A stretch of DNA of 64,000 nt from Microbispora corallina (lineage in GTDB: Bacteria; Actinomycetota; Actinomycetes; Streptosporangiales; Streptosporangiaceae): NCBI RefSeq assembly GCF_016863035.1, contig NZ_BOOC01000001.1, forward strand, positions 310,001 to 374,000, written 5' to 3'. The first letter of the stretch is position 1; every line of letters starts with the position of its first letter. The notes under the pieces were generated by a model. That model saw only the letters and a list, made by a program, of their open reading frames with translations, did not search any database and was not told where the DNA came from. Below are positions 1 to 64,000 of this stretch, one piece after another. The position numbers and the translations under genes are program-made.

Positions 1-540
1 CGCCGCCTCGTCGGGGCCATGGCCGCGATCAGGGGACTGCTCGACCCCGGCGAGCGGCGGGAGGCGTACGTCATCCGCCCGCCGCGGCCCGGCGAGCTCG
101 GCTGGGTGGTGCACCGGCACGGCGTGCTCTACGCCGAGGAGTACGGCTGGGGCGAGGAGTTCGAGGCGCTGGTCGCCCGGATCGTCGCCGACTACGCGGG
201 CGACCACGACCCCAAGCGGGAGGCGCTCTGGATCGCCGAGGCCGGAGGCGTCCCGGCCGGGTGCGTGTTCTGCGTGCGCAAGGACGACGAGACGGCCCAG
301 CTCCGCCTGCTCCTCGTGGAGCCGTCCGCGCGCGGGATGGGCATCGGACGCCACCTGGTCGACGAGTGCCTGAACTTCGCGCGGCAGGCCGGCTACCGGA
401 GGATCATCCTGTGGACCCGCGACCCGCTGACGGCCGCCCGGCGCATCTACCTGGGGGCCGGGTTCGAGCTGGTCGAGGAGCAGCCCGGGGAGGAGTCGGG
501 CATCCCGCTCACCAACCAGATCTACGCCCGCGACCTCTGA
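1..540 (+). CDS. GNAT acetyltransferase domain, 3' part of a probable MarR-GNAT fusion
   Basis: The frame is open from base 1, six codons before the first ATG at 19, so the gene almost certainly begins outside the window. Those residues (RRLVGAMAAIRGLLDP) read like the last helix of a MarR winged-helix regulator, and the rest is a complete GNAT fold. The acetyl-CoA binding signature ARGMGIGRHLVDECLNFA lies at about residues 104-121 counted from the ATG. An N-terminal MarR domain joined to a C-terminal GNAT domain is a known actinobacterial architecture, so I infer a regulator with an acyl-CoA-binding module rather than a free acetyltransferase. The substrate is unknown. It lies 84 bp upstream of the sulfonate operon on the same strand. 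Confidence 0.75.
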   Translation, partial: RRLVGAMAAIRGLLDPGERREAYVIRPPRPGELGWVVHRHGVLYAEEYGWGEEFEALVARIVADYAGDHDPKREALWIAEAGGVPAGCVFCVRKDDETAQLRLLLVEPSARGMGIGRHLVDECLNFARQAGYRRIILWTRDPLTAARRIYLGAGFELVEEQPGEESGIPLTNQIYARDL

Positions 541-548
541 CCGCCGAA

Positions 549-580
549 TTCCCACTATTCCTGATAGGGATTATGGAATA
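549..580 (+). promoter_or_regulatory. Putative ssu operon promoter with inverted repeat
   Basis: The 84-bp gap is AT-richer than its surroundings. It contains TATTCC (556-561), 13 bp, then GGAATA (575-580), a perfect 6-bp inverted repeat overlapping a possible -10 (TATGGA, 572-577) with TTCCCA (549-554) 17 bp upstream. A repressor or activator site for sulfur control is plausible, but the regulator is not identifiable here. Confidence 0.4.
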
Positions 581-624
581 ACATCCGTGCAGCCACTCCT
601 CCAGAGAACAAGGCGGCGCGGTCC

Positions 625-1818
625 ATGCGGTTCCACTGGTTCCTCCCCACGTCCGGTGACGGGCACTTCGTCCGGCCCGCGACCACCACGGTCGCGGCCG
701 GGCGGGCGGCGTCCCGGGCTCCCTCGCTCGCGTACCTCACCCAGGTCGCCTCGGCAGCCGAGGCGGCCGGGTTCGACGCGGCGCTCACGCCGGTCGGCGC
801 CGGCTGCCCCCACCCCCTCGTGCTCTGCGCCGCCGTGGCGGCCCGGACCGAGCGGCTGCGGCTCCTCGTGGCGTTCCGGCCCGGCTTCACGCTGCCGACC
901 CTGCTCGCGCAGCAGGCGCAGGCGTTCCAGGAGATCAGCGGCGGCCGGATGCTGCTCAACGTGGTCACCGGCGGCGACCCGCAGGAGCAGCGGGCGTACG
1001 GCGACTTCCTCGGCCACGACGAGCGATACGCGCGGACGGCCGAGTACCTCCACGTGCTGCGGCGCGCCTGGGAGGGCGTGCCGTTCGACTTCGCGGGCGA
1101 CCACTACCGGGTGGAGGGCGGCGGCCTCGCGACGCCGCTGGCCGATCCGCCCGAGATCTACTTCGGCGGCGCCTCCCCCGCGGCCGAGCGCGTCGCGGCC
1201 GGGCACGCCGACGTCCACCTGATGTGGGGCGAGCCGCCGGCCATGGTCGCCGAGCGGCTCGGCCGGATGCGCGCCCTCGCCGCGGAGACCGGCCGCACCC
1301 TCCGGTACGGCATCCGGCTGCACATCATCGCCCGCGACACCTCCGAGGAGGCGTGGGCGCACGCCCGGCGGCTGCTCGACGGGATGGACCCGGAGCGGAT
1401 CGCCGCCGTGCAGGCCCGGTTCGCCCGGATGGACTCGGTCGGCCAGCGGCGGATGACCGGCCTGCACGGCGGGTCGGCCGACCGGCTGGAGATCTCCCCC
1501 AACCTGTGGGCCGGCGTCGGGCTCGTCCGCGAGGGCGCGGGCACCGCGCTGGTCGGCAGCTACGACGAGGTGGCCGAGCGGATCAGGGAGTACGCCGCGC
1601 TCGGGCTGGAGGAGTTCATCGTCTCCGGGTGGCCGCACCTGGAGGAGGCGCTGCGGGTCGGCGACTTCGTCCTGCCCCGCCTCACGGCGTCGCCGTCCGG
1701 GACCGGCGCGTCCACGACCGCCTCGCCCGATGGTCCCTCCCGTGCCGGCGCGGCGCCCGCTGCCGGGACCGCGGCGGCGGGAGCCGGGACCGGCGCCCCG
1801 GTCACCTCGGCGGCATGA
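625..1818 (+). CDS. ssuD: FMNH2-dependent alkanesulfonate monooxygenase (SsuD-like)
   Basis: This 397-residue luciferase-like flavin monooxygenase probably cleaves the C-S bond of alkanesulfonates with FMNH2 and O2, releasing sulfite and an aldehyde in the cytoplasm. The start MRFHWFLPTSGD and the internal LLNVVTGGDPQEQRAYGD and LVGSYDEVAERI segments are typical of SsuD, and family length is about 380. The last ~45 residues are a low-complexity Ala/Gly/Ser/Pro tail not expected in the family. It overlaps the permease gene by 4 bp (ATGA), so both are translationally coupled, and the complete SsuABC-type importer follows. No NADPH:FMN reductase (SsuE) is adjacent. The exact sulfonate preferred cannot be told from sequence. 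Confidence 0.9.
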   Translation: MRFHWFLPTSGDGHFVRPATTTVAAGRAASRAPSLAYLTQVASAAEAAGFDAALTPVGAGCPHPLVLCAAVAARTERLRLLVAFRPGFTLPTLLAQQAQAFQEISGGRMLLNVVTGGDPQEQRAYGDFLGHDERYARTAEYLHVLRRAWEGVPFDFAGDHYRVEGGGLATPLADPPEIYFGGASPAAERVAAGHADVHLMWGEPPAMVAERLGRMRALAAETGRTLRYGIRLHIIARDTSEEAWAHARRLLDGMDPERIAAVQARFARMDSVGQRRMTGLHGGSADRLEISPNLWAGVGLVREGAGTALVGSYDEVAERIREYAALGLEEFIVSGWPHLEEALRVGDFVLPRLTASPSGTGASTTASPDGPSRAGAAPAAGTAAAGAGTGAPVTSAA

Positions 1819-2690
1819 GCGCCGTCTCCCCGGGCCGCGCCCCGTCACCGGGTCGCTCCCTGTCCCCGGACGGCCACGGCGTCTCCCCGGCCGGCCGCGT
1901 CGCCTCCCCCGGCGGCCGTACGCGGACGGTGCGGCCCGCCCTGCTCACGCTGGCGTCGGTGGCCGTGCTCGTCGGGGTGTGGCAGGTCGTCGCCATGGCC
2001 CGGATCTGGCCGCCGGTGTTCGTGCCCGAGCCGGCCGACGTGTGGCGGCAGCTCATCCGGACCTCCACGCAGGGCTACAGCGGCTACACCCTCGCCGAGC
2101 ACCTGCTGGCCAGCCTCCGGCGCATCCTGCTCGGCTGCCTGTACGGCGTGGGCGGCGGCGTCGTCCTCGGCCTGCTGATCGGCCTGGTCCCGACGATCCG
2201 GGCGCTGGTCGGCCCATTGGTGACGTTCGTCCGCACGCTGCCCCCGCTCGCGTACCTGAGCCTGCTGGTCATCTGGTTCGGCATCGACGAGCAGCCGAAG
2301 ATCTGGCTGCTCCTGCTCGCGGCGCTGCCGCCGGTGGCCGTGGCGACCGCCGAGGCGGTCCGCGGCGTCCATGAGGACTACCTGAACGCCGCCCGGTCGC
2401 TCGGCGCCGGCCCGTGGGAGCTGCCCTGGCGGGTGGTGCTGCCGAGCGCCCTCCCCGAGATCATCACGGGCGTCCGGGTGGCCGTGGGCGTGGCGTACAC
2501 GACCGTGGTCGCCGCGGAGACCGTGAACGGCGTGCCCGGCATCGGCGGGATGGTCAGGGACGCCCAGCGCTACAACCAGACCGACGTGGTGATCCTCGGC
2601 ATCGTCGTGATCGGCCTGTCCGGCCTGCTCATCGACGTCCTCCTGCAAGCGCTCGACCGCCGCCTCGTGCCCTGGCGCGGACGCGGCTGA
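1815..2690 (+). CDS. ssuC: Sulfonate/taurine ABC transporter permease
   Basis: The start is the ATG inside the ATGA overlap with ssuD, giving 291 residues. The first ~45 residues are a Pro/Ser/Arg-rich cytoplasmic lead, then about six membrane segments begin with LLTLASVAVLVGVWQVVAMA. The inner-membrane permease loop that contacts the ATPase is visible as AARSLGAGPWELPWRVVLPS (about residues 193-212), the EAA-type motif of the SsuC/TauC family. It forms the channel of the importer whose binding protein and ATPase follow in the same operon. Confidence 0.9.
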   Translation: MSAVSPGRAPSPGRSLSPDGHGVSPAGRVASPGGRTRTVRPALLTLASVAVLVGVWQVVAMARIWPPVFVPEPADVWRQLIRTSTQGYSGYTLAEHLLASLRRILLGCLYGVGGGVVLGLLIGLVPTIRALVGPLVTFVRTLPPLAYLSLLVIWFGIDEQPKIWLLLLAALPPVAVATAEAVRGVHEDYLNAARSLGAGPWELPWRVVLPSALPEIITGVRVAVGVAYTTVVAAETVNGVPGIGGMVRDAQRYNQTDVVILGIVVIGLSGLLIDVLLQALDRRLVPWRGRG

Positions 2691-2705
2691 CAAGGGAACC
2701 CCACC

Positions 2706-3764
2706 ATGAGAAACGCACTGAAGCGCCTCGCCGCGGGCATCGCGGCCGCCTCCCTCTCCCTCGCGGTGTCGGCCTGCGGCGGCTCGGACGCCTCCGGCGG
2801 GTCCGCCGGCTCCGGCGGCGACGGCGTCCCGGCGACGCTCCGCATCGGCTACCAGCTCATCCCGAACGGTGACCTGATCGTCAAGGACCAGAAGTGGCTG
2901 GAGCAGGCCCTGCCGAACACGAAGATCGTGTGGAGCAAGTTCGACTCCGGCGGCGACGTGAACACCGCGATGATCGCCGGGGCGATCGACATCGGCCTGG
3001 CCGGCAGCAGCCCGGTCACCAAGGGGCTGTCCGCCCCGCTGAACATCCCGTACCGGGTGCCGTGGATCTTCGACGTGATCGGCGACAACGAGGCGCTGGT
3101 GGTCAGGAACGGCGTCGCCGACCTGAAGGGCCTCGCCGGGAAGCGGGTGGCCACCCCCTTCAGCTCGACGTCGCACTACAGCCTGCTGGCGGCGCTCGCC
3201 GAGGCCGGCCTGTCGGAGTCGCAGGTGAAGATCCTCGACATGGAGCCCCCGGACATCCAGGCCGCCTGGCAGCGGGGCGACATCGACGGCGCGTACGTCT
3301 GGACGCCCGTGCTGGCCGAGCTGCAGAAGAGCGGCAAGACGCTGGTGACCAGCCGGGAGCTGGCCCAGCGCGGCAAGCTGACGGCCGACCTGGCCGTGGT
3401 GCGCGACGAGTTCGCCGACCGGTATCCCGCGGCGCTGAAGACGTGGCTGCAGCAGGAGGACCGGGCCGTCAAGCTCGTCCGCTCCGACAAGAACGCGGCG
3501 GCCGCCGCCGTCGCCCGCCAGCTGAACCTCACCCCGGACGAGGCGGCGCGCCAGATCGACCAGCTCGTGCTGCTCGACGGGACGCAGCAGCAGTCGGCCG
3601 ACTACCTCGGCACGCCCTCTGCCCCCGGCAAGCTGGCGGACAACCTGCACAGCGCCGCGGAGTTCCTCAAGACCCAGCAGAAGATCGACGCGGTGCCCGA
3701 TCTGCCGGCCTTCCAGAAGGGCCTGGCGACCAAGGACCTCGCGAATGCCTTCGCGGCCGGCTGA
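2706..3764 (+). CDS. ssuA: Sulfonate/taurine ABC transporter substrate-binding lipoprotein
   Basis: The 352-residue precursor has a basic start, a hydrophobic core and a lipobox (LAVSACGG), so the mature protein is a lipoprotein anchored at Cys. The body is the type II periplasmic-binding fold of the TauA/SsuA/NMT1 group: GYQLIPNGDLIVKD at the start of the mature domain, VNTAMIAGAIDIGLAGSSPVTKG and ATPFSSTSHYSLL. These resemble TauA slightly more than SsuA, so taurine is a reasonable alternative ligand. It starts 15 bp after ssuC and its 3' end adjoins the ATPase gene. Confidence 0.85.
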   Translation: MRNALKRLAAGIAAASLSLAVSACGGSDASGGSAGSGGDGVPATLRIGYQLIPNGDLIVKDQKWLEQALPNTKIVWSKFDSGGDVNTAMIAGAIDIGLAGSSPVTKGLSAPLNIPYRVPWIFDVIGDNEALVVRNGVADLKGLAGKRVATPFSSTSHYSLLAALAEAGLSESQVKILDMEPPDIQAAWQRGDIDGAYVWTPVLAELQKSGKTLVTSRELAQRGKLTADLAVVRDEFADRYPAALKTWLQQEDRAVKLVRSDKNAAAAAVARQLNLTPDEAARQIDQLVLLDGTQQQSADYLGTPSAPGKLADNLHSAAEFLKTQQKIDAVPDLPAFQKGLATKDLANAFAAG

Positions 3765-3816
3765 CCCCGAGCCCGTACGGGAGGGCGCCGCGGGCGCGCC
3801 CGAGGCGGAGGGCGAG

Positions 3817-4686
3817 GTGACGGCGATCGAGGTGCGCGGCGTGTCGCACGCCTACCGGGGGCGGCCCGCCCTCGGGCCGGTCGACCTGGCCGTCGCCACC
3901 GGGGAGTTCGTCTCCGTGGTCGGCCCATCGGGCTGCGGCAAGAGCACGCTGCTCCGCCTGATCGCCGGGTTCGCGGCGCCCTCGACCGGCTCGGTCGCCG
4001 AGTCGGGGCGGCCCGTCCGCGGCCCCGGCCCCTCCCGGGGCGTGGTCTTCCAGCAGCCGCGGCTGTTCCCGTGGCTGTCGGTCGCGGCCAACGTGGGATT
4101 CGGGCTGCGGCGTCAGCCCGCGGCCGTCCGCCGCGCCCGGGTCGCGGAACTGCTCGACCTGACCGGCCTGTCCGAGGCCGGGCGGCTCCGGCCGTACGAG
4201 CTGTCGGGCGGCATGCAGCAGCGCGCGGCGATCGCGCGGGCGCTCGCGCCGCGTCCCCGGGTGCTGCTGATGGACGAGCCGTTCGCGGCGCTCGACGCGT
4301 TCACCCGCGAACGCATGCAGGACGAGATCCGGGACCTGTGGCGGCGGACCGGCACGACCGTGCTGTTCATCACCCACAGCGTCGACGAGGCGGTGTACCT
4401 GGGCACCAGGATCGTCGCGCTCAGCGGCGCGCCCGGCCAGGTGATCTTCGACGAGCGCTCCGACCTGCCGGGCCGCGCGCACCCCAGGGCCGACCCGGGG
4501 TTCGGACGGCTCAGGGAGCGGCTCTCAGAGGTGGTGCGGGCCGCCGCGTCAGGCCCGGGCGAGGCTCCCGGAACGCCCGCGGAGCCGCTCGCCGAACGGC
4601 CCGGCGACCTCGTAGGTGACGCCGGCCTCGGCCGGACCGGTGCCGCGCTGGAACGAGAAGCGCTCGGAGGGCAGCCGCCGCGTTGA
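3817..4686 (+). CDS. ssuB: Sulfonate/taurine ABC transporter ATPase
   Basis: I chose the GTG at 3817, behind a GGAGGG-type ribosome site. An ATG at 3745 in frame would add 24 low-complexity residues and overlap ssuA. The protein (289 aa) has Walker A GPSGCGKST near residue 36, a FQQPRLFPW Q-loop, signature LSGGMQQR near 130, Walker B LLMDEPFAALD and the H-loop FITHS. These match the nitrate/sulfonate/taurine ATPase group. The 3' end runs 138 bp into the convergent DUF839 gene. The family fold normally ends near RLSEVVRAAA, so roughly the last 45 residues are an extra tail encoded by the overlap. Confidence 0.88.
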   Translation: MTAIEVRGVSHAYRGRPALGPVDLAVATGEFVSVVGPSGCGKSTLLRLIAGFAAPSTGSVAESGRPVRGPGPSRGVVFQQPRLFPWLSVAANVGFGLRRQPAAVRRARVAELLDLTGLSEAGRLRPYELSGGMQQRAAIARALAPRPRVLLMDEPFAALDAFTRERMQDEIRDLWRRTGTTVLFITHSVDEAVYLGTRIVALSGAPGQVIFDERSDLPGRAHPRADPGFGRLRERLSEVVRAAASGPGEAPGTPAEPLAERPGDLVGDAGLGRTGAALEREALGGQPPR

Positions 4687-5781
4687 GAAGTACAGGCGGT
4701 CTCCGCCGGGCGCGAACGCCGGCCCGCTGATCAGCACGTCGTCCTGGCCCACCAGGCGCAGGAACGGCCAGACGCCGCCGGTCGGCCCGATCACGCTGAT
4801 CATCGGCGGGCCGGCGTCCTCCGCCAGGAAGAGGTAGGGCGCCTCGCCGCTCTCGCCCGTCCCGTACGGGTGCCCCTCGGCCGGGCTGCCCCCGTGCCCG
4901 GCCGGGCCGTCCGTCGCGGCGAGCCCGCCCTCGCGCACCACCCGGATCCGCTCGGAGGCCGGGTCGTACGCCCAGACGCGGCCGTCCCCCCGGGTCACCA
5001 GATGGCAGACGCCGCCGGAGTAGTGACAGCCCTCGCCGACGTCGAACCGCCGGGCGCCCTTCACCTGCTCGCGCGTCGGCTCCTCGAACGCCGCGGGCGT
5101 CGGCACCCGGGCCCAGGTCACGTCCTCACGGCCGGGCGCGCCGACCATGACCTCCAGGACGCCCGTGGTGAGGTCGCCCCAGTCGTCGGGGCGGAAGCGG
5201 TAGAAACACCCGTCGGGTTCCCCCTCCGTCAGATAGACGACCCGCCCGACCGGGTCGCAGGCGATGCCGTGGTGCCGGAACAGGCCCATGACCAGCCGGG
5301 GCATGGGGGCCCGCTCGCCGTACGGGTCGCATTCGAACACCTGGCCCTGCGGGGTCTGCTCGCACGACAGCCAGGTGTTCCAGGGGGTCGCCACGCCGGC
5401 GCGGTTGAGGTCGGTGCCGGACAGGATGCGGTAGCCGCTGCGGACGCCGCTGTCGGGGGCGAACCGCAGGGCCGTGACGCCGCCGAGCAGCGGGATGCCC
5501 GCGTTCGACGCGTAGATCCAGCCGTCGCCGTCGGCGAAGCAGGCCCCGCCGTCGGGGGCGGCGTGCCAGGCGACGCCTCCCACCCGTTCGCCGGACCTGG
5601 CCACCACCCTGCTCGCGAACCCCTCCGGCAGCGCGACGCCGTTCTCGTCGGGCAGTCCCACGTCGCCGTACGGGCCGGGCCCCTCCGGGGGCGGCCCGCC
5701 ATCGGGCGCCGCGAAGAGCGAGCGCCACAGCGAGCCCGAGAGCGTCGACAGAGCCCCCGACCGGACGAACGTACCGCGCAC
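4549..5781 (-). CDS. PhoX/DUF839-family protein
   Basis: I placed the start at the GTG at 5781 because GAGGAGG lies 8 nt before it. Longer in-frame starts (5838, 6075) add only low-complexity sequence. The 410-residue protein has a short hydrophobic N-terminus (RSGALSTLSGSLWRSLFAAP) and a beta-propeller-like body with NTWLSCEQTPQGQVFECDP, GLFRHHGIACDP, YLTEGEPDGCFYRF and GEGCHYSGGVCHL, typical of PhoX-like DUF839 proteins. Full PhoX phosphatases are much longer and carry a twin-arginine signal. No twin-arginine pair is visible here. It is probably an exported calcium- or iron-dependent esterase or phosphatase, with the substrate unknown. Confidence 0.7.
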   Translation of the reverse strand: MRGTFVRSGALSTLSGSLWRSLFAAPDGGPPPEGPGPYGDVGLPDENGVALPEGFASRVVARSGERVGGVAWHAAPDGGACFADGDGWIYASNAGIPLLGGVTALRFAPDSGVRSGYRILSGTDLNRAGVATPWNTWLSCEQTPQGQVFECDPYGERAPMPRLVMGLFRHHGIACDPVGRVVYLTEGEPDGCFYRFRPDDWGDLTTGVLEVMVGAPGREDVTWARVPTPAAFEEPTREQVKGARRFDVGEGCHYSGGVCHLVTRGDGRVWAYDPASERIRVVREGGLAATDGPAGHGGSPAEGHPYGTGESGEAPYLFLAEDAGPPMISVIGPTGGVWPFLRLVGQDDVLISGPAFAPGGDRLYFSTRRLPSERFSFQRGTGPAEAGVTYEVAGPFGERLRGRSGSLARA

Positions 5782-6367
5782 CGCGACCGCCTCCTCGACC
5801 TGCCCCTGATCAGCCTGTTCTCGCCACACCCCGGCCATGCGCCGCCGTTCCCGGCCACGGCGACCGGTCCCGACAGGCCGGCCCGCGCCGACCGGTTGCC
5901 CGTCTGCCGGCCGCCGGCCGACTGTTGCCCCGCCGGCCTGCCGCTCCGCCCGCACGTTGCTGCGCCGTCCGGTTCCAGCCACCGGGCCGGCGGACCACCT
6001 CCAGGCCGCCGTCACGTCCGCCGGGCCACACGAGGCGCGGATCCGCGCCCGGTGATCCGGACGGCTCGCCGCCACGCCGTCCCTCGTGCCGCACTCTTAC
6101 TTTGCTACGCGCTCGTTCCCGGGAGCGTTCCGCGGGGGTGCTCCCCAGGCGACCGGCGCCGCGCGTGGTCCACCCCGCCGGCGTTCCGCCGCCCGCTCTC
6201 CTTACCCCGTTCCGCCACATATGACCGGGCTTTCGGGGTTCGCGACCGGCTCCTCGTCCAGGAGAACCCGTCCGCCGCCCGCCAAGTCGACCCGAGACGC
6301 GTGAACGGCGAGGGAAGCGACACGGCTCATGGGGGCGAACTTTTCGAGAACCGGGCGAGGAGCGGGA
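5782..6367. other. Gene-free stretch between divergent genes
   Basis: About 590 bp without a convincing gene. The part nearest the DUF839 gene is GC-rich, while 6085-6320 is visibly less so. Open frames here on both strands are Arg/Pro/Gly-rich and show no domain. Promoters of both divergent genes must lie in it. The only one I can point to is at 6368. Confidence 0.6.
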
Positions 6368-6403
6368 TTGACACTGTCACGATGACAGTGTCATCGTGGA
6401 GGT
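6368..6403 (+). promoter_or_regulatory. MerR promoter with 10-bp-arm operator palindrome, probably leaderless
   Basis: TTGACA (6368-6373) is followed after 18 bp by CATCGT (6392-6397), and the ATG at 6404 falls where transcription should begin. Between the hexamers lies a perfect inverted repeat, GACACTGTCA (6370-6379), CGA, TGACAGTGTC (6383-6392). Dyads between -35 and -10 are classic MerR-family operators, so the downstream regulator probably controls its own operon. GGAGG at 6398-6402 is too close to the ATG to act as a normal ribosome site. Confidence 0.75.
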
Positions 6404-7384
6404 ATGAGCGAGACGTGGACGATCGGCGAGCTGGCGGAGCGGGCGGCGGCCCTGCTCGGCGCCGAGCCGCCCGTCAACGGCCGCGTGCGCGAGGTGCCGA
6501 ACGAGCGGCTCATCCGGTGGTATGCGACGATCGGGCTGCTCGACCCGCCCCTCGCGCGCAGGGGCCGGATCGCGCTGTACGGGCGGCGGCACCTGCTCCA
6601 GCTCGTGGCGGTGAAACGGCGCCAGGCGGAGGGGCTGCCGCTCGCCGCGATCCAGGCCGAGCTGGCGGGTGCCACCGACGCCATGTTGCAACGCGTCGCC
6701 CGGCTTCCCGAGCCGCTGTTGTCCAGCGGCGGCCATCGGCCTCATGCTGCCGATCCGCCCTCCGCCGGCAGCCCCGTCCCCACCGGCAGCCCGGACTTCG
6801 ACTGCAGCCCGGACTTCGGCGGCGACCCAGCCCTTCCGGACAGCCCGACCCCTCTGGGCCGTCCGATGCCCACCGACAGCCCAGCCCCTGCCGGCGGCCC
6901 GACCCCCCCGGGCAACCCGATGCCCACGGGCAGCCCGGACTTCGGCGGCGGCCCAGGCCCTCACGGCAGCTCTCCCGGCGGCAGCGCGGTCGCCTCCGAC
7001 GGCTTCCCCAGCGGGCCGGATGCCCCCTCACCCGGCACGGGCACGCCCGACGTCTCCTCCCGGGGACGCTTCTGGACCCGCCCGCCCGAGCCCCTGCCGT
7101 CGGCCCTCGCCCGGCCGGCGAATCCGGCCCGGTTCGACGGGATCCCACCGGCCCCGGCGGCCACCGCGCCGCCGGACGTCGTCCATGGGGTGCGGCTGGC
7201 TCCCGGAGTGACCGTCCTGCTCGACCTCCCCGGCCGCGTGCCGACGGCCGACGACGTGGCCGCGCTGCGGGCCGCGGGCGAGCCGCTGCTGGCGGCTCTC
7301 TCCGCCCTCGGGCTGTCGGCGCCCGCTCCCGGCCGACCCGCACGTCCGGACCAGTCCGACCACGCTGAAGGGATGACGCCATGA
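6404..7384 (+). CDS. MerR-family transcriptional regulator with long Pro/Gly-rich linker
   Basis: The first ~90 residues are a MerR winged helix: TIGELAERAAALLG, LIRWYATIGLLDPP, RGRIALYGRRHLLQLVAVK. Residues ~110-220 are an unusual linker of repeated proline/glycine/serine motifs such as PMPTGSPDFGG. A conserved-looking C-terminal piece (LAPGVTVLLDLPGRVPTADD) may be the ligand or dimer domain. The 3' end overlaps the VIT/VWA gene by 4 bp (ATGA), so the two are coupled. Pairing of a MerR regulator with a VIT/VWA protein recurs in actinobacteria. The inducer is unknown. The promoter at 6368 suggests autoregulation. Confidence 0.8.
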   Translation: MSETWTIGELAERAAALLGAEPPVNGRVREVPNERLIRWYATIGLLDPPLARRGRIALYGRRHLLQLVAVKRRQAEGLPLAAIQAELAGATDAMLQRVARLPEPLLSSGGHRPHAADPPSAGSPVPTGSPDFDCSPDFGGDPALPDSPTPLGRPMPTDSPAPAGGPTPPGNPMPTGSPDFGGGPGPHGSSPGGSAVASDGFPSGPDAPSPGTGTPDVSSRGRFWTRPPEPLPSALARPANPARFDGIPPAPAATAPPDVVHGVRLAPGVTVLLDLPGRVPTADDVAALRAAGEPLLAALSALGLSAPAPGRPARPDQSDHAEGMTP

Positions 7385-9945
7385 CCGTTCCCATCACGCC
7401 ACTGCGGCCGGAGGAGTACCGGCCCCTGCCGGACGCCGGGCTCGGGGCCCTGGAGACGGAGAAGGGCAACCTGCCCCTGGAGAGCGTCGGCGTCACCGCC
7501 CGGATCACCGGGCTGGTCGCGGGCGTCGAGGTCGTGCAGGGCTTCCGCAACCCCTTCGACGTGTCGCTGGAGGCCACCTACGTCTTCCCGCTGCCGCCCC
7601 GGGCGGCCGTCACGGCCTTCCGCATGGAGGCGGACGACCGGGTGATCGACGGCGTCCTCAAGGAACGCGGCCGGGCCAGGGCCGACTACGAGCGGGCCCT
7701 CGCAGAGGGCAGGCGGGCGGCCATCGCGGAGGAGGACCGGCCTGACGTCTTCACGATCCGGGTGGGCAACATCGTCCCCGGTGAGAGGGTGACGGTGCGG
7801 CTCACGCTGAGCCAGCCGCTCCCCTACGAGGACGGCGCCGCCGAGTTCCGGTTCCCGCTCGTGGTCGCCCCGCGGTACGTCCCCGGCGTCCCGATCTCCA
7901 GCCCTCCGGCCGGCGGGGGAGTCTCGCCGGACACCGACGCCGTCCCCGACGCCTCGCGGATCACGCCGCCGGTCCTGCTGCCCGGGTTCCCCGACCCCGT
8001 ACGGCTGTCGCTGTCGGCCGTCGTCGACCCCGCCGGTCTCGACCTGCGGGAGATCCGGTCCAGCCTGCACGAGGTCGTGCGCGAGGGCGACACGATCAGC
8101 CTGCGGCCAGGAGAGCGGCTCGACCGCGACTTCATCCTGAGGCTCGCGTTCGCGGCCTCCAGCGGTCTCGCCCTCGTGCCCGACGCGCCCCCGTCCACGA
8201 CCGGGCCGAAGACCACGGCGGCGGACCAGGCGGGTGCCGCCGGCGAGGGCGCCGGCGACGCCGCGAGCCCCGGCGACGCGGAGGGCACGTTCGTGCTGAC
8301 CGTGGTCCCGCCGTCCGGCGCGGAGGCCCTCCCCGCTCCCCGTGACGTGGTCCTCGTGCTCGACCGGTCGGGCAGCATGAGCGGCTGGAAGATGGTGGCG
8401 GCCCGCCGGGCGGCGGCGCGGATCGTCGACACGCTGACCGCCCGCGACCGCTTCGCCGTCCTCTCGTTCGACTCGGTCGTGGAGCGCGCCTTCCCCGACG
8501 GGCTGGTGGAGGCGACCGACCGCAACCGCTACCGGGCGGTGGAGCACCTGTCCAGGCTGGAGGCCCGCGGCGGCACCGAGATGCTGGCGCCCCTGGAGGA
8601 GGCGCTGCGTCTGCTGGCTGCCGACGGCTCGCAGGGCCGGGACGACCCGCCGGCCGGACACGAGGCCCCGGCCGACCGGGTGCTCGTCCTCGTCACGGAC
8701 GGCCAGGTGGGCAACGAGGACGAGATCCTCGAACGGGCGGGCTCCCGGCTCGGCGACGTCCGCGTGCACACCGTCGGCATCGACCGGGCCGTGAACGCCG
8801 GGTTCCTCGGCCGGTTAGCCCTGCTCGGCACGGGCCGCTGCGAGCTCGTCGAGTCGGAGGACCGGCTCGACGAGGCGATGGAGCACATCCACCGAAGGAT
8901 CGGCTCCCCACTCGTGACCGACCTCTCCCTCAAGCCGGAGGGGCTCGACCTCGTCCCCCACACCACGACGCACGTCGGGTCGCTCTACCCCGGCGTGCCG
9001 CTCACCGTGACCGGACGCTACCGAGGACGGCCCTCGGGCGCCCTGACCGTGCGCGGGCAGACCGTCGACGGACGGCCCTGGGAGACCCGGCTCGACGGCC
9101 ACCCGGCGACCGACACGGCCGCGCGGGCCGTCTGGGCGCGCGCCCACCTGCGCCATCTGGAGGATCGGTACGCCGTGGGCGACCGCTCGCTGGAGCAGCG
9201 CATCGTGGACACCTCGCTCAGGTTCGGAGTGCTGTGCCGGTTCACGGCCTTCGTCGCGGTCGACACCCGCGTGACCGGAGACGGCGCTCCGCGGCACCAC
9301 GTGATCCAGCCGGTCGAGATCCCGAGCGGCTGGGAGATGCCGGCCGCCGTGCCGATGATGGTCGCGGGCGCGCCGATGATGGCCAAGATGGCCTCATTCA
9401 GCCAGGCCGAGACGGGCGGCGACGCCACCGCGGGCGCCGAGTCGTACGGCACGTCTCCTGACGCGCCGCTGCAGGTTCCGCCGGGCGCCGGCGGGCCCTT
9501 CGCCGCCCCTCCCCCGTCCGCGCCGGCCGCCCCGGCTCCGCGCAGGCGCGCGGTGGGCAGGGCGTTCTCGGTCGACGCGCTCCTGCCCCATCCGGGCCGG
9601 GACCGGGCGAGTGAGACGGACCTCGCCGGAGTCCGGCCGCTGCTGGCGGAGGAGCTCACCCGCCTCCGAGCGGCCGAGTCCCTTCCCGAGCGCGACAGGC
9701 GGCGATACCTGGCCGACCTGGCGAGCCGGCTGCGGGTCGTCGTCCAGATGCTCGGCGACCACGCGGACCTGGCCGCCCTCGCCGCCGACCTGGAGACGGC
9801 GGAGCGGTCCGACCGGTCACTCGACGACCTGTGGCGGCGTGCCGTGGACCTGCTCGAACGGCTCACCGGCGGCGCCGGGGGCGCCGGTCCCTCCGGGTCG
9901 GGCGAGCGCGACAGGGGCCGCCGGGCCTTCTGGAAGCGCTCCTGA
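7381..9945 (+). CDS. VIT domain and von Willebrand factor A domain protein
   Basis: The protein has 854 residues. Residues ~1-130 form a VIT domain (ARITGLVAGVEVVQGFRNPF, ATYVFPLPPRAAVTAFRME). A VWA domain follows at ~320-490 with a complete metal-ion-dependent adhesion site: DRSGSMSG near 328, the Thr in GGTEML, and the Asp in VTDGQVGNEDE. After it come a beta-rich region, a Pro/Ala-rich linker (~700-730) and an alpha-helical C-terminus. No signal peptide or membrane segment is seen, so it is predicted cytoplasmic. It resembles inter-alpha-trypsin-inhibitor heavy-chain-like bacterial proteins of unknown role. It is co-translated with the MerR regulator. Confidence 0.85.
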   Translation: MTVPITPLRPEEYRPLPDAGLGALETEKGNLPLESVGVTARITGLVAGVEVVQGFRNPFDVSLEATYVFPLPPRAAVTAFRMEADDRVIDGVLKERGRARADYERALAEGRRAAIAEEDRPDVFTIRVGNIVPGERVTVRLTLSQPLPYEDGAAEFRFPLVVAPRYVPGVPISSPPAGGGVSPDTDAVPDASRITPPVLLPGFPDPVRLSLSAVVDPAGLDLREIRSSLHEVVREGDTISLRPGERLDRDFILRLAFAASSGLALVPDAPPSTTGPKTTAADQAGAAGEGAGDAASPGDAEGTFVLTVVPPSGAEALPAPRDVVLVLDRSGSMSGWKMVAARRAAARIVDTLTARDRFAVLSFDSVVERAFPDGLVEATDRNRYRAVEHLSRLEARGGTEMLAPLEEALRLLAADGSQGRDDPPAGHEAPADRVLVLVTDGQVGNEDEILERAGSRLGDVRVHTVGIDRAVNAGFLGRLALLGTGRCELVESEDRLDEAMEHIHRRIGSPLVTDLSLKPEGLDLVPHTTTHVGSLYPGVPLTVTGRYRGRPSGALTVRGQTVDGRPWETRLDGHPATDTAARAVWARAHLRHLEDRYAVGDRSLEQRIVDTSLRFGVLCRFTAFVAVDTRVTGDGAPRHHVIQPVEIPSGWEMPAAVPMMVAGAPMMAKMASFSQAETGGDATAGAESYGTSPDAPLQVPPGAGGPFAAPPPSAPAAPAPRRRAVGRAFSVDALLPHPGRDRASETDLAGVRPLLAEELTRLRAAESLPERDRRRYLADLASRLRVVVQMLGDHADLAALAADLETAERSDRSLDDLWRRAVDLLERLTGGAGGAGPSGSGERDRGRRAFWKRS

Positions 9946-10512
9946 CCCCCCGCACCGCTTCAGGCCCGGCGCTGGATGCCGCTGGTCGGTGCCGGCAGCG
10001 GATGCCGGCCGTGTAGGCCCACGCTGAGGTGCCCACGCTGAGGTGCCCACGCTGAGGTGCCCACGCTGAGGTGCCCACGGTGGTGCCAGGGGCTGCGGTG
10101 CGAGCGGTGAATGCCGGCGGCGGGTACGGGCTGTGGCGGCCCACGCTGGTGGTGCCGGCTGCGGGTGCCAGCCATGGTGCCCGGCAGTGGAGGCCCACGG
10201 TGGTGCCGGCGCTGGGCGGCTGCGTGGCGGTGGCGGGTGCCGGCCCTGGAGGCCCAGGTCTCGCCGACGCTGGGGGCAGGCCATGGAGCCCGGGCCGGGG
10301 CAGAGTTGCGCCCCGGGCCGGGCGGATCAGGCCGACTGCCGTCCTGAGACAGGCGGGCGGGCCTTACGAGGGTTCCGGTAGGCGAATGACATCGGACGGC
10401 GGGGTGGGCGTGGGACGCCGCGGCTCCCGTACCCCTCCCGTGTCGGGCCGGTCGTCGCGTCCACCTGCGGGGACGGGAGAACGGCGGCGTAGCAACCGTG
10501 TGACGAGCCTCT
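9946..10512. other. Gene-free, partly repetitive stretch
   Basis: About 570 bp without a convincing gene. It holds a 14-bp tandem array (10017-10080) followed to about 10300 by degenerate GTGCCGGC- and GCCCACG-like motifs. Frames on both strands translate into simple repeats with no recognisable domain. Confidence 0.6.
10017..10080. repeat. 14-bp tandem repeat, four and a half copies
   Basis: Four perfect copies of GCCCACGCTGAGGT (10017-10030, 10031-10044, 10045-10058, 10059-10072) are followed by a decaying copy. The unit is not a multiple of three and lies 70 bp downstream of the VIT/VWA gene. A replication-slippage repeat is the simplest reading. Confidence 0.9.
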
Positions 10513-10536
10513 TAAGCCCCATAGGCAGACAACGCA

Positions 10537-10548
10537 TAGGGTTGCGGA
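10537..10548 (+). promoter_or_regulatory. -10 element of a probable leaderless promoter for mmuM
   Basis: TAGGGT at 10537-10542 fits TANNNT and ends 6 nt before the GTG at 10549, the usual distance from -10 to the first transcribed base. No Shine-Dalgarno sequence precedes the GTG. A -35 is not clear. Confidence 0.5.
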
Positions 10549-11439
10549 GTGAGTTCCATTGTCCTGGACGGCGGTCTCGCCACCCATCTCGAGGCCCTCG
10601 GCTGCGATCTGAGCGACGAGCTGTGGTCGGCGAAGCTGCTGGTGGAGGATCCGGCGGTCATCCGGCGGGCCCATCTCGACTACTTCGCCGCCGGCGCCGA
10701 CGTCGCCACGACCGCGAGCTACCAGGCGAGCGTCCCCGGTTTCGTCAGGCGCGGCCTCACGCCACGGGAGGCCCGTGAGCTCATCCGCTCGTCGGTGACG
10801 CTCGCCCTGCAGGCGAGGGACGAGGCGGGCCACGGCATGGTGGCCGCCAGCGTCGGGCCGTACGGCGCCTACCTGGCGAACGGGGCGGAGTACACCGGCG
10901 ACTACGACCTCGACGAGGACGGCCTCGTCGACTGGCATCGCGAGCGGTTCGAGATCCTGGCCGGGTCCGGGGCCGACCTGCTGGCCTGCGAGACCATCCC
11001 GTCGCTCGCCGAGGGCAGGGCCCTGGCCGCGCTCCTGCGCGAGGCGCCGGATGTGCGGGCGTGGGTGAGCTTCTCCTGCCGGGACGGCGAGCACGTCAAC
11101 GACGGCACCTCCTTCGAGAAGTGCGCCGCCCTGTTCGACGACCTGCCGCAGGTGGTCGCCGTGGGTGTCAACTGCACGGCGCCCCGGCACGTCCCGAGCC
11201 TGATCGGGCGGGGCGCGACGCTCGCCTACCCCAACTCCGGGGAGACCTGGGACGCGGCGGGCCGCAGATGGCTCGGCCTCGCCGACCCCGTCGAGTACGG
11301 CAAGGCCGCGGCCGAGTGGAACGCCCTCGGCGCCCGCTACATCGGCGGCTGCTGCCGGACCACCCCCGAGCACATCCGGCAGATCCGCGCGCACCTCGAC
11401 GCGACCACTCCGCCCGCCTCCGCCGCCACCCCGGCCTGA
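10549..11439 (+). CDS. mmuM: Homocysteine S-methyltransferase
   Basis: This 296-residue TIM-barrel enzyme transfers a methyl group from S-methylmethionine (or SAM) to homocysteine, making methionine. Diagnostic pieces are LDGGLATHLEALGCDL at the start, the first zinc-ligand cysteine in VGVNCTAP (about residue 207), and the paired cysteines in YIGGCCRTTPEHI (about 267-268). All three zinc-binding cysteines of the Pfam S-methyl_trans family are present. The GTG start is set by the -10 element 6 nt upstream. It stands alone, with a bidirectional terminator after it. Confidence 0.92.
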   Translation: MSSIVLDGGLATHLEALGCDLSDELWSAKLLVEDPAVIRRAHLDYFAAGADVATTASYQASVPGFVRRGLTPREARELIRSSVTLALQARDEAGHGMVAASVGPYGAYLANGAEYTGDYDLDEDGLVDWHRERFEILAGSGADLLACETIPSLAEGRALAALLREAPDVRAWVSFSCRDGEHVNDGTSFEKCAALFDDLPQVVAVGVNCTAPRHVPSLIGRGATLAYPNSGETWDAAGRRWLGLADPVEYGKAAAEWNALGARYIGGCCRTTPEHIRQIRAHLDATTPPASAATPA

Positions 11440-11571
11440 TCACCCACGCGAACCGCCGAACCGCCGTCCCCGCCTGACGACCCACGCGTGAACCGGGACC
11501 CCGCCTGGCCACCTATGCCAACCGCGGAACCGCGGAACCGCCGGCCCTGGCCGCGGCGATGGACGCAGCAC

Positions 11572-11608
11572 GACGCCCGGGCCTCCCCGTCAGGGAGACC
11601 CGGGCGTC
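11572..11608. terminator. Bidirectional hairpin terminator between mmuM and the MFS gene
   Basis: GACGCCCGGG (11572-11581) pairs with CCCGGGCGTC (11599-11608). Inside it CTCCC (11583-11587) pairs with GGGAG, leaving a 5-nt loop. Two convergent genes end on either side (11439 and 11623). No U-run, as is usual in actinobacteria. Confidence 0.8.
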
Positions 11609-11622
11609 CGAGGCGGGACCGG

Positions 11623-13161
11623 TCAGCCCATGGCGGGCTCGCTGCTCGCGCGGGTGGCGAGCGGGATCTCCTTGAGGAAGAACGCCACCACGAGCGCCAG
11701 CACCACGAACGGGAGGCTGGCGAGGAACACGTCGTCGATGGCGCTGGTGAACGCCACCAGCACGTGCTCCTTCACCTGCGGCGGCAGCTGCTGGATGGCC
11801 TGGACGTTGTTGGCGTCGACCCGCCCGGTGGGCGCCCGGCCGCCGAACTCCACCGACAGGTAGTGGGCGAGGCGGTTGGTGAGGACGGCGCCCATGATGG
11901 CCGTGCCGATCGCGGCGCCCATCATGCGGAAGAACGTCGCCGAGCTCGTGGCCACGCCCATGTCACGCCGGTCCACGGCGTTCTGGATGGCCGTGACGAC
12001 GGTCTGCATCGTGAACCCGAGGCCCGCGCCGAAGAGGTAGGCGTAGATCGCGACCTGCCAGTACGGCGTGTCCACCTTGATCGTCGACAGCAGCCAGAGG
12101 GCCAGCAGCAGGATGGCCGCCCCGACGATCGGGAAGATCTTGTAGCGGCCGGTGCGGCTGATGACCTGGCCCGAGGAGATGGACGTCGAGAAGATGCCGA
12201 GGACGGCGGGCAGCAGGGCCAGGCCCGACACGGTCGGCGACATCCCCTGAACGGCCTGGAGGTACACCGGCAGGAAGATCATCCCGCCGAACATCGCGAG
12301 ACCGGCCAGGAAGTTGTAGGCGTTGCCGACGCTGAAGATCGCGTTGCGGAACAGCCGCATCGGCAGGATGGGCTCGGCCGCCCGCAGCTCCACCAGCACG
12401 AACAGGGCCGCCAGCGCGACGAACCCGGCCAGCAGCGCCAGCGCCCCCGGGGCGGTCCAGCCGAGCTCGTTGCCCGCCCAGTCCAGGTAGAGCAGGAAGC
12501 ACGTCACGCCCGCGATGATCAGGGCGGCGCCGAGGTAGTCGACGCGGTGCTGCCGGCGGACCACCGGGATCCGCAGCGCGACCGAGGTGACGACCAGCGA
12601 CACGACTCCGATGGGCAGGTTGATCCAGAAGATCCACCGCCAGCCGGGGCCGTCGGTGAAGAAGCCGCCGAGCAGCGGGCCCGCGACGCTGGAGACGCCC
12701 CAGACGGCGCCGAAGTAGCCCTGGTAGCGGCCGCGCTCGCGCGGCGGGATGACGTCGCCGATGATGCTGAACGCCAGCGCCATGAGGCCGCCGCCGCCGA
12801 GCCCCTGCAGCGCCCGGAACGCGATCAGCTCGCCGATGTTCTGGCTCAGCCCGGCCAGCGTCGAGCCGAGCAGGAAGATCGCGATGGCGGTCTGGAAGAT
12901 GAGCCGCCGGCCGTACAGGTCGGAGATCTTGCCCCACAGCGGGGTGGCGGCGGTGGAGGTGAGCAGGTAGGCCGTGACGACCCACGACAGCTTGTCGAGG
13001 CCGCCCAGCTCGCTGACGATGCGCGGCAGGGCCGTGCCGACGATGCTCTGGTCGAGGGCGGCCAGCAGCATGCCGGCCGCCACGCCTGAGAGCACGATGA
13101 GGATCTGGCGGTGGGGGAGGTATCCGGAGGTCTCGACCTCCTGCTCCTGGCTGACGCTCAT
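11623..13161 (-). CDS. MFS multidrug transporter, EmrB/QacA (DHA2) type
   Basis: The 512-residue protein has about 14 hydrophobic segments. Motif A is [11 protein letters not shown], motif C lies around [20 protein letters not shown], and [19 protein letters not shown] near residue 37 is the DHA2 motif D1. The class exports drugs by proton antiport. The cytoplasmic tail is short. GGAGG lies 7 nt before the ATG. No neighbouring regulator gene is present in the 213-bp gap upstream, so control is unknown. The compound exported cannot be predicted. Confidence 0.88.
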
Positions 13162-13374
13162 CGGCGCGCCTCCGGCGCCTGCGCCCCGGGGACGCCTCGG
13201 CCCCGGGCGCGGTCACCGAGGGACGCGTCTCGCCGGCGATCGCGGCCACCGGGCCGCTCGCCGGCGGCGGCCCGGCTTCGTACGCTCCGCTCGCTCATAT
13301 GTCTTCCGTTCTGGGTTACGCGCGACCGACCTCCGCAACGCTACCCTTCCGGTCCGACAGTATTTGCGGCCCTC

Positions 13375-14073
13375 TCAGGACTTGTCGCGGGCGGCCCTGC
13401 TGAGCTCGGCTTTCGCCGCCGCGGCGTACTTGTCGACGTACTCCTGGCCGGACAGCTCCATGAGCGCGTACATGATCTCGTCGGTGACCGCGCGCAGGAC
13501 GAGGCGGTCGTTCTCCATGCCGTAGTAGCGGGAGAAGTCGAGCGGCTTGCCGTACCGGACGCCGGGGCGGATGCCGAGCTTCGGGAACGGCCGGCCGGGC
13601 GGCATCATCTCGAACGTGTTGACCATCGCCCACGGGATGACGGGGGCGCGGGACTCCAGCGCGAGGCGGGCGACGCCGGTCTTGCCCTTGTAGAGGCGGC
13701 CGTCCGGGGAGCGGGTGCCCTCCGGGTAGATGCCGAGCACACTGTTCTCGCGCAGGATGCGCAGGCCGGTGCGGAGCGCGGCCTCGCTCGCCTTGCCGCC
13801 GGAGCGGTCGATGGGGACGGTGCCGACGCCCGAGAAGAAGGCACGGCTGAACAGGCCCTTCAGCCCCTGGCCCGTGAAGTACTCCGCCTTGCCGAGCGAG
13901 ATGACCTTGCGCGGCAGGAACAGGGCGCCGAAGAAGTGGTCGGCGAACGAGAGGTGGTTGCCCGCCAGGATGACCGGCCCCTCCTTCGGCACGTTGTCCA
14001 CGCCCTCGGCCCACGGGCGGAACACGAAGTGGAGGAACGGCCAGAGGATGGCCTTGACCACCCAGTAGAACAC
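13375..14073 (-). CDS. 1-acyl-sn-glycerol-3-phosphate acyltransferase (PlsC family)
   Basis: The GTG at 14073 is preferred because GAGGGGG precedes it by 8 nt. An ATG at 14106 lacks such a site. The 232-residue protein starts with a hydrophobic anchor (FYWVVKAILWPFLHFVF) and carries the acyltransferase blocks NHLSFAD (NHX4D, catalytic His/Asp) and YPEGTRSPDG (glycerolphosphate binding). It should acylate lysophosphatidic acid or another lysophospholipid at the membrane. It is divergent from an esterase gene. Confidence 0.88.
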   Translation of the reverse strand: MFYWVVKAILWPFLHFVFRPWAEGVDNVPKEGPVILAGNHLSFADHFFGALFLPRKVISLGKAEYFTGQGLKGLFSRAFFSGVGTVPIDRSGGKASEAALRTGLRILRENSVLGIYPEGTRSPDGRLYKGKTGVARLALESRAPVIPWAMVNTFEMMPPGRPFPKLGIRPGVRYGKPLDFSRYYGMENDRLVLRAVTDEIMYALMELSGQEYVDKYAAAAKAELSRAARDKS

Positions 14074-14202
14074 GCAGGCACCCCCTCGATGCGGACGTGA
14101 AGTCATCTTCGCACGCGCAGCCCTCTCGCACTAACGATGACTTACGTGCGAGTATCGGGCGGAATAATCCACTGGTTCGCCCTCGTGTCGCGGAGGTTTC
14201 CC

Positions 14203-14967
14203 ATGCCAGTGCTGCCGGGCGCGGAGCCCTTCCACCACGAGGGCGGGGAGATCGGGGTCCTGCTGTGCCACGGGTTCACCGGGTCGCCGCAGTCCCTGCG
14301 CCCGTGGGGTGAGCACCTGGCCCGCGCCGGGCTGACCGTCTCCCTCCCCCGCCTCCCCGGACACGGCACGACCTGGCAGGAGATGAGCCGCACCCGGTGG
14401 GAGGACTGGTACGCCGAGCTCGACAAGGCCCTCGCGGACCTGCGCGCGCGGTGCTCCGAGGCGTTCGTGATGGGGCTGTCCCTCGGCGGCTGCATGGCGC
14501 TGCGGCTGGCCGAGGTGCACGGGGACGCCGTCCAGGGGGTCGTGGCCGTCAACCCCTCGGTGGTGAACGACACCCCGATCCTGACGCTGGCGCCCGCCCT
14601 CAAGTGGGTGGTGTCCTCGGTCCCCGGCGTCGCCGGCGACATCAAGAAGGAGGGGGCGAGCGAGCTGGGCTACACGCGGACCCCGGTGCGGGCGGCCGCC
14701 ACCCTGCCCCGGCTGTGGAAGCTCGTCCAGTCCGACATCGGCAAGGTCACCCAGCCGGTGCTCGTCTTCCGCAGCCGCGACGACCATGTCGTCAAACCCG
14801 CAAGTGTCACGTTCCTCCAGTCGCGGATGGGGGACAATCTGGAGGTCAGGGAACTGACCGACAGCTATCACGTCGCGACCCTCGACAACGACGCACCCCG
14901 GATCTTCGAGGGGAGCCTGGAGTTCATCCGCTCGCACGCCTCGGTACCCTTGGCGAAGGACTTGTGA
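14203..14967 (+). CDS. Alpha/beta-hydrolase, carboxylesterase/monoacylglycerol-lipase type
   Basis: The ATG at 14203 is taken because GGAGG lies 6 nt upstream. A start at 14137 would add 22 residues without a ribosome site. Over 254 residues the canonical features are the oxyanion-hole HGFTGSPQSLRPW, nucleophile Ser in GLSLGGCMA, acid Asp in FRSRDDHVV and catalytic His in DSYHVATLDND. This pattern fits Est30-like thermostable carboxylesterases. Together with the divergent PlsC gene it may act in lipid turnover, which is inference. Confidence 0.85.
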   Translation: MPVLPGAEPFHHEGGEIGVLLCHGFTGSPQSLRPWGEHLARAGLTVSLPRLPGHGTTWQEMSRTRWEDWYAELDKALADLRARCSEAFVMGLSLGGCMALRLAEVHGDAVQGVVAVNPSVVNDTPILTLAPALKWVVSSVPGVAGDIKKEGASELGYTRTPVRAAATLPRLWKLVQSDIGKVTQPVLVFRSRDDHVVKPASVTFLQSRMGDNLEVRELTDSYHVATLDNDAPRIFEGSLEFIRSHASVPLAKDL

Positions 14968-14979
14968 CCTGGGATCGCC

Positions 14980-15429
14980 GTGACGCCGCAAAGTGACGAG
15001 GACGAGGTCTGGCGCCAGATCGTCGCCTCGTTCAATGAGACAGCCGAGGACGCCTCGGCCGAACAGCCATGGCCCGACCGCGAGAACGTCTCGGACGAGG
15101 CCACCGAGGAGGGCGACGGGGAGCCCGGGGGCGACGCCTCCGAGCCGGCCTCCGAGCAGGCGGGGACGGCGTCCGAGGACGACGACCACTACGTTCCGCC
15201 TCCTCCTCCGCCGCTGCCCAGGGGCGACGCCATCACCCGGGCCTCGTGGGTCGCGCTGTTCGGCGGCCCCGCCTACCTCTTACTGGCCGCGCTGCTGACC
15301 TGGCCGATGGAGGGGTGGATCGTCTTCACCGCCGTGGCCGCGTTCATCGCGGGCTTCGTCACGCTCGTCGTCCGGATGGGCGACGGCCCGCCGCCCGACT
15401 CCGGGTGGGACGACGGCGCCGTGATCTGA
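14980..15429 (+). CDS. Small acidic two-helix membrane protein, conserved hypothetical
   Basis: GTG start 12 bp after the esterase gene, 149 residues. The first ~85 residues are Glu/Asp/Ser/Ala-rich and disordered, ending in a YVPPPPPPLPRGD motif. Two membrane segments follow (WVALFGGPAYLLLAALLTW and WIVFTAVAAFIAGFVTLVV), and the tail is short and acidic. I know similar unnamed proteins from actinobacteria but not a function. Probably co-transcribed with the esterase. Confidence 0.75.
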   Translation: MTPQSDEDEVWRQIVASFNETAEDASAEQPWPDRENVSDEATEEGDGEPGGDASEPASEQAGTASEDDDHYVPPPPPPLPRGDAITRASWVALFGGPAYLLLAALLTWPMEGWIVFTAVAAFIAGFVTLVVRMGDGPPPDSGWDDGAVI

Positions 15430-15475
15430 GCGGCCCGCTCCCCGGCGAAGACCGCGCACTGATCAGGCAGGTTGA

Positions 15476-16666
15476 TCACGGGGCGGGCGGCGGCCCGAAG
15501 CGCTCCACGAGGTCGGTGTAGTGGTTCTTGTCGTCCAGCGCGTGCCCGACGCCGATGGTCAGGTCGCCGACGTGGGCGACCGCCTGCAGCCGCACGGTCC
15601 GGTCCTGGGTGGACGCCTCGCCGCGCAGCGTCGTCCAGTGTGATCCGTCGTAGCGCAGGACGAAGCTCTCGGACGCGTGCGACGGGTCGTACCCGGAGAT
15701 CCAGTAGGTGCCGTCGCCGTCGCCGGTCACGCCGTACAGCTCGGCCTTGCGCACCGGAGGCCGGTCCCGCTTCCAGCGCTTGCCGTCCCAGGTCAGGACG
15801 AGCGGCACGATCGAGCCGTCCGCGTCGTAGACGCCGCCGATGGCGATCGCCCGCTTGCGTCCGTCGGCGTAGACGTCCCGCAGGAAGCCGTCGTCGATCT
15901 TCGGCACGCCGGGGGCCGGCTTCCATCCGCTGTCCGACAGGCGCAGGACCAGGGGCTCGGTCCCGGAGTCGCCGACCGCCCAGCCGTCGGCCTTGCCCAT
16001 GAGGGCCACGCCGTACAGGGCGCCGTCGGGCCCGTCGGTCGTCGTCCAGGTGGCGCCCTTGCCCGGGCCGGCGCTCGCGGCCATCAGCGCGTGGCCGTCC
16101 CGGCTCCCGACCGCGACGACGCGGCCGGCGGTCGCCGCCACGCCGCCGAGCCAGTCCCCCGGGCGGAACTGCGGCACGCCGATCCGGTCGAACCCGTTGC
16201 GCGACCCCTTCGCCACGTACGGCAGCCCGTCGTGGCCGTCGCCGACCGCCCAGATCTCGTCGGCGGAGGGCGCGGACACCGACCGCAGGTGGCCGGCGCC
16301 GGTGGTGTCGCCCCGCATGGCGACCTCCGTCCAGGAGGAGCCGTCCCAGTGTGTGATCACACCGCGGTTGCGCCACAGGTCCCAGGCGTTCTGCTGGCCG
16401 ACGGCCCACACGTCCGACTCCGACAGGGCCGCGACGTCGGAGAGCGAGCCGTCCGCCGCCAGCCGTCCGGTCGGCCCGGCCGGGGCGACCTCGTCGCCCG
16501 GGTCCGCGGGGGCCGACGGCTCCGCCACCGGAGGCCGCACGACCGCGGCGGGAGCGGGGGCTGCGTGCGCGTGCGCGACCGATGTGACGCGCAGGAAATG
16601 CCCGGCGAGCAGGCCGGCGACGAGCACACACAACGGCACCGCACGCCGTATCGGACGGCGGGTCAT
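15476..16666 (-). CDS. Secreted propeller-like repeat protein
   Basis: The 396-residue protein starts with an export signal (RRPIRRAVPLCVLVAGLLAG, cleavage probably after AHAHA), then a Pro/Ala linker. The rest is a run of WD/Kelch-like blades, each with a V-W-A-V-G or equivalent strand: ESDVWAVGQQNAWD, ADEIWAVGDGHD, ADGWAVGDSG, GTYWISGYDP, LTIGVGHALDDK. No catalytic motif is seen. A secreted beta-propeller binding protein is the best description. TACGAT lies 6 nt before the ATG, so the mRNA is probably leaderless. Confidence 0.75.
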   Translation of the reverse strand: MTRRPIRRAVPLCVLVAGLLAGHFLRVTSVAHAHAAPAPAAVVRPPVAEPSAPADPGDEVAPAGPTGRLAADGSLSDVAALSESDVWAVGQQNAWDLWRNRGVITHWDGSSWTEVAMRGDTTGAGHLRSVSAPSADEIWAVGDGHDGLPYVAKGSRNGFDRIGVPQFRPGDWLGGVAATAGRVVAVGSRDGHALMAASAGPGKGATWTTTDGPDGALYGVALMGKADGWAVGDSGTEPLVLRLSDSGWKPAPGVPKIDDGFLRDVYADGRKRAIAIGGVYDADGSIVPLVLTWDGKRWKRDRPPVRKAELYGVTGDGDGTYWISGYDPSHASESFVLRYDGSHWTTLRGEASTQDRTVRLQAVAHVGDLTIGVGHALDDKNHYTDLVERFGPPPAP

Positions 16667-16678
16667 GAACCGATCGTA
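16667..16678 (-). promoter_or_regulatory. -10 element of a probable leaderless promoter
   Basis: On the minus strand TACGAT (plus 16673-16678) is followed by six bases and the ATG at 16666. No Shine-Dalgarno sequence is present. A -35 is not obvious. Confidence 0.45.
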
Positions 16679-16804
16679 CGGGGGACTGATCCACCCCCGT
16701 CGCCAAGGTGGGGATTCCGAGCCCGAAGCGATGCTCGGATGTGACCGTAAGGTCCTATACGTACCAACCGGAACCTGGCCGTGAGAATCGGCCGTCCGCG
16801 CAGG

Positions 16805-17503
16805 TCAGAGGGGGTGCGACGGGCGCAGCTCGGCGACCACCGGGCGGTGGTCGCTCGCGGCGGCGAGGTCGGCCGGGGCGGCGCCCGCGTCGCCGCAGGA
16901 CAGCACCTCGACGCCGCGGCCCGCGAAGACGGCGTCGATGCGCGCCCCGGGACGGGCGGAGGGGAACGTCCGGCCGTCGCCGCGGGGCGCGACCGTGAAG
17001 CAGTCGGCGTACCGGCGGGCCAGGTGGCCCCACGCCGGGCCGTCCGGCCGCTCGTTGACGTCACACCCGAGCACCGGCAAGGCGCGGGAGCCGCGGGCCG
17101 CCTCCTCCAGGAACGCCACCGCCTCGACCGCGTGCCGGAGCCGGGCCCCGGCCACCAGGTCGAGGTGGGCCGAGGCCACGGCGTACCGGTCGCCGTCCTT
17201 CTCGACCACGGCAAGGGCGACGGCGCGCCACTCCAGGCCGGCGTACCAGCGCAGCCGGAGGGAGCGCGCCCGCAGGACCCGTACGGCGGGCCCGGCGAGG
17301 ACCGCGACGCCGCCGACGCGGCCGCCCGCCGCCACCGTCATGCCGAGCCGTGCCGCGAGGTCGCGCCGCCGGCGCCGCCAGCCGGCGAAGCGGGGGGCCT
17401 CCTGCAGGCACAGCACGTCGGGGCGCATCGCGGCGACCACCCTGACCAGCGCCTCCTGGTCGTCCCTCAGTGACCGGACGTTGTAGGTCGCGACCCTCAG
17501 CAC
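16805..17503 (-). CDS. Endonuclease/exonuclease/phosphatase-family protein
   Basis: A GTG start 4 bp after glucokinase gives 232 residues. All metal and catalytic motifs of the fold are visible: TYNVRS (Asn), LCLQEAPR (Glu), SAHLD (His), GCDVNERPDG (Asp, Asn), ARIDAVF (Asp) and the terminal SDHRPV (Asp, His). It is a cytoplasmic Mg-dependent phosphodiesterase whose substrate could be DNA, a lipid headgroup or a small phosphoester. It is probably in one transcript with the glucokinase. Confidence 0.85.
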   Translation of the reverse strand: MLRVATYNVRSLRDDQEALVRVVAAMRPDVLCLQEAPRFAGWRRRRRDLAARLGMTVAAGGRVGGVAVLAGPAVRVLRARSLRLRWYAGLEWRAVALAVVEKDGDRYAVASAHLDLVAGARLRHAVEAVAFLEEAARGSRALPVLGCDVNERPDGPAWGHLARRYADCFTVAPRGDGRTFPSARPGARIDAVFAGRGVEVLSCGDAGAAPADLAAASDHRPVVAELRPSHPL

Positions 17504-17507
17504 CCGT

Positions 17508-18449
17508 TCAGCGGAGGCGGGCGAGGTCGGCGGCGCCGACGACTCCCGCGGCCGGGCCGAGCTCGGCGACCCGGATCTCGGCCAGCGGGCGGTGCCCCCG
17601 GCCGGTCAGCCGCGCGGCGAACTCGTCGCGCACGCCGTCGAGGAACAGGTCGGCCGCCCCGGAGACGCCGCCGCCGAGGATGAAGCAGCCGGGGTCGAGG
17701 ATCGCCGCGATGTCGGCGAGACCCTGGCCGAGCCAGCCCGCGAGGCTGGCGAACGCCGCCAGCGAGGCGGCGTCGCCGCGCCGGGCCGCCTCCGTGACGT
17801 GCTCGCCCTTGATGCCCTCGACCGAGCCCGCCAGCTCCAGCAGACGGACGGCGGACGAGGGGTCGGCCTGGGCGTTCTCCTTCGCGTCGACCAGCAGCGC
17901 GCTCCCGCTGGCGTACTTCTCCCAGCAGCCCTGGTTGCCGCAGCCGCAGGCCCGGCCGCCCGGCACCGCCTGCGTGTGGCCCAGTTCGGCGCCCATCCCC
18001 CACCGGCCGCGGTACAGGTCGCCGGCCAGGACGATGCCGCCGCCGATGCCGGTGCCGACCGTCACGCACACCACGTGGCTCTCGCCGCGGCCGGCGCCGA
18101 ACCGGTACTCGCCCCAGGCCATGGCGTTGGCGTCGTTCTCCACCACGACGGGCAGGTCGACGAGCTCGCTCACCTTCTTGCGCAGCGGCTCCTCCCGCCA
18201 CGCCAGGTTGGGGGCGAAGCGGACGACGGACCGCGTCTCGTCGATGAACCCGGCGGCGCCGATGCCCACGGCCTCGACCTCGTGCCGCCCGGCCAGGTCG
18301 GTCACCGCCTCGGCGATCGTGAGGGCCATCTTCTCCGGGCTCCCGGCGGGGCTGTGGCGCACGCCGCTCTCCAGGATGCGCCCCTCCTCGTCGACGACAC
18401 CCGACGCGATCTTGGTACCGCCCACGTCGACGCCGATGGTCAGCCCCAT
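17508..18449 (-). CDS. glkA: ROK-family glucokinase
   Basis: The ATG at 18449 is chosen for its GGAGAGGGAG leader. It gives 313 residues, standard for GlkA. The phosphate-binding start is GVDVGGTKIASGV. The catalytic Asp is in VENDANAMAWGEY. The ROK zinc motif is CGCGNQGCWEKYASG, with three cysteines present. It phosphorylates glucose with ATP in the cytoplasm, and the Streptomyces orthologue also carries carbon-catabolite repression. There is no N-terminal helix-turn-helix, so it is an enzyme and not a ROK repressor. Confidence 0.93.
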   Translation of the reverse strand: MGLTIGVDVGGTKIASGVVDEEGRILESGVRHSPAGSPEKMALTIAEAVTDLAGRHEVEAVGIGAAGFIDETRSVVRFAPNLAWREEPLRKKVSELVDLPVVVENDANAMAWGEYRFGAGRGESHVVCVTVGTGIGGGIVLAGDLYRGRWGMGAELGHTQAVPGGRACGCGNQGCWEKYASGSALLVDAKENAQADPSSAVRLLELAGSVEGIKGEHVTEAARRGDAASLAAFASLAGWLGQGLADIAAILDPGCFILGGGVSGAADLFLDGVRDEFAARLTGRGHRPLAEIRVAELGPAAGVVGAADLARLR

Positions 18450-18561
18450 GCTGTCTCCCTCTCCGTCCGCCCGGCCCCGAGTCCGGAGCCCGGGCCGATT
18501 GAAGCGGATCAAAGCGGTATAGGCAACGTGACCGGGATGAGTCTCGACTTATCTCACCAGA

Positions 18562-19032
18562 TCAGCCCAAATCGATGCGCTCCACCCCGGGTCCGTCCGG
18601 AGGCCGGTGCCCGGACGGACGCGACGGCCGCTGCAGGGCGTCCACCGCCTGGCGGAACGCCGCGAACAGCTCGCCGCCCGCCGCGATCAGATGGTCGGCG
18701 ACGTCCCCGCCGGCATCCCGCCGCGCCGCGATCACCCTGCATACCGGGCAGGCCCGGCAGATGTACTCGTCGCCGTGGCCCTCCGCGACGGCCTCGCCCC
18801 AGACGTCCACGGTACGGCCGCCGCCGGTCCCGCCGAACGCCGAGCCGATCCCGCTCATGCCGCCTTTGACCAGGCCCTTGCCGAACTCGCGGCCCACCCG
18901 CTGCTGCAGCGCGTCGAGCAGCTTCATCGCCTCTTCGCCCGCCGACCCGAGCGGGTCGGGACGCCGCTGGCCGGAGCCCTGACGGTCCGCGCCGGCAGGG
19001 CCGCTTCCGTTGGTTTCCATAGGTTCGGTCAT
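18562..19032 (-). CDS. DUF5304-type small protein with a CxxC pair
   Basis: The ATG overlaps the end of the ArsA gene by 3 bp, giving 156 residues. The N-terminus is Gly/Ser/Pro-rich. The centre holds KLLDALQQRVGREFGKGLVKG, and YICRACPVCRVIAA contributes a CRACPVC cysteine cluster that could bind metal. The tail is Pro/Arg-rich. I recognise the family only as an actinobacterial domain of unknown function linked to the ArsA/SRPBCC genes. It is cytoplasmic by prediction. Confidence 0.7.
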   Translation of the reverse strand: MTEPMETNGSGPAGADRQGSGQRRPDPLGSAGEEAMKLLDALQQRVGREFGKGLVKGGMSGIGSAFGGTGGGRTVDVWGEAVAEGHGDEYICRACPVCRVIAARRDAGGDVADHLIAAGGELFAAFRQAVDALQRPSRPSGHRPPDGPGVERIDLG

Positions 19033-20189
19033 TTCGCCCCTCCTGCCTCGAACCGTACCCGGAGGCGGCCGTCGCGGAGCGCCGCCGCCGAGATCGTCCT
19101 GCGGGCGAGGGCGGCGGGCAGGGCGATCACCCGGCGGTACGGCCCGGCGGTGACGATCAGCTCGTCGCCCTTGCGGGCCAGGTCGACGTCGTCGCGGTCG
19201 GCGAGCGGCAGGGCGAGGGTGAGCTCGTCGGCGGTGATCCGCATCGGCGGCTCGACGGTGGGAGGGGCGAAGGGGTCGACGCCGGCGTAGACGTGCTCGG
19301 CGACCTCGGCGAGCGCCTCGGGGCCGACCGGCTCCGCCGGGAGGTAGGGGATCGTGAGGACCGGCAGCGGGGCGAACGAGGCGTGGACCTCCTCCATCCG
19401 CCGTGCCTGGGCCTCCACCCAGCCGCGGCGCCACTCGTCGGCGCCCCCGGCGGGGAAGACCCGGTTGGCGACGACCGCGTCGACGCGGTAGCCGTACAGG
19501 CTGAGGGAGGTGAGCGTGCGGCGGGCCTCGGCCACGACCACGGCCTCGGGGGTGAGCACGAGCCGTACGGAGGCCTGGTCACCGGTGAGGAGCCGGCGCA
19601 CGTCCATGAGACCGCGATGCAGCCGCTCTCCCGCGGAGATCACCTGGCCCTCGGGCGCGCTCACCCTGGCGACGTGCCGGATCACCGGGGACAGCGCCCC
19701 GAGGAGCCGCCTGCCGACGGGAAGGAGGCGGTTGACGTGCCAGTCGAGGGCCTCGGGGAGCGCCAGCAGCCGCAGCGTCTCGGCCGTGGGGGCGCAGTCG
19801 ACGACGACGACGTCCCAGCGGCCGGTGCGCGCCTGCTCCCGTAACTCGAGCAGGGCGATGACCTCCTCGGCCCCCGGGAGGACCGTGACCTCCTCGGACG
19901 TGATCTCGTCGAGGCCGAGCTCGGCGAACACGCCGGCGGCGTAGTCGCGCAGCTCGCCCCAGTGCCGTTCGAGGGACCTCTGGGTGTCCACCTGCTGGAG
20001 ATAGAGGCCGGGCGCGGCCTCGACCGGCTCGTCGGAGTGCGGCACGGCCAGGGCGTCGGCCAGCGAGTGGGCCGTGTCGGTGGACACGACCAGCGTCTTC
20101 AGGCTCCTGCGGGCGGCGAGCGTGGCGGTCGCGGCGGCGGCCGTGGTCTTGCCGACCCCGCCCTTCCCGGTGAAGAGGAGGACCCTCAT
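19029..20189 (-). CDS. ArsA/GET3-like anion-transporting ATPase
   Basis: The start is the ATG overlapping the SRPBCC stop by 4 bp, giving 386 residues. The deviant Walker A FTGKGGVGKTTAAAA is at the N-terminus. STDTAHSLADAL (switch I) and VVVDCAPTAETLRLL (Walker B/switch II) follow. The C-terminal ~100 residues (LALPLADRDDVDLARKGDEL) form an alpha-crystallin-like add-on seen in many actinobacterial ArsA homologues. There is one ATPase half only and no arsenite cysteine triad, and no arsB is nearby. A role in arsenic resistance is unlikely. The coupling to SRPBCC and DUF5304 suggests a shared complex. Confidence 0.85.
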   Translation of the reverse strand: MRVLLFTGKGGVGKTTAAAATATLAARRSLKTLVVSTDTAHSLADALAVPHSDEPVEAAPGLYLQQVDTQRSLERHWGELRDYAAGVFAELGLDEITSEEVTVLPGAEEVIALLELREQARTGRWDVVVVDCAPTAETLRLLALPEALDWHVNRLLPVGRRLLGALSPVIRHVARVSAPEGQVISAGERLHRGLMDVRRLLTGDQASVRLVLTPEAVVVAEARRTLTSLSLYGYRVDAVVANRVFPAGGADEWRRGWVEAQARRMEEVHASFAPLPVLTIPYLPAEPVGPEALAEVAEHVYAGVDPFAPPTVEPPMRITADELTLALPLADRDDVDLARKGDELIVTAGPYRRVIALPAALARRTISAAALRDGRLRVRFEAGGAK

Positions 20190-20623
20190 CGGCCCTCGAC
20201 GCGCCGTTTGAGCCCCTTCAGCGCGGTGTCGATGATGACCTTCTCGGCCTTGCGCTTGATCATGCCGATCATCGGGACCTTGAGGTCCACGGCCAGCTCG
20301 TAGGTCACCTCGGTGCCGCCGGGGGCGCCGTCGAGGCGGTAGCTGCCGGTCAGCCCGGAGACCATCCGCCCGGCGTCGACCAGGCGCCAGCTCACCGCGT
20401 CGTCGCCGTCCCACTCGTAGCCGAGGACGTAGTCGTCGCTGATCACGCCGGCGTCGAGGACGAAGCGGACGCGCGACGGCCGGCCGTCCTCCCCCGTCTC
20501 CAGGACGTCGGCCGCCTTCACCTGGCCGGCCCACTCGGGATAGGAGGGGAAGTCGGCGATGACGGCCATGATTGTCGACCGGTCGGCGCCGATCGTGATG
20601 CTCGACGAGGTGCGATCAGCCAT
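20186..20623 (-). CDS. SRPBCC (START-like) hydrophobic-ligand-binding protein
   Basis: 145 residues with the helix-grip pattern: ADRTSSSITIGADRSTIMAV, DFPSYPEWAGQVK, then alternating strands and a long C-terminal helix (KAEKVIIDTALKGLKRRVEG). It belongs to the polyketide cyclase/dehydrase superfamily as a single-domain member. TACGGT lies 6 nt before the ATG, so it may have its own leaderless promoter inside the operon, although the metallophosphoesterase gene ends only 14 bp upstream. It is coupled by ATGA to the ArsA gene, which suggests a lipid or ligand handled jointly. Confidence 0.82.
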   Translation of the reverse strand: MADRTSSSITIGADRSTIMAVIADFPSYPEWAGQVKAADVLETGEDGRPSRVRFVLDAGVISDDYVLGYEWDGDDAVSWRLVDAGRMVSGLTGSYRLDGAPGGTEVTYELAVDLKVPMIGMIKRKAEKVIIDTALKGLKRRVEGR

Positions 20624-20637
20624 GCGCTAACCGTACT

Positions 20638-21405
20638 TCACCATTCCAGGGCGAAAGGCGTGCCGCGGCCGCGGAAATGGCCGACGTTGACGCACTCCGT
20701 ACGGCCGACGCGCGTCCTGTTCACCAGTGGTTGGTGGACATGGCCGAACAGGGCGAACCGCGGCTGGGTCCGCCGGATGGCCTCCAGCGTGGCCTCGCTC
20801 CCCCGCTCGAAGCGCCGGGCCACCGTGTCGTACAGCAGGTCGGGGATGGCGGGCGGGATGTGGCAGCACAGCACGTCGACCTGGCCGACCGCCTCGACCT
20901 TGCGGGCGAACTCCTCGTCGTCGATCTCGTTGGGGGTGCGGTAGCGGGTGCGCAGCCCGCCGCCGACGAAGCCGAACGTGAGGCCGCCGATCTCCACGGT
21001 CGCCCCGTCCAGCACCCGCTGGCCCGGCCGCAGGTAGTCCTCCCAGTAGCGGGGCACGTCCACGTTGCCGTACGTGAGGTAGGCGGGCGTCGGCATCGCC
21101 GCGAAGATCTGCTCGTACTGCCGGCGGACGGCGGCCTCGAGGTGCTCGCGCGGGTCGCCTCCGAGCCCGGCCCACAGCTCGGCCGACATGGCCCGCGCCT
21201 CGTCGAACCGCCCGGCGGTGCGCAGGCCGATGAACCGCGTGGCCCGCTCCGCGCCGAACAGCTCGGCGAAGATCCCCTGGGAGTGGTCGGCGTAGTCGAC
21301 GAAGAGGATGAGGTCGCCGAGGCACACCAGCGCGTCGGCGCCGTCGCCGGCTCGGGCCAGGGCGTCCACCCGGCCGTGGACGTCGCTGACGACGTGGATT
21401 CGCAT
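20638..21405 (-). CDS. Metallophosphoesterase
   Basis: The ATG at 21405 sits 6 nt after TACGAT and gives 255 residues. The di-metal motifs of the calcineurin fold are complete: VVSDVHGR (DxH), LVCLGDLILFVD (GD), TYGNVD (GN in place of GNH), CCHIPPA (His) and LFGHVHQP (GHxH). The product may be a phosphodiesterase for nucleotides or small phosphoesters. It is the first gene of the minus-strand operon and divergent from the acyl-CoA synthetase. Confidence 0.85.
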   Translation of the reverse strand: MRIHVVSDVHGRVDALARAGDGADALVCLGDLILFVDYADHSQGIFAELFGAERATRFIGLRTAGRFDEARAMSAELWAGLGGDPREHLEAAVRRQYEQIFAAMPTPAYLTYGNVDVPRYWEDYLRPGQRVLDGATVEIGGLTFGFVGGGLRTRYRTPNEIDDEEFARKVEAVGQVDVLCCHIPPAIPDLLYDTVARRFERGSEATLEAIRRTQPRFALFGHVHQPLVNRTRVGRTECVNVGHFRGRGTPFALEW

Positions 21406-21439
21406 GGCGACATCGTAAGCTCGGCGTGACGGTTGCCAA
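21406..21439 (-). promoter_or_regulatory. Leaderless promoter of the metallophosphoesterase operon
   Basis: On the minus strand TTGGCA (plus 21434-21439), 16 bp, TACGAT (plus 21412-21417), then six bases to the ATG at 21405. Both hexamers fit the vegetative consensus and no ribosome site precedes the ATG. Confidence 0.6.
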
Positions 21440-21649
21440 CCAAACGCTTGTGCGAATCCGCGTGTTGGGACGGCCCCGGGAGGGGAGACTGATAGCGTGC
21501 GGGTTGGCCCGGATAACGCCTGGGTGACGGACCTACCCACGCGTAACATCGCACGGTAGCGTCCGGTGAGACACAAAGAGTGATGCTCCGCTGATGTGGC
21601 TCCGGCCCCCTCGTCCCGGAGCCCGACGGGGCTGGGCGAAGGAGTGACC

Positions 21650-23434
21650 GTGCGCGAGTTCAGCGTTCCCGTGCTGGTGGACGTCCCCCTGTCGGCGAAC
21701 TGCACCGACGTGGTGTTCCAGCGCGGCGTGGACGAGCCGGCCGCCGTGGTGATCCGCCGCAAGGAGGGCGAGGCCCCCGGCGCCCCCTGGACGCCGGTGA
21801 CCGCGGCCGAGTTCCGCGACCAGGTGGCGGGGGTCGCCAAGGGGCTGATCGCCGCCGGGGTCGAGCCGGGCGACCGGGTCGCGCTGATGTCGCGCACACG
21901 GTACGAGTGGACGGTCGCCGACTACGCCATCTGGGCGGCCGGCGGGGTCGGGGTGCCCATCTACGAGACCTCCTCCGCCGACCAGGTGAAGTGGATCCTG
22001 TCCGACAGCGGCGCCAAGGCCGCCGTCGTCGAGCTCGCCTCCCACGAGGACGCGGTCCGCGAGGCGATGCCCGGCCTCGGGCCGGTGTGGCGCATCGAGG
22101 GCGGCGGCCTCGACGAGCTCACCCGGCTGGGCGCCGAGGTGACCGGCGACACTCTGGCCGAGCGCCGCTCCAGCCGGGGCGGCCGCGACCTCGCCACGAT
22201 CATCTACACCTCCGGCACGACCGGCATGCCGAAGGGGTGCCGCCTCACCCACGACAACCTGCTGTTCACCGCGCGCAACGTCTCCAGGGGCCCGCTGGAG
22301 TCGCTCTTCGACGTCGACGGCAGGGCCGCGCTGCTGTTCCTGCCGCTCGCGCACAGCTTCGCCCGGCTCATCCAGATCGTGCTGATCGAGACCGGGACGG
22401 TCCTCGCGCACACCCCCAACATGAAGAACGTGGCCCCCGACCTGCAGGCGTTCAAGCCCACGTTCCTCCTCGGCGTGCCGCGGGTCTTCGAGAAGGTGTA
22501 CAACGCGGCCGAGCAGAAGGCGACGTCCGAGGGCAAGGGCAAGATCTTCCACGCGGCCGTGGACGCGGCGATCGCCTGGAGCAGGGCGGAGAGCACGGGC
22601 GGCGCCGGCCTCGGCGTCCGGCTCAAGCACGCGATGTTCGACAGGCTCGTGTACGGCAAGCTGCGCGCCGCCACCGGGGGCGCGCTGAGCGCCGCCGTCT
22701 CGGGCGGCTCGGCCCTGGGCGAGCGGCTCGGCCACTTCTTCCGCGGCGTCGGGATCGAGGTGTTCGAGGGCTGGGGGCTCACCGAGACCAGCGCGCCCTC
22801 CACGGTGAACATCCCGGGCGCCAACAAGATCGGCACGGTCGGCAAGCCGTTCCCCGGCGTGGGCGTCCGCATCGCCGACGACGGGGAGGTCCTGGTGCGG
22901 GGCCGGCACGTCTTCGACGGCTACTGGAACAACGAGCGCGCCACCAAGGAGGCGATCGACCCCGAGGGCTGGTTCCACACGGGGGACGTCGGGCAGCTCG
23001 ACGACGACGGCTACCTGCGCATCACCGGCCGCAAGAAGGAGATCCTGGTCACCGCGGGCGGCAAGAACGTCGCGCCGGCGCCCCTGGAGGACGCCATCCG
23101 CGCCCACCGCCTGATCAGCCAGGTGATGGTGGTCGGCGACGACCGGCCGTTCATCGGGGCGCTGGTCACGCTCGACCCCGAGGCGCTGGAGCAGTGGAAG
23201 CAGGCCAACGGCAAGGCCGAGGTGTCCACGAGCGACCCGGCGATCGTGGCCGAGGTGCAGAGCGCGGTGGACGACGCCAACCGGACGGTCTCCAAGGCCG
23301 AGCAGATCAAGAAGTTCCTCATCCTGGAGGGCGACCTCACCGAGGAGAGCGGCCACCTGACGCCGTCGCTGAAGGTGAAGCGCAACGTCGTGATGCGCGA
23401 CTTCGCCAAGCAGATCGACGAGCTGTACGGCTGA
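21650..23434 (+). CDS. Long-chain fatty-acid-CoA ligase (FadD15-like)
   Basis: The GTG at 21650 is taken since AAGGAG lies 5 nt upstream. The 594-residue protein is an adenylate-forming enzyme: P-loop TIIYTSGTTGMPKGCRLTH, A5 EGWGLTETSAPSTVN, A7 WFHTGDVGQLDDDGYLRITG and A8 GRKKEILVTAGGKNVAP. This order and length match actinobacterial FadD15-type long-chain acyl-CoA synthetases. It activates fatty acids with ATP and CoA at the membrane or cytosol. It is divergent from the metallophosphoesterase, with a 244-bp gap. Confidence 0.9.
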   Translation: MREFSVPVLVDVPLSANCTDVVFQRGVDEPAAVVIRRKEGEAPGAPWTPVTAAEFRDQVAGVAKGLIAAGVEPGDRVALMSRTRYEWTVADYAIWAAGGVGVPIYETSSADQVKWILSDSGAKAAVVELASHEDAVREAMPGLGPVWRIEGGGLDELTRLGAEVTGDTLAERRSSRGGRDLATIIYTSGTTGMPKGCRLTHDNLLFTARNVSRGPLESLFDVDGRAALLFLPLAHSFARLIQIVLIETGTVLAHTPNMKNVAPDLQAFKPTFLLGVPRVFEKVYNAAEQKATSEGKGKIFHAAVDAAIAWSRAESTGGAGLGVRLKHAMFDRLVYGKLRAATGGALSAAVSGGSALGERLGHFFRGVGIEVFEGWGLTETSAPSTVNIPGANKIGTVGKPFPGVGVRIADDGEVLVRGRHVFDGYWNNERATKEAIDPEGWFHTGDVGQLDDDGYLRITGRKKEILVTAGGKNVAPAPLEDAIRAHRLISQVMVVGDDRPFIGALVTLDPEALEQWKQANGKAEVSTSDPAIVAEVQSAVDDANRTVSKAEQIKKFLILEGDLTEESGHLTPSLKVKRNVVMRDFAKQIDELYG

Positions 23435-23505
23435 CGCCGCCCCGCCGGGCGGCCCCGCCCGGCGCTCAGGCCCGGCGGCCCCGCCTGGCGGTCGGGCCGG
23501 GCGGT

Positions 23506-23525
23506 CGGGCCGGGCGCCCGGCCCG
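23506..23525. terminator. 20-bp GC palindrome, probable bidirectional terminator
   Basis: CGGGCCGGG (23506-23514) and CCCGGCCCG (23517-23525) flank two bases. It lies between the 3' ends of the convergent acyl-CoA synthetase and GntR genes. Several shorter GGCGG/CCGCC pairings precede it. Confidence 0.6.
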
Positions 23526-23529
23526 GCGG

Positions 23530-24279
23530 TCAGCCGAGGTCGGCCTGGGTGCCCAGCCAGTCCTCGACGGCCGCGACGTGGATCGCGGCCGCCGTGCGCG
23601 CGCTCTCGGGGTCGCGCTCGACGAGGGACCGGTAGATGCGGTCGTGCTCGGCGAAGGTGCGCTCGAACACGCCTTCCACCCGGTAGCCGCGCCAGACCCG
23701 CGCGCGGAAGGTGCGGCTGGACAGGCCGTCGAGGATCGCGGACAGCACGGGGTTGCCCGCCGCCTCGATGATCAGCCGGTGGAACTCCAGGTCGTGGCTG
23801 ACGATCTCCTCGGCCGTCCCGCCCTGCTCCATGGCCGTCATCTCGGCGCGCAGGCGGGCCAGGACCTCGTCGTCGATGCGGGCCGCCGCCGTGGCCGTGG
23901 CGGCCGGCTCAAGGATCTTCCTGACCTGCACGAGGTGGAGCAGCGTGTCGCCGCGGGAGATCTCGGCCACCACCCCGAACGTGTCGAGGAGGTCGCGCGG
24001 CTCCAGCGCGGTGACGTAGACCCCGGCGCCGTGCCGGGACTCCAGCACGCCGAGCACGGTCAGCGCCCGGATGGCCTCCCGCATCGAGCTCCGGGACAGG
24101 CCGAGGTCGGCGGCGAACTCCCGCTCGGTCGGCAGCCGCTGGCCCGGCAGCAGCGCCCCTCCGGAGATCATGTCCATGATCCTGCGCATGGCCCGCTCGG
24201 TGACCGTGGTGCGGGCGCCGGACGTCCCGCGCTCCTCGGTGATTGGCCGCTTCACTCCGCGCTCTTCCTCGGCTGGCAT
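23530..24279 (-). CDS. FadR/GntR-family transcriptional regulator (FCD domain)
   Basis: 249 residues. The winged helix spans ~25-95 (GALLPGQRLPTEREFAADLGLSRSSMREAIRALTVLGV broken over two helices), followed by HGAGVYV, the wing. The FCD ligand domain follows with metal-type residues in SHDLEFHRLIIEAAGN and AEHDRIYRSLVERD. FCD regulators usually bind organic acids or sugars and act as repressors. An operator-like TGGT-N3-ACCA sits directly upstream of its own start and another over the divergent ABC promoter, so I infer control of both. A GTG eight codons downstream is an alternative start. Confidence 0.88.
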   Translation of the reverse strand: MPAEEERGVKRPITEERGTSGARTTVTERAMRRIMDMISGGALLPGQRLPTEREFAADLGLSRSSMREAIRALTVLGVLESRHGAGVYVTALEPRDLLDTFGVVAEISRGDTLLHLVQVRKILEPAATATAAARIDDEVLARLRAEMTAMEQGGTAEEIVSHDLEFHRLIIEAAGNPVLSAILDGLSSRTFRARVWRGYRVEGVFERTFAEHDRIYRSLVERDPESARTAAAIHVAAVEDWLGTQADLG

Positions 24280-24280
24280 G

Positions 24281-24291
24281 TGGTCCTACCA
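24281..24291. promoter_or_regulatory. TGGT-N3-ACCA operator at the GntR start
   Basis: TGGTCCTACCA ends the non-coding side 2 bp from the GntR start codon and would overlap its ribosome site. It matches the FadR-subfamily consensus TGGT-N3-ACCA and the site at 24484. Autorepression is inferred. Confidence 0.6.
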
Positions 24292-24337
24292 ATTCTGCCA
24301 TCCCGCCCGCACCGGTCCGGGAATTGTGCCGCGCGGA

Positions 24338-24352
24338 CCGACCAGTGGTCGG
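24338..24352. promoter_or_regulatory. 15-bp palindrome CCGACCA-G-TGGTCGG
   Basis: Perfect 7-bp arms around one base. It carries the same TGGTCGG half-site as the flanking operators but in a different arrangement (ACCA-G-TGGT). It may be an additional contact site for the GntR regulator midway between the two promoters. Confidence 0.4.
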
Positions 24353-24452
24353 ACCTTCGACACGGACGCCACCAGGGTGCGCCGGCCGCCCGCCCAGAGG
24401 CCGCCGCCACGTCACACCTCGGTATCGGCCGGGGCGCCGGGGCCCGGCCATC

Positions 24453-24494
24453 TTGACATGGTACGGAGCTCATAGGTAAGCACTGGTCGTACCA
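24453..24494 (+). promoter_or_regulatory. Promoter and operator of the sugar ABC operon
   Basis: TTGACA at 24453-24458 is followed after 18 bp by TAAGCA (24477-24482). TGGTCGTACCA (24484-24494) lies just after the -10, over the expected transcription start, where a repressor would block initiation. It differs from the site at 24281 by one base in the spacer. Confidence 0.65.
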
Positions 24495-24604
24495 ATCAGC
24501 TACAACAGGCGGGCCTCTCCCCGAAATATCCGGTGTTTCGGCGCGGAGTGGTCCGATGAGTAGGGTCGTCGACTCGCTGCGGTACCGGCGAGGAAGGTGG
24601 CAGT

Positions 24605-25897
24605 ATGAGAAGGATCCTGGTGCTCGGCACAGCTCTCACGGTCGCCGGCGGCCTGAGCGCCTGCTCGGTCGGCGACCAGACCGGGGGCGGCGGTCAGAGC
24701 GGCGGCTCCGGCGCCTCGGGGAGCAAGGAGATCACGTTCCTGGTCTTCGAGACCGACAACCTCACCCCCAAGTTCTGGGACGACAACATCGCGAGGGTCA
24801 GCAAGAAGGTCGGGGTGACGGTCAAGAAGATCGTCGCTCCCGGCGACCGCACGGCGTACGCCAAGCAGCTCCTCGCGTCGGGCCAGTTCCCCGACGTGCA
24901 GATCGGCCTGCAGGACCTGCCCTCGTTCGACAACGGCGGCAACCTCGCCACCTTCGGCGACAGCGAGCTGTCCCAGTTCCTGTGCCCGAAGTGCAGCGCC
25001 ATCAAGGGCAGGACGGTCCAGCTCCCGGCCAACACGCAGACCTGGCAGGTCTTCTACCGCAAGAGCCTGTTCCAGAAGGCGGGCATCTCCGCGCCGCCGA
25101 AGACGTACGCGGAGCTGCTCGCCGACGCGGCCGCGCTGAAGGGCAAGGGAATCCAGCCGTTCGTGATCGGCGGCAACCCGAGCTGGGGCTCCTCACTGCC
25201 CTGGACCGGCACGCTGACCACCGACCTGTACGCGGCCGACCCCGAGTGGATGCACCAGCGCCGCGAGGGGTCGACGAAGTTCGACTCGCCCGAGTTCCTC
25301 AAGGCCACCCAGAAGTTCGCGGACCTGGCGGCCAAGGGCTACCTCAACAAGAAGGACCTCGGCCAGAGCTACGACGCCTCTCAAGCCGCCTTCCTCGACG
25401 GCAAGGGCGCGATGTACCCGATGGGCAGCTGGTTCGCGGCGGCGAGCGACGCGTCCAAGGCGAAGGACGACATCGGCATCTTCGCCTGGCCGGCGGACGA
25501 CGGGTCGTTCCACCTCCCCTCGTTCACCGGCGGCGGCCTGTCGGTCAACGCGAAGTCCCCCAACGTCGACCTCGCCAAGAAGTTCGCCCTGGCGTGGCAG
25601 ACCGACAAGGACTACCTCGACACCTCGGCGGTGGCCGACGCCCTGTTCCCCGCGATCAAGGGCTACACGCTCCCCGCCAAGGACGGCACGGTGTTCAAGG
25701 CGGTGTACGACCTGTACCGCGAGGCCGTGGACCAGAAGGCCACCGTCCCCGCCTTCGGGTGGGAACAGGGCGACGACGGGATGATCGCCGGCATGCCGGA
25801 CAAGTGGAACCTCACCGCGCAGGACATCATCACCGGCAAGAAGACGCCCAAGCAGGCGGCGGGCTACCTCGACACCGAGTGGGATAAATCATCCTGA
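24605..25897 (+). CDS. Extracellular sugar-binding lipoprotein of an ABC importer
   Basis: 430 residues with signal LVLGTALTVAGGLSAC. Cys20 is the lipidation site, followed by a Gly/Ser linker. The body is the large type I/II solute-binding fold of carbohydrate importers (GSWFAAASDASKAKDDIGIFAWP, GGLSVNAKSPNVDLAKKFALAWQ). It precedes two MalFG-type permeases and an alpha-galactosidase, so melibiose, raffinose-family sugars or another alpha-galactoside are likely ligands. No ATPase gene is in the module. A shared MsiK-type ATPase encoded elsewhere is the usual actinobacterial solution. Confidence 0.88.
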   Translation: MRRILVLGTALTVAGGLSACSVGDQTGGGGQSGGSGASGSKEITFLVFETDNLTPKFWDDNIARVSKKVGVTVKKIVAPGDRTAYAKQLLASGQFPDVQIGLQDLPSFDNGGNLATFGDSELSQFLCPKCSAIKGRTVQLPANTQTWQVFYRKSLFQKAGISAPPKTYAELLADAAALKGKGIQPFVIGGNPSWGSSLPWTGTLTTDLYAADPEWMHQRREGSTKFDSPEFLKATQKFADLAAKGYLNKKDLGQSYDASQAAFLDGKGAMYPMGSWFAAASDASKAKDDIGIFAWPADDGSFHLPSFTGGGLSVNAKSPNVDLAKKFALAWQTDKDYLDTSAVADALFPAIKGYTLPAKDGTVFKAVYDLYREAVDQKATVPAFGWEQGDDGMIAGMPDKWNLTAQDIITGKKTPKQAAGYLDTEWDKSS

Positions 25898-25911
25898 TCG
25901 AAAAGTGCGGT

Positions 25912-25927
25912 CCGTGAGCGCTCACGG
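25912..25927. promoter_or_regulatory. LacI-operator-like perfect palindrome
   Basis: CCGTGAGC and GCTCACGG form a 16-bp perfect palindrome with the GTGAGCGCTCAC core of LacI-family operators. It is 15 bp after the binding-protein stop and 122 bp before the permease start. It could be an operator or the stem of an RNA hairpin that tunes permease expression. Confidence 0.5.
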
Positions 25928-26049
25928 GACTCACGGGCCGCCATCCGGGCAGGTCAGCGAACCGGCCCGGGGAACGGCACCTCCGCGAGGATCCGCGCCG
26001 GGCCACCGCCCGGCGCGGACCTCACCCAAGGCAAGGACTGAAGGAATCC

Positions 26050-26997
26050 ATGGTCTCCGACGTGGCCACCCGGCCTCGTGCGCCCCGGGCCGCCGGCCGG
26101 ACGCGCCATCGACGATCCCGCGGCGTCTGGCCCCGGGTCTGGCACTTCCTGAGCTTCGGCGCCCCCGGCGTGCTCATCTACGTCTGCTTCGTGCTCGTGC
26201 CGATCGCGGTGAGCTTCGGCTACAGCCTCACCAACTACAACCCGTTCAACCCGCCGACCAGGTTCGTCGGGCTGCGCAACTACCAGCTCATGCTGCAGGA
26301 CGACGCGTTCCTGACCTCGCTGCGCATCACCACGATCCTGACCGCGATCGTGGTGATCGTCCCGAACGTGCTGGGTCTCGGCATCGCAGTGCTGCTCGAC
26401 CGCAGGGGGTGGCTCTACAACGCCCTGCGCGGCGTCTTCTTCACGCCGATGGTGCTCAGCTCGGTGGTCATCAGCGTGATCTGGACCCGGATGCTGCAGG
26501 ACGACGGCCCGGTCAACCAGGTGCTGCGCGCCCTCGGCGTGCAGGACCCGCCGGGCTGGCTGTCGGACCCCGACATCGCGCTCTACTCCCTGGCCACCGT
26601 GCTGTGCTGGCAGATGCTCGGCTTCTGCGTGGTCATCTACCTCGCCGGCCTGTCCGGCGTGCCGAAGGAGCTGATGGAGGCGGCCGCCATCGACGGCGCC
26701 GGCCCGGTCCGGCGGTTCTGGCGGGTCACCTGGCCGATGCTGGCCCCAGCCCTGACCGTCAACACCGTGGTGCTGCTGATCTCGGCCTTCAAGATCTTCG
26801 ACCACGTGCAGGTCATGACGCAGGGCGGCCCCGGCACCGGCTCGACCGCCACGATCGCCTTCCTCGCCATCCAGACCGCGTTCGTGGACAACCACCAGGG
26901 ATACGCCTCGGCCGAGGCCGTCGCGATGCTCGTCGTGATCGCCGCGCTCACCGCGGTCTCGCTCGCGGTGCTGCGCAGAAGGGAGATCGACCAGTGA
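26050..26997 (+). CDS. Carbohydrate ABC transporter permease (MalF/UgpA-like)
   Basis: 315 residues, ATG 5 nt after GAAGGA. A basic N-terminus is followed by about six membrane segments, starting APGVLIYVCFVLVPIAVSFG. The EAA loop is MEAAAIDGAGPVRRFWRVTW near residue 210. It pairs with the following permease, whose GTG overlaps its stop by 4 bp. The 152-bp gap before it contains a LacI-like palindrome, so its expression may be separated from that of the binding protein. Confidence 0.9.
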   Translation: MVSDVATRPRAPRAAGRTRHRRSRGVWPRVWHFLSFGAPGVLIYVCFVLVPIAVSFGYSLTNYNPFNPPTRFVGLRNYQLMLQDDAFLTSLRITTILTAIVVIVPNVLGLGIAVLLDRRGWLYNALRGVFFTPMVLSSVVISVIWTRMLQDDGPVNQVLRALGVQDPPGWLSDPDIALYSLATVLCWQMLGFCVVIYLAGLSGVPKELMEAAAIDGAGPVRRFWRVTWPMLAPALTVNTVVLLISAFKIFDHVQVMTQGGPGTGSTATIAFLAIQTAFVDNHQGYASAEAVAMLVVIAALTAVSLAVLRRREIDQ

Positions 26998-27824
26998 GGG
27001 ACACCGCTCCCCCGTGGGCGCGCCCGCTCGCCGCCCTCGCCGTCGGCGCCTTCTTCTTCGTGCCGCTGTACGTCGGCGTGATCAACACGTTCAAGAGCCC
27101 CGACCAGATCCGGACGGACCCGATCGGCGCGCCCCACCCGTTCACGCTGCGCAACCTGAGCACGCTGCTGACCCGGCCGGACAACCTCTATTGGGCGAGC
27201 GTGACCAACAGCATCCTGGTCACCGGGCTGTCGGTCATGGTGCTGACCGTGCTGTCGGCCACCCTCGGCCACTACCTCGCCCGTTCGCCGAGCCGGTGGG
27301 GCCGCGGCCTGATGCTGCTGCTCCTGTGCGGGCTCATGATCCCGCCGCAGGTGATCCTCGCGCCGGTGACGTACGTGCTGCGCGCGGTGGGGCTGATGGG
27401 CACCCTGCCCGGCCTCGTGCTGTTCAACGTGGGCTACTACGTCCCGTTCGGGGTGTTCGTGTTCACCGGGTTCATGCGGTCGGTGCCGCGGGACCTGGAG
27501 GAGGCGGCCGCCATCGACGGCGCCACCCGCGGCCAGATCTTCTGGCGGATCGTGTTCCCGCTGCTGCGGCCGGCCACCGCGAGCGTGCTGATCTTCCTCG
27601 GGGTCTGGATCTGGAACGACTTCATCGATCCGCTGATCATCCTCGGGCCGAGCCAGGGCACCACGATCACCACCGGCATCTTCCGCTCGGTCGGGGTCTG
27701 GCGGACCGACTACGGAACCATCTTCTCCCTCATGTTCATGGGGACCATCCCGGTCCTCGTCTTCTACCTGTTCCTGCAGAAGCACTTCGTGAAGGGCCTC
27801 ACCGGCGGCGCCACCAAGGGCTGA
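26994..27824 (+). CDS. Carbohydrate ABC transporter permease (MalG/UgpE-like)
   Basis: The GTG inside the GTGA overlap gives 276 residues, the normal MalG length. Six membrane segments are predicted, with the EAA loop EEAAAIDGATRGQIFWRIVF near residue 172 and the second-permease hallmark FLGVWIWNDFIDPLIIL. It completes the heterodimeric channel of the importer and is followed 36 bp later by the alpha-galactosidase. Confidence 0.9.
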   Translation: MRDTAPPWARPLAALAVGAFFFVPLYVGVINTFKSPDQIRTDPIGAPHPFTLRNLSTLLTRPDNLYWASVTNSILVTGLSVMVLTVLSATLGHYLARSPSRWGRGLMLLLLCGLMIPPQVILAPVTYVLRAVGLMGTLPGLVLFNVGYYVPFGVFVFTGFMRSVPRDLEEAAAIDGATRGQIFWRIVFPLLRPATASVLIFLGVWIWNDFIDPLIILGPSQGTTITTGIFRSVGVWRTDYGTIFSLMFMGTIPVLVFYLFLQKHFVKGLTGGATKG

Positions 27825-27860
27825 CCCTCACCACCACATCCGATCCCCCAGGAGGGGTGC

Positions 27861-29201
27861 ATGTACGAACTGATCGAGGTCCTTCCCGTCGACCCGGCCG
27901 CGGCTCGCGTGTACGAGCACGGCTGGCAGTCGTGGAGCCCCTCGACCGACCATCCGGCGACGGCCACCGGAGCCCGGCCGGTGCGGCCCGTGACCCAGAT
28001 CATGAGCTACCGGCCCGGCCGGCCGGGACCCTCGCGCGGCTTCCAGGGCGAGGGCCTCCTCGCGGTCGAGCCGGGCGACGGCACCACCGTGGTCTACGGC
28101 TGCGCCGACGGCCTCACCGGCGTGGCGTCGATCCGGGCCGAGCCCGACGGCGACCGCCTGGTCATCAGCGCCGAGGGCCCGGTGACGGCGCGGACCCACC
28201 CGGGACCGCTGTACGACGCGCTGTCCGCCTGGGCCGACGGCTTCGCCCTGCGCGCCGGAGCCGGGCCCATCCGGCCCGCCCCGACCGTCTGGTGCTCCTG
28301 GTACCACTACTTCGAGCACGTGACCGAGGCCGACGTCGACGAGAACCTGCGGGCCGTGGTGGACGCGGCGCTTCCCGTGGACGTACTGCAGATCGACGAC
28401 GGCTGGGAGGCCGAGATCGGCGACTGGCTCGACCTGTCGGACCGGTTCGCCTCGCTGGAGGGGCTGGCCAAGCGCATCCGCGACGCGGGGATGCGGCCGG
28501 GCATCTGGGTGGCGCCGTTCCTCGCCGGCGCCCGCAGCCGGGTGGTCCGGGAGCACCCCGAGTGGCTCATCCGGGCGGACGGCGGGCACGCCGGCGCCGG
28601 GCACAACTGGGACCAGGACCTCGCCGGGCTCGACGTCACCCACCCGGGCGCCGCCGCGTACCTGCGGGAGACCTTCGGGACCCTGCGGGCCGCCGGCTTC
28701 GACTACTTCAAGATCGATTTCCTCTACGCGGGGGCGCTCGACGGACCGCGGCATTCGGGAGCCGGCCCGCTCGAGGCGTACCGCGAGGGGCTGCGCCTGA
28801 TCAGGCAGACCATCGGGCCGGAGGCGTACCTGCTGGGCTGCGGCGCGCCGATCCTGCCCAGCGTCGGGCTGTTCGACGCGATGCGGGTCTCCGCCGACAC
28901 CGCCCCGCAGTACGAGCCCTGGTACGGCGACCCGGCGCTGCCCGGCCAGCGGGGCGCGGTCCTGTCCACGGTCGGGCGGGCCTGGCAGCACGGCAGGTTC
29001 TGGGTGAACGACCCCGACTGCCTGATCGTGCGTCCCGAGGTCGAGCGGCGCGAGGAGTGGGCCGAGGTCGTCGAGCGGTACGGCGGCCTGCGGGCGTCGT
29101 CGGACCGCATCGCGGCGCTCGACGCGTGGGGCCTGGAGACGACCCGCAGGCTCCTCAGCGACGTTCCGCCGCCGGTCCCGTTCCCCGCGCCGGCGAGCTG
29201 A
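27861..29201 (+). CDS. Alpha-galactosidase-like glycoside hydrolase, GH36/GH-D clan
   Basis: 446 residues, ATG behind AGGAGGGG. It is shorter than classical GH36 enzymes (about 700) because the N-terminal supersandwich is small. The barrel motifs are WCSWYHYF, VLQIDDGWE, nucleophile Asp in FDYFKIDFLY (about 280), and the acid Asp in MRVSADTAPQ (about 346). There is no signal peptide, so it should hydrolyse imported alpha-galactosides inside the cell. The 3' end overlaps the convergent pimB gene by 47 bp. The exact substrate is inferred from the family and the adjacent importer. Confidence 0.82.
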   Translation: MYELIEVLPVDPAAARVYEHGWQSWSPSTDHPATATGARPVRPVTQIMSYRPGRPGPSRGFQGEGLLAVEPGDGTTVVYGCADGLTGVASIRAEPDGDRLVISAEGPVTARTHPGPLYDALSAWADGFALRAGAGPIRPAPTVWCSWYHYFEHVTEADVDENLRAVVDAALPVDVLQIDDGWEAEIGDWLDLSDRFASLEGLAKRIRDAGMRPGIWVAPFLAGARSRVVREHPEWLIRADGGHAGAGHNWDQDLAGLDVTHPGAAAYLRETFGTLRAAGFDYFKIDFLYAGALDGPRHSGAGPLEAYREGLRLIRQTIGPEAYLLGCGAPILPSVGLFDAMRVSADTAPQYEPWYGDPALPGQRGAVLSTVGRAWQHGRFWVNDPDCLIVRPEVERREEWAEVVERYGGLRASSDRIAALDAWGLETTRRLLSDVPPPVPFPAPAS

Positions 29202-30306
29202 GCAGGCCGGCGAAGCGGGCGGAGACCAGGTCCCACCGCCACTCCTCCTCGATCCAGGCCCGGCCCCGCTCGCCCATCGCGCGGGCCCGGGCCGGGTCGG
29301 CCAGCAGCCCGGCGAGCGCGGCGGCGACGTCGTCCCGGGAGGCGCCGTCGACGACCAGGCCCGTCTCGCCGGGCCGTACGGCGTCGGGGGCGCCCCCCGA
29401 GGAGCCCGCGACCACCGGCAGCCCGGTGGCCGACGCCTCCAGGTAGACGATTCCGAGCCCCTCCACGTCGATCCCGGCGAGCCTGCTGCGGCACGGCATG
29501 GCGAACACGTCGCCCGCGTCGTAGTGGGCCGGGAGGGCGGCCCACGGGACCGACCCGGTGAACACGACCGAGCGCGCGACGCCGTACCGGGCGGCGGCGC
29601 GCTCCAGCGCGCGGCGGGAGGGGCCGCCGCCGACCAGCAGCAGGACCGCGTCCGGGACGCGGCGCAGCACCAGCGGCCACGCCCGGATCAGCACGTCCTG
29701 GCCCTTGCGCGGCACGAGGCGGGACACGCAGACCGCCACCGGCCGGTCGCCCAGTCCGAGCGAGGCCCGCACGCGCTCACCGCCCGCTCCCGGGCGGAAC
29801 GTCGCGGTGTCCACCCCCGGCGCGAGCCTGACCAGCTTCCGCGCGGGGACGACGGGGGCGAGGCGGCGGCGGGTGTACTCGCCCAGGTAGGTGACGACGT
29901 CCGCGCCCTCGCCGATGCGGCGCAGCAGACGCCGCGAACCGGGGAGGCGCGCCCACGACGCCTCGTGACCGTGCGTGAGCATGACCACCCGGGCCGCCCC
30001 GGCCCTGCGCAGCGCGGGCGCGAGCAGGCCGAGCGGCGCCGCCGCGCCGAAGACCACGGTCGCGCCGTCCTCGACCAGCCCGGCGGCCGTCCGGGCGACC
30101 GACCGCGTCGGGAGCATGAGCGATGAGGGGTGGCGCACCACCTCGTACGGCTGCCGAGCGTCGAATTCCTCGCAGCCCCGCCACCTCGGGGCGTACACCA
30201 CCACCGAGCCGGGCGGGCGGCGCGAGGCGAGCCCGTGCACGAACGCCTGGATTCCGCCGGGGCGGGGCGGGAAGTCGTTCGTGACGATCAGCGTCCTCTT
30301 CCCCAT
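29155..30306 (-). CDS. pimB: GT4 mannosyltransferase, PimB'-like
   Basis: The ATG at 30306 gives 383 residues with the GT-B fold. The N-terminal MGKRTLIVTNDFPPRPGGIQ is the hallmark of actinobacterial PimB', which adds the second mannose to phosphatidylinositol monomannoside from GDP-mannose at the inner membrane leaflet. GVDTATFRPG, SRLVPRKGQDVLI and the E-x7-E-like EGLGIVYLEASATGLPV complete the donor site. It belongs to the cell-envelope gene group that continues with the NlpC/P60 genes. Overlap of 47 bp with the alpha-galactosidase suggests the sugar module was joined close against it. Confidence 0.82.
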   Translation of the reverse strand: MGKRTLIVTNDFPPRPGGIQAFVHGLASRRPPGSVVVYAPRWRGCEEFDARQPYEVVRHPSSLMLPTRSVARTAAGLVEDGATVVFGAAAPLGLLAPALRRAGAARVVMLTHGHEASWARLPGSRRLLRRIGEGADVVTYLGEYTRRRLAPVVPARKLVRLAPGVDTATFRPGAGGERVRASLGLGDRPVAVCVSRLVPRKGQDVLIRAWPLVLRRVPDAVLLLVGGGPSRRALERAAARYGVARSVVFTGSVPWAALPAHYDAGDVFAMPCRSRLAGIDVEGLGIVYLEASATGLPVVAGSSGGAPDAVRPGETGLVVDGASRDDVAAALAGLLADPARARAMGERGRAWIEEEWRWDLVSARFAGLLSSPARGTGPAAERR

Positions 30307-30395
30307 GCCCGCCCCTTCGATCCCCTGCGCGCGGCGCCGGCCCTCCGCATACCCGGGAGGCGCCGCGTCATGACCGGCATTCTCGCAGCACGGGC

Positions 30396-31277
30396 TCACG
30401 GCGGGCCCGGCGCCAGCTCCGCCCGCACGTACGCCCGCCACCGCAGGGTCAGCTCGGAGATCGTGAGGCCGAGCGTGTCGCGCAGGGCCCGGTCGAGCCC
30501 CTCCCGGAGGGCCGCCCGGTAGAGGGCGACCAGGGCCCGCTCGCCGAAGCCCTCGGCGACGTACCGGCAGGCCAGCCACGCCCCCTCGTACGCCTCGGGC
30601 GGCCGGGCCGCGAAGTCGTCCGGTCCGGGCAGCGCGGCGGGCGCCCGTCCGGAGGCGCGGACGGCGGCGGCCAGTTCGGCGGCGACCGCCGCGACCGGCA
30701 GTCCGCTGTCCTTGTATCCCACGTAGTCGGCGAAGCCCTCGACCAGCCAGGCCGGCACGCCGGCGTGGACGGCCGCCCCGGTCGCGACATGGGTGAGCTC
30801 GTGGGTGAGCACGATCTGACGGCCGGCGCGCGACAGCCGGGCGAAGCCGGACGGCTCCACGATCACGCGGGCCGCCCCGGCGAGCGCCGCCAGCCCCTCG
30901 ACCCGGGCCGGCGCGGCCAGCGCGGCCGCGTCCGCGTCGGTGGCGGGGACCAGGACCACCGCGTCGACCGGCCGCCCCCATACCCGGGCGACCGCGCGGC
31001 TCCCCCGGTCGGCCAGCACGGCGAGGCCGGCGACGAGGGCCTCCGGGCGGCCGACGACGACCGCGTGCTCGCCGCGGGCGACCGAGGCGCCGGTCCACAT
31101 GGCGGGGTGTTCCCGGACGATCGAACGGGCCAGCGGGAGCAGCGGGTCCGCGGGTGCGGCCGCGGCCGTGAGCCCGGCCAGCGCGACGGCGGCCGTCCCC
31201 GCGAGGAGTGCCCGGACCCCGCCCCGCCGCGCAGCCGCCCGTCCGGACGGTCGAAGGCGGTGGTGGGGTGGGCGCAT
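30396..31277 (-). CDS. Secreted HExxH gluzincin-like protein
   Basis: 293 residues with a signal peptide (GGVRALLAGTAAVALAGLTA, cleavage near AAAAPAD). The zinc motif is THELTHVAT, and the downstream glutamate lies in VEGFADYVGYK. This HExxH plus GFADY arrangement is that of the peptidase-MA/M1-like group. The C-terminal helical part ends LTLRWRAYVRAE. Predicted cell-surface or secreted peptidase, target unknown. The start at 31277 is supported by TACGAT seven bases upstream. Confidence 0.75.
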   Translation of the reverse strand: MRPPHHRLRPSGRAAARRGGVRALLAGTAAVALAGLTAAAAPADPLLPLARSIVREHPAMWTGASVARGEHAVVVGRPEALVAGLAVLADRGSRAVARVWGRPVDAVVLVPATDADAAALAAPARVEGLAALAGAARVIVEPSGFARLSRAGRQIVLTHELTHVATGAAVHAGVPAWLVEGFADYVGYKDSGLPVAAVAAELAAAVRASGRAPAALPGPDDFAARPPEAYEGAWLACRYVAEGFGERALVALYRAALREGLDRALRDTLGLTISELTLRWRAYVRAELAPGPP

Positions 31278-31290
31278 GGCGAGCATCGTA
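31278..31290 (-). promoter_or_regulatory. -10 element of a probable leaderless promoter
   Basis: On the minus strand TACGAT (plus 31285-31290) is followed by seven bases and the ATG at 31277. No ribosome site is visible. Confidence 0.4.
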
Positions 31291-31399
31291 GTGAGCCGGC
31301 CCGGCGACCCCTGGCCCGGCGACCCCCGGCCCCGCAACCCCCGGACATGCCGCGGCCCCTGTCGTGGTGAGCCGACGCGGCGACGCCTGGACATGCCGC

Positions 31400-31429
31400 G
31401 GCCCCGCCCACCCGGGGGTGGACGGGGCC
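31400..31429 (-). terminator. Hairpin terminator after the riboswitch-controlled NlpC gene
   Basis: GGCCCCG (31400-31406) and CCACCC (31408-31413) pair with GGGTGG (31416-31421) and CGGGGCC (31423-31429), one internal mismatch and a 2-nt loop as drawn. It begins 20 bp after the stop of the minus-strand gene. A 17-bp direct repeat (GGACATGCCGCGGCCC core) flanks it. Confidence 0.7.
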
Positions 31430-31448
31430 GGGGCATGGACGCCTGAGG

Positions 31449-32057
31449 TCAGGCGCCCGGACGGACGGCGCCCGCGAAGGTGCGCCTGCGGTAGGAATCG
31501 AGCTTGTCGATCCTGACCCGCGCTCCGGTGTGCGGCGCGTGGATCATCTTGCCGTGCCCGACGTACATGCCCACGTGCCCGCCGCCGCTGCTGAAGATGA
31601 GGTCGCCGGGCTTGAAGTGCCCCCACGCGACCTTCTTCTTCACGGCGCCGCGGATGGACCACGTCGTGCGCGGCAGCCGTACGCCCGCCTTGCGCCAGGC
31701 GTACTGGACGAGGCCGGAGCAGTCGAACGCGCGCGGGCCGGTGGCTCCCCACCGGTACGGCGCGCCGATGTGGCTCTCGGCCGCACTCACCGCTCGCCGA
31801 GCCTTGGTCCGCTGGAGGGCGGCCCTGCTCAGCTTCACCTTCCTCTTCGAGACGGCCTTCGCGGCGGAGGCCGTCTTCGTCGAGGCCGTTCTGGAGACGG
31901 CCGTGGCGGACGTCTCCGTGGCCACCTTGGTGACCGTCACTGTCACCGAGTCCGCCGCCGCCGGCTGGGTGCCGACGGCCCCCACGGACGCCGTCAAGGC
32001 GACGCCTCCAAGGGTGATGCGGGCAAGACGGGACAGACTAGCGGGGGTGGTAGACAG
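31449..32057 (-). CDS. NlpC/P60 cell-wall hydrolase under riboswitch control, CTG start
   Basis: No ATG or GTG gives a usable start. The frame runs upstream of an internal TTG (31997) to a CTG at 32057 preceded by GAGGAG. That adds LARITLGGVALTASVGAVG, a proper signal peptide ending near QPAAAD, for 202 residues. A Ser/Thr/Lys-rich linker leads to the NlpC/P60 domain: FDCSGLVQYAW (catalytic Cys), GGHVGMYVG (His) and MIHAPHTG (third residue His). It should cut peptidoglycan stem peptides outside the cell. A c-di-AMP riboswitch and CRP-like site lie in its leader, as known for Rpf- and NlpC-type hydrolases. Confidence 0.82.
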   Translation of the reverse strand: MSTTPASLSRLARITLGGVALTASVGAVGTQPAAADSVTVTVTKVATETSATAVSRTASTKTASAAKAVSKRKVKLSRAALQRTKARRAVSAAESHIGAPYRWGATGPRAFDCSGLVQYAWRKAGVRLPRTTWSIRGAVKKKVAWGHFKPGDLIFSSGGGHVGMYVGHGKMIHAPHTGARVRIDKLDSYRRRTFAGAVRPGA

Positions 32058-32082
32058 GATCTCTCCTCGGTTCTTCCGCTTG

Positions 32083-32280
32083 CGCCTACCGGGTTAGCTG
32101 ACGGATTCGGGCGGGGAAGTCGCCCTACGGCGCTGGAACGCGCCGATTCACCCCGTGACCCTCCACACCGGAAGGTCGAGTGGTTCCCCGGCTCCGTGCC
32201 TCCTGACTGCACGGACTCGGCAGGTCACCGCGCCCAGGGGCCCCTGCATGGGGTTGTAGGCGTTGGCGGCGGTGACGGAT
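32083..32280 (-). promoter_or_regulatory. ydaO-type cyclic di-AMP riboswitch
   Basis: On the minus strand the 3' conserved block reads GAATCCGTCAGCTAACCCGG (plus 32091-32110), which is the signature of the ydaO/yuaA RNA. Upstream blocks GGGGAACCACTCG, GGGGTGAATCGGC and GCCTACAACCCCATGCAGGGG are in the expected order. ydaO RNAs bind c-di-AMP and in actinobacteria typically turn off cell-wall hydrolase and resuscitation-factor genes. The element sits 26 nt before the CTG start of the NlpC gene. Boundaries are approximate. Confidence 0.88.
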
Positions 32281-32432
32281 CGATTCGGCGGAGATCGGCT
32301 GGACGGCCGATGCCCGCCGTGGCGGCGTTTCGTGCTCGCCGCGGCCCAGAAGCTACCGAGGGGTTCCGGCGTTCGGCAAAGCCCGGACGCCGAACGAAGA
32401 TCGAAATAACGGAACGGCAAAGAGAAAACCGC

Positions 32433-32438
32433 AGGATA
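32433..32438 (-). promoter_or_regulatory. -10 element of the riboswitch transcript
   Basis: On the minus strand TATCCT (plus 32433-32438) fits TANNNT. Transcription would begin near plus 32426, giving a leader of about 370 nt that contains the riboswitch. The -35 (CATTTA, plus 32456-32461) is poor, as expected for an activated promoter. Confidence 0.5.
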
Positions 32439-32443
32439 CCCAC

Positions 32444-32465
32444 GTCACATTTACATAAATGTGAC
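32444..32465. promoter_or_regulatory. 22-bp inverted repeat overlapping the CRP site
   Basis: Arms GTCACATTTA and TAAATGTGAC around CA. It places the CRP half-sites in the opposite order (TCAC outward) and covers the -35 region. It may allow an alternative, repressing mode of binding or simply share a half-site. Confidence 0.45.
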
Positions 32466-32478
32466 ACTGCTCACATTT
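32457..32478. promoter_or_regulatory. CRP-family binding site
   Basis: AAATGTGA-N6-TCACATTT, perfect 8-bp arms, is the textbook CRP consensus. Its centre (32467.5) lies about 41.5 bp upstream of the inferred transcription start, the class II activator position. It overlaps a second perfect palindrome, GTCACATTTA-CA-TAAATGTGAC (32444-32465). Actinobacterial Crp proteins use the same TGTGA/TCACA half-sites and are known regulators of resuscitation-factor genes. Confidence 0.75.
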
Positions 32479-32549
32479 GCCGAATCAGACCCTGAAAACG
32501 GTCACAAGAGTCACATACGTACCACTGATATTTGATCTTTCCGGCCCGC

Positions 32550-33512
32550 CTACGGGCGGACGGCACCGATCGGGTGGTACTCGGCGAGTGTGACAATCTT
32601 CACAACGTCGCCGGTCTGCGGGGCGTGGACGACCTTCCCGTCCCCCGCGTACATGCCCACGTGGCCGAAGCCCGCGTGGAAGAGGAGATCGCCCGGCTGG
32701 AGGTCGTCGAGCGGCACCCGCCGGCTCGCGCCCCACGCCCACTGCTCGTAGCTGGTGCGGGGCAGGCTCACCCCGGCGGCGGCCCAGGACGCCTGGACGA
32801 GGCCGGAGCAGTCCCAGGAGCCCGGGCCGGTGCCCCCGTAGCGGTAGGGCTTGCCGACCTGCTTGTAGGCGAACTGCAGGGCCGCGAGCGCGTCGCCGGA
32901 CGCGGGCCCCCGGTAGGAGACGCCGGCGCTGTTCGGATCGCCCACGTTGTACGCGCCCAGCGAGCGCAGCAGCTTGGTCTGCTCGCTGACGAGCCGCTCG
33001 ACCTTGTCCTTCTGGTCGCGCAGGTCGGTCTTCACCTGGGCGGCCTGGTCGTACAGCGTCTTCTTCCGGTCGCGCTGCTGCTTGAGGCCCTTGATCGCGT
33101 CCTCGTACTCCTCGAGCCGCTTGGCCCGCTCCTGGGAGATCTGGTCGAGGGCGGCCAGGCTGCTGAGCATCGACTCCGGGTCGGGGCTGTACAACACGTT
33201 GCCCCACGAGCCCATGTCGCCGACCTGGTAGGTGTTGACCGCCAGGGAGACCAGGCCGCTGCGCAGGGCCTCGACCCGGCTGTTCTGCTTCTTGTAGTCG
33301 TCGTTCAGCGCGGCGTACTGCTTCCTGGCCTTCTTCCACTTCTCGTCGGCCGCGTTGTACCGGTCCACGAGCTGGTCGGCCTGGTCGTTCAGCTTCTTCA
33401 GCTTCGCCTTCGCCTGCGCGACGGTGGGCTTCGGATCCGCCTGCGCGCCCGTCACCGGCAGCAGCAGAACCACGGCGGCCAGGCCCGCGGCCACCGGTAC
33501 ACGCCCTCGCAC
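32550..33512 (-). CDS. Coiled-coil NlpC/P60 peptidoglycan hydrolase (RipA-like)
   Basis: GTG start with AGGGGG 5 nt upstream, 320 residues. The signal peptide VAAGLAAVVLLLPVTGAQA is followed by a long Lys/Asp/Gln-rich coiled coil (~30-195) such as AQAKAKLKKLNDQADQLVDR. The C-terminal NlpC/P60 domain has WDCSGLVQASW (Cys), GFGHVGMYAG (His) and VVHAPQTGD (His). RipA-type proteins are D,L-endopeptidases controlling daughter-cell separation, with the coiled coil as autoinhibitory or targeting part. It lies upstream of the riboswitch-controlled paralogue in the same orientation, but that gene has its own promoter. Confidence 0.88.
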   Translation of the reverse strand: MRGRVPVAAGLAAVVLLLPVTGAQADPKPTVAQAKAKLKKLNDQADQLVDRYNAADEKWKKARKQYAALNDDYKKQNSRVEALRSGLVSLAVNTYQVGDMGSWGNVLYSPDPESMLSSLAALDQISQERAKRLEEYEDAIKGLKQQRDRKKTLYDQAAQVKTDLRDQKDKVERLVSEQTKLLRSLGAYNVGDPNSAGVSYRGPASGDALAALQFAYKQVGKPYRYGGTGPGSWDCSGLVQASWAAAGVSLPRTSYEQWAWGASRRVPLDDLQPGDLLFHAGFGHVGMYAGDGKVVHAPQTGDVVKIVTLAEYHPIGAVRP

Positions 33513-33608
33513 TCAGGCCCCCTGGGGAATAGACCTAAACCTGCGGCGCGACTCTATCCAGGCGATCTTGTAGCTTCAACCTATTCGCAGGTATTCGCGG
33601 CAATCATC

Positions 33609-33628
33609 ACGTTCCGCGAGCGGAACGT
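33609..33628 (-). terminator. Hairpin between the NYN gene and the NlpC gene
   Basis: ACGTTCCGC (33609-33617), GA, GCGGAACGT (33620-33628), perfect 9-bp arms, 20 bp downstream of the NYN-gene stop. A terminator is likely. An operator for the NlpC gene 96 bp further on is possible. Confidence 0.5.
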
Positions 33629-33648
33629 CACGATCCGCCGGTATGCGG

Positions 33649-34965
33649 TCAGCCGCGGCCGAGGCGGCGCAGCAACAGCAGCGACGGAACCGGTCGCGCG
33701 CCCATGCGGCGGACCGAGTCGGCCACCTCGCGGTCGGAGGACACGACCGCGATGGCGCGGCCGGGCGGCTCGGCCCGCACGAGGGTCCGGATCAAATCGT
33801 CGGCGATCTCGCCGGGGGCGCTGAACATCACCCGGACGCCGCGCGGGGCCGACACCTGCACCGGTCCGTTCAGCTCGGCGCCGTCGAAGACGCAGGTGAC
33901 CTCCACGCGTGCCTGGACGGCGAGGCCGCCGAGCCCTGTGAGCAGCCGGGCGCGCTGGTCGGCCAGCGTGAGGGTGGGGTAGCCGGTCTTGGTGACGTTG
34001 TACCCGTCGATGATCAGATGGAGGTTGGGGATCGCCAGGAGCTGGTCGAGCAGCTGGGGGTCGTCGTTGGCGAGGGCCCGCGCGGGCACGGCCGACACGC
34101 TCGGCTCCCCCGGCGCGACGGCGGTGACGTAGTCGGCCGGCCTGCTGATCGTCGTGGGCAGGGCGAGCTCCTTGCGCAGCCCGGCCGCGGCGTCCTGCAG
34201 GGCGTCCATGAGCACCCGGATCCGGGCGTCCTCGACGCTGCGCCCCTCGCGGGCGGCCCGGCGGCTCGCCTCCAGCTGGCGCTCGGCGTCGGCCAGCCGC
34301 TCCTTGAGCCGGCGCAGCTCGGTCTCGGCCGCGCCGTTCGCGCTCGCCGCCCGGGACCTCGCCTCGGACGTCTCGGCCTCCAGCGCGGCCGCCCGCTCCT
34401 CGGCCGCCTTCACCCGCTCGCGCACGTCGTGCAGCTTGCGGCGCAGGTCGGCGTTCTCCGCGCGGGCCGCCCGCAGCTGCTCGCGTACCCGGTCGACCTC
34501 CTCCTTCGCGGAGGCGCGCTGGGCCGCGAGCTGCTCGCGCAGCCGCGACTCCGCCTGCTCGCGCTGGGTGTCGACCGACGCCGACCGCTCCAGGTCCGCC
34601 CGCGCCTGCTCGACCAGGTCCGGCCAGCCGGGGGGACGGGTGAGGTAGGCGGCCGCCGCGACCAGCACGGGGTCGGCCGCCGGGGGGACCGTGCCCTCCG
34701 CGAGGCTCGCCACCAGCTCGGGCCAGGCCGTCTCCAGCGACTCGGCCACCAGCTCGCGGAACTTCTTGTCGGTCTCCAGCTGGGCCGCGATCGGCGTGCC
34801 CCCGAGGCGGGCCCGCTTGCGCGGGTCGAACCTGGCGATGCCGCGCAACGGCGGCGGCACCGCGGCCGCCGCCATGGAGCCCAGGACCTGGGCCGCGACC
34901 TCCACGACATGTAACCGGACCTGCTCGGGCAACGGACGAGACAGGCCCTCTCCGGCTGAACTCAT
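33649..34965 (-). CDS. NYN/PIN-like domain protein with long coiled coil (YacP-like)
   Basis: The ATG at 34965 follows GAGGAG by 9 nt, giving 438 residues. Residues ~1-120 are helical (FDPRKRARLGGTPIAAQLET). Residues ~125-265 are an Arg/Glu/Ala coiled coil. The C-terminal ~170 residues are the NYN nuclease fold, with IPNLHLIIDGYNVTKTGYPT, VTCVFDGAELNGP, VMFSAPGEIADDLI and VVSSDREVADSVRRMGARPV carrying the acidic residues. YacP/Rae1 relatives are ribonucleases that act on ribosome-bound or structured RNA. A role in RNA processing is likely and specificity is unknown. Confidence 0.82.
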   Translation of the reverse strand: MSSAGEGLSRPLPEQVRLHVVEVAAQVLGSMAAAAVPPPLRGIARFDPRKRARLGGTPIAAQLETDKKFRELVAESLETAWPELVASLAEGTVPPAADPVLVAAAAYLTRPPGWPDLVEQARADLERSASVDTQREQAESRLREQLAAQRASAKEEVDRVREQLRAARAENADLRRKLHDVRERVKAAEERAAALEAETSEARSRAASANGAAETELRRLKERLADAERQLEASRRAAREGRSVEDARIRVLMDALQDAAAGLRKELALPTTISRPADYVTAVAPGEPSVSAVPARALANDDPQLLDQLLAIPNLHLIIDGYNVTKTGYPTLTLADQRARLLTGLGGLAVQARVEVTCVFDGAELNGPVQVSAPRGVRVMFSAPGEIADDLIRTLVRAEPPGRAIAVVSSDREVADSVRRMGARPVPSLLLLRRLGRG

Positions 34966-34998
34966 CTCGTCGCTCCTCGTAGGTGTCCTCAATCAAGA

Positions 34999-35013
34999 GT
35001 ACGGCTGTCGTAC
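34999..35013. promoter_or_regulatory. Inverted repeat GTACG-N5-CGTAC in a divergent promoter region
   Basis: Perfect 5-bp arms around GCTGT, 34 bp upstream of the NYN start. TACTCT on the minus strand (plus 34996-35001) could be the -10 of that gene, so a protein bound here would overlap its promoter. Confidence 0.35.
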
Positions 35014-35138
35014 CCGTGTCCGAGTCGGCTCCGCGATCTCCGGCCTTTGCCCTCACATGAATCCGGCATGAACGGAACCTGGACAGCGGATGGCCCGGGA
35101 TATACGAAAAGTCCGGGGGGCTACGCGATGGAGGCGCC

Positions 35139-36227
35139 ATGAGCGGGCTCGACGAGGAGAGCCGGGAGGCCGCCCGTATGCGGACCTCGACCCGGGACAC
35201 CGCGGAGCTGCGCGGGCGGATCGAGGCCTGGCTGCGGGACAGGGTCGACGCCCGGGCCGCGGTCTCCGGCCTGTCCACCCCGGAGACGAACGGCCTGTCG
35301 AGCGAGACGCTGCTGTTCGACGCGTCCTGGGACGGCCGGACGGTCGCGTGCGTCGCGCGGATGGCGCCGTCGGCTGACGCGGTCCCGGTCTTCCCCGACT
35401 ACGACCTCGGCCGGCAGGTCGAGGTGATGCGGGTGGCCCGCGAGCGGGCGGGCGTCCCCGCGCCCCGCGTGCTCTGGTTCGAGCCCGACCCCGGTCCGCT
35501 CGGGACGCCGTTCTTCGTGATGGAGCGCGCGAGCGGGCTCGTGCCGCCGGACGTCATGCCGTACACGTTCGAGGGGTGGCTCCTCGACGCCGCGCCGGCG
35601 GACCGGGCGCGGCTGCGGGACCGGACCGTGGAGATCCTCGCGCGGCTGCACCGGGTGGGGCCCGCGCAGGTGCCGTCCGTCGCCGCGGCCGGACGCGGGC
35701 TGCGCCGCCACGTGGACGGGCAGCGGGCCTACTACGAGTGGGCCCACGCCGACCTGCGGATCCCCCTCCTGGAGCGGGCCTTCGGGTGGCTGGAGGACCA
35801 CTGGCCCGCCGACCCCGGCCCGGACGTGCTCAACTGGGGCGACGCCCGCATCGGCAACGTGATGTACGCCGACTTCGAGCCGGTCGCCGTGCTCGACTGG
35901 GAGATGGCCGCCGTCGCCCCGCCCGAGGTCGACCTCGGGTGGATGATCTTCCTGCACCGCTTCTTCCAGGACGTCACCGAGGTCATGGGCCTGCCGGGGC
36001 TGCCGGACTTCATGACCCGCGCCGACGTCTGCCGGGTCTACCGGGAGCTGAGCGGCCACGAGCCCCGCGACATGGACTTCTACGAGACGTACGCGGCCCT
36101 GCGGCACGGCGTGATCATGGCGAGGGTGTGGCGGCGGCGCATCCACTTCGGCGAGCAGCCGATGCCCGCCGACCCGGACGACCTCGTGATGCACCGCGCC
36201 CGGCTGGAGCACATGATCTCGGGGTAG
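35139..36227 (+). CDS. Phosphotransferase family protein (APH/choline-kinase fold)
   Basis: The ATG behind GGAGG gives 362 residues. N-lobe: GLSTPETNGLSSETLLFDAS. Catalytic and metal-binding loop: LNWGDARIGNVMYADFEPVA, with Asp and Asn of the Brenner motif and Trp replacing the usual His. The DFG-equivalent is AVLDWEMAAVAPPEVDLGW. This is the ACAD10-like branch often linked to hydroxyacyl-CoA metabolism, not an antibiotic kinase. Small-molecule kinase with unknown substrate. Divergent from the NYN gene. Confidence 0.85.
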   Translation: MSGLDEESREAARMRTSTRDTAELRGRIEAWLRDRVDARAAVSGLSTPETNGLSSETLLFDASWDGRTVACVARMAPSADAVPVFPDYDLGRQVEVMRVARERAGVPAPRVLWFEPDPGPLGTPFFVMERASGLVPPDVMPYTFEGWLLDAAPADRARLRDRTVEILARLHRVGPAQVPSVAAAGRGLRRHVDGQRAYYEWAHADLRIPLLERAFGWLEDHWPADPGPDVLNWGDARIGNVMYADFEPVAVLDWEMAAVAPPEVDLGWMIFLHRFFQDVTEVMGLPGLPDFMTRADVCRVYRELSGHEPRDMDFYETYAALRHGVIMARVWRRRIHFGEQPMPADPDDLVMHRARLEHMISG

Positions 36228-36234
36228 GCGCTGG

Positions 36235-36915
36235 TCAGCCGAGGTGCCCGGCGTCGTGGACGAGCAGGGCGATCTGCACGCGGTTGTTCAGGCCGAGCTT
36301 GGTGAGCATCCGCGACACGTGCGCCTTGACGGTCGCGACGCTCATGTGCAGCTCCCCGGCGATCTCCGCGTTGGACCTGCCCCGGCCGACGGCCACGGCG
36401 ACCTCGCGCTCGCGGTCGCTCAGCAGGGCCAGCCGCTCCCGGGCGCGGTCCCGCCCGCCGTCGCCGTCCGCGGCGGCCACGTGCGCGATGAGCTGCCGCG
36501 TCACCGCGGGCGACAGGATCGGCTCGCCCCGCGCGGCCATGCGGACCGCGGCCACGAGCTCGCCCGGAGGGGTGTCCTTGAGCAGGAACCCCGCCGCCCC
36601 CGCACGCAGCGCCCGCAGCACCTGGGCGTCGGCGTGGAACGTGGTCAGCACCACCACCTCGGGCGGCGAGGGGGCGGCGCGCAGCCGCTCGGTCGCGGTC
36701 AGGCCGTCGACCCCGGGCATGCGGATGTCCATCAGGACCAGGTCGGGACGGTGCTCGGCGACCAGGGGCGGCACCCGCGCCCCGTCGTCCGCCTCGGCGA
36801 CGATCCGGATGTCCCCGGCCCCGCCGAGGATCATGGCGAGACCGGCGCGCACGAGCGGGTCGTCGTCCACGACCAGCACACGGATCTCGCCGTCCGCCGG
36901 GGGCACGCCGTTCAT
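36235..36915 (-). CDS. NarL-family response regulator
   Basis: 226 residues. Receiver: VLVVDDDPLVRAGL (acidic pocket), phospho-acceptor Asp in DLVLMDIRMPGVDG, Thr in VVVLTTF and Lys in GFLLKDTPPG. The C-terminal LuxR helix-turn-helix is LSDREREVAVAVGRGRSNAE with VKAHVSRMLTKLGL. All phosphorylation residues are intact. Its ATG overlaps the kinase stop by 4 bp, so the pair is translationally coupled. Targets are unknown, and the membrane-type sensor gives no stimulus. Confidence 0.93.
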   Translation of the reverse strand: MNGVPPADGEIRVLVVDDDPLVRAGLAMILGGAGDIRIVAEADDGARVPPLVAEHRPDLVLMDIRMPGVDGLTATERLRAAPSPPEVVVLTTFHADAQVLRALRAGAAGFLLKDTPPGELVAAVRMAARGEPILSPAVTRQLIAHVAAADGDGGRDRARERLALLSDREREVAVAVGRGRSNAEIAGELHMSVATVKAHVSRMLTKLGLNNRVQIALLVHDAGHLG

Positions 36916-38309
36916 GCCGGCCAGGGTAGCCAGGCGCGCAGCCGGAACCCGCCGCCGTCCGCCGGGCCGTGGTCGAGCCGGCCGCCGGTCAGGCTCGCCC
37001 GCTCGGCCAGTCCGATCAGCCCGGTGCCGCTGCCCGGCAGCCCGGCCGCGGCCGGCACGGCGACGACCGGCGGAGCCGCGTCCGGCACGGCGACGGCCGA
37101 GCCACGTGCGGCAGCGGAGCGGCCCGGAGCCGGAGACACACCGCCGGGCAGGGCACCGCCATCGCCAAGGCCCGGAGCCGGGGCCGCCCCACCGCGCGGG
37201 ACGGCGGTCGCCGTATGCCTGACCCCCTTGGTGGCGGCCCGGGCGCCCGCCGCCACCGGACGCGCGGGCCCGGCGTTCGCGACGTCCACGACCAGGCCCT
37301 CCCCCGGCCCTCCCGAAACCGTCACGCGGACCGCCGATCCCGGCGCGTGCTTGCGGGCGTTGGTAAGGCCCTCCTGGATGATCCGGTACGCGTTGCGCCC
37401 GAGGCCGCCCGGGGGCTCGGCCGCCGGCTCCGGCATGGCGAGCTCGATCTCCATGCCGGCCCGCCGGCACTCCGCGACGAGCTCCGGCACGTCGGTGAGG
37501 GTCGGCTGGGGACGCTCGGGGACCGCGTCCTCCGGGCCCCCGCGCAGCACGCCGATCACCTCGCGCAGGTCCTCCAGGGCCTGGTGGGCGCTGGAACGGA
37601 TGGCTCCGGCCGCCCGGCTGATGTCCGCGGCGGGTGCGTCCGGGCGGAACTCCAGCCCTCCGGCGTACAGGCTGAGCAGCGAGATGCGGTGGGCGAGCAC
37701 GTCGTGCATCTCCCTGGCGATGCGCTCCCGCTCGGCGCCGCGCGCCCGCTCCTCCCGCAGCGCGGCCTCGACCTCCGCCCGCCGTACCCGCTCCCGGAGC
37801 GAGAGCACGAGCTGCCGCCTCGCCCGCACGAACAGCCCCCACGCCACCACCAGGGCGTACACCAGCACCGACACCAGCACGCTCGCCCAGAACGACAGGT
37901 CAGGGTCGGGGCGCAGCAGCGTGTACGGCAGGATCGCCAGCAGGTGGAGCCCCACCACGGGCGCGGCGATCGGGAACCGGCGATGCACCACGACCGTGAA
38001 GACCGCGACCAGGCCCGCGGCCGCCACCAGCATGCTGAACGTCGAGAGCGCGGCCAGCGCGAGCGCGAGGCCGACCGGCCACCTGCGCCGCAGCCACAGG
38101 GCCGCGCACGCCAGGCCGCCGAGGACCTGGTCCAGCATCGCCATCGGCGGCGACAGGGCCGGATCGGTCCACACCAGCATCGACAGCAGCAGCGTGACGA
38201 CCGCCGCCAGCAGGAACAGCAGCGTGTCCACGGCCCAGTCGCGCATGGACCGCCGGACCCGGCCGCGCTCGGCGAACGGGTCCGCGAGAGGCGGCGGACG
38301 CTCCGTCAT
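36912..38309 (-). CDS. DesK/NarX-type sensor histidine kinase with an insertion in the ATP lid
   Basis: The ATG at 38309 gives 465 residues. About five to six membrane helices occupy ~20-150. HisKA_3 follows with AREMHDVLAHRISLLSLYAG (His phospho-site near 209). The N-box is YRIIQEGLTNARKHAPG. Between the first glycine box (VVDVANAGPA) and the second (GSGTGLIGLAERASLTGG) lies ~75 residues of Pro/Ala/Gly/Arg low-complexity sequence, where the family has only about 10-15. The kinase may still work, since both boxes are intact. Translationally coupled to the response regulator. Confidence 0.9.
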   Translation of the reverse strand: MTERPPPLADPFAERGRVRRSMRDWAVDTLLFLLAAVVTLLLSMLVWTDPALSPPMAMLDQVLGGLACAALWLRRRWPVGLALALAALSTFSMLVAAAGLVAVFTVVVHRRFPIAAPVVGLHLLAILPYTLLRPDPDLSFWASVLVSVLVYALVVAWGLFVRARRQLVLSLRERVRRAEVEAALREERARGAERERIAREMHDVLAHRISLLSLYAGGLEFRPDAPAADISRAAGAIRSSAHQALEDLREVIGVLRGGPEDAVPERPQPTLTDVPELVAECRRAGMEIELAMPEPAAEPPGGLGRNAYRIIQEGLTNARKHAPGSAVRVTVSGGPGEGLVVDVANAGPARPVAAGARAATKGVRHTATAVPRGGAAPAPGLGDGGALPGGVSPAPGRSAAARGSAVAVPDAAPPVVAVPAAAGLPGSGTGLIGLAERASLTGGRLDHGPADGGGFRLRAWLPWPA

Positions 38310-38392
38310 GGCTCCCGAGCGTAGATCGCCCGGGGGCCGCTCGACAGCGACCAAAGTAGACATCCTCCTGCACTTCCGGCGGACGCGCCCGG

Positions 38393-38677
38393 GTGGCACC
38401 GGCCGCCAGGCTGGTGCCCGTGCGGAAACTGGTCTCGATCGCCGGCGTGCTGCTGGCGATCCAGGGGATTCACGGCCTCGCCGCGCTCGTGCTCACCGGG
38501 CACGCGCGGTCGTTCCTGACCCGGCGGGTGCCGGCCTTCGCAGGCAACGAGGTGTTCGTGAGCATCATCGCCCTCGTCCTCGGCGTCGCCCTGGTCGTGG
38601 CCGCCGAGGCGGTCGCCACGGCGGGACGCGAGGCGCCGGAGGACACGCGGGAGGACGACGAGAAGGGGCACGAATGA
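38393..38677 (+). CDS. Small two-helix membrane protein
   Basis: 94 residues from a GTG at 38393. GTGs at 38414 and 38420 are equally possible and no start has a strong ribosome site. Two hydrophobic segments (LVSIAGVLLAIQGIHGLAAL and VSIIALVLGVALVVAAEAV) flank a short basic loop, and the C-terminus is Glu/Asp-rich. I do not recognise a family. Divergent from the histidine kinase by less than 110 bp. Confidence 0.55.
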   Translation: MAPAARLVPVRKLVSIAGVLLAIQGIHGLAALVLTGHARSFLTRRVPAFAGNEVFVSIIALVLGVALVVAAEAVATAGREAPEDTREDDEKGHE

Positions 38678-38803
38678 CGCCCGGCACGGGCGGGCGCCTC
38701 TCGGCCGGCGCCTGTCGGGCGGGTGCGGAGGACACCCGGCACGAGGTGGGCGCCTCTCGGTGGGCGCGGACGACGGGGGCGCCCTCAGTGGGCGGAATAA
38801 GGC

Positions 38804-38840
38804 TTGGCACCGGGACGCGGGGCGCTCCTAAGCTGGCCGC
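38804..38840 (+). promoter_or_regulatory. Leaderless promoter of a GNAT gene
   Basis: TTGGCA (38804-38809), 19 bp, TAAGCT (38829-38834), six bases, then the GTG at 38841. No ribosome site is present. Confidence 0.6.
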
Positions 38841-39401
38841 GTGCTCGCCCCCTCGTACCCCATCACCACGCCCCGGCTGACGTTGCGCGCCTTCACCGAG
38901 GACGACCTCGACGACCTGTACGCCTTCCACTCGCTGCCCGAGGTCGCGCGGTACCTCTACTGGGAGGCCCGCACCCGTGAGGAGACCGAGGCGGCGCTGG
39001 AGGAGAAGATCGGCCGGGCGGAGATCCGCAGTGACGGCGACGCCCTGTCCGTGGCCGTCGAACTGCGGGAGACCGGCAGGGTCGTCGGGGACCTCACGCT
39101 GTTCTGGCGCAGCGAGGAGAACCGGCAGGGCGAGATCGGGTATGTGTTCAACCCCGCCTGCCACGGCCGCGGCCTGGCCACCGAGGCCGCGCGGGAACTG
39201 CTGCGCCTCGGCTTCGACGGGCTCGGCGTGCACCGCCTGTACGGCCGCTGCGACGCCCGCAACATCCCGTCGTACCGCCTGATGGAGCGGCTGGGCATGC
39301 GCCGGGAGGCCCACCTGGTGGAGAACGAGTTCTTCGAGGGCGAGTGGAGCGACGAGCTCGTCTACGCGATGCTCGCCCGCGAGTGGCGGGCCCAGGCCTG
39401 A
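38841..39401 (+). CDS. GNAT N-acetyltransferase (RimJ/RimL type)
   Basis: 186 residues with a GTG start fixed by the promoter. The opening TPRLTLRAFTEDDLDDLYAF and the acetyl-CoA loop NPACHGRGLATEAARELLRLG are those of the RimJ/RimL branch (Pfam Acetyltransf_3), which acetylates protein N-termini or small amines. The pattern VHRLYGRCDARNIPSYRLMERLGM completes the fold. The specific acceptor is unknown. It stands alone immediately before the methionine-salvage island. Confidence 0.85.
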   Translation: MLAPSYPITTPRLTLRAFTEDDLDDLYAFHSLPEVARYLYWEARTREETEAALEEKIGRAEIRSDGDALSVAVELRETGRVVGDLTLFWRSEENRQGEIGYVFNPACHGRGLATEAARELLRLGFDGLGVHRLYGRCDARNIPSYRLMERLGMRREAHLVENEFFEGEWSDELVYAMLAREWRAQA

Positions 39402-39428
39402 CCCCTCATCTCACTCCCCATTTTCAGG

Positions 39429-39458
39429 TTGTCTTGGTAGGAAATGTCTAGATATGCT
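39429..39458 (+). promoter_or_regulatory. Promoter of the BMP/methionine-salvage operon
   Basis: TTGTCT (39429-39434), 18 bp, TATGCT (39453-39458). The predicted start near 39465 gives a leader of about 55 nt that begins with a hairpin, CCGGGC (39472-39477), ATATC, GCCCGG (39483-39488). No riboswitch fold is recognised in it. Confidence 0.55.
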
Positions 39459-39518
39459 GCCCCGAGTTGAGCCGGGCATATCGCCCGGACGGCGGCACTA
39501 AGGAACAAGACGACCACC

Positions 39519-40562
39519 ATGCTCCACACTCGTGAACTCGCCGTACTCGCGTCGGCCGCCACCGTCCTGTCGCTCTCGCTCGCCGCGTGCGGCGGCGGGG
39601 GCTCCCCGTCCGCCTCTGGCACGGCCCCCTCCGGCAAGACGATCATCCTGATCACGCCCAACCCGGTGGGGACCGACAGCTTCCTCCAGCTGGGCGTGAA
39701 GGGAGCGGAGGCCGCCGCCAAGGAGATCGGGGCGTCGTTCAAGCTCTATGAGAGCAAGGACCCGTCGAGCATCGCCCAGAACGTCGACGCCGCGGTGCGG
39801 GCGAAGCCGACCGTCGTCGTGGGCATCAGCTTCTCCTTCGACGACGTCTTCAGCACCGTCCCCAAGCAGCACGCGGACCAGCGCTTCCTGGAGATCGACT
39901 CCTGCCCGAAGGCCCAACCCTCGAACCTGACCTGCGTGTCGTTCAAGGAGCACGAGGCGGCCTACCTCGCGGGCGTGGAGGCGGGACTGCTGTCGAAGAG
40001 CGGCTCGCTCGGGGTGGTCGCCGCGCTGGACTCGCCGTTCATCCACCGCTGGATCGACCCGTTCTTCGCCGGAGCCAAGTCGGTGAACCCGTCCTCCACC
40101 GGTACCCCGCTGTACGTGGGCGGCAGCAACCCGTTCAGCGACCCCGCACGGGCCAAGTCCCAGGCCCAGACGCTCATCGGCCGGGGCGCCGACGTGGTCG
40201 CCGCGGCGGCCTCCGGCGGCAACCCCGGGGTTTTCGAGGCCGCGGCGGCGGGCGGGGCGAAGTCGTTCGGCGTGGACGTGAACCAGTGCGCGCTGAGCCC
40301 GGGGAATGTGATCGACAACGTCATCAAGCACGTGGACGTGGCCGAGAGCGCGGCCATCCGGGACATCGCGGCCGGCAAGGCCGGCGGCGTGAAGGTGTAC
40401 GGCCTGGCCGAAGGGGGCGTGGGTGTGAACGCCCTGGACGCCGACGTCGCGTCCTCCGGCTGCACGGTGGCGGCGAGTCCCGAGGTGATCGCCAAGGTCA
40501 AGCAGGTCAGGGACGACATCGTGGCCGGCAGGGTCACGGTCGCCGACCCCCTGGCGGGCTAG
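39519..40562 (+). CDS. BMP-family nucleoside-binding lipoprotein
   Basis: 347 residues. The signal peptide ends in the lipobox SLAACGGG. The mature protein is the BMP/PnrA-like type I binding fold (Pfam Bmp): ITPNPVGTDSFLQLGVKGAE, NVDAAVRAKPTVVVGISFSF, YLAGVEAGLLSKSG and KSFGVDVNQCALSPGNV. Characterised members bind purine nucleosides. With the downstream methionine-salvage genes, 5'-methylthioadenosine is my preferred ligand, which is inference. It opens an eight-gene operon in which every following gene touches or nearly touches the next. Confidence 0.88.
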   Translation: MLHTRELAVLASAATVLSLSLAACGGGGSPSASGTAPSGKTIILITPNPVGTDSFLQLGVKGAEAAAKEIGASFKLYESKDPSSIAQNVDAAVRAKPTVVVGISFSFDDVFSTVPKQHADQRFLEIDSCPKAQPSNLTCVSFKEHEAAYLAGVEAGLLSKSGSLGVVAALDSPFIHRWIDPFFAGAKSVNPSSTGTPLYVGGSNPFSDPARAKSQAQTLIGRGADVVAAAASGGNPGVFEAAAAGGAKSFGVDVNQCALSPGNVIDNVIKHVDVAESAAIRDIAAGKAGGVKVYGLAEGGVGVNALDADVASSGCTVAASPEVIAKVKQVRDDIVAGRVTVADPLAG

Positions 40563-40564
40563 GC

Positions 40565-42154
40565 ATGCCGACCGGGGACGGCGCCGTGCCCCCGGCCGCC
40601 GAGCTCGTCGGCGTGACCAAGAGGTTCGGCGACGTGGTGGCCAACGACGGGATCGACCTCGCGATCGCGCGGGGCGAGGTCCACGGCGTGGTGGGCGAGA
40701 ACGGGGCCGGCAAGTCCACCCTCATGTCCATCCTGTACGGCCTGCACCGACCGGACGCCGGGCACGTGCTGCGCGACGGGAGACGGGTGCGGCTGCGGTC
40801 GCCCGCCGACGCGATCGCCCACGGGCTCGGCATGGTGCACCAGCGGTTCCGGCTCTTCCCGGAGCTGAGCGTGGCCGAGAACGTGGTGATCGGCGCCGAG
40901 CCGACCCGCCGGGGGATGCTCGACCTCGCCGCGGCCGGGCGCGAGGTCGAGCGGCTCGGCGAGCTCTACGGGCTGCGCGCCGATCCACGTGCCCGCGTCG
41001 GGCGGCTGCCTGTCGGCGTGCGCCAGCGGGTGGAGATCCTCAAGGCCCTCTACCGGGGCGCCCGGGTGCTGATCCTCGACGAGCCGACGGCGGTCCTCAC
41101 GCCCGGCGAGGCGGCGCGGCTGTTCGAGGTGCTGCGCACGGTCACCCGGAGCGGCGTCTCCGTCGTGCTGGTGACGCACAAGCTGGGCGAGGTCCTCACG
41201 GCCACCGACCGGGTGACGGTGCTGCGGGGGGGCCGGGTCACCGGGCGCTTCACCACCTCGGGCACGACGGCGGCGGAGCTCGTCGTCGCCATGATCGGAC
41301 GCTCGCCGGCCGCCGCACCCGCCCGGCGCTCCCCCACCGCGGAGCGGGCTCCGTACGCGCTGGAGGTGGACGGGCTGACGGTCCGCGACCGCGACGGGGT
41401 GGTGCGCCTGGCCGGCGTGTCGTTCGGCGTGCGGCCGGGCGAGATCGTCGGCCTCGCGGGAGTGGCGGGCAGCGGCCAGCGGGAGCTGGTGGACGCCGTC
41501 ACCGGCCTGCGGACCCCGGGTCCCGGCGATTCGGGGCGGGTGCTGCTGTCCGGGCGGACGGTACGCGGCGGGCGGGAGCCCGATGTCGCGTACGTCCCCG
41601 AGGACCGGCACGGCCGGGGCACCGCCGCCGCCATGTCCCTGCGGGAGAACCTCGTGATGGGCGACCAGCGGAGCTCCGCCCTGCGCGGCCGGTTCGGCCT
41701 GTCCTCCTCCGCCGTACGGGACCGGGCGCGAGCACTGGTGGAGAGCTTCGGCATCCGGGCGGCTTCGGTGGACGCCCCGATCTCCACGCTGTCCGGAGGG
41801 AACGCGCAGAAGGCCGTGCTCGCCCGGGAGCTGTCCCGGCCGGTCGGCGTGATCGTGGTGGAGGAGCCCACGCAGGGCGTCGACGTGGGCGCCCAGGAGA
41901 TGATCCACGGCCTGCTCGCCGAGGCCCGCGACCGAGGGCGGGCCGTCCTCCTGCAGTCGAGCGAGCTGACGGAGCTGCGCGCGCTGTCGGACCGGGTCCT
42001 GGTCCTGTACGAGGGACGGCTGGTGGCCGAGGTGCCCGGCGACGAGGCGACCGACGAGCGGCTGGGAGCCGCCATGACCGGAGCGCCGGCGTCGGCTGAC
42101 GCCCCGCGGACGCCGCCCGCCGATGACACCTCCGTCGCCGGGGTGGAGCCGTGA
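40565..42154 (+). CDS. Nucleoside-type ABC importer ATPase (duplicated domains)
   Basis: ATG 2 bp after the binding-protein stop, 529 residues with two ATPase halves. First half: Walker A GENGAGKSTLMSILYG, Walker B LILDEPTAVLTPGEA, VTHKLGEV. Second half: degenerate A GVAGSGQRELVDAVTG, signature TLSGGNAQKAVLARELS, VIVVEEPTQGVDVGAQEMIH. This asymmetric RbsA/MglA/NupO arrangement powers BMP-dependent nucleoside importers. The first half has VGVRQRVEILKAL where LSGG is expected, which is normal for the family. Confidence 0.9.
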   Translation: MPTGDGAVPPAAELVGVTKRFGDVVANDGIDLAIARGEVHGVVGENGAGKSTLMSILYGLHRPDAGHVLRDGRRVRLRSPADAIAHGLGMVHQRFRLFPELSVAENVVIGAEPTRRGMLDLAAAGREVERLGELYGLRADPRARVGRLPVGVRQRVEILKALYRGARVLILDEPTAVLTPGEAARLFEVLRTVTRSGVSVVLVTHKLGEVLTATDRVTVLRGGRVTGRFTTSGTTAAELVVAMIGRSPAAAPARRSPTAERAPYALEVDGLTVRDRDGVVRLAGVSFGVRPGEIVGLAGVAGSGQRELVDAVTGLRTPGPGDSGRVLLSGRTVRGGREPDVAYVPEDRHGRGTAAAMSLRENLVMGDQRSSALRGRFGLSSSAVRDRARALVESFGIRAASVDAPISTLSGGNAQKAVLARELSRPVGVIVVEEPTQGVDVGAQEMIHGLLAEARDRGRAVLLQSSELTELRALSDRVLVLYEGRLVAEVPGDEATDERLGAAMTGAPASADAPRTPPADDTSVAGVEP

Positions 42155-43266
42155 ACGCCGGCCCGGGCGGCGCCGGACGGAGGGCGGCGCGACGGCTCGC
42201 GCCCGCCGCGCCGGCCGCGCTCGCGGTGGCCGGGGCCCTCGGCCTCACCACGGTCGTGATGGTCCTGGCCGGCATCGACCCCGCGCGGGCGTACCCGGCC
42301 CTCGTCAACGGCGCGCTGGGCGACGGGAACCTCGAGTACACCGTCGGCGCCTTCGTCCCGACCCTCGGCATGGCCCTGGCGTTCGCGATCCCGCTGCGCG
42401 CCGGGGAGTTCAACCTGGGCGGGGACGGCCAGATGGCGCTGGGCGGGATCACGGCCGCGGCGCTGACGCTGGCGGCTCCGCTGCCGGCGGTCGCCGGGGT
42501 CGCGCTCCCGCTGACCGCGGCGGCACTGGCCGGGGCGCTCGCCGCCGGGATCTCCGCGCCGCTGCACACCCGGCTCGGCATTCCCGCGATCGTCACGACG
42601 CTGCTGATCAGCACCCCGGCGGTGTCACTCGCGTCCTACCTCGTCCGCTTCCCGCTGGCCGAGCGCGGCACCGGCATCGCCGAGACTCCCGTGCTGCCGG
42701 ACGCCGCCCACCTGCCGTCGATCGGCGACAGCGGGTACGTGACCATCGGGCTCCCGCTGGTCCTCTTCCTGACCGCCGCATGGCTGTACCTCGACGGGCG
42801 GACCGTCATCGGGTACGAGACGCGGGCGACCGGCCTCAACCGCGAGTTCGCGCGGTACGGCGGGGTGCGGGTGGACCGGCTGGCCCTGACCGCACTCGCG
42901 GGCGGCGGCGCCTGCGCCGGCCTCGTGGGAGGCCTGATCGTGCTCGGCCCGCCGTACCGGTTCGTCGACGGGGCGCTCACGGCCCCCGGCTACACGTTCA
43001 CCGCCATCGCGGCCGTGCTGCTGGCCACGGGAAGGCCCCCGGCCGTGCCTTTCACGGCCGCCCTGATGACGATCCTCCAGGTCGGCGGGGAGGGCATGGA
43101 GCGCGACGCCGGTGTGCCCGGCCAGCTCACCCAGATCGTGCAGGGGCTCGTCATCGTGATCGTCGCGGTCATGGCGACCGTGCGGCACCTCCGCGTCAGA
43201 CGGTCGCGCCCCGGGGGCCGCGGGCGGGACGGCGTGGCGCCGCAGGCCCGGGAGGCGGGCGCGTGA
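42151..43266 (+). CDS. Nucleoside-type ABC importer permease 1 (NupP/YufP-like)
   Basis: The GTG overlaps the ATPase stop by 4 bp, 371 residues. About ten hydrophobic helices, with the family motif GEFNLGGDGQMALGGITAA near residue 85 and GIPAIVTTLLISTPAVSLASY. It ends in a short Arg/Gly-rich tail. Pairs with the next permease (GTGA overlap) to form the channel, as in other BMP importers. Confidence 0.88.
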   Translation: MNAGPGGAGRRAARRLAPAAPAALAVAGALGLTTVVMVLAGIDPARAYPALVNGALGDGNLEYTVGAFVPTLGMALAFAIPLRAGEFNLGGDGQMALGGITAAALTLAAPLPAVAGVALPLTAAALAGALAAGISAPLHTRLGIPAIVTTLLISTPAVSLASYLVRFPLAERGTGIAETPVLPDAAHLPSIGDSGYVTIGLPLVLFLTAAWLYLDGRTVIGYETRATGLNREFARYGGVRVDRLALTALAGGGACAGLVGGLIVLGPPYRFVDGALTAPGYTFTAIAAVLLATGRPPAVPFTAALMTILQVGGEGMERDAGVPGQLTQIVQGLVIVIVAVMATVRHLRVRRSRPGGRGRDGVAPQAREAGA

Positions 43267-44198
43267 ACGTCCTCGACCCGGCCTTCGCGGCGTCGGTCCT
43301 CACCGCGACCGCGCCTGTCGTCCTCGCGGCGCTCGGCGGGCTGATCTGCTCGGTCTCCGGGGTGTTCAACATGGCGCTGGAGGGCACCCTGCTGTGGGGC
43401 GCCTTCGTCGCCGTGGTCGCGAGCCACCTGACGGGAAGCGCCTGGTGGGGGGTGGCGGCGGCCGTGGTCGCGGGCGTGCTGTACTCCGCCGTCCTGTCCG
43501 TCCTCACGGTGACCCTGCGGGCCGACGCGGTGGTGGTCGCGGTGGGGCTCAACCTGCTGGCGCTCGGGCTGACGGCGTTCCTGATGCGCGAGATCCTGGG
43601 CGTGGGCGGCACGTACACCTCCCCCGATCTGCGCGGCCTGCCCACGCTGGCCGCCGCCCTCGGCCGCGTCCCCCTGCTCGGCCCCGTGCTCGGGCCGCAG
43701 TCGCCCCTGGTCCCCGTGGCGTTCGCGCTGGTGGTCGCCGCCGCGTGGTGGCTGCGCCGGACCCGCTCCGGGCTGCGGCTGCGCGGGGCCGGCCAGCACC
43801 CGGAGGCGGCCGCGTCCCTCGGCCTGAGGGTCGCGGCGTACCGGCACGGCGCCGTGATGGCGGCGGGAGCGCTGTGCGGGCTCGCCGGGGCGCAGCTCGC
43901 CCTGGGCAACGTCACTCTGTTCAGCGAGGGGATGAGCGCGGGCCGCGGCTGGGTGGCCGTCGTGGCGGTCATGCTGGGCGGCGTCCGGCCCTACCGGGTG
44001 GCCGCCGCGTGCCTGCTGTTCGGGGTGGCCGAGGCGCTGGGATTCCGGCTCCAGGGGGCCGGGCTGCCGCAGCAGCTCGCGGACGCCGCCCCCTACCTGA
44101 TCACGCTCGTCGCGCTGGTCCTCGCCGCGTCGGCGGGCAGGCGCCGCCGGGCCGGAGGGGGCGTCGTGATCGCGCGGAAAGATCGGGGGGGACGATGA
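43263..44198 (+). CDS. Nucleoside-type ABC importer permease 2 (NupQ/YufQ-like)
   Basis: The GTG inside a GTGA overlap, 311 residues. The N-terminal motif GLICSVSGVFNMALEGTLLWGAF is broken here at GLICSVSGVFNMALEG and is diagnostic of the second permease. Other matches are RRTRSGLRLRGAGQHPEAAA and GMSAGRGWVAVVAVMLGG. Eight or nine membrane helices. Its stop overlaps the MtnA-family gene, tying the transporter to the salvage enzymes at the translational level. Confidence 0.88.
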   Translation: MNVLDPAFAASVLTATAPVVLAALGGLICSVSGVFNMALEGTLLWGAFVAVVASHLTGSAWWGVAAAVVAGVLYSAVLSVLTVTLRADAVVVAVGLNLLALGLTAFLMREILGVGGTYTSPDLRGLPTLAAALGRVPLLGPVLGPQSPLVPVAFALVVAAAWWLRRTRSGLRLRGAGQHPEAAASLGLRVAAYRHGAVMAAGALCGLAGAQLALGNVTLFSEGMSAGRGWVAVVAVMLGGVRPYRVAAACLLFGVAEALGFRLQGAGLPQQLADAAPYLITLVALVLAASAGRRRRAGGGVVIARKDRGGR

Positions 44199-45235
44199 GC
44201 ACGCAGCCCGGCCGTCCGGTGCTGGCGGACTCGGTCCGCCTCACGCCGGACGGCGTGGAGATCCTCGACCGGCGGGTCTACCCGTTCGAGGTCCGGTGGG
44301 TCAGGTGCGGCACGAGCGAGGAGGTCGCCGTGGCCGTGGAGCGCATGGTCACGCAGAGCTCCGGGCCGCTGTTCGCGACCACGGCGGGCATGGTCCTCGC
44401 CGCCAGGGAGGCCCGGGGCGAGCCCCCGGACCGGGCAGCCGAGCGGCTGCGGGCCGCCGGGCGGCGCCTCGTCGCCACCCGTCCGACGAACAACCACATC
44501 CGGGACGCGGTCCTGGCCGTCCTGTCCGGCACGGTGGACGGTCCTCTGCCCGGCCTCGCCGGGGACGAGCTGGTCGCGGCCGTCGAGGACGCGGCGGCCC
44601 GGCACGACGCGGCCTATTGGGCGCGCAGCGAGGCCCTCGGCGCGAACGCCGCCTCACTGCTGGCCGACGGCGCCCGGGTGCTCACCCACTGCTGGGCCGA
44701 CGCCTACCTGATCACCTCGGTCGAGGCGGCCCGGCGGGCCGGCAAGCGGCTGGAGTTCGTCTGCACGGAGACCCGGCCATACCTGCAGGGCGCCCGGCTG
44801 ACCGCCGCCACGCTGGTCGAGATGGGCTACCGTCCCACGGTGATCACCGACGGGATGGTCGCCGCGGCGCTGGCCGACGGGCTGGCCGACGTCGCGCTGG
44901 TCGCGGCCGACCGGGTCACGCTCGACGGACACGTGGTCAACAAGGTCGGCACACTCGGCGTCGCGCTGGCCGCCCGTGCCTTCGAGGTCCCGTTCTACGC
45001 GCTGGTCCAGGCGCCCGACCCGCTCGCGCCCACCGTCGGCGACGTGGTGATCGAGCGCCGCGACGGGGACGAGGTCCTCCACCTCCTCGGCGCGCGCACC
45101 GCGGCGGAGGGCACCACCGGCTACTACCCCGCCTTCGACGCCACCCCGCCCCACCTGGTGACGCGGATCGTCACCGAACGAGGCGTCTACCCGCCGGAAC
45201 AGGTGTCCCGGCACTTCGACGAGGAGAGTTCATGA
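44195..45235 (+). CDS. mtnA: MtnA/eIF2B-alpha family sugar-phosphate isomerase, divergent
   Basis: ATGA overlap with the permease, 346 residues. The fold is that of methylthioribose-1-phosphate isomerase: GTSEEVAVAVERMVTQSSGP, the catalytic-Cys block VLTHCWADAYL (about 169), ETRPYLQGARLTAATLVEMG and the catalytic Asp in VAADRVTLDGHVVNKVGT. The usual RGAPAIG motif of MtnA is replaced by SSGPLFATTAG, and THCNAG by THCWAD. So it may isomerise methylthioribose-1-phosphate, ribose-1,5-bisphosphate or a related 5-deoxy sugar phosphate. Co-encoded MtnB and MtnC favour the methionine-salvage role. Confidence 0.75.
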   Translation: MSTQPGRPVLADSVRLTPDGVEILDRRVYPFEVRWVRCGTSEEVAVAVERMVTQSSGPLFATTAGMVLAAREARGEPPDRAAERLRAAGRRLVATRPTNNHIRDAVLAVLSGTVDGPLPGLAGDELVAAVEDAAARHDAAYWARSEALGANAASLLADGARVLTHCWADAYLITSVEAARRAGKRLEFVCTETRPYLQGARLTAATLVEMGYRPTVITDGMVAAALADGLADVALVAADRVTLDGHVVNKVGTLGVALAARAFEVPFYALVQAPDPLAPTVGDVVIERRDGDEVLHLLGARTAAEGTTGYYPAFDATPPHLVTRIVTERGVYPPEQVSRHFDEESS

Positions 45236-46188
45236 GCCAGGTCCGCCGTGTCGTCGTGGACACCGATACCGGCATCGACGATGCCCACACGCTGCTGTAT
45301 CTCGCCGGCCGCCCCGACGCCGAGATCGTCGCGATCAGCTCCGTGTTCGGGAACTGCCTCGAGGAGGACGCGACCAGGAACATCGGCTACGTGACCCGGC
45401 TGCTCGGCCTGGAGGTGCCGATCGCGCGGGGCGCCGCCGAGCCCATCGCCGGAGTCGCGCACATCGCCGGGTACGTCCACGGCAAGGACGGCCTGGGCGA
45501 CCGCGGCTACGACCGTCCCCTTCCCGAGGTGACCGGAGAGAGCGGGGCGGAGCTGCTGGTGCGGCTGGCGCACGAGCGGCCGGGCGAGCTCGACCTGCTC
45601 GCGCTCGGCCCGCTGACCAACCTCGGCCTCGCCCTGCGCATCGACCCCGAGCTGTTCACCCGGTACCGCTCGGTCGTGCTGATGGGCGGCTCCGGGCCGT
45701 ACGCCGAGCCCGGCACGCTGCTGATGATCGACGCGAACGTCAACAACGACCCGGAGGCGGCACGGGCGGTCTTCGCGGCCCCGCGGAACGAGCTCGTGAT
45801 GGTGGGGGTGAACGTCACAGCCGGGACCATCCTCGACGAGCGGGCCATCGCGGCGCTGCGCGCCGCCCCCGGATCGAGAGCCCGGTTCGCCGTCGAGATC
45901 CTGGAGACGTACCTGGACTTCTACCAGAACGAGTGGGGGCGCCGGATCATCCCGCTGCACGACCCCCTGGCCGCCGGGATCCTGCTCGACCCAGCCTTCG
46001 CGACGGCGTGGACGGACGGGCCGGTCAACGTCGTCACGGACGGATTCCTCGCGCGGGCCCGCCTGATGCGGACCGTGGACGGCCTGCCGCCCGCCTTCCC
46101 CCACGAGCCGGCGCCGCCCACCCGGGTGGTCACGAACGTGGACGCGACCCGGTTCGTCGCCGACTTCGTGGAGGTGCTGTCCCGATGA
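45232..46188 (+). CDS. Inosine-uridine-type nucleoside hydrolase
   Basis: ATGA overlap, 318 residues. The calcium-binding N-terminus VVDTDTGIDDAHTLLYLAG, the VLMGGSGP loop, NVNNDPEAA and the catalytic HDPLAAG motif are all present, so the enzyme should be active. The family cleaves ribonucleosides to base and ribose. Placed between mtnA and mtnC and after a nucleoside importer, it could split 5'-methylthioadenosine into adenine and methylthioribose, replacing MtnN or MtnP, which are absent here. Purine-nucleoside salvage is the alternative. Confidence 0.85.
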   Translation: MSQVRRVVVDTDTGIDDAHTLLYLAGRPDAEIVAISSVFGNCLEEDATRNIGYVTRLLGLEVPIARGAAEPIAGVAHIAGYVHGKDGLGDRGYDRPLPEVTGESGAELLVRLAHERPGELDLLALGPLTNLGLALRIDPELFTRYRSVVLMGGSGPYAEPGTLLMIDANVNNDPEAARAVFAAPRNELVMVGVNVTAGTILDERAIAALRAAPGSRARFAVEILETYLDFYQNEWGRRIIPLHDPLAAGILLDPAFATAWTDGPVNVVTDGFLARARLMRTVDGLPPAFPHEPAPPTRVVTNVDATRFVADFVEVLSR

Positions 46189-46880
46189 CCGTCTCCTGGA
46201 TCGTCCTCGACATCGAGGGCACGACGAGTTCCACCGCGTCCGTGCACGTGGGCCTGTACGCCTACGCCCGCCCACGGCTCGGCCCGTGGATCGACGGCCA
46301 CCGCGGCGACCCCGAGGTGCGGGAGGCGGTGGCGCAGGTGGAGCGGGAGGCCGGCCTGCCCCATGGGGCGGCGACCGTCGATGTCGTGAAGGTCCTGCAC
46401 GGCTGGATGGACGGCGACGTCAAGGCGACACCGCTCAAGACCCTCCAAGGGCAGGTGTGGGCCGCGGGCTTCGCGGCGGGCGAGCTCACCGCGCACGTCT
46501 TCCCCGACGTCGCCCCCGCGCTGCGCCGGTGGCACGCCACCGGGACGCGACTGGCCGTCTTCTCCTCGGGAGCGGTCTCCAGCCAGCGCCCCTGGTTCCG
46601 GCACACGGCGGACGGCGACCTGTCGGTTCTGCTGGACCGGCACTTCGACACGGTGAACGCGGGCCCGAAGCGGGAGACCGCCTCCTACGAGCGGATCGCG
46701 AAGGCGCTCGGCAGCCCGGGAGGGCGGGTGCTGTTCCTGTCCGACGTGCCGGCCGAGCTCGACGCGGCGGCCGCGGCGGGCTGGCGCACGACCGGCGTCC
46801 GCCGCCCCGGCGAGCCGAGCGAGGGCGCCGGCTTCGGGACACATCCGGTCGTCTCGTCGTTCGAGGAGGTGGAGGTCTGA
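46185..46880 (+). CDS. mtnC: Enolase-phosphatase E1 (acireductone synthase)
   Basis: ATGA overlap, 231 residues, the normal length. HAD motif I is SWIVLDIEGTTSSTASVHV at the N-terminus. The MtnC-specific block is LKTLQGQVWAAGFAAGELTA. Motif II is LAVFSSGAVSSQRPWF, motif III NAGPKRETASYERI and motif IV LFLSDVPAELDAA. It enolises and dephosphorylates 2,3-diketo-5-methylthiopentyl-1-phosphate to acireductone, the substrate of MtnD encoded at 52470. Strong family match, so this anchors the pathway assignment. Confidence 0.93.
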   Translation: MTVSWIVLDIEGTTSSTASVHVGLYAYARPRLGPWIDGHRGDPEVREAVAQVEREAGLPHGAATVDVVKVLHGWMDGDVKATPLKTLQGQVWAAGFAAGELTAHVFPDVAPALRRWHATGTRLAVFSSGAVSSQRPWFRHTADGDLSVLLDRHFDTVNAGPKRETASYERIAKALGSPGGRVLFLSDVPAELDAAAAAGWRTTGVRRPGEPSEGAGFGTHPVVSSFEEVEV

Positions 46881-47515
46881 TGGGCACGCAGGACCGGCTC
46901 ACGGCCGGCCGCGTTTTCGAGGCCGGGGGACGGCTGGCGGTGGAATCGGCCAGGTTCACCGCGTTCGGGTGGATGCGCGGCACGTCGGGCAACCTGTCCG
47001 AGGTCGTCTCCCGCGACCCGCTGCGGCTGGCGGTCACCGCGAGCGGCCTGGACAAGGGCGAGCTGACCGCCTCCGACGTGGCCGTGGTGGACGAGGCGGG
47101 CGACGTCGTCCCCGTGGAGGGCGTGGCGCCGCTGACGCCGTCCGCCGAGGCTGGGCTGCACGCCCGGGTGGCGGCGTTGACCGGCGCGGGGGCGGTCGTC
47201 CACGTGCACGCGCTGAACGCCGTCGTCGCCGGTCACCGATGGCCGGACGGCGTGCTCCTGCGGGACGTCGAGACGCTGAAGGGCATCGGCCGCCTGGCCC
47301 ACGACGACGAGGTGATCGTCCCGGTGATCCGCAACAGCCAGGACATGACGGAGCTGGGCGACCGGTTCGAGTCGGCCTACGACCCGCGGACGCCCGCCGT
47401 GATCGTGGCCTCCCACGGCCTGTACGCCTGGGGCTCGGATCTCACGCGGGCCAGGCACGTCACCGAGTGCGTGGAGTGGCTCCTGGCGTACGCCCTCGCC
47501 GTCACCCCCGCCTGA
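46880..47515 (+). CDS. mtnB: Methylthioribulose-1-phosphate dehydratase
   Basis: The ATG shares one base with the mtnC stop (TGATG), 211 residues. It belongs to the class II aldolase fold, but the MtnB hallmarks are clear: GWMRGTSGNLSEV, the Glu in TPSAEAGLHARV, zinc ligands in VVHVHALNAV, VPVIRNSQDMTELGDR, and the third zinc His in VIVASHGLYAWG. It dehydrates methylthioribulose-1-phosphate to the diketone used by MtnC. Its last codons lie within the 40-bp terminator palindrome shared with mtnK. Confidence 0.92.
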   Translation: MGTQDRLTAGRVFEAGGRLAVESARFTAFGWMRGTSGNLSEVVSRDPLRLAVTASGLDKGELTASDVAVVDEAGDVVPVEGVAPLTPSAEAGLHARVAALTGAGAVVHVHALNAVVAGHRWPDGVLLRDVETLKGIGRLAHDDEVIVPVIRNSQDMTELGDRFESAYDPRTPAVIVASHGLYAWGSDLTRARHVTECVEWLLAYALAVTPA

Positions 47516-47536
47516 CGTCAGGCGGGGGTGACGGCG
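47497..47536. terminator. 40-bp perfect palindrome forming both gene ends and a bidirectional terminator
   Basis: The left arm CGCCGTCACCCCCGCCTGAC (47497-47516) is the exact reverse complement of 47517-47536. There is no mismatch and no loop base. The mtnB stop (47513-47515) and mtnK stop (47518-47520) are both inside it, two bases apart, so the two proteins share the C-terminus AVTPA. It would fold into a very stable hairpin in either transcript. Confidence 0.92.
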
Positions 47537-48762
47537 CCGGCCAGCAGGTCGCCGAGACGGTCGAACAGCACGGCCGGCTCCGGCAGTGCCGCGCCCTCCA
47601 CGAGCAGCAGCCTGGCCGCCCGCAGCACACCGCGGATGGCCCTGACCCGCTCGTCCTCCGGCAGGGTCTCGATGTCGGTGACGCGCGAGAAGCCGATGAC
47701 CCGGCGGGCGGCTTTGGCCGCGCCCGCCGCCGCGGCGTCGCCGTACACCTTGGCGAGGTAGCCCTCCAGCACGCCGTCGCCGAAGACCCGCGGGTCGGCC
47801 CGCCCCGGCCACAGCGCCGCGAACTCCTCTCGGAACGCCGCCCACGTCTGCGCCGCCAGGCCGAGCACCCAGGAGGCGTGGCCCTCGTCGCCGAGCGCCA
47901 GGGCGCGGGCGGCCGCCAGGACGTAGTTGCCCCACAGGGCGCCGATGTCGAACCCGACCGGCCCGTAGAAGGCGAACTCGACGTCGAAGGCCCGGGTGGA
48001 GCGCGGGGCGCCGGCGGTCTCGGCCCGGACCAGCACCGACCCCGTGTGGAGGTCGCCATGGATCAGCGCCTCGGCGTGGGTCATGAACGCGAGTTTGGCC
48101 GCCCCGATGGCCGCCCGCACGTCCGGGTCCCCGGCGTAGGCCGCGACGTCGTCCTCGTTGGCCGGCAGGATCCGGTTGTGCTCGTGCCGGATGTAGGGCT
48201 CGGTGAAGACCAGGTCCTCGGTGATCTCGCACAGGTCCGGGTTGACGGACGCGGCGACCGCCGCCTTGTGACCCTTGGCCCCGAGGCCGAACACCGAGGT
48301 GCCGAAGGCCACGCGGGCGACGTACCGCCCGAGGTCCCCGGCCGCGCCCTCGTGGCGCAGCCCCTCGTTGAGCGCGCCGCGCCACACCCGGTGGTCGGAC
48401 AGGTCCTCCATCGCCACCACGTGGCGGGCGGGGTCCTCGTCGTAGATCTCGGGCACCAGGCCGGGCGCGACCGCGTTGTGGACCCGCAGCGCGGCGGCCT
48501 CGTAGCGGTTGCGCTCCGGCGTGATCGGCCAGGTGGGGTCCACCCTGACGTACGGCAGGGACTGCTTGAGCACCAGTCCCCGGCCCCCGGCCGTCTCCAC
48601 CACGAAGACCAGGTTGAGGTTGCCGTCGCCCACCTCGCGTACGGAGGTCAGGGCGGCCGGGTCGGCCAGGCGGCGCAGCGCGGGCCGGGACGCGAGGTAG
48701 CCGGGGACGGCGCCGACCGTGAGGATCTCGTAGGACGCGGCGGCGTCGACGGTCGCTGTCAC
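47518..48762 (-). CDS. mtnK: 5-methylthioribose kinase
   Basis: GTG start behind AAGGAAG, overlapping the permease stop by 4 bp. 414 residues, the MtnK length. The N-lobe has REVGDGNLNLVFVVETAGGRGLVLKQ (here read as VGDGNLNLVFVVE and LVLKQSLPYVRV). VVAMEDLSDHRVWRG and the catalytic loop EALIHGDLHTGSVLV with AFDVEFAFYGPVGFDIG (DFG-equivalent DxE) are characteristic. It phosphorylates methylthioribose at C1 with ATP. Co-translation with a ribose-type importer suggests that the imported sugar is its substrate. Confidence 0.92.
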   Translation of the reverse strand: MTATVDAAASYEILTVGAVPGYLASRPALRRLADPAALTSVREVGDGNLNLVFVVETAGGRGLVLKQSLPYVRVDPTWPITPERNRYEAAALRVHNAVAPGLVPEIYDEDPARHVVAMEDLSDHRVWRGALNEGLRHEGAAGDLGRYVARVAFGTSVFGLGAKGHKAAVAASVNPDLCEITEDLVFTEPYIRHEHNRILPANEDDVAAYAGDPDVRAAIGAAKLAFMTHAEALIHGDLHTGSVLVRAETAGAPRSTRAFDVEFAFYGPVGFDIGALWGNYVLAAARALALGDEGHASWVLGLAAQTWAAFREEFAALWPGRADPRVFGDGVLEGYLAKVYGDAAAAGAAKAARRVIGFSRVTDIETLPEDERVRAIRGVLRAARLLLVEGAALPEPAVLFDRLGDLLAGAVTPA

Positions 48763-49786
48763 GTGGACTTCCTTTCTCCTCGCCCGGTGTAACTGACCAC
48801 GAGCGAGCCGATGAGCAGCGCCCCCTGCACGAAGGTCTGCGCGTAGTAGGGCGCGTTGAGCATGGTCAGACCGTTGATCACGACGCCGATGAACAGTGCC
48901 CCCACGACGGTTCCCACGGCGTTGGGGCGGTCGGCCCCCAGCACGGCGAACCCGATGAGGGCCGCCGCCACCGACTGCAGCAGGTACGGGTCGCCCGCGC
49001 CGACGTCCCCTCTGCCGAGGCGGGCGGACAGCAGGATCCCGCCCACGGCGGCGCACAGCCCGGAGACGGCGTAGGCCGCCGCGCGGTAGCGGGCGACCCT
49101 GATACCCGCGAGCCGGGCGGCCTCGGCGTTGCCGCCGATGGCGTAGAGCGCGCGGCCCCACCGGGTATGGACGAGGAACACGTGGACGGCGACCGCCAGC
49201 AGGGCGAACACGACAACCGGGACCGGGATGGACGCCACGGTGCCGCCGCCGAGCCAGGCGAAGCCCTCGGTGTAGCGGCCGGGCGCGGGGGCGCCGTCCA
49301 CCGTCATCCCCGCCGAAACCGACTGGCCCGACGTGACGATCAGGGCGAGCCCCTGGAACAGGAACATGGTGCCGAGCGTGGCGACCAGGTCGGGAACCTT
49401 CGCCACCACCGTCAGCAGGACGTTGACTCCCGCCACGACCAGCCCGGCCGCCAGGCCCGCCACGACCGCCGTGCCTCCGGTCAAGTTGAAGCGGACCATC
49501 GTCGTCGCCGTGATCATGACCACGAAGCCCACGCAGGCGCCGGCCGACAGGTCGAAGCCGCCCGTCGTCATAGACACCGTGACCCCGAGCGCGACCACGC
49601 CGACGACCGCCACCGACTGCAGCACGATCAGGGCGTTGCCGTACGTCGCGAAGGCCGGGGCGAGCAGGGCGAACAGCGGCAGCAGCAGAGCCAGGAGGAC
49701 GACCAGGCCGTAGCGGCGCACCGCCGCCGCCCCCTGCCGGCTCCGGCGCCGCTCGCGGGGCTCCGAGGGCGCGTCCCGAACGGCGG

Positions 49787-49790
<4 letters not shown>
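48759..49790 (-). CDS. Ribose-type ABC importer permease (RbsC-like)
   Basis: GTG start in a GTGA overlap with the ATPase, 343 residues. An Arg-rich lead precedes about nine helices. Family motifs: GVTVSMTTGGFDLSAGACVG, LVATLGTMFLFQGLALIVTSG (broken as LVATLGTMFLFQG), YAIGGNAEAARLAGI and GIRVARYRAAAYAVSG. The single permease forms a homodimer in this family. Coupled to mtnK downstream. Predicted substrate is methylthioribose or a similar 5-deoxy pentose, by context. Confidence 0.88.
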
Positions 49791-51294
<1,504 letters not shown>

Positions 51295-51298
<4 letters not shown>

Positions 51299-52374
51299 GA
51301 GGCGGCCCAGGGCACCCGGGCGACGTCGGGGGTGATCAGGGCCGGCAGGGCCGCGGTCAGCTGCTGGACGTTGGCGATGCCGGCGTCACGCAGCCGCTTC
51401 TGCGTGATGAGCGCGGGGGGCACCTTCAGCGCGTGGTCCACCGGCCGCCCGGCGACCAGCAGGGCGGCGGCGCGCACGGCGATCCGCCCGACGTTGGAGG
51501 CGTCGGCCGCCGAGGTGGCGACCCAGGGGCTGCCCGGCTCGGTCATCACGCCGATGTCCGCGGTGGAGACGTCCGCGCCGTAGACCTTCACCTTGTCCTG
51601 CAGGCCCAGCTCCTTGACCGCGAGCGTCGCCCCCTTGGCGAACTCGTCGTACGGGGCGAAGATCGCCTTGACGCCGGGGTTGGCCGTGAGCGCGGCCTTG
51701 GCCTGGTCGGCGACCGCCGAGGCGGTGGAGTTGTTGACCACGCCGAACTGGGCGACCTGCTTGATGCCCGGGTTGTCCTTCTTGAACTGGGTCCAGACCT
51801 CGTTGCGGCGGTCGAGCGGGGCGAAACCGGCGACGTACACGTAGGCCACGTCACCGGTCCCGCCTGTGTCGGCCTTGAGCGCGCCCAGTGCCTGCTCCGC
51901 GATCTGCCGGTCGTCCTGGGTGATGGCGACCGCGTCCGGCGACCCGGGGTCGACGTCGTACGCCACCAGGGGAATGCCCTCGGCGACCGCCTTCTTGATG
52001 GCCGGCTGGACGGTCTCGGCGAAGCCGTGGTCGACGATGATGGCGGCGGGCCGGCGGCCGATCGCCTGCTCGATGTCGAGCGCCTGCTTGTCGTTGTTGC
52101 CGTCGCCGCTGGAGACGTCGAGCGTCACGTTCAGGGCGGACGCCTCGGCCCGGGCTCCCGCGAGCCACTGCTCGAAGTAGTCGCCTGAGGACAACTGGCG
52201 GACGAGGGATATCTCCACCTTCCCCGTCGAGAACGGGGTGGGGACCGGTTCAGCGGCGGACGAGGCGGAGGCGGGGGCGGCGGAGCCGGCGGCCGTGGTG
52301 CTGGTGGTTCCCTGGGAGCAGCCGGCGAGGACGAGCACACCGGCGACCACTCCGAGGAGTCGTGCCTGGATCAC
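51295..52374 (-). CDS. Ribose-type periplasmic-binding lipoprotein (RbsB-like)
   Basis: The GTG at 52374 coincides with the expected transcription start (TATCCT six bases before), 359 residues. Lipobox LVLAGCSQG, Ser/Thr/Ala linker, then the type I fold: [79 protein letters not shown]. It is the first gene of the minus-strand operon ending in mtnK. Ligand inferred to be methylthioribose. Ribose or another pentose cannot be excluded. Confidence 0.88.
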
Positions 52375-52409
52375 ACGGGCAGGATAGGCAGCGCCGCCGA
52401 CTTTGTCCA
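52375..52409 (-). promoter_or_regulatory. Leaderless promoter of the Rbs-like/mtnK operon
   Basis: On the minus strand TGGACA (plus 52404-52409), exactly 17 bp, TATCCT (plus 52381-52386), six bases, then the GTG at 52374. One of the best promoters in the window. No ribosome site. Confidence 0.7.
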
Positions 52410-52412
52410 CTT

Positions 52413-52424
52413 TTCATGCATGAA
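52413..52424. promoter_or_regulatory. 12-bp palindrome TTCATGCATGAA in the mtnD/rbsB-like divergent region
   Basis: A perfect palindrome that lies 4 bp upstream of the -35 of the minus-strand operon and about 10 bp upstream of the possible mtnD -35. Its position between two divergent salvage promoters makes it a candidate operator. No matching copy is seen upstream of the plus-strand operon. Confidence 0.45.
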
Positions 52425-52433
52425 TAGGCGGGA

Positions 52434-52469
52434 TTGCCGGAACAGGGCTTCCCGACGCAGAATCGGGAC
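52434..52469 (+). promoter_or_regulatory. Possible leaderless promoter of mtnD
   Basis: TTGCCG (52434-52439), 18 bp, CAGAAT (52458-52463), six bases, then the ATG at 52470. The hexamers are weaker than those of the opposing promoter. Confidence 0.4.
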
Positions 52470-53060
52470 ATGACATTCCTGACCGTTTACACCGATCACG
52501 ACAGCTCCGAAACCCTCCTGGAGACAGAGGACCCCGAGGAGATCGCCCGCGCCCTCAAGGAGATCGACGTCCGGCTGCGGCACTGGCCGGTCCTCGACGA
52601 GCTGAGGGGCGGGGCCGACCAGGAGCGGGTCCTGGAGGCCTACCGCGACGAGGTGGCGAGGATCGTCGAGGAGGAGGGCTACACGTTCGTGGACGTGGCG
52701 CAGCTCCACCCCGACGACGCCCCCGACTGGGCGGAGCGGGCCCGGGCCGCCCGGGAGAAGTTCCTGTCCGAGCACACCCACGACGACGACGAGGTGCGCT
52801 TCTTCGTCGGCGGCTCCGGGATCTTCTACCTGCACGTGGACGGCAGGGTCCATGCGATCCTGTGCGAGGCGGGCGACCTTCTGAGTGTCCCGAAGGACAC
52901 CACGCACTGGTTCGACATGGGCACCGACCCCGAGTTCACCGCGATCCGCTTCTTCCACGACGACGACGGCTGGGTGGGGAACTTCACCGGGAACCCCATC
53001 GCGTCCCGGATCCCCGACTTCGACGCCATCGCCGCCCGCCGCGCGTCGCTGCGGTCCTGA
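52470..53060 (+). CDS. mtnD: Acireductone dioxygenase
   Basis: 196 residues, cupin fold. Metal ligands: His, His and Glu in SEHTHDDDEVRFFVGGSG (about residues 97-103) and His in VPKDTTHWFDMG. The extended N-terminus (HWPVLDELRGGADQERVLEA) is normal for bacterial enzymes. With Fe(II) it makes the methionine keto-acid and formate. With Ni(II) it would take an off-pathway route to methylthiopropionate, formate and CO. It completes the mtnK-A-B-C-D set; the final aminotransferase (MtnE) is not in the window. The stop is directly adjacent to the stop of the convergent monooxygenase gene. Confidence 0.93.
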   Translation: MTFLTVYTDHDSSETLLETEDPEEIARALKEIDVRLRHWPVLDELRGGADQERVLEAYRDEVARIVEEEGYTFVDVAQLHPDDAPDWAERARAAREKFLSEHTHDDDEVRFFVGGSGIFYLHVDGRVHAILCEAGDLLSVPKDTTHWFDMGTDPEFTAIRFFHDDDGWVGNFTGNPIASRIPDFDAIAARRASLRS

Positions 53061-54254
53061 TCAGCTGTACGGCCCGGGCGTGGGCAGCCTCCCGTTCAGC
53101 GCGTGGTCGCCCACCTCGCGCAACTTGTAGGCGATCGGGTCGTGGAGGGTGTGGGTGCGGGCGTCGCGCCAGTAGCGGTCGAACCCCGCCCCCGCCGCGG
53201 TGGCACGCGCCCCCATGACCTCGAAGATCGTGGCGGTCACGTCCAGGACGGCGCGCTGCGCCACGACCTTGGCGGCGGACACGGCGAGCGCCGCCTCCCC
53301 GCGCTCCCGGGCCGTCAGGTCGCGCCCGCGCGCCACCGCCCGGCCGAAGGCCGCCCGCGCCCGCTCCGCGAGAGCGTCCGCCGCCGCCACCTGGGCGGCC
53401 ATGTCACCGTATGTCTCCAGCACGTACGGATCGAGGGACGCCGACTCCACCCCGCTGCCCGTCCACGGGCGGGACCTCGTCCGCGTGTACTCGGCGGCGG
53501 CGGCCAGAGCCCCCTGGGCGATGCCGGTGTACAGATGCACGAAGACGGCCTGGAACCCCGGCACCACGAGGCTCTGGTCCGGCCGGGCCGACTCCTCGTC
53601 CGGCGGCACCCGCCCCACCACCCACCCGGCCGGCACCCGGGCGTCCTCGAAGGCCACGCTCCCACTGGCGGACCTGCGCACGCCGAGGGCGTCCCAGTCG
53701 TCGGCGTGGCGGACCCCGGCGTCCCTGCCGTCCACGACCACCATGACCTTGCCGCCCCCGGCGTCCCCGCTCACCACGATCCGGTCGGCCACCTGTGCTC
53801 CCGTCGCGAACCCCTTCCGCCCACGGACCCGGTACCCGTCGCCGTCCGGGACCAGGGTCAGCCCGGGGTCGCGGGGGTTGCTGGCGCCGCCCCAGAACCA
53901 GCCCTCCCGGGCCGTGCCGCGGGCGGCCCGCTCCGCGAGGTCCGCGTTGCCGTAGTGACCCAGCCGCCACAGGTGCAGGTGGTGGTAGCCGAGCAGCATC
54001 GCCGCCGACGCGTCGGCGGCAGCGAGGACGCGGACGGCGGACAGGACCGTCTCCCAGCTCTCCCCCGCACCGCCGAGCTCCCTCGGGACCAGCAGGGCCA
54101 GCAGTCCGGACTCCCGGAGCAGCGCGACCTCCGCGAGCGGGGCGGACCCGGCCGCGTCGCGGGCGGCCGCGTCCCGGGCGAGCGCGGAGGCGACCTCCCG
54201 CGCCGCCGCGAGCGGATCACCAGGACCCGGACGGCCGGTGGGCGACGTCGTCAT
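53061..54254 (-). CDS. DszC/SfnB-like flavin monooxygenase of the acyl-CoA-dehydrogenase fold
   Basis: 397 residues. The fold is acyl-CoA dehydrogenase: LRESGLLALLVPRELGGAGE, GWFWGGASNPRDPG, GKFATG-type loop RGRKGFATGAQVADRIVVSG, a C-terminal helical domain (TATIFEVMGARATAAGAGFD) and TLHDPIAYKLREVGD. The catalytic Glu of true dehydrogenases is not apparent, and the DARTHTLHDP ending is typical of DszC/SfnB/DmsC-like FMNH2-dependent monooxygenases that oxidise sulfur compounds. Neighbouring mtnD supports a link to organosulfur metabolism. The oxidised compound is unknown. Confidence 0.72.
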   Translation of the reverse strand: MTTSPTGRPGPGDPLAAAREVASALARDAAARDAAGSAPLAEVALLRESGLLALLVPRELGGAGESWETVLSAVRVLAAADASAAMLLGYHHLHLWRLGHYGNADLAERAARGTAREGWFWGGASNPRDPGLTLVPDGDGYRVRGRKGFATGAQVADRIVVSGDAGGGKVMVVVDGRDAGVRHADDWDALGVRRSASGSVAFEDARVPAGWVVGRVPPDEESARPDQSLVVPGFQAVFVHLYTGIAQGALAAAAEYTRTRSRPWTGSGVESASLDPYVLETYGDMAAQVAAADALAERARAAFGRAVARGRDLTARERGEAALAVSAAKVVAQRAVLDVTATIFEVMGARATAAGAGFDRYWRDARTHTLHDPIAYKLREVGDHALNGRLPTPGPYS

Positions 54255-54356
54255 TGGAAGCTCACTTTCTACACAAGACCTACCTGAAGAGGGCGAATAT
54301 AGCGAAGACGGGCGGTGGCCGGCCGGGGGCGCGTCTCATTTGTCGGTGGGGATCTC

Positions 54357-54368
54357 TATGGTCGTGGC
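54357..54368 (+). promoter_or_regulatory. -10 element of a probable leaderless promoter
   Basis: TATGGT (54357-54362) is followed by six bases and the GTG at 54369. A -35 is not clear. Confidence 0.4.
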
Positions 54369-56090
54369 GTGGACGCGGTACAGGGCACCCTCGACGAGCT
54401 CGGCACCCCCCTCCGCGAGGTGACGTTCGTCGTCTTCGACCTGGAGACGACCGGCGGCTCGGCCGCGGAGCACGCCATCACCGAGATCGGCGCGGTCAAG
54501 GTGCGCGGCGGCGAGATCCTCGGCGAGTTCGCCACGCTGGTCGACCCCGGCAGCCCCATCCCGCCGTTCATCTCCGTGCTCACCGGCATCACCGACGCGA
54601 TGGTGGTGGCCGCCCCGAAGTTCTCCGAGGTGCTGCCCAGCTTCCTGGAGTTCGTCCAAGGGGCGGCGCTGGTGGCGCACAACGCGCCGTTCGACCTGTC
54701 GTTCATCCGGGCCGCCTGCGCGGCGAACGGCTACCCACCGCCGGTCAACCCCGTCGTCGACACGGCCGACCTCGCGCGGCGGGTCCTCACCCGTGACGAG
54801 ACGCCCAACTGCAAGCTGGGCACGCTCGCCCGGCTGTTCCGCAGTGCCACCGAGCCGTGCCACCGGGCGCTGGCCGACGCCCGGGCGACCGTCGACGTGC
54901 TCCACGGCCTCATCGGGCGGGTCGGCTCGCTCGGCGTCCACACCCTGGAGGACCTGCGTGGCTTCGTCCGCGCCCCCACGCCTGAGCAGCAGCGCAAGCG
55001 CCACCTGGCCGAGGGCGTGCCCGGCGCTCCCGGCGTCTACGTCTTCGAGGACGCCAAGGGCGAGGCGCTCTACATCGGCAAGAGCACCAACCTGCGCAAC
55101 CGGGTGCGCAGCTACTTCACGGCGAGTGAGACCCGCTCGCGCATCCGGGAGATGGTCGGCATCGCCGAGCGGGTGCGCACGATCGTCTGCGCGACCGCGC
55201 TGGAGGCGGAGATCCGCGAGCTCCGGATGATCGGGTCGACCAAGCCCCGCTACAACCGCCGGTCGCGCTTCCCCGAGCGGGTGGTGTGGCTGAAACTGAC
55301 CGACGAGCCGTTCCCCAGGCTCAGCATCGTGCGGGAGGTGAAGGACGACGGCGGCGCCTACCTCGGACCGTTCGGCAGCAGCCGGACCGCCGACGACGCC
55401 CGCACCGCCATGCACGAGGCGCTGCCGCTGCGCCAGTGCACCGAGCGGCTGTCCCCGCGCGTCCGGCGGGCCGCCTGCGCGCTCGCCGAGATCGGCCGCT
55501 GCGGCGCGCCCTGCGAGGGGCGGGAGAGCCAGGAGGCCTACGACCGGCACGTGCGCGGCGCCCGGCACGCGATGGAGCACGACGCCGAGATCGTCTTCTC
55601 CGCCATGGAGGCGCGGATGCGCCGCCTGTCGGCCGAGCAGCGCTACGAGGAGGCCGCCGTCGACCGCGACCGGCTCGCCGCCTACGTCCGCACCGCCGCC
55701 CGCATGCAGCGGCTGCGCTCCCTCACCCGCATCCCGCAGATGGTCGCCGCCAGCCCGGCCTTCGACGGCGGCTGGGACATCCACGTCGTCCGGTACGGCA
55801 GGCTGGCGGCGGCCGGGGTGATGCCCCGCGGCGCCCACCCCGTGCCGTACGTGGACGCGCTGGTGGCGACGGCCGAGACGGTCGTCCCCGGGCCGGGGCC
55901 CACCCCCGCCGCCAGCGCCGAGGAGACCGAGTGCGTGCTGCGCTGGCTCGACTCCCCCGGCGTCCGCCTCGTCCGCGTCGAGGGCGACTGGGCCCTGCCC
56001 GCCCGCGGCGCGGGCCGCCTGACCGAGCGGATCGAGCGGGCCTACCAGGGCCTGCGGAGCGACCGCCGTGAAGGGCGGCCGCTGCGGTGA
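54369..56090 (+). CDS. DEDDh 3'-5' exonuclease fused to a GIY-YIG/UvrC-like nuclease
   Basis: I take the GTG at 54369 (573 residues). A GTG at 54315 is an alternative with no better signal. The N-terminal exonuclease (~15-190) has FVVFDLETTGG, AHNAPFDLSFI and HRALADARATVDVL, all DEDDh residues. The second half has GIY-YIG PGVYVFEDAKGEALYIGKST and EIRELRMIGSTKPRYNRRSR, then a UvrC-like stretch with a cysteine-containing AEIGRCGAPCEG motif and UVR-like EQRYEEAAVDRDRLAAYV. This DnaQ-UvrC (Cho-like) fusion is known from actinobacteria and probably acts in DNA repair. Confidence 0.87.
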   Translation: MDAVQGTLDELGTPLREVTFVVFDLETTGGSAAEHAITEIGAVKVRGGEILGEFATLVDPGSPIPPFISVLTGITDAMVVAAPKFSEVLPSFLEFVQGAALVAHNAPFDLSFIRAACAANGYPPPVNPVVDTADLARRVLTRDETPNCKLGTLARLFRSATEPCHRALADARATVDVLHGLIGRVGSLGVHTLEDLRGFVRAPTPEQQRKRHLAEGVPGAPGVYVFEDAKGEALYIGKSTNLRNRVRSYFTASETRSRIREMVGIAERVRTIVCATALEAEIRELRMIGSTKPRYNRRSRFPERVVWLKLTDEPFPRLSIVREVKDDGGAYLGPFGSSRTADDARTAMHEALPLRQCTERLSPRVRRAACALAEIGRCGAPCEGRESQEAYDRHVRGARHAMEHDAEIVFSAMEARMRRLSAEQRYEEAAVDRDRLAAYVRTAARMQRLRSLTRIPQMVAASPAFDGGWDIHVVRYGRLAAAGVMPRGAHPVPYVDALVATAETVVPGPGPTPAASAEETECVLRWLDSPGVRLVRVEGDWALPARGAGRLTERIERAYQGLRSDRREGRPLR

Positions 56091-56159
56091 CGCTAATGTC
56101 TGGGACAGCAAGTAAAGGGGCCGAACGAGCCGAAACCACGACCGAGCAGGAGAGCCCGA

Positions 56160-56447
56160 ATGGTCACCGCGATCGTGCACATCAAGGCGGATGTCGACCG
56201 GATCCCGGAGGTCGCCCAGGCGATCGCGGAGATCGACGGCGTCAGCGAGGTGTACTCGATCACCGGGGAGTTCGACCTGCTGGCCATGATCCGCGTCCAG
56301 AGGTACGAGGAGGTCGCCGAGGTCGTCCCGGGGCGGCTCAACAAGGTCGCGGGGGTGCGTCACACCGAGACGCACATCGCCTTCCGCACCTACTCGCGTC
56401 ACGACCTGGAGGCCGCCTTCTCCCTCGGCCTCCCCGACGCCGACTGA
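56160..56447 (+). CDS. Stand-alone Lrp/AsnC ligand-binding (RAM) domain
   Basis: 95 residues, ATG with GGAG upstream. The whole protein is one alpha/beta RAM domain: TAIVHIKADVDRIPEVAQAI, GVSEVYSITGEFDLLAMIRV, GVRHTETHIAFRTYSRHDLE. There is no DNA-binding helix-turn-helix. Such SraA-like domains bind amino acids and can oligomerise with full Lrp regulators. 69 bp after the nuclease gene. Conserved small protein in actinobacteria, role unknown. Confidence 0.85.
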   Translation: MVTAIVHIKADVDRIPEVAQAIAEIDGVSEVYSITGEFDLLAMIRVQRYEEVAEVVPGRLNKVAGVRHTETHIAFRTYSRHDLEAAFSLGLPDAD

Positions 56448-56500
56448 CCCCGGCTGACCCCGGCTGACCCCGACTGACGCCGACTGACGCCGACTGACGC
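56441..56500. repeat. 10-bp tandem repeat, six copies
   Basis: Units CGACTGACCC, CGGCTGACCC (twice) and CGACTGACGC (three times) run head to tail. The first copy contains the stop codon of the RAM-domain gene, and each copy repeats TGA. Copies are grouped as sub-types, consistent with stepwise duplication. Confidence 0.9.
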
Positions 56501-56663
56501 GGCCCGCCGCTGACCGGCGCCGGCTCATGCTGCCCCCCGCCGGACCGGGCCGCGGCACGCCCCGCCGCCGACTCGCGCCGACCTGCGCCGATTCACACTG
56601 CCCCGCCACGGGACCGGGCCGCAGCCTGCCTCGGTCAGGTCCCTCCTTATGCGGCGTCGGCCC

Positions 56664-57458
56664 TCAGGCCGGGCGGAGGAGGCGGACGCGGACCTCGTAG
56701 CCGCCGGGCACGGCGTGGGCCGCCACCGACCCGCCGAACAGGGAGGCCCGCTCCCACACGCCGACCAGGCGGTCGTGCCCGGGGCCCCGGTCGCGCGGCA
56801 GCCCGTCGTCCCGCACGGCGATCTCCAGCAGCGCGGGCAGCCAGCGCAGCGTGACCTCGGCGGAGCGGGCCCGGCCGTGGCGTGCCGCGTCGGTGAGGGC
56901 CTCCTCCACGATGCGGTAGGACGACAATTCCAGGGCCGCCCCGGCGTCCCGGGGTCCGAGCTCGCGCAGCGCGACCCGCAGCCCGGCCGCGCGGAACGCC
57001 TCCACCAGGGCCGGAAGCTCGTCGAGGCAGGGCTGCGGCCCGCGCGCGGCGCCGTCCGTGCGGAACAGGCCCACCATCCGCCGCAGATCGGTCAGCACCC
57101 GGCGGCCGGACTCCTCGGCGTCGCGGAACGTCTGCCGCGCCCGCTCCGGGTCCTTGTCCATGATCACCCGGCCCGCTCCGACGCCCAGCGTCATCACGCT
57201 CAGGTCGTGCGCCACCACGTCGTGGAGCTCCCAGGCGATCCGCAGGCGCTCCCGCGCCACCCTGTCGTCCTCGGGAGCGGGCGGGCCCGTACGACGCCCC
57301 ACCGGCCCGTACGGCCCTCGCCGCCCCGGCGGCCGGGGCGCGGCCGTGCGACGCGGCGGCGGCGTGCGACGCGGCGGCGGCGTGCGACGCGGCGGGAACA
57401 CGAGCAGGGCGGCCCACCGGCGGGCGAGCACGACCCATCGGGCGAACAGGCACGTCAT
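56664..57458 (-). CDS. Orphan histidine kinase, cytoplasmic, partly degenerate
   Basis: 264 residues. The N-terminus keeps one weak hydrophobic segment, then a PPRRT repeat (three copies near residues 22-37) where membrane sensor helices would be. HisKA_3 is LRIAWELHDVVAHDLSVMTL with the phospho-His intact. The N-box is RIVEEALTDAARHGRA, so the usual Asn is Asp, and the G1 region is VRDDGLPRDRG. No response regulator is adjacent. Catalysis is doubtful. TACCGT seven bases before the ATG suggests it is still transcribed, as a leaderless message. Confidence 0.75.
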   Translation of the reverse strand: MTCLFARWVVLARRWAALLVFPPRRTPPPRRTPPPRRTAAPRPPGRRGPYGPVGRRTGPPAPEDDRVARERLRIAWELHDVVAHDLSVMTLGVGAGRVIMDKDPERARQTFRDAEESGRRVLTDLRRMVGLFRTDGAARGPQPCLDELPALVEAFRAAGLRVALRELGPRDAGAALELSSYRIVEEALTDAARHGRARSAEVTLRWLPALLEIAVRDDGLPRDRGPGHDRLVGVWERASLFGGSVAAHAVPGGYEVRVRLLRPA

Positions 57459-57599
57459 GCCGGGAACGGTACGGCCGGCGGAGCGGCCGGCGCGTCCCCA
57501 CGAAGGCGGATCCGGACTCCGTCCCGGGGCGGACGGCCCCGGCAGGCCGGGATCAGCCCCACAGCGAGCGGCCGTCGTGGGCGGCGGGACGTGGCGGAC

Positions 57600-58643
57600 T
57601 CAGCCCTGCAGGGAGCGGCTGACCGCGACCCAGCGCTCCAGCGTGGCGGCGGCGCGGCCGGTGTCGACCGCCTCGGCGGCCCGGGCCAGGGCGGAGCCGA
57701 GATCGCCGATCAGGTCGTCCCCCGGTCCGTCGAGGGCGACGAGCGCGGCCGCGGCGTTCAGCAGCACGGCGTCGCGCACCGGGCCGGTCTTGCCGCGCAG
57801 CAGGTCGTGCACGGCGCCGGCGTTGAACTGCACGTCGCCGCCGCGCAGGTCGCCCGGCTGCGAGCGCGGGATGCCGATGTCGGTGGGGTCGAAGTGCTGC
57901 TGGGTGGCGGTGCCGTCCCTGACCACGAAGACGGTGGAGGGCGCGGCGGTGGACAGCTCGTCGAGGCCGTCGTCGCCGCGGAACACCAGCGCCCGCACGC
58001 CGCGCTCCGCGAACACCCCGGCGACCACGGGCAGCATGCGCGCGTCGTACACGCCGATGGCCTGCGCCGCGGGACGGGCGGGGTTGGTGAGCGGGCCGAG
58101 GAAGTTGAAGATCGTCGGGACGCCGATCTCCTTGCGGGTGGGCCCGGCGAACCGCAGCGCCGGGTGGTAGACCGGCGCGAAGCAGAAGGCGATGCCCGCC
58201 TCCTCCGCGACCCGGGCCGTGGCCTCCGGCGACAGGTCGAGGACGACGCCGAGGTGCTCCAGGACGTCGGCGGCGCCGCACAGCGACGAGGCCGCCCGGT
58301 TGCCGTGCTTGACGACCCGGGCCCCGGCGGCCGCGGCGACGACGGCCGCCATGGTGGAGACGTTGACGGTGTGGGCCCGGTCGCCGCCGGTGCCGACGAT
58401 GTCGACCACCGGACCCTCGACGGTGAGCGGGGTCGCGATGTCGAGCATGGTCCGGGCCAGGCCGGTGACCTCGGCGACCGTCTCGCCCTTGGCGCGCAGC
58501 GCCACGACGAAGGCGGTGATCTGCGACGGCGTCGCGGCGCCCGACATGATCTCCGCCATGGCCCAGGCCGCCTCGTCGGTCGTGAGGTGCTCACCCGAGA
58601 GCAGGGCGTTCAGCAGCGAGGGCCATGTGGTGCGCGTGTCCAT
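57600..58643 (-). CDS. trpD: Anthranilate phosphoribosyltransferase
   Basis: 347 residues, full length. PRPP site [20 protein letters not shown], anthranilate-side [38 protein letters not shown] and [11 protein letters not shown] are all intact. It makes phosphoribosyl-anthranilate, the second step of tryptophan synthesis. No other trp gene is in the window, and in related genomes trpD also lies apart, beside the respiratory genes. The neighbouring upstream gene (58720) is on the same strand, 76 bp away. Confidence 0.93.
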
Positions 58644-58719
58644 GAGGGCTCCGCGGAGGTCGGTGTCGGAAGGCGAACGGCTAAGGACGGACGGTCGGAA
58701 ACGAAGGCGGAGGGTGCGG

Positions 58720-59115
58720 TCAGGCGGTCGGGGCGACGCTGAGCCGGCGGCGCATCAGGCCGGCGACGGTCTCGGCCAGGACGACCGGGTCGAGCGGGTA
58801 CGCGACGACGGCGTCGGCGCGGGACCAGTTGGCGAGCCAGCGGTCGTCGCGGCGGCCGATCAGCAGCAGGATCGGCGGGCAGTTGTGGACCTCGTCCTTG
58901 GCCTGCCTGCTGATCCCCATGCCCCCGGCGGGCACGGCCTCGCCGTCGAGGATCGCCACGTCGATGTCGCCGGCGTCGAGCCGCTTCACCACGGCCGGCT
59001 GGGTCGCGCACTCGACGATCTCGACAAGGGGCACGTCCGCGGCGGGACGCCGCCCGATGGCCAGTCGCACCTTCTCCCGGGTGCCTGCGTCGTCGCTGTA
59101 GACGAGAACCCTCAT
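58720..59115 (-). CDS. Degenerate receiver-domain protein
   Basis: 131 residues with the CheY-like fold: [40 protein letters not shown] (Asp at the phospho-site), [20 protein letters not shown] and [19 protein letters not shown]. The second acidic residue pair is partly kept (SDDA), but the Lys switch position reads YPLDP, so signalling through phosphorylation is uncertain. There is no output domain. I know this gene type only as a conserved companion of trpD and ctaE in actinobacteria. Confidence 0.72.
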
Positions 59116-59276
59116 GTCACGCTCACTGTCGAATCGCGGGGTATGGTCATCGTGATGCTACCGGCGCGGACGCCGGACGCGTAGCCCGGGGCGATTGCCA
59201 TGTCGTGCCCCATTCATGGACGATGCGGGGCGCTAGCGGGGGGTCGTGGGGCGACCCGACCTGGAGAGCCGCAATA

Positions 59277-59894
59277 ATGCTGGGCGTGGCGACAGCATCC
59301 GCAATTACTACGACGACGAGACCGCATGGGTCCAGCCGCCCGAACCTGGTTCAGGTGGGGACCATCGTGTGGTTGTCCTCTGAGCTCATGTTCTTCGCGG
59401 CGCTGTTCGCGATGTACTTCACCATCCGGTCGGTCAGCCTCGGCCAGCATCAGCCCTGGCCCGAGGCGGACCTCAACGTCCCGTTCGCGACCTTCAACAC
59501 GACCGTTCTGGTCCTGTCGAGTGTCACGTGCCAGCTGGGCGTGTGGGCCGTGGAGAAGGGCCAGGTCAGGAGGCTGCGCTTTTGGTATGTCATAAGCTTC
59601 CTGATGGGCGCCTTTTTCGTGGGCGGGCAGCTCTGGGAGTACGGGAACCTCGCGAAGGAGGGTCATGTCCTCTCGCACTCCCCGTACGACTCGGTGTTCT
59701 ATCTGACCACGGGCTTCCACGGCATGCACGTGACGGGTGGTCTGATCGCGTTCCTCTTCATCCTGGGACGCACGTACGCCGCGAAGCGCTTGACGTATGA
59801 GCAGCAGACCAGCGCGATCGTCGTGTCCTACTACTGGCACTTCGTCGACGTGGTCTGGATCGGCCTTTTCGCGACCATCTACATCATCAAATGA
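59277..59894 (+). CDS. ctaE: Cytochrome c oxidase subunit III
   Basis: The ATG at 59277 has GGAGAG 8 nt upstream and gives 205 residues, as in other actinobacteria. A start at 59205 would be unusually long. Five membrane helices: [78 protein letters not shown] and [19 protein letters not shown]. Subunit III of the aa3 oxidase, part of the bcc-aa3 supercomplex with the next three genes. Its stop overlaps a possible early qcrC start. Confidence 0.95.
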
Positions 59895-59911
59895 TCGGAA
59901 CGGGGATTTCG

Positions 59912-60724
59912 GTGAACTCCATCACCGCCCGTCGGCGCCATCCCCTCGCGCGAGTCGCCGTCGTGGCGCTCGCGCTGGGCCTGCTCGGCGGCGGATACGC
60001 ACTCGCCGCGCCCAACGGCAGCACGGCGGACGCCGCGATCGCGTCCGGCAAGGCCGACGACGTGGCGCAGGGCAAGAGCCTCTTCGTTGCCCACTGCGCG
60101 AGCTGCCACGGCCTCAACGCCGAGGGCACGAGCAAGGCTCCCACCTTGGTGGGCGTGGGCGCGGCGGCCGTGGACTTCCAGGTCAGCAGCGGCCGCATGC
60201 CGGCCGCCGACGCCGGCCCCCAGGCGCCGCGCAAGCCGCGCGCCGAGTGGGTGACCGACGACGCGGTGCGCGACCTCGCCGCGTACGTGCAGTCGCTGGG
60301 CGGCGGCCCGACCGTGCCGTCGGCCGAGCAGGTGGACGCCGCGAAGGGCGACCCGGCCAAGGGCGGCGAGCTGTTCCGCGCCAACTGCATCCAGTGCCAC
60401 AACTTCGTCGGCGCCGGCGGCGCGCTCACCTACGGCAAGTACGCCCCGCCGCTCAACCCGGCGACTCCGACGCAGATCTACGAGGCGATGGTCACCGGCC
60501 CGCAGGCGATGCCGGTCTTCAACGACTCCACGATCACGCCGGAGCAGAAGCGCGACATGATCGCCTACATCACCCACGTGCGGTCGCAGGTCGACCCGGG
60601 CGGATCCGGCCTCGGCCGGATCGGACCCGTCACCGAGGGCCTTGTAGGGTGGATCGTGGGTCTCAGCCTCCTGATCCTGGCCTCCATCTGGATCACTGCG
60701 AAGAAGCGACGGGCGCAGGCATGA
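59912..60724 (+). CDS. qcrC: Diheme cytochrome c subunit of the bcc complex
   Basis: I prefer the GTG at 59912 (270 residues, MNSITARRRHPLARV), which aligns with known QcrC N-termini. An ATG at 59891 overlapping ctaE is possible. A signal-anchor (VAVVALALGLLGGGYALA) leads to two class I heme sites, CASCH near residue 62 and CIQCH near 161. A C-terminal helix (GLVGWIVGLSLLILASIWI) anchors it. It passes electrons from the Rieske/b subunits to the aa3 oxidase, replacing soluble cytochrome c. Confidence 0.95.
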   Translation: MNSITARRRHPLARVAVVALALGLLGGGYALAAPNGSTADAAIASGKADDVAQGKSLFVAHCASCHGLNAEGTSKAPTLVGVGAAAVDFQVSSGRMPAADAGPQAPRKPRAEWVTDDAVRDLAAYVQSLGGGPTVPSAEQVDAAKGDPAKGGELFRANCIQCHNFVGAGGALTYGKYAPPLNPATPTQIYEAMVTGPQAMPVFNDSTITPEQKRDMIAYITHVRSQVDPGGSGLGRIGPVTEGLVGWIVGLSLLILASIWITAKKRRAQA

Positions 60725-61794
60725 CAGAGCACAACGAGAACCCCGAGAGCCGCGTGCCGACGCGTGTCATCGGCACGCCGCCCACCGACGGCCCGATCGT
60801 CGACAACGACCCGATCCACGTCCCCGCCGACGTTCCCGGCGTCGTCCCGCAGGACCCGGTCAAGGTCCGCAAGGCCGAGCGGCTGGTGGCGTTCCTGTTC
60901 CTGATCACCTTCCTGGCCGGCGTGGCGTTCATCGCCTCGTACGTGATCTTCCAGGTGGGCACGATCGACAAGACCGCCGCCTCCAACTACGCGCTGGGCG
61001 GCTCGCTCGCCGTCGCGCTGCTCTCGCTGGCCGTCGGCATCACGGTCTGGGTCCGCCAGATCATGCCGAAGTACAACCTCGTCCAGGAGCGCCACTCGAT
61101 GGCCTCCGACGAGGACACCCGCGAGTACGTCAAGGAGACGTTCCTCCAGGGCGCCGACGAGAGCGGCTTCGTCAAGCACCGGCTGCTGCGCCGCACGCTC
61201 CTGCTGGCCGCCGCGCCGCTCGGCCTGGCCCCGCTGTTCCTGCTCAAGGACCTCGGCCCGCTGCCCGGCACCTCGCTGCGGCACACGGTCTGGGGCGAGC
61301 CCACCAAGAACGGCAAGCCGCGCCGGCTCGTCGTGGAGGGCACCGGCCAGCCGATCAGGGCCGCCGACTTCAACTCGCCCGGCGGCATCCTCTCCGTGGT
61401 CCCCCAGGGCTACGAGGAGGACCTGGACGCCCTGGCCAAGGCCACGCTGATCCTGCTCAAGTTCCGCCCGGAGGAGCTCAAGTCCGGCACGAACCTGAAC
61501 TGGACGCACGACGGCATCGTGGCGTACTCGAAGATCTGCACCCACGTCGGCTGTCCCGCAGCGCTGTACGAGCAGACGACGCACCACATCCTCTGCCCGT
61601 GCCACCAGTCGACCTTCGACGCCGCCGACGGCGCGAAGGTCGTCTTCGGTCCCGCCGCACGGCCGCTGCCGCAGCTCCCCATCGGCATCGACGAGGAGGG
61701 CTACCTCGTCGCCAAGTCCGACTTCAAGGTCCCCGTCGGTCCCAGCTTCTGGGAGCGCGGCGACGCCGAAGCCCAAGTAAGGGAGAACGCGTGA
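60721..61794 (+). CDS. qcrA: Rieske iron-sulfur subunit of the bcc complex
   Basis: ATGA overlap with qcrC, 357 residues. Three membrane helices in the N-terminal half (AERLVAFLFLITFLAGVAFI, ALGGSLAVALLSLAVGITVW, and the third after HRLLRRT) are typical of actinobacterial QcrA. The 2Fe-2S ligands are in CTHVGCPA and CPCHQS. The stop shares a base with the qcrB start. Essential respiratory component. Confidence 0.95.
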   Translation: MTEHNENPESRVPTRVIGTPPTDGPIVDNDPIHVPADVPGVVPQDPVKVRKAERLVAFLFLITFLAGVAFIASYVIFQVGTIDKTAASNYALGGSLAVALLSLAVGITVWVRQIMPKYNLVQERHSMASDEDTREYVKETFLQGADESGFVKHRLLRRTLLLAAAPLGLAPLFLLKDLGPLPGTSLRHTVWGEPTKNGKPRRLVVEGTGQPIRAADFNSPGGILSVVPQGYEEDLDALAKATLILLKFRPEELKSGTNLNWTHDGIVAYSKICTHVGCPAALYEQTTHHILCPCHQSTFDAADGAKVVFGPAARPLPQLPIGIDEEGYLVAKSDFKVPVGPSFWERGDAEAQVRENA

Positions 61795-63428
61795 TGGACG
61801 CTCCTCCGAAGGCCATCGTGGGTCCGTCGACCTTCGTGGACGACAGGCTCGGCGCGGGCACCTTCCTCAAGCGCAACCTGAGGAAGATCTTCCCCGACCA
61901 CTGGTCGTTCCTCCTGGGGGAGATCGCGCTCTACTCGTTCGTCATCCTGCTGCTGACCGGTACGTTCCTGACGTTCTGGTTCAAGCCGAGCATGGGCGAG
62001 GTGACGTACACCGGCACCTACGCGCCGCTGTACGGCGTGAAGATGTCGGAGGCCTACCAGTCGGCGCTGCACATCAGCTTCGACGTCCGCGGCGGCCTGC
62101 TGATCCGGCAGATCCACCACTGGGCGGCGCTGCTGTTCGTCGGCGGCATGATGGCGCACGCGCTGCGCATCTTCTTCACCGGCGCCTACCGCAAGCCGCG
62201 TGAGATCAACTGGCTCATCGGCATCATCCTGCTGACGCTGGCGCTGCTCGAGGGCCTCACCGGCTACTCGCTCCCCGACGACCTGCTGTCGGGCGCGGGC
62301 CTGCGGATCACCGAGGGCGTCATGCTGTCGATCCCGGTGATCGGCACCTACCTCGCGTTCTTCCTGTTCGGCGGGGAGTACCCGGGGCACGACGTCATCT
62401 CGCGGTTCTACACGATCCACATCCTGCTGATCCCGGGCATCCTGCTCGCGCTCATCACCGCCCACATGATCATCATGTGGGTGCAGAAGCACACGCAGAT
62501 GGCGGGCAAGGGCCGCACCGAGCACAACGTGGTGGGCGCGCCGTTCTACCCGGCCTTCATGGCCAAGTCGGGCGCGTTCTTCCTGTTCACGTTCGCGGTC
62601 ATCGCCCTGCTCGGGACGTTCGCGCAGATCAACCCGATCTGGCTGTTCGGTCCGTACAACCCGGCGAACATCTCGGCGGCCTCGCAGCCCGACTGGTACA
62701 TGGGCTTCCTCGAGGGCGCGCTGCGCATCATGCCGTCGTGGGAGATCAACCTCTTCGACCACACGATCCCGCTCAGCGTGCTGATCCCGGCCCTGGTGCC
62801 GCTGGGCCTCGTGATGACCGGCATGGCGCTGTACCCGTTCATCGAGCAGTGGGTGACCGGCGACCGGAGCGAGCACCACATCGCCGAGCGGCCGCGCAAC
62901 AACCCGCACCGCACGGCGATCGGCATCTCCGCCATCACGTTCTACGGCATCCTCTGGCTGCTGGGCGCGAACGACGTGATCTCGGCCAACTTCAAGATCG
63001 ACCTGTACACGACCACCTGGATCGGGCGGTTCGCCATCTTCATCGGCCCGGCGATCGCGTACTTCATCGCCTACCGGATGTGCATCGGTCTGCAGCGCAA
63101 GGACGCCGAGGTGCTGTCCCACGGCGTCGAATCCGGCGTCATCAAGCGGATGCCGAACGGCCAGTACATCGAGGTCCACACGCCCGCGGCGGAGGACATC
63201 GCCGAGCACATCCGCGGCAAGCAGGAGATCCCGGTGCTCACCGGCGCGCCGGACGGCGAGGGCATCCCGCCCAAGAGCGCCCGCACGGCGCTCGGCCGCC
63301 TGCGCACCCGGATGAGCGAGGCGTACGGCACGGACCGCGTCCCGCTGGGGAACGGCCACGCGCACGACGAGGAGCACGAGGAGGAGCACGCCGCAGTGGG
63401 CGCGGGAGACCGCAAGCAGCTCCACTGA
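61794..63428 (+). CDS. qcrB: Cytochrome b subunit of the bcc complex
   Basis: ATG in a TGATG overlap, 544 residues. Eight helices, heme b ligand histidines in RQIHHWAALLFVGGMMAHAL and RFYTIHILLIPGILLALITAH (read as RFYTIHILLIPG and LITAHMIIMW). The quinone-site PDWY-like motif is QPDWYMGFLEGALRIMP. The ~125-residue C-terminal extension ends His/Glu-rich (HAHDEEHEEEH), a common actinobacterial feature. This is the target of bcc inhibitors in mycobacteria. A strong terminator follows. Confidence 0.95.
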   Translation: MDAPPKAIVGPSTFVDDRLGAGTFLKRNLRKIFPDHWSFLLGEIALYSFVILLLTGTFLTFWFKPSMGEVTYTGTYAPLYGVKMSEAYQSALHISFDVRGGLLIRQIHHWAALLFVGGMMAHALRIFFTGAYRKPREINWLIGIILLTLALLEGLTGYSLPDDLLSGAGLRITEGVMLSIPVIGTYLAFFLFGGEYPGHDVISRFYTIHILLIPGILLALITAHMIIMWVQKHTQMAGKGRTEHNVVGAPFYPAFMAKSGAFFLFTFAVIALLGTFAQINPIWLFGPYNPANISAASQPDWYMGFLEGALRIMPSWEINLFDHTIPLSVLIPALVPLGLVMTGMALYPFIEQWVTGDRSEHHIAERPRNNPHRTAIGISAITFYGILWLLGANDVISANFKIDLYTTTWIGRFAIFIGPAIAYFIAYRMCIGLQRKDAEVLSHGVESGVIKRMPNGQYIEVHTPAAEDIAEHIRGKQEIPVLTGAPDGEGIPPKSARTALGRLRTRMSEAYGTDRVPLGNGHAHDEEHEEEHAAVGAGDRKQLH

Positions 63429-63455
63429 GCGTGCACCGAGGCACTGTCGCCACGA

Positions 63456-63492
63456 GAACGGCCCGGGAGGGGATGCCCCTCCCGGGCCGTTC
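63456..63492 (+). terminator. Strong hairpin terminator of the ctaE-qcrCAB operon
   Basis: GAACGGCCCGGGAGGGG (63456-63472), loop ATG, CCCCTCCCGGGCCGTTC (63476-63492): 17 perfect base pairs, 28 bp after the qcrB stop. Confidence 0.92.
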
Positions 63493-63554
63493 CGCTTCCC
63501 GCGGCCGAATCCTCACCCATATGGCGGCGGCCACACGGCCGACAGGGCGGCCTC

Positions 63555-63619
63555 AGGCGCGCGAAAGGCCCCGGTCAGCCCCCAGCGGTTACGCGGGCCC
63601 TGAGGCGCGCGAAAGGCCC
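63555..63619. repeat. Imperfect direct repeat downstream of qcrB
   Basis: AGGCGCGCGAAAGGCCC occurs at 63555-63571 and 63603-63619, each followed by a similar GGTC-CAGCCCC stretch, a spacing of 48 bp. It lies between the terminator and the L,D-transpeptidase gene. No function is apparent. Confidence 0.75.
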
Positions 63620-63657
63620 GGTCCAGCCCCTCCCAGGCGGTAGTGGCCCACCGGCGG

Positions 63658-64000
63658 CTACAGCGGGTCGGAGGGGGCATCCCGCAGGCGGCTCCACTTG
63701 AGCCACTGCGGCCAGGACTCCTGCCAGTGCCCCCAGCCGTTCGTGGGCTCCAGCTCCCGCTTCGTGCCGGTGACGACGATGGGGTCGCCGATGAGCGTGT
63801 TGTTCTTGAACCACTTCGCGCGCTCCGGGCTGAGGTTCACGCAGCCGTGGCTGACGTTGGAGTTGCCCTGGTCCCCCACCGACCACGGAGCCCCGTGCAC
63901 GTACTCGCCGCTGTTGGAGATGCGGACGGTGTCGTAGACGGTGGTCTGGTAGTAGCCGGCCTGTCCGGGCCCCGCGTCCGGCGACGTCATGACCGTGACG
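63658..64000 (-). CDS. L,D-transpeptidase, C-terminal part
   Basis: The gene is cut by the right edge, since the frame stays open beyond the ATG at 63990 to base 64000. The visible ~114 residues include the YkuD catalytic signature: SGEYVHGAPWSVGDQG, then NVSHGCVNLSP, with the conserved His, and the Ser-His-Gly-Cys containing the nucleophile Cys. The tail is WGHWQESWPQWLKWSRLRD. These enzymes make 3-3 cross-links in peptidoglycan outside the cell. Signal and any Ig-like domain lie beyond the window. Confidence 0.9.
   Translation of the reverse strand, partial: VTVMTSPDAGPGQAGYYQTTVYDTVRISNSGEYVHGAPWSVGDQGNSNVSHGCVNLSPERAKWFKNNTLIGDPIVVTGTKRELEPTNGWGHWQESWPQWLKWSRLRDAPSDPL

What the first reader, a model, noticed from the sequence alone, without database searches (positions are those of the whole stretch)
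39519..53060. Self-contained methionine-salvage island with two dedicated ABC importers
MtnB, MtnC, MtnD and MtnK carry their full family motifs and an MtnA-family isomerase is present, all within 13.5 kb. Woven into the same translationally coupled operons are a BMP nucleoside importer, a ribose-type importer and a nucleoside hydrolase. Salvage genes are usually fed by internal methylthioadenosine (MTA). Here the layout predicts uptake of external MTA and/or methylthioribose (MTR) as a sulfur source. The combination of both importer types with a complete pathway is, to my knowledge, not a described system.
Basis: partly seen in the sequence, partly recalled or inferred. Interest (0 to 1): 0.78.

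Follow-up and report, generated by a model that had tools for sequence, protein, structure and literature searches.

The report
Gene island importing sulfur-containing nucleoside leftovers
A soil actinomycete carries a compact set of genes that appears to take up methylthio-nucleosides and methylthio-ribose released by other cells and turn them back into methionine, using a nucleoside-splitting enzyme and an isomerase of unusual make-up.

Summary
Two convergent, tightly coupled operons plus mtnD (39519-53060) encode MtnK, an MtnA-family isomerase, MtnB, MtnC, MtnD, a BMP-type importer, a ribose-type importer and a nucleoside hydrolase. The set recurs in 20 of 80 named relatives. The ribose-type binding protein belongs to a family found beside mtnK in rhizobia, Devosiaceae, Priestia and Klebsiella. 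MTR importers beside mtn genes are a published prediction (PMC3228920), so that half is known. The nucleoside half looks new. The BMP receptor keeps a nucleoside pocket. The hydrolase keeps its catalytic residues but has replaced two pocket residues, recalled as the 5'-OH contacts, in 40 of 40 sequences. An MTR kinase gene follows it directly in some relatives. The genome already has an MTA phosphorylase, so MtnK is not needed for internal MTA. No ligand or activity was tested. I rate it a new variant of a known kind.

The parts
39429..39458 (+). Promoter-embedded motif TTGTCTTGGTAGGAAATGTCTAGATATGCT upstream of bmpA
   Evidence: Only match in the 8.36 Mb genome within 3 mismatches, reversed-pattern control 0; GTAGGAW occurs 42 times in 471 kb of island loci, 35 of them in the two island promoter regions.
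39519..40562 (+). bmpA: BMP/PnrA-type nucleoside-binding lipoprotein (lipobox LAAC)
   Evidence: PF02608 147.5 bits vs 24.1; pocket residues F55, D127, W178, F239, V252, D253, K270 invariant in 23 sequences.
40565..42154 (+). bmpB: double ABC ATPase of the BMP importer
   Evidence: PF00005 153 vs 25 bits; best NCBIfam hit is the BMP-type B6 ATPase model, under cut-off.
42151..43266 (+). bmpC: permease 1
   Evidence: PF02653 105 vs 26.8; only NCBIfam hit NF047929, under cut-off.
43263..44198 (+). bmpD: permease 2
   Evidence: PF02653 122 vs 26.8; only NCBIfam hit NF047928, under cut-off.
44195..45235 (+). mtnA*: divergent MtnA-family isomerase
   Evidence: PF01008 over cut-off, TIGR00512 194 vs 279; RGAPAIG absent and the loop after the catalytic Cys 7 residues shorter in 105 of 105 clade members.
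45232..46188 (+). nhy: nucleoside hydrolase (IU-NH family), proposed MTA hydrolase
   Evidence: PF01156 226.7 vs 34.2; N160->G and E166->D, catalytic residues kept, 40 of 40.
46185..46880 (+). mtnC: enolase-phosphatase
   Evidence: TIGR01691 over cut-off.
46880..47515 (+). mtnB: methylthioribulose-1-phosphate dehydratase
   Evidence: TIGR03328 over cut-off.
47518..48762 (-). mtnK: 5-methylthioribose kinase (an alternative start extends it to 48795)
   Evidence: TIGR01767 over cut-off.
48759..49790 (-). rbsC-like permease of the MTR importer
   Evidence: PF02653.
49787..51298 (-). rbsA-like double ATPase of the MTR importer
   Evidence: PF00005.
51295..52410 (-). rbsB-like binding lipoprotein of the MTR importer (lipobox LAGC; alternative start 52374)
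   Evidence: PF13407; best PDB sequence match 4ry8_A, 228 bits.
52470..53060 (+). mtnD: acireductone dioxygenase
   Evidence: PF03079 over cut-off.
53061..54254 (-). acdh: DszC/SfnB-like flavoenzyme of acyl-CoA dehydrogenase fold, possible accessory gene
   Evidence: NF043015 303 and TIGR04022 266 bits, both under cut-off; acyl-CoA dehydrogenase Pfam domains over cut-off; a relative within 60 nt upstream of mtnA* in 42 of 43 Pseudonocardiales loci.

Best explanation
The island is a scavenging system for methylthio compounds made by other cells. The RbsABC-like importer brings in 5-methylthioribose (MTR). The BMP importer brings in the nucleoside, most likely 5'-methylthioadenosine (MTA). The nucleoside hydrolase splits MTA to adenine and MTR. 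MtnK phosphorylates MTR from both routes, MtnA* isomerises it, and MtnB, MtnC and MtnD lead to 2-keto-4-methylthiobutyrate, which an aminotransferase encoded elsewhere turns into methionine. Shown here: gene content, conservation, family membership, residue patterns and co-occurrence. Inferred: ligands, catalytic activity, direction of transport and regulation.
For: (1) Conserved module: the BMP + hydrolase + A, B, C, K + Rbs set is in 20 of 80 named loci from seven genera. (2) The SBP family follows mtnK: 43-44% identical SBPs lie in rbsABC operons divergent from mtnK-mtnA in Sinorhizobium, Agrobacterium and Mariluticola, a 32% one in a Priestia mtn cluster, and a 30% one beside mtnK-mtnA in Klebsiella. 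Best PDB sequence match is 4ry8_A, whose title I recall as an MTR-binding protein with MTR bound. (3) MtnK is surplus for internal MTA: the genome has an MTA phosphorylase (NF005876 453 vs 306, TIGR01694 302 vs 275), as do 27 of 28 MtnK genomes and 15 of 15 same-genus genomes of the sample, while MtnK is in only 2 of those 15. In 24 of 24 genomes with both genes, mtnK lies within about 7 kb of mtnA*. (4) The hydrolase makes something MtnK uses: in L073 and L083 an MtnK gene (43-44% identical to the window's) lies between the hydrolase and mtnC, the L073 copy over the TIGR01767 cut-off (384 vs 275). (5) The hydrolase keeps Asp10/14/15, Asn39, Asn168, His241 and Asp242 but has N160->G and E166->D in 40 of 40 island-type sequences (window included), with a two-residue insertion there relative to the Crithidia enzyme; the one genome paralogue that I read keeps N and E. 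(6) The BMP receptor keeps the aromatic sandwich and ribose contacts described for BmpA.
Against: No ligand, activity or growth data. BMP receptors bind ordinary nucleosides, and nothing found singles out MTA. The role of N160 and E166 as 5'-OH contacts, and the title of 4ry8, are recalled. SBPs of the same family (43-48% identical to the window's) also occur without mtnK nearby, beside flavin-dependent oxidoreductase genes in Rhizobium and Methylobacterium and in another context in Bradyrhizobium. MtnA* lacks two features of canonical MtnA. Microbispora oryzae (L069) keeps mtnA*, B, C, K and D without importers or hydrolase in the stretch held; in Actinoallomurus (L086) the BMP genes lie behind mtnD and no hydrolase is seen, but the locus ends there; L126 has the hydrolase without BMP genes in the stretch held. 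Another MTA importer has been suggested in print for Rhodospirillum (the methionine importer MetINQ; PMC4958253, passages read).
Confidence: 0.68

Rival explanations
1. Only MTR is the external substrate. The BMP importer and the hydrolase form a general nucleoside scavenging unit that shares the promoter by accident of history.
For: The BMP pocket is that of a general nucleoside receptor. Desertimonas L121 has the Rbs importer with mtnK but no BMP or hydrolase gene in the stretch held.
Against: The hydrolase has lost two normally kept pocket residues in 40 of 40, overlaps mtnA* in 15 of 15 loci listed, by 4 nt in 11, and is followed by an MtnK gene in L073 and L083.
Confidence: 0.2
2. The island recycles only the cell's own MTA and MTR; the importers recapture leaked metabolites.
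For: The enzymes are those of the ordinary salvage pathway.
Against: An MTA phosphorylase is already present in 27 of 28 MtnK genomes and would give MTR-1-phosphate without MtnK; leakage recapture does not need a nucleoside hydrolase.
Confidence: 0.08
3. The true substrate is a related 5-deoxy or 5-thio sugar or nucleoside, or an oxidised form such as a sulfoxide, and the DszC/SfnB-like enzyme handles the sulfur.
For: A relative of that enzyme (44% identical) is directly downstream of the same SBP family in Rhizobium L149, a relative lies within 60 nt upstream of mtnA* in 42 of 43 Pseudonocardiales loci, and the gene lies beside mtnD here; MtnA* is divergent.
Against: MtnB, MtnC and MtnD, specific for the methylthio pathway, are complete and over their cut-offs. 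The flavoenzyme gene is next to mtnD in only 3 of 23 other loci, and in 2 of the 17 that hold at least 1.5 kb beyond mtnD.
Confidence: 0.12

Closest known systems
Predicted MTR importer mtrACB with mtnK-mtnA in enterobacteria and Bacillus cereus (PMC3228920, passages read)
   Same: Ribose-type ABC importer beside MTR kinase and salvage enzymes, proposed to take up MTR excreted by neighbours.
   Different: No BMP importer or nucleoside hydrolase named in the passages read; the window SBP is about 30% identical to the Klebsiella one and closer to the rhizobial ones.
MtnN-MtnK-MtnA-B-C-D methionine salvage pathway
   Same: Kinase, dehydratase, enolase-phosphatase and dioxygenase as in the textbook route.
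   Different: MTA cleavage here would be by an IU-NH-family hydrolase, a fold different from MtnN (recalled); the isomerase is divergent; an MTA phosphorylase coexists.
DHAP shunt operon of E. [quoted passage not shown] PMC12632272, passages read)
   Same: Catabolic operon using external MTA and other 5'-deoxynucleosides, with a transporter gene.
   Different: Aldolase route to DHAP; a single putative transporter gene; no MtnB, MtnC or MtnD in the operon described.
BMP nucleoside receptors (BmpD PMC7093131, BmpA PMC13325309; passages read)
   Same: Aromatic sandwich and ribose-contact residues kept.
   Different: Loop near the base differs (SFLQ here; SFNQ in the relatives aligned); linked to methionine salvage genes.
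Trypanosoma vivax nucleoside hydrolase acting on 5'-fluoro-5'-deoxyadenosine (reported in PMC7408626, passage read)
   Same: Shows that this enzyme family can act on a 5'-substituted adenosine.
   Different: A purine-salvage enzyme with Asn173, Glu184 and Asn186 listed in the pocket of the trypanosomal IAG enzyme (PMC4660014, passage read).

Membership tests
MTR kinase MtnK | Over the curated TIGR01767 cut-off | tested here: met
   355.4 vs 275 bits
Methylthioribulose-1-phosphate dehydratase MtnB | Over the TIGR03328 cut-off | tested here: met
   162.9 vs 137.05 bits
Enolase-phosphatase MtnC | Over the TIGR01691 cut-off | tested here: met
   203.1 vs 128.1 bits
Acireductone dioxygenase MtnD | Pfam ARD over cut-off | tested here: met
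   PF03079 104.6 vs 27 bits
MTR-1-phosphate isomerase MtnA | Over the TIGR00512 equivalog cut-off | tested here: not met
   194 vs 279 bits
MTR-1-phosphate isomerase MtnA | RGA(P) motif and the long loop after the catalytic Cys (role in phosphate binding recalled) | tested here: not met
   RGA 0 of 105 in the clade against 29 of 31 canonical or PDB rows (the other 2 rows are gapped there); loop segment 13 residues in 105 of 105 against 20-21 in 31 of 31
MTR-1-phosphate isomerase MtnA | Catalytic Cys and Asp with ETRPxxQG and NK motifs (catalytic roles recalled) | tested here: met
   Kept in 105 of 105
IU-NH nucleoside hydrolase | Pfam family and calcium/catalytic residues (roles recalled) | tested here: met
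   PF01156 226.7 vs 34.2; Asp10, 14, 15, Asn39, His241, Asp242 kept in 40 of 40
IU-NH nucleoside hydrolase | Asn160 and Glu166 (5'-OH contacts, recalled) | tested here: not met
   G and D in 40 of 40
BMP/PnrA nucleoside receptor | Aromatic sandwich plus ribose-contact Asp and Lys | tested here: met
   F55, F239, D127, D253, K270 invariant in 23; correspondence read by eye from the Lbp alignment and PMC13325309
MTR-binding SBP (4ry8 / MtrB) | Sequence family and mtnK neighbourhood | tested here: met
   42% identical to 4ry8; relatives beside mtnK in five of eight plasmid regions opened
MTR-binding SBP (4ry8 / MtrB) | Binds MTR | not testable with these tools
SfnB / DszC monooxygenases (acdh) | Over the TIGR04022 or NF043015 cut-off | tested here: not met
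   266 vs 431 and 303 vs 850 bits

The most novel reading that the evidence does not exclude
The island defines a second way into methionine salvage: a dedicated MTA importer of the BMP class and an MTA nucleosidase evolved from the calcium-dependent nucleoside hydrolases rather than from MtnN, feeding an isomerase subfamily (MtnA*) that has rebuilt its phosphate site and may act on a somewhat different intermediate. In Pseudonocardiales the same isomerase works with MtnB, MtnC, MtnD and a DszC/SfnB-like enzyme in genomes where no MtnK or MtnP was found (0 of 15 each), which would mean a still unknown entry route.
Probability: 0.35. Interest if true: 0.68.

Novelty: new variant of a known kind. 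Interest (0 to 1): 0.52.

Why it matters
MTR is excreted by microbes that lack the pathway, such as E. coli (PMC3228920, passage read). A conserved actinomycete module dedicated to external MTA and MTR would be a cross-feeding route for reduced sulfur and would give a testable assignment for a BMP importer, a nucleoside hydrolase subfamily and an MtnA subfamily. The Pseudonocardiales version, without any recognised enzyme to make MTR-1-phosphate, points to a gap in the known pathway.

Tried and rejected
Riboswitch or other known RNA control: no Rfam match in window 34000-56000 at gathering thresholds. Literature for the 5'-OH contacts or for 4ry8/5ulb by name: none; led to one docking paper that lists pocket residues only. 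The idea that the SBP is an AI-2 (LsrB) receptor: no entry named LsrB among the 51 PDB sequence hits, and relatives lie beside mtnK. The idea that Pseudonocardiales hide an MTA phosphorylase or nucleosidase: of 8 genomes searched with PF01048, 3 hold a single hit; of the hits I named three, namely two of these single hits (L160, L162) and the best of nine in a third genome (L165), and all three are purine nucleoside phosphorylases; the remaining hits were not run against a family library, so this is open. The third nucleoside hydrolase of the genome (L158) was not recovered by my motif search, so the paralogue control rests on one sequence. The 40 hydrolase sequences and 105 MtnA* sequences (window, 77 from named loci and 27 from the genome search) come from two overlapping routes, so some species are counted twice. 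The GTAGGAW count comes from related species and is not a significance test. No tree was built.
Full report
What is there. Between 39519 and 53060 lie thirteen genes: a + operon bmpA-bmpB-bmpC-bmpD-mtnA*-nhy-mtnC-mtnB, a convergent - operon rbsB-rbsA-rbsC-mtnK that ends 2 nt from mtnB, and mtnD divergent from rbsB. Junctions overlap by 4 nt or 1 nt except a 2-nt gap after bmpA. MtnB, MtnC and MtnK pass their curated NCBIfam cut-offs; MtnD, the hydrolase and the importer genes pass Pfam. Both binding proteins have a lipobox (LAAC, LAGC; read from the sequence).

Conservation. One scan of the genome collection with the isomerase gave 274 relatives, of which the best 80 were kept as named loci. 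Comparing the 14 window proteins with these loci and applying identity thresholds, 20 of 80 hold BMP genes, hydrolase, mtnA*, mtnC, mtnB, mtnK and Rbs genes together (Planotetraspora, Nonomuraea, Sphaerisporangium, Streptosporangium, Microtetraspora, Herbidospora, Acrocarpospora). Partial sets tell the modules apart: L069 has the enzymes only; L121 (Desertimonas) has enzymes plus the Rbs importer; L126 has no BMP genes and L078 no mtnK, mtnD or Rbs genes in the stretch held; nine loci (L072, L077, L079, L080, L085, L087, L088, L092, L099) have mtnA* alone (six) or with a 60-63%-identical hydrolase (three). 45 Pseudonocardiales loci were compared with each other; most have a different operon, flavoenzyme-mtnA*-mtnC-mtnB-mtnD, with 43 holding mtnD, all 43 of these a flavoenzyme relative, and 42 this relative within 60 nt upstream of mtnA*.

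The MTR importer. The RbsB-like protein matches PDB chain 4ry8_A best by far (228 bits; the next, 5ulb, 132). I recall 4ry8 as the Thermotoga lettingae MTR-binding protein with MTR bound, but no call confirmed the title (one search found nothing). In the plasmid collection 220 records hold a relative at E 1e-15. I opened eight regions, seven reached through the binding protein and one (Klebsiella) through MtnK. In Sinorhizobium, Agrobacterium and Mariluticola the rbsABC genes diverge from mtnK-mtnA, in Priestia they follow mtnW, mtnX, mtnB and a cupin gene with mtnK near, and in Klebsiella they lie beside mtnK-mtnA. In Rhizobium bangladeshense, Methylobacterium and Bradyrhizobium no mtnK is annotated nearby; the first two have flavin-dependent oxidoreductase genes. 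5ulb is 83% identical to the Klebsiella protein. The published prediction of an MTR importer (mtrACB) in enterobacteria and B. cereus (PMC3228920, passages) therefore covers this half of the island.

The nucleoside half. The BMP receptor keeps the residues described for BmpA (PMC13325309, passages): F55, W178 (Phe in BmpA) and F239 around the base, D127, D253 and K270 at the ribose, invariant in 23 sequences (correspondence read by eye from the alignment). This says nucleoside, not which one. The hydrolase keeps the calcium and catalytic residues, but Asn160 and Glu166 (Crithidia numbering; recalled as the 5'-OH contacts; Asn173 and Glu184, which I take as the trypanosomal counterparts, are listed as pocket residues in PMC4660014, passage) are Gly and Asp in 40 of 40 island-type sequences, and Ala or Gly and Asp in 6 of 6 of the 60% type, with a two-residue insertion in the same loop of the window protein relative to the Crithidia enzyme. 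Of the genome's two paralogues I read one, and it keeps Asn and Glu. That fits a substrate without a 5'-OH. A family member is reported to act on 5'-fluoro-5'-deoxyadenosine (PMC7408626, passage). In L073 and L083 an MTR kinase gene lies between the hydrolase and mtnC; L073 also keeps the usual mtnK, while in L083 no other was found; the L073 copy passes the MtnK cut-off with 384 bits. An unlinked purpose for the hydrolase would not explain this.

Why external supply. The genome has an MTA phosphorylase elsewhere, which gives MTR-1-phosphate directly. In a sample of 297 genomes of the order, MTA phosphorylase is in 220 (217 over the cut-off) and MtnK in 28. Read against each other, 27 of the 28 also have the phosphorylase; so do all 37 genomes whose listed mtnA* match has 70% identity or more (two of them partial matches); and mtnK lies within about 7 kb of mtnA* in 24 of 24 genomes with both. 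Four MtnK genomes have no such mtnA*. In the genus, 15 of 15 genomes have the phosphorylase and 2 of 15 have MtnK. So MtnK is an addition, best explained by a supply of free MTR from outside or from the hydrolase.

Control. A motif TTGTYY-N-GGTAGGAA(A/T)T-N3-TAGATATGCT sits upstream of bmpA, and a GTAGGAT-type version lies between rbsB and mtnD in seven Herbidospora and two Nonomuraea loci, but not in the window. GTAGGAW occurs 42 times in 471 kb and 35 of these fall in the two promoter regions (7.2 kb) (related species, so not independent). Within 3 mismatches the bmpA motif is unique in the genome. I read it as an operator for an unidentified regulator (inference); no regulator gene is among the island genes.

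Results against a simple picture. (a) MtnA* lacks RGAPAIG and has a 7-residue shorter loop after the catalytic Cys in 105 of 105 sequences, while keeping Cys, Asp, Arg94, ETRPxxQG and NK; its substrate must be tested. (b) In 15 Pseudonocardiales genomes that hold mtnA*, no MtnK and no MTA phosphorylase was found (16 asked, L103 not held); of 8 searched with PF01048, 3 have a single hit, and the three hits that I named are purine nucleoside phosphorylases. How MTR-1-phosphate arises there is open. (c) The flavoenzyme at 53061-54254 is DszC/SfnB-like but under both cut-offs. Outside Pseudonocardiales it lies next to mtnD in only 3 of 23 loci, 2 of the 17 with at least 1.5 kb of room. A 44% identical enzyme follows the MTR-type SBP gene in Rhizobium; the Methylobacterium one is 31% identical. 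It may act on a methylthio compound (inference).

Verdict. MTR import with salvage genes is a known kind; the nucleoside half, the divergent isomerase and the recurrent flavoenzyme make it a new variant. In the listings I saw no paper that describes the BMP importer and nucleoside hydrolase together with methionine salvage; only open-licence papers are searched there, and only the top of each listing is shown.

Noticed in passing
window 44195-45235 and 104 relatives: MtnA-family clade that has lost the RGAPAIG motif and part of the loop after the catalytic Cys but keeps the Cys, the Asp and the ETRPxxQG and NK motifs.
   Followed up: partly
L100-L147 (Pseudonocardiales), e.g. L101 8835-12928: Conserved operon flavoenzyme-mtnA*-mtnC-mtnB-mtnD in genomes where neither MtnK nor MTA phosphorylase was found (0 of 15 each).
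   Followed up: partly
L149 6911-9241 and L150 5607-7954: MTR-type binding-protein genes beside DszC/SfnB-like and LLM flavin-dependent oxidoreductase genes and without mtnK: possibly a different, oxidative use of MTR-like sulfur compounds.
   Followed up: partly
L153 11391-14942 (Agrobacterium sp. MA01 plasmid): A BMP-family receptor gene, an amidase gene and an ABC ATPase gene follow the MTR importer cluster.
   Followed up: no
L073 12015-13232, L083 3417-4583, L048 3581-4015: MTR kinase gene (41-44% identical to the window's) placed right after the nucleoside hydrolase in the BMP operon; L048 is cut off within it.
   Followed up: partly
L072, L079, L080, L087, L088, L092: mtnA* present without any other salvage gene within the stretch held.
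   Followed up: no
window 39429-39458; rbsB-mtnD gap of L075, L076, L089-L091, L093-L095, L097: Motif with GTAGGAA in the spacer of a putative promoter before bmpA; a similar GTAGGAT motif between rbsB and mtnD in these relatives, not in the window; no regulator gene in the island.
   Followed up: partly
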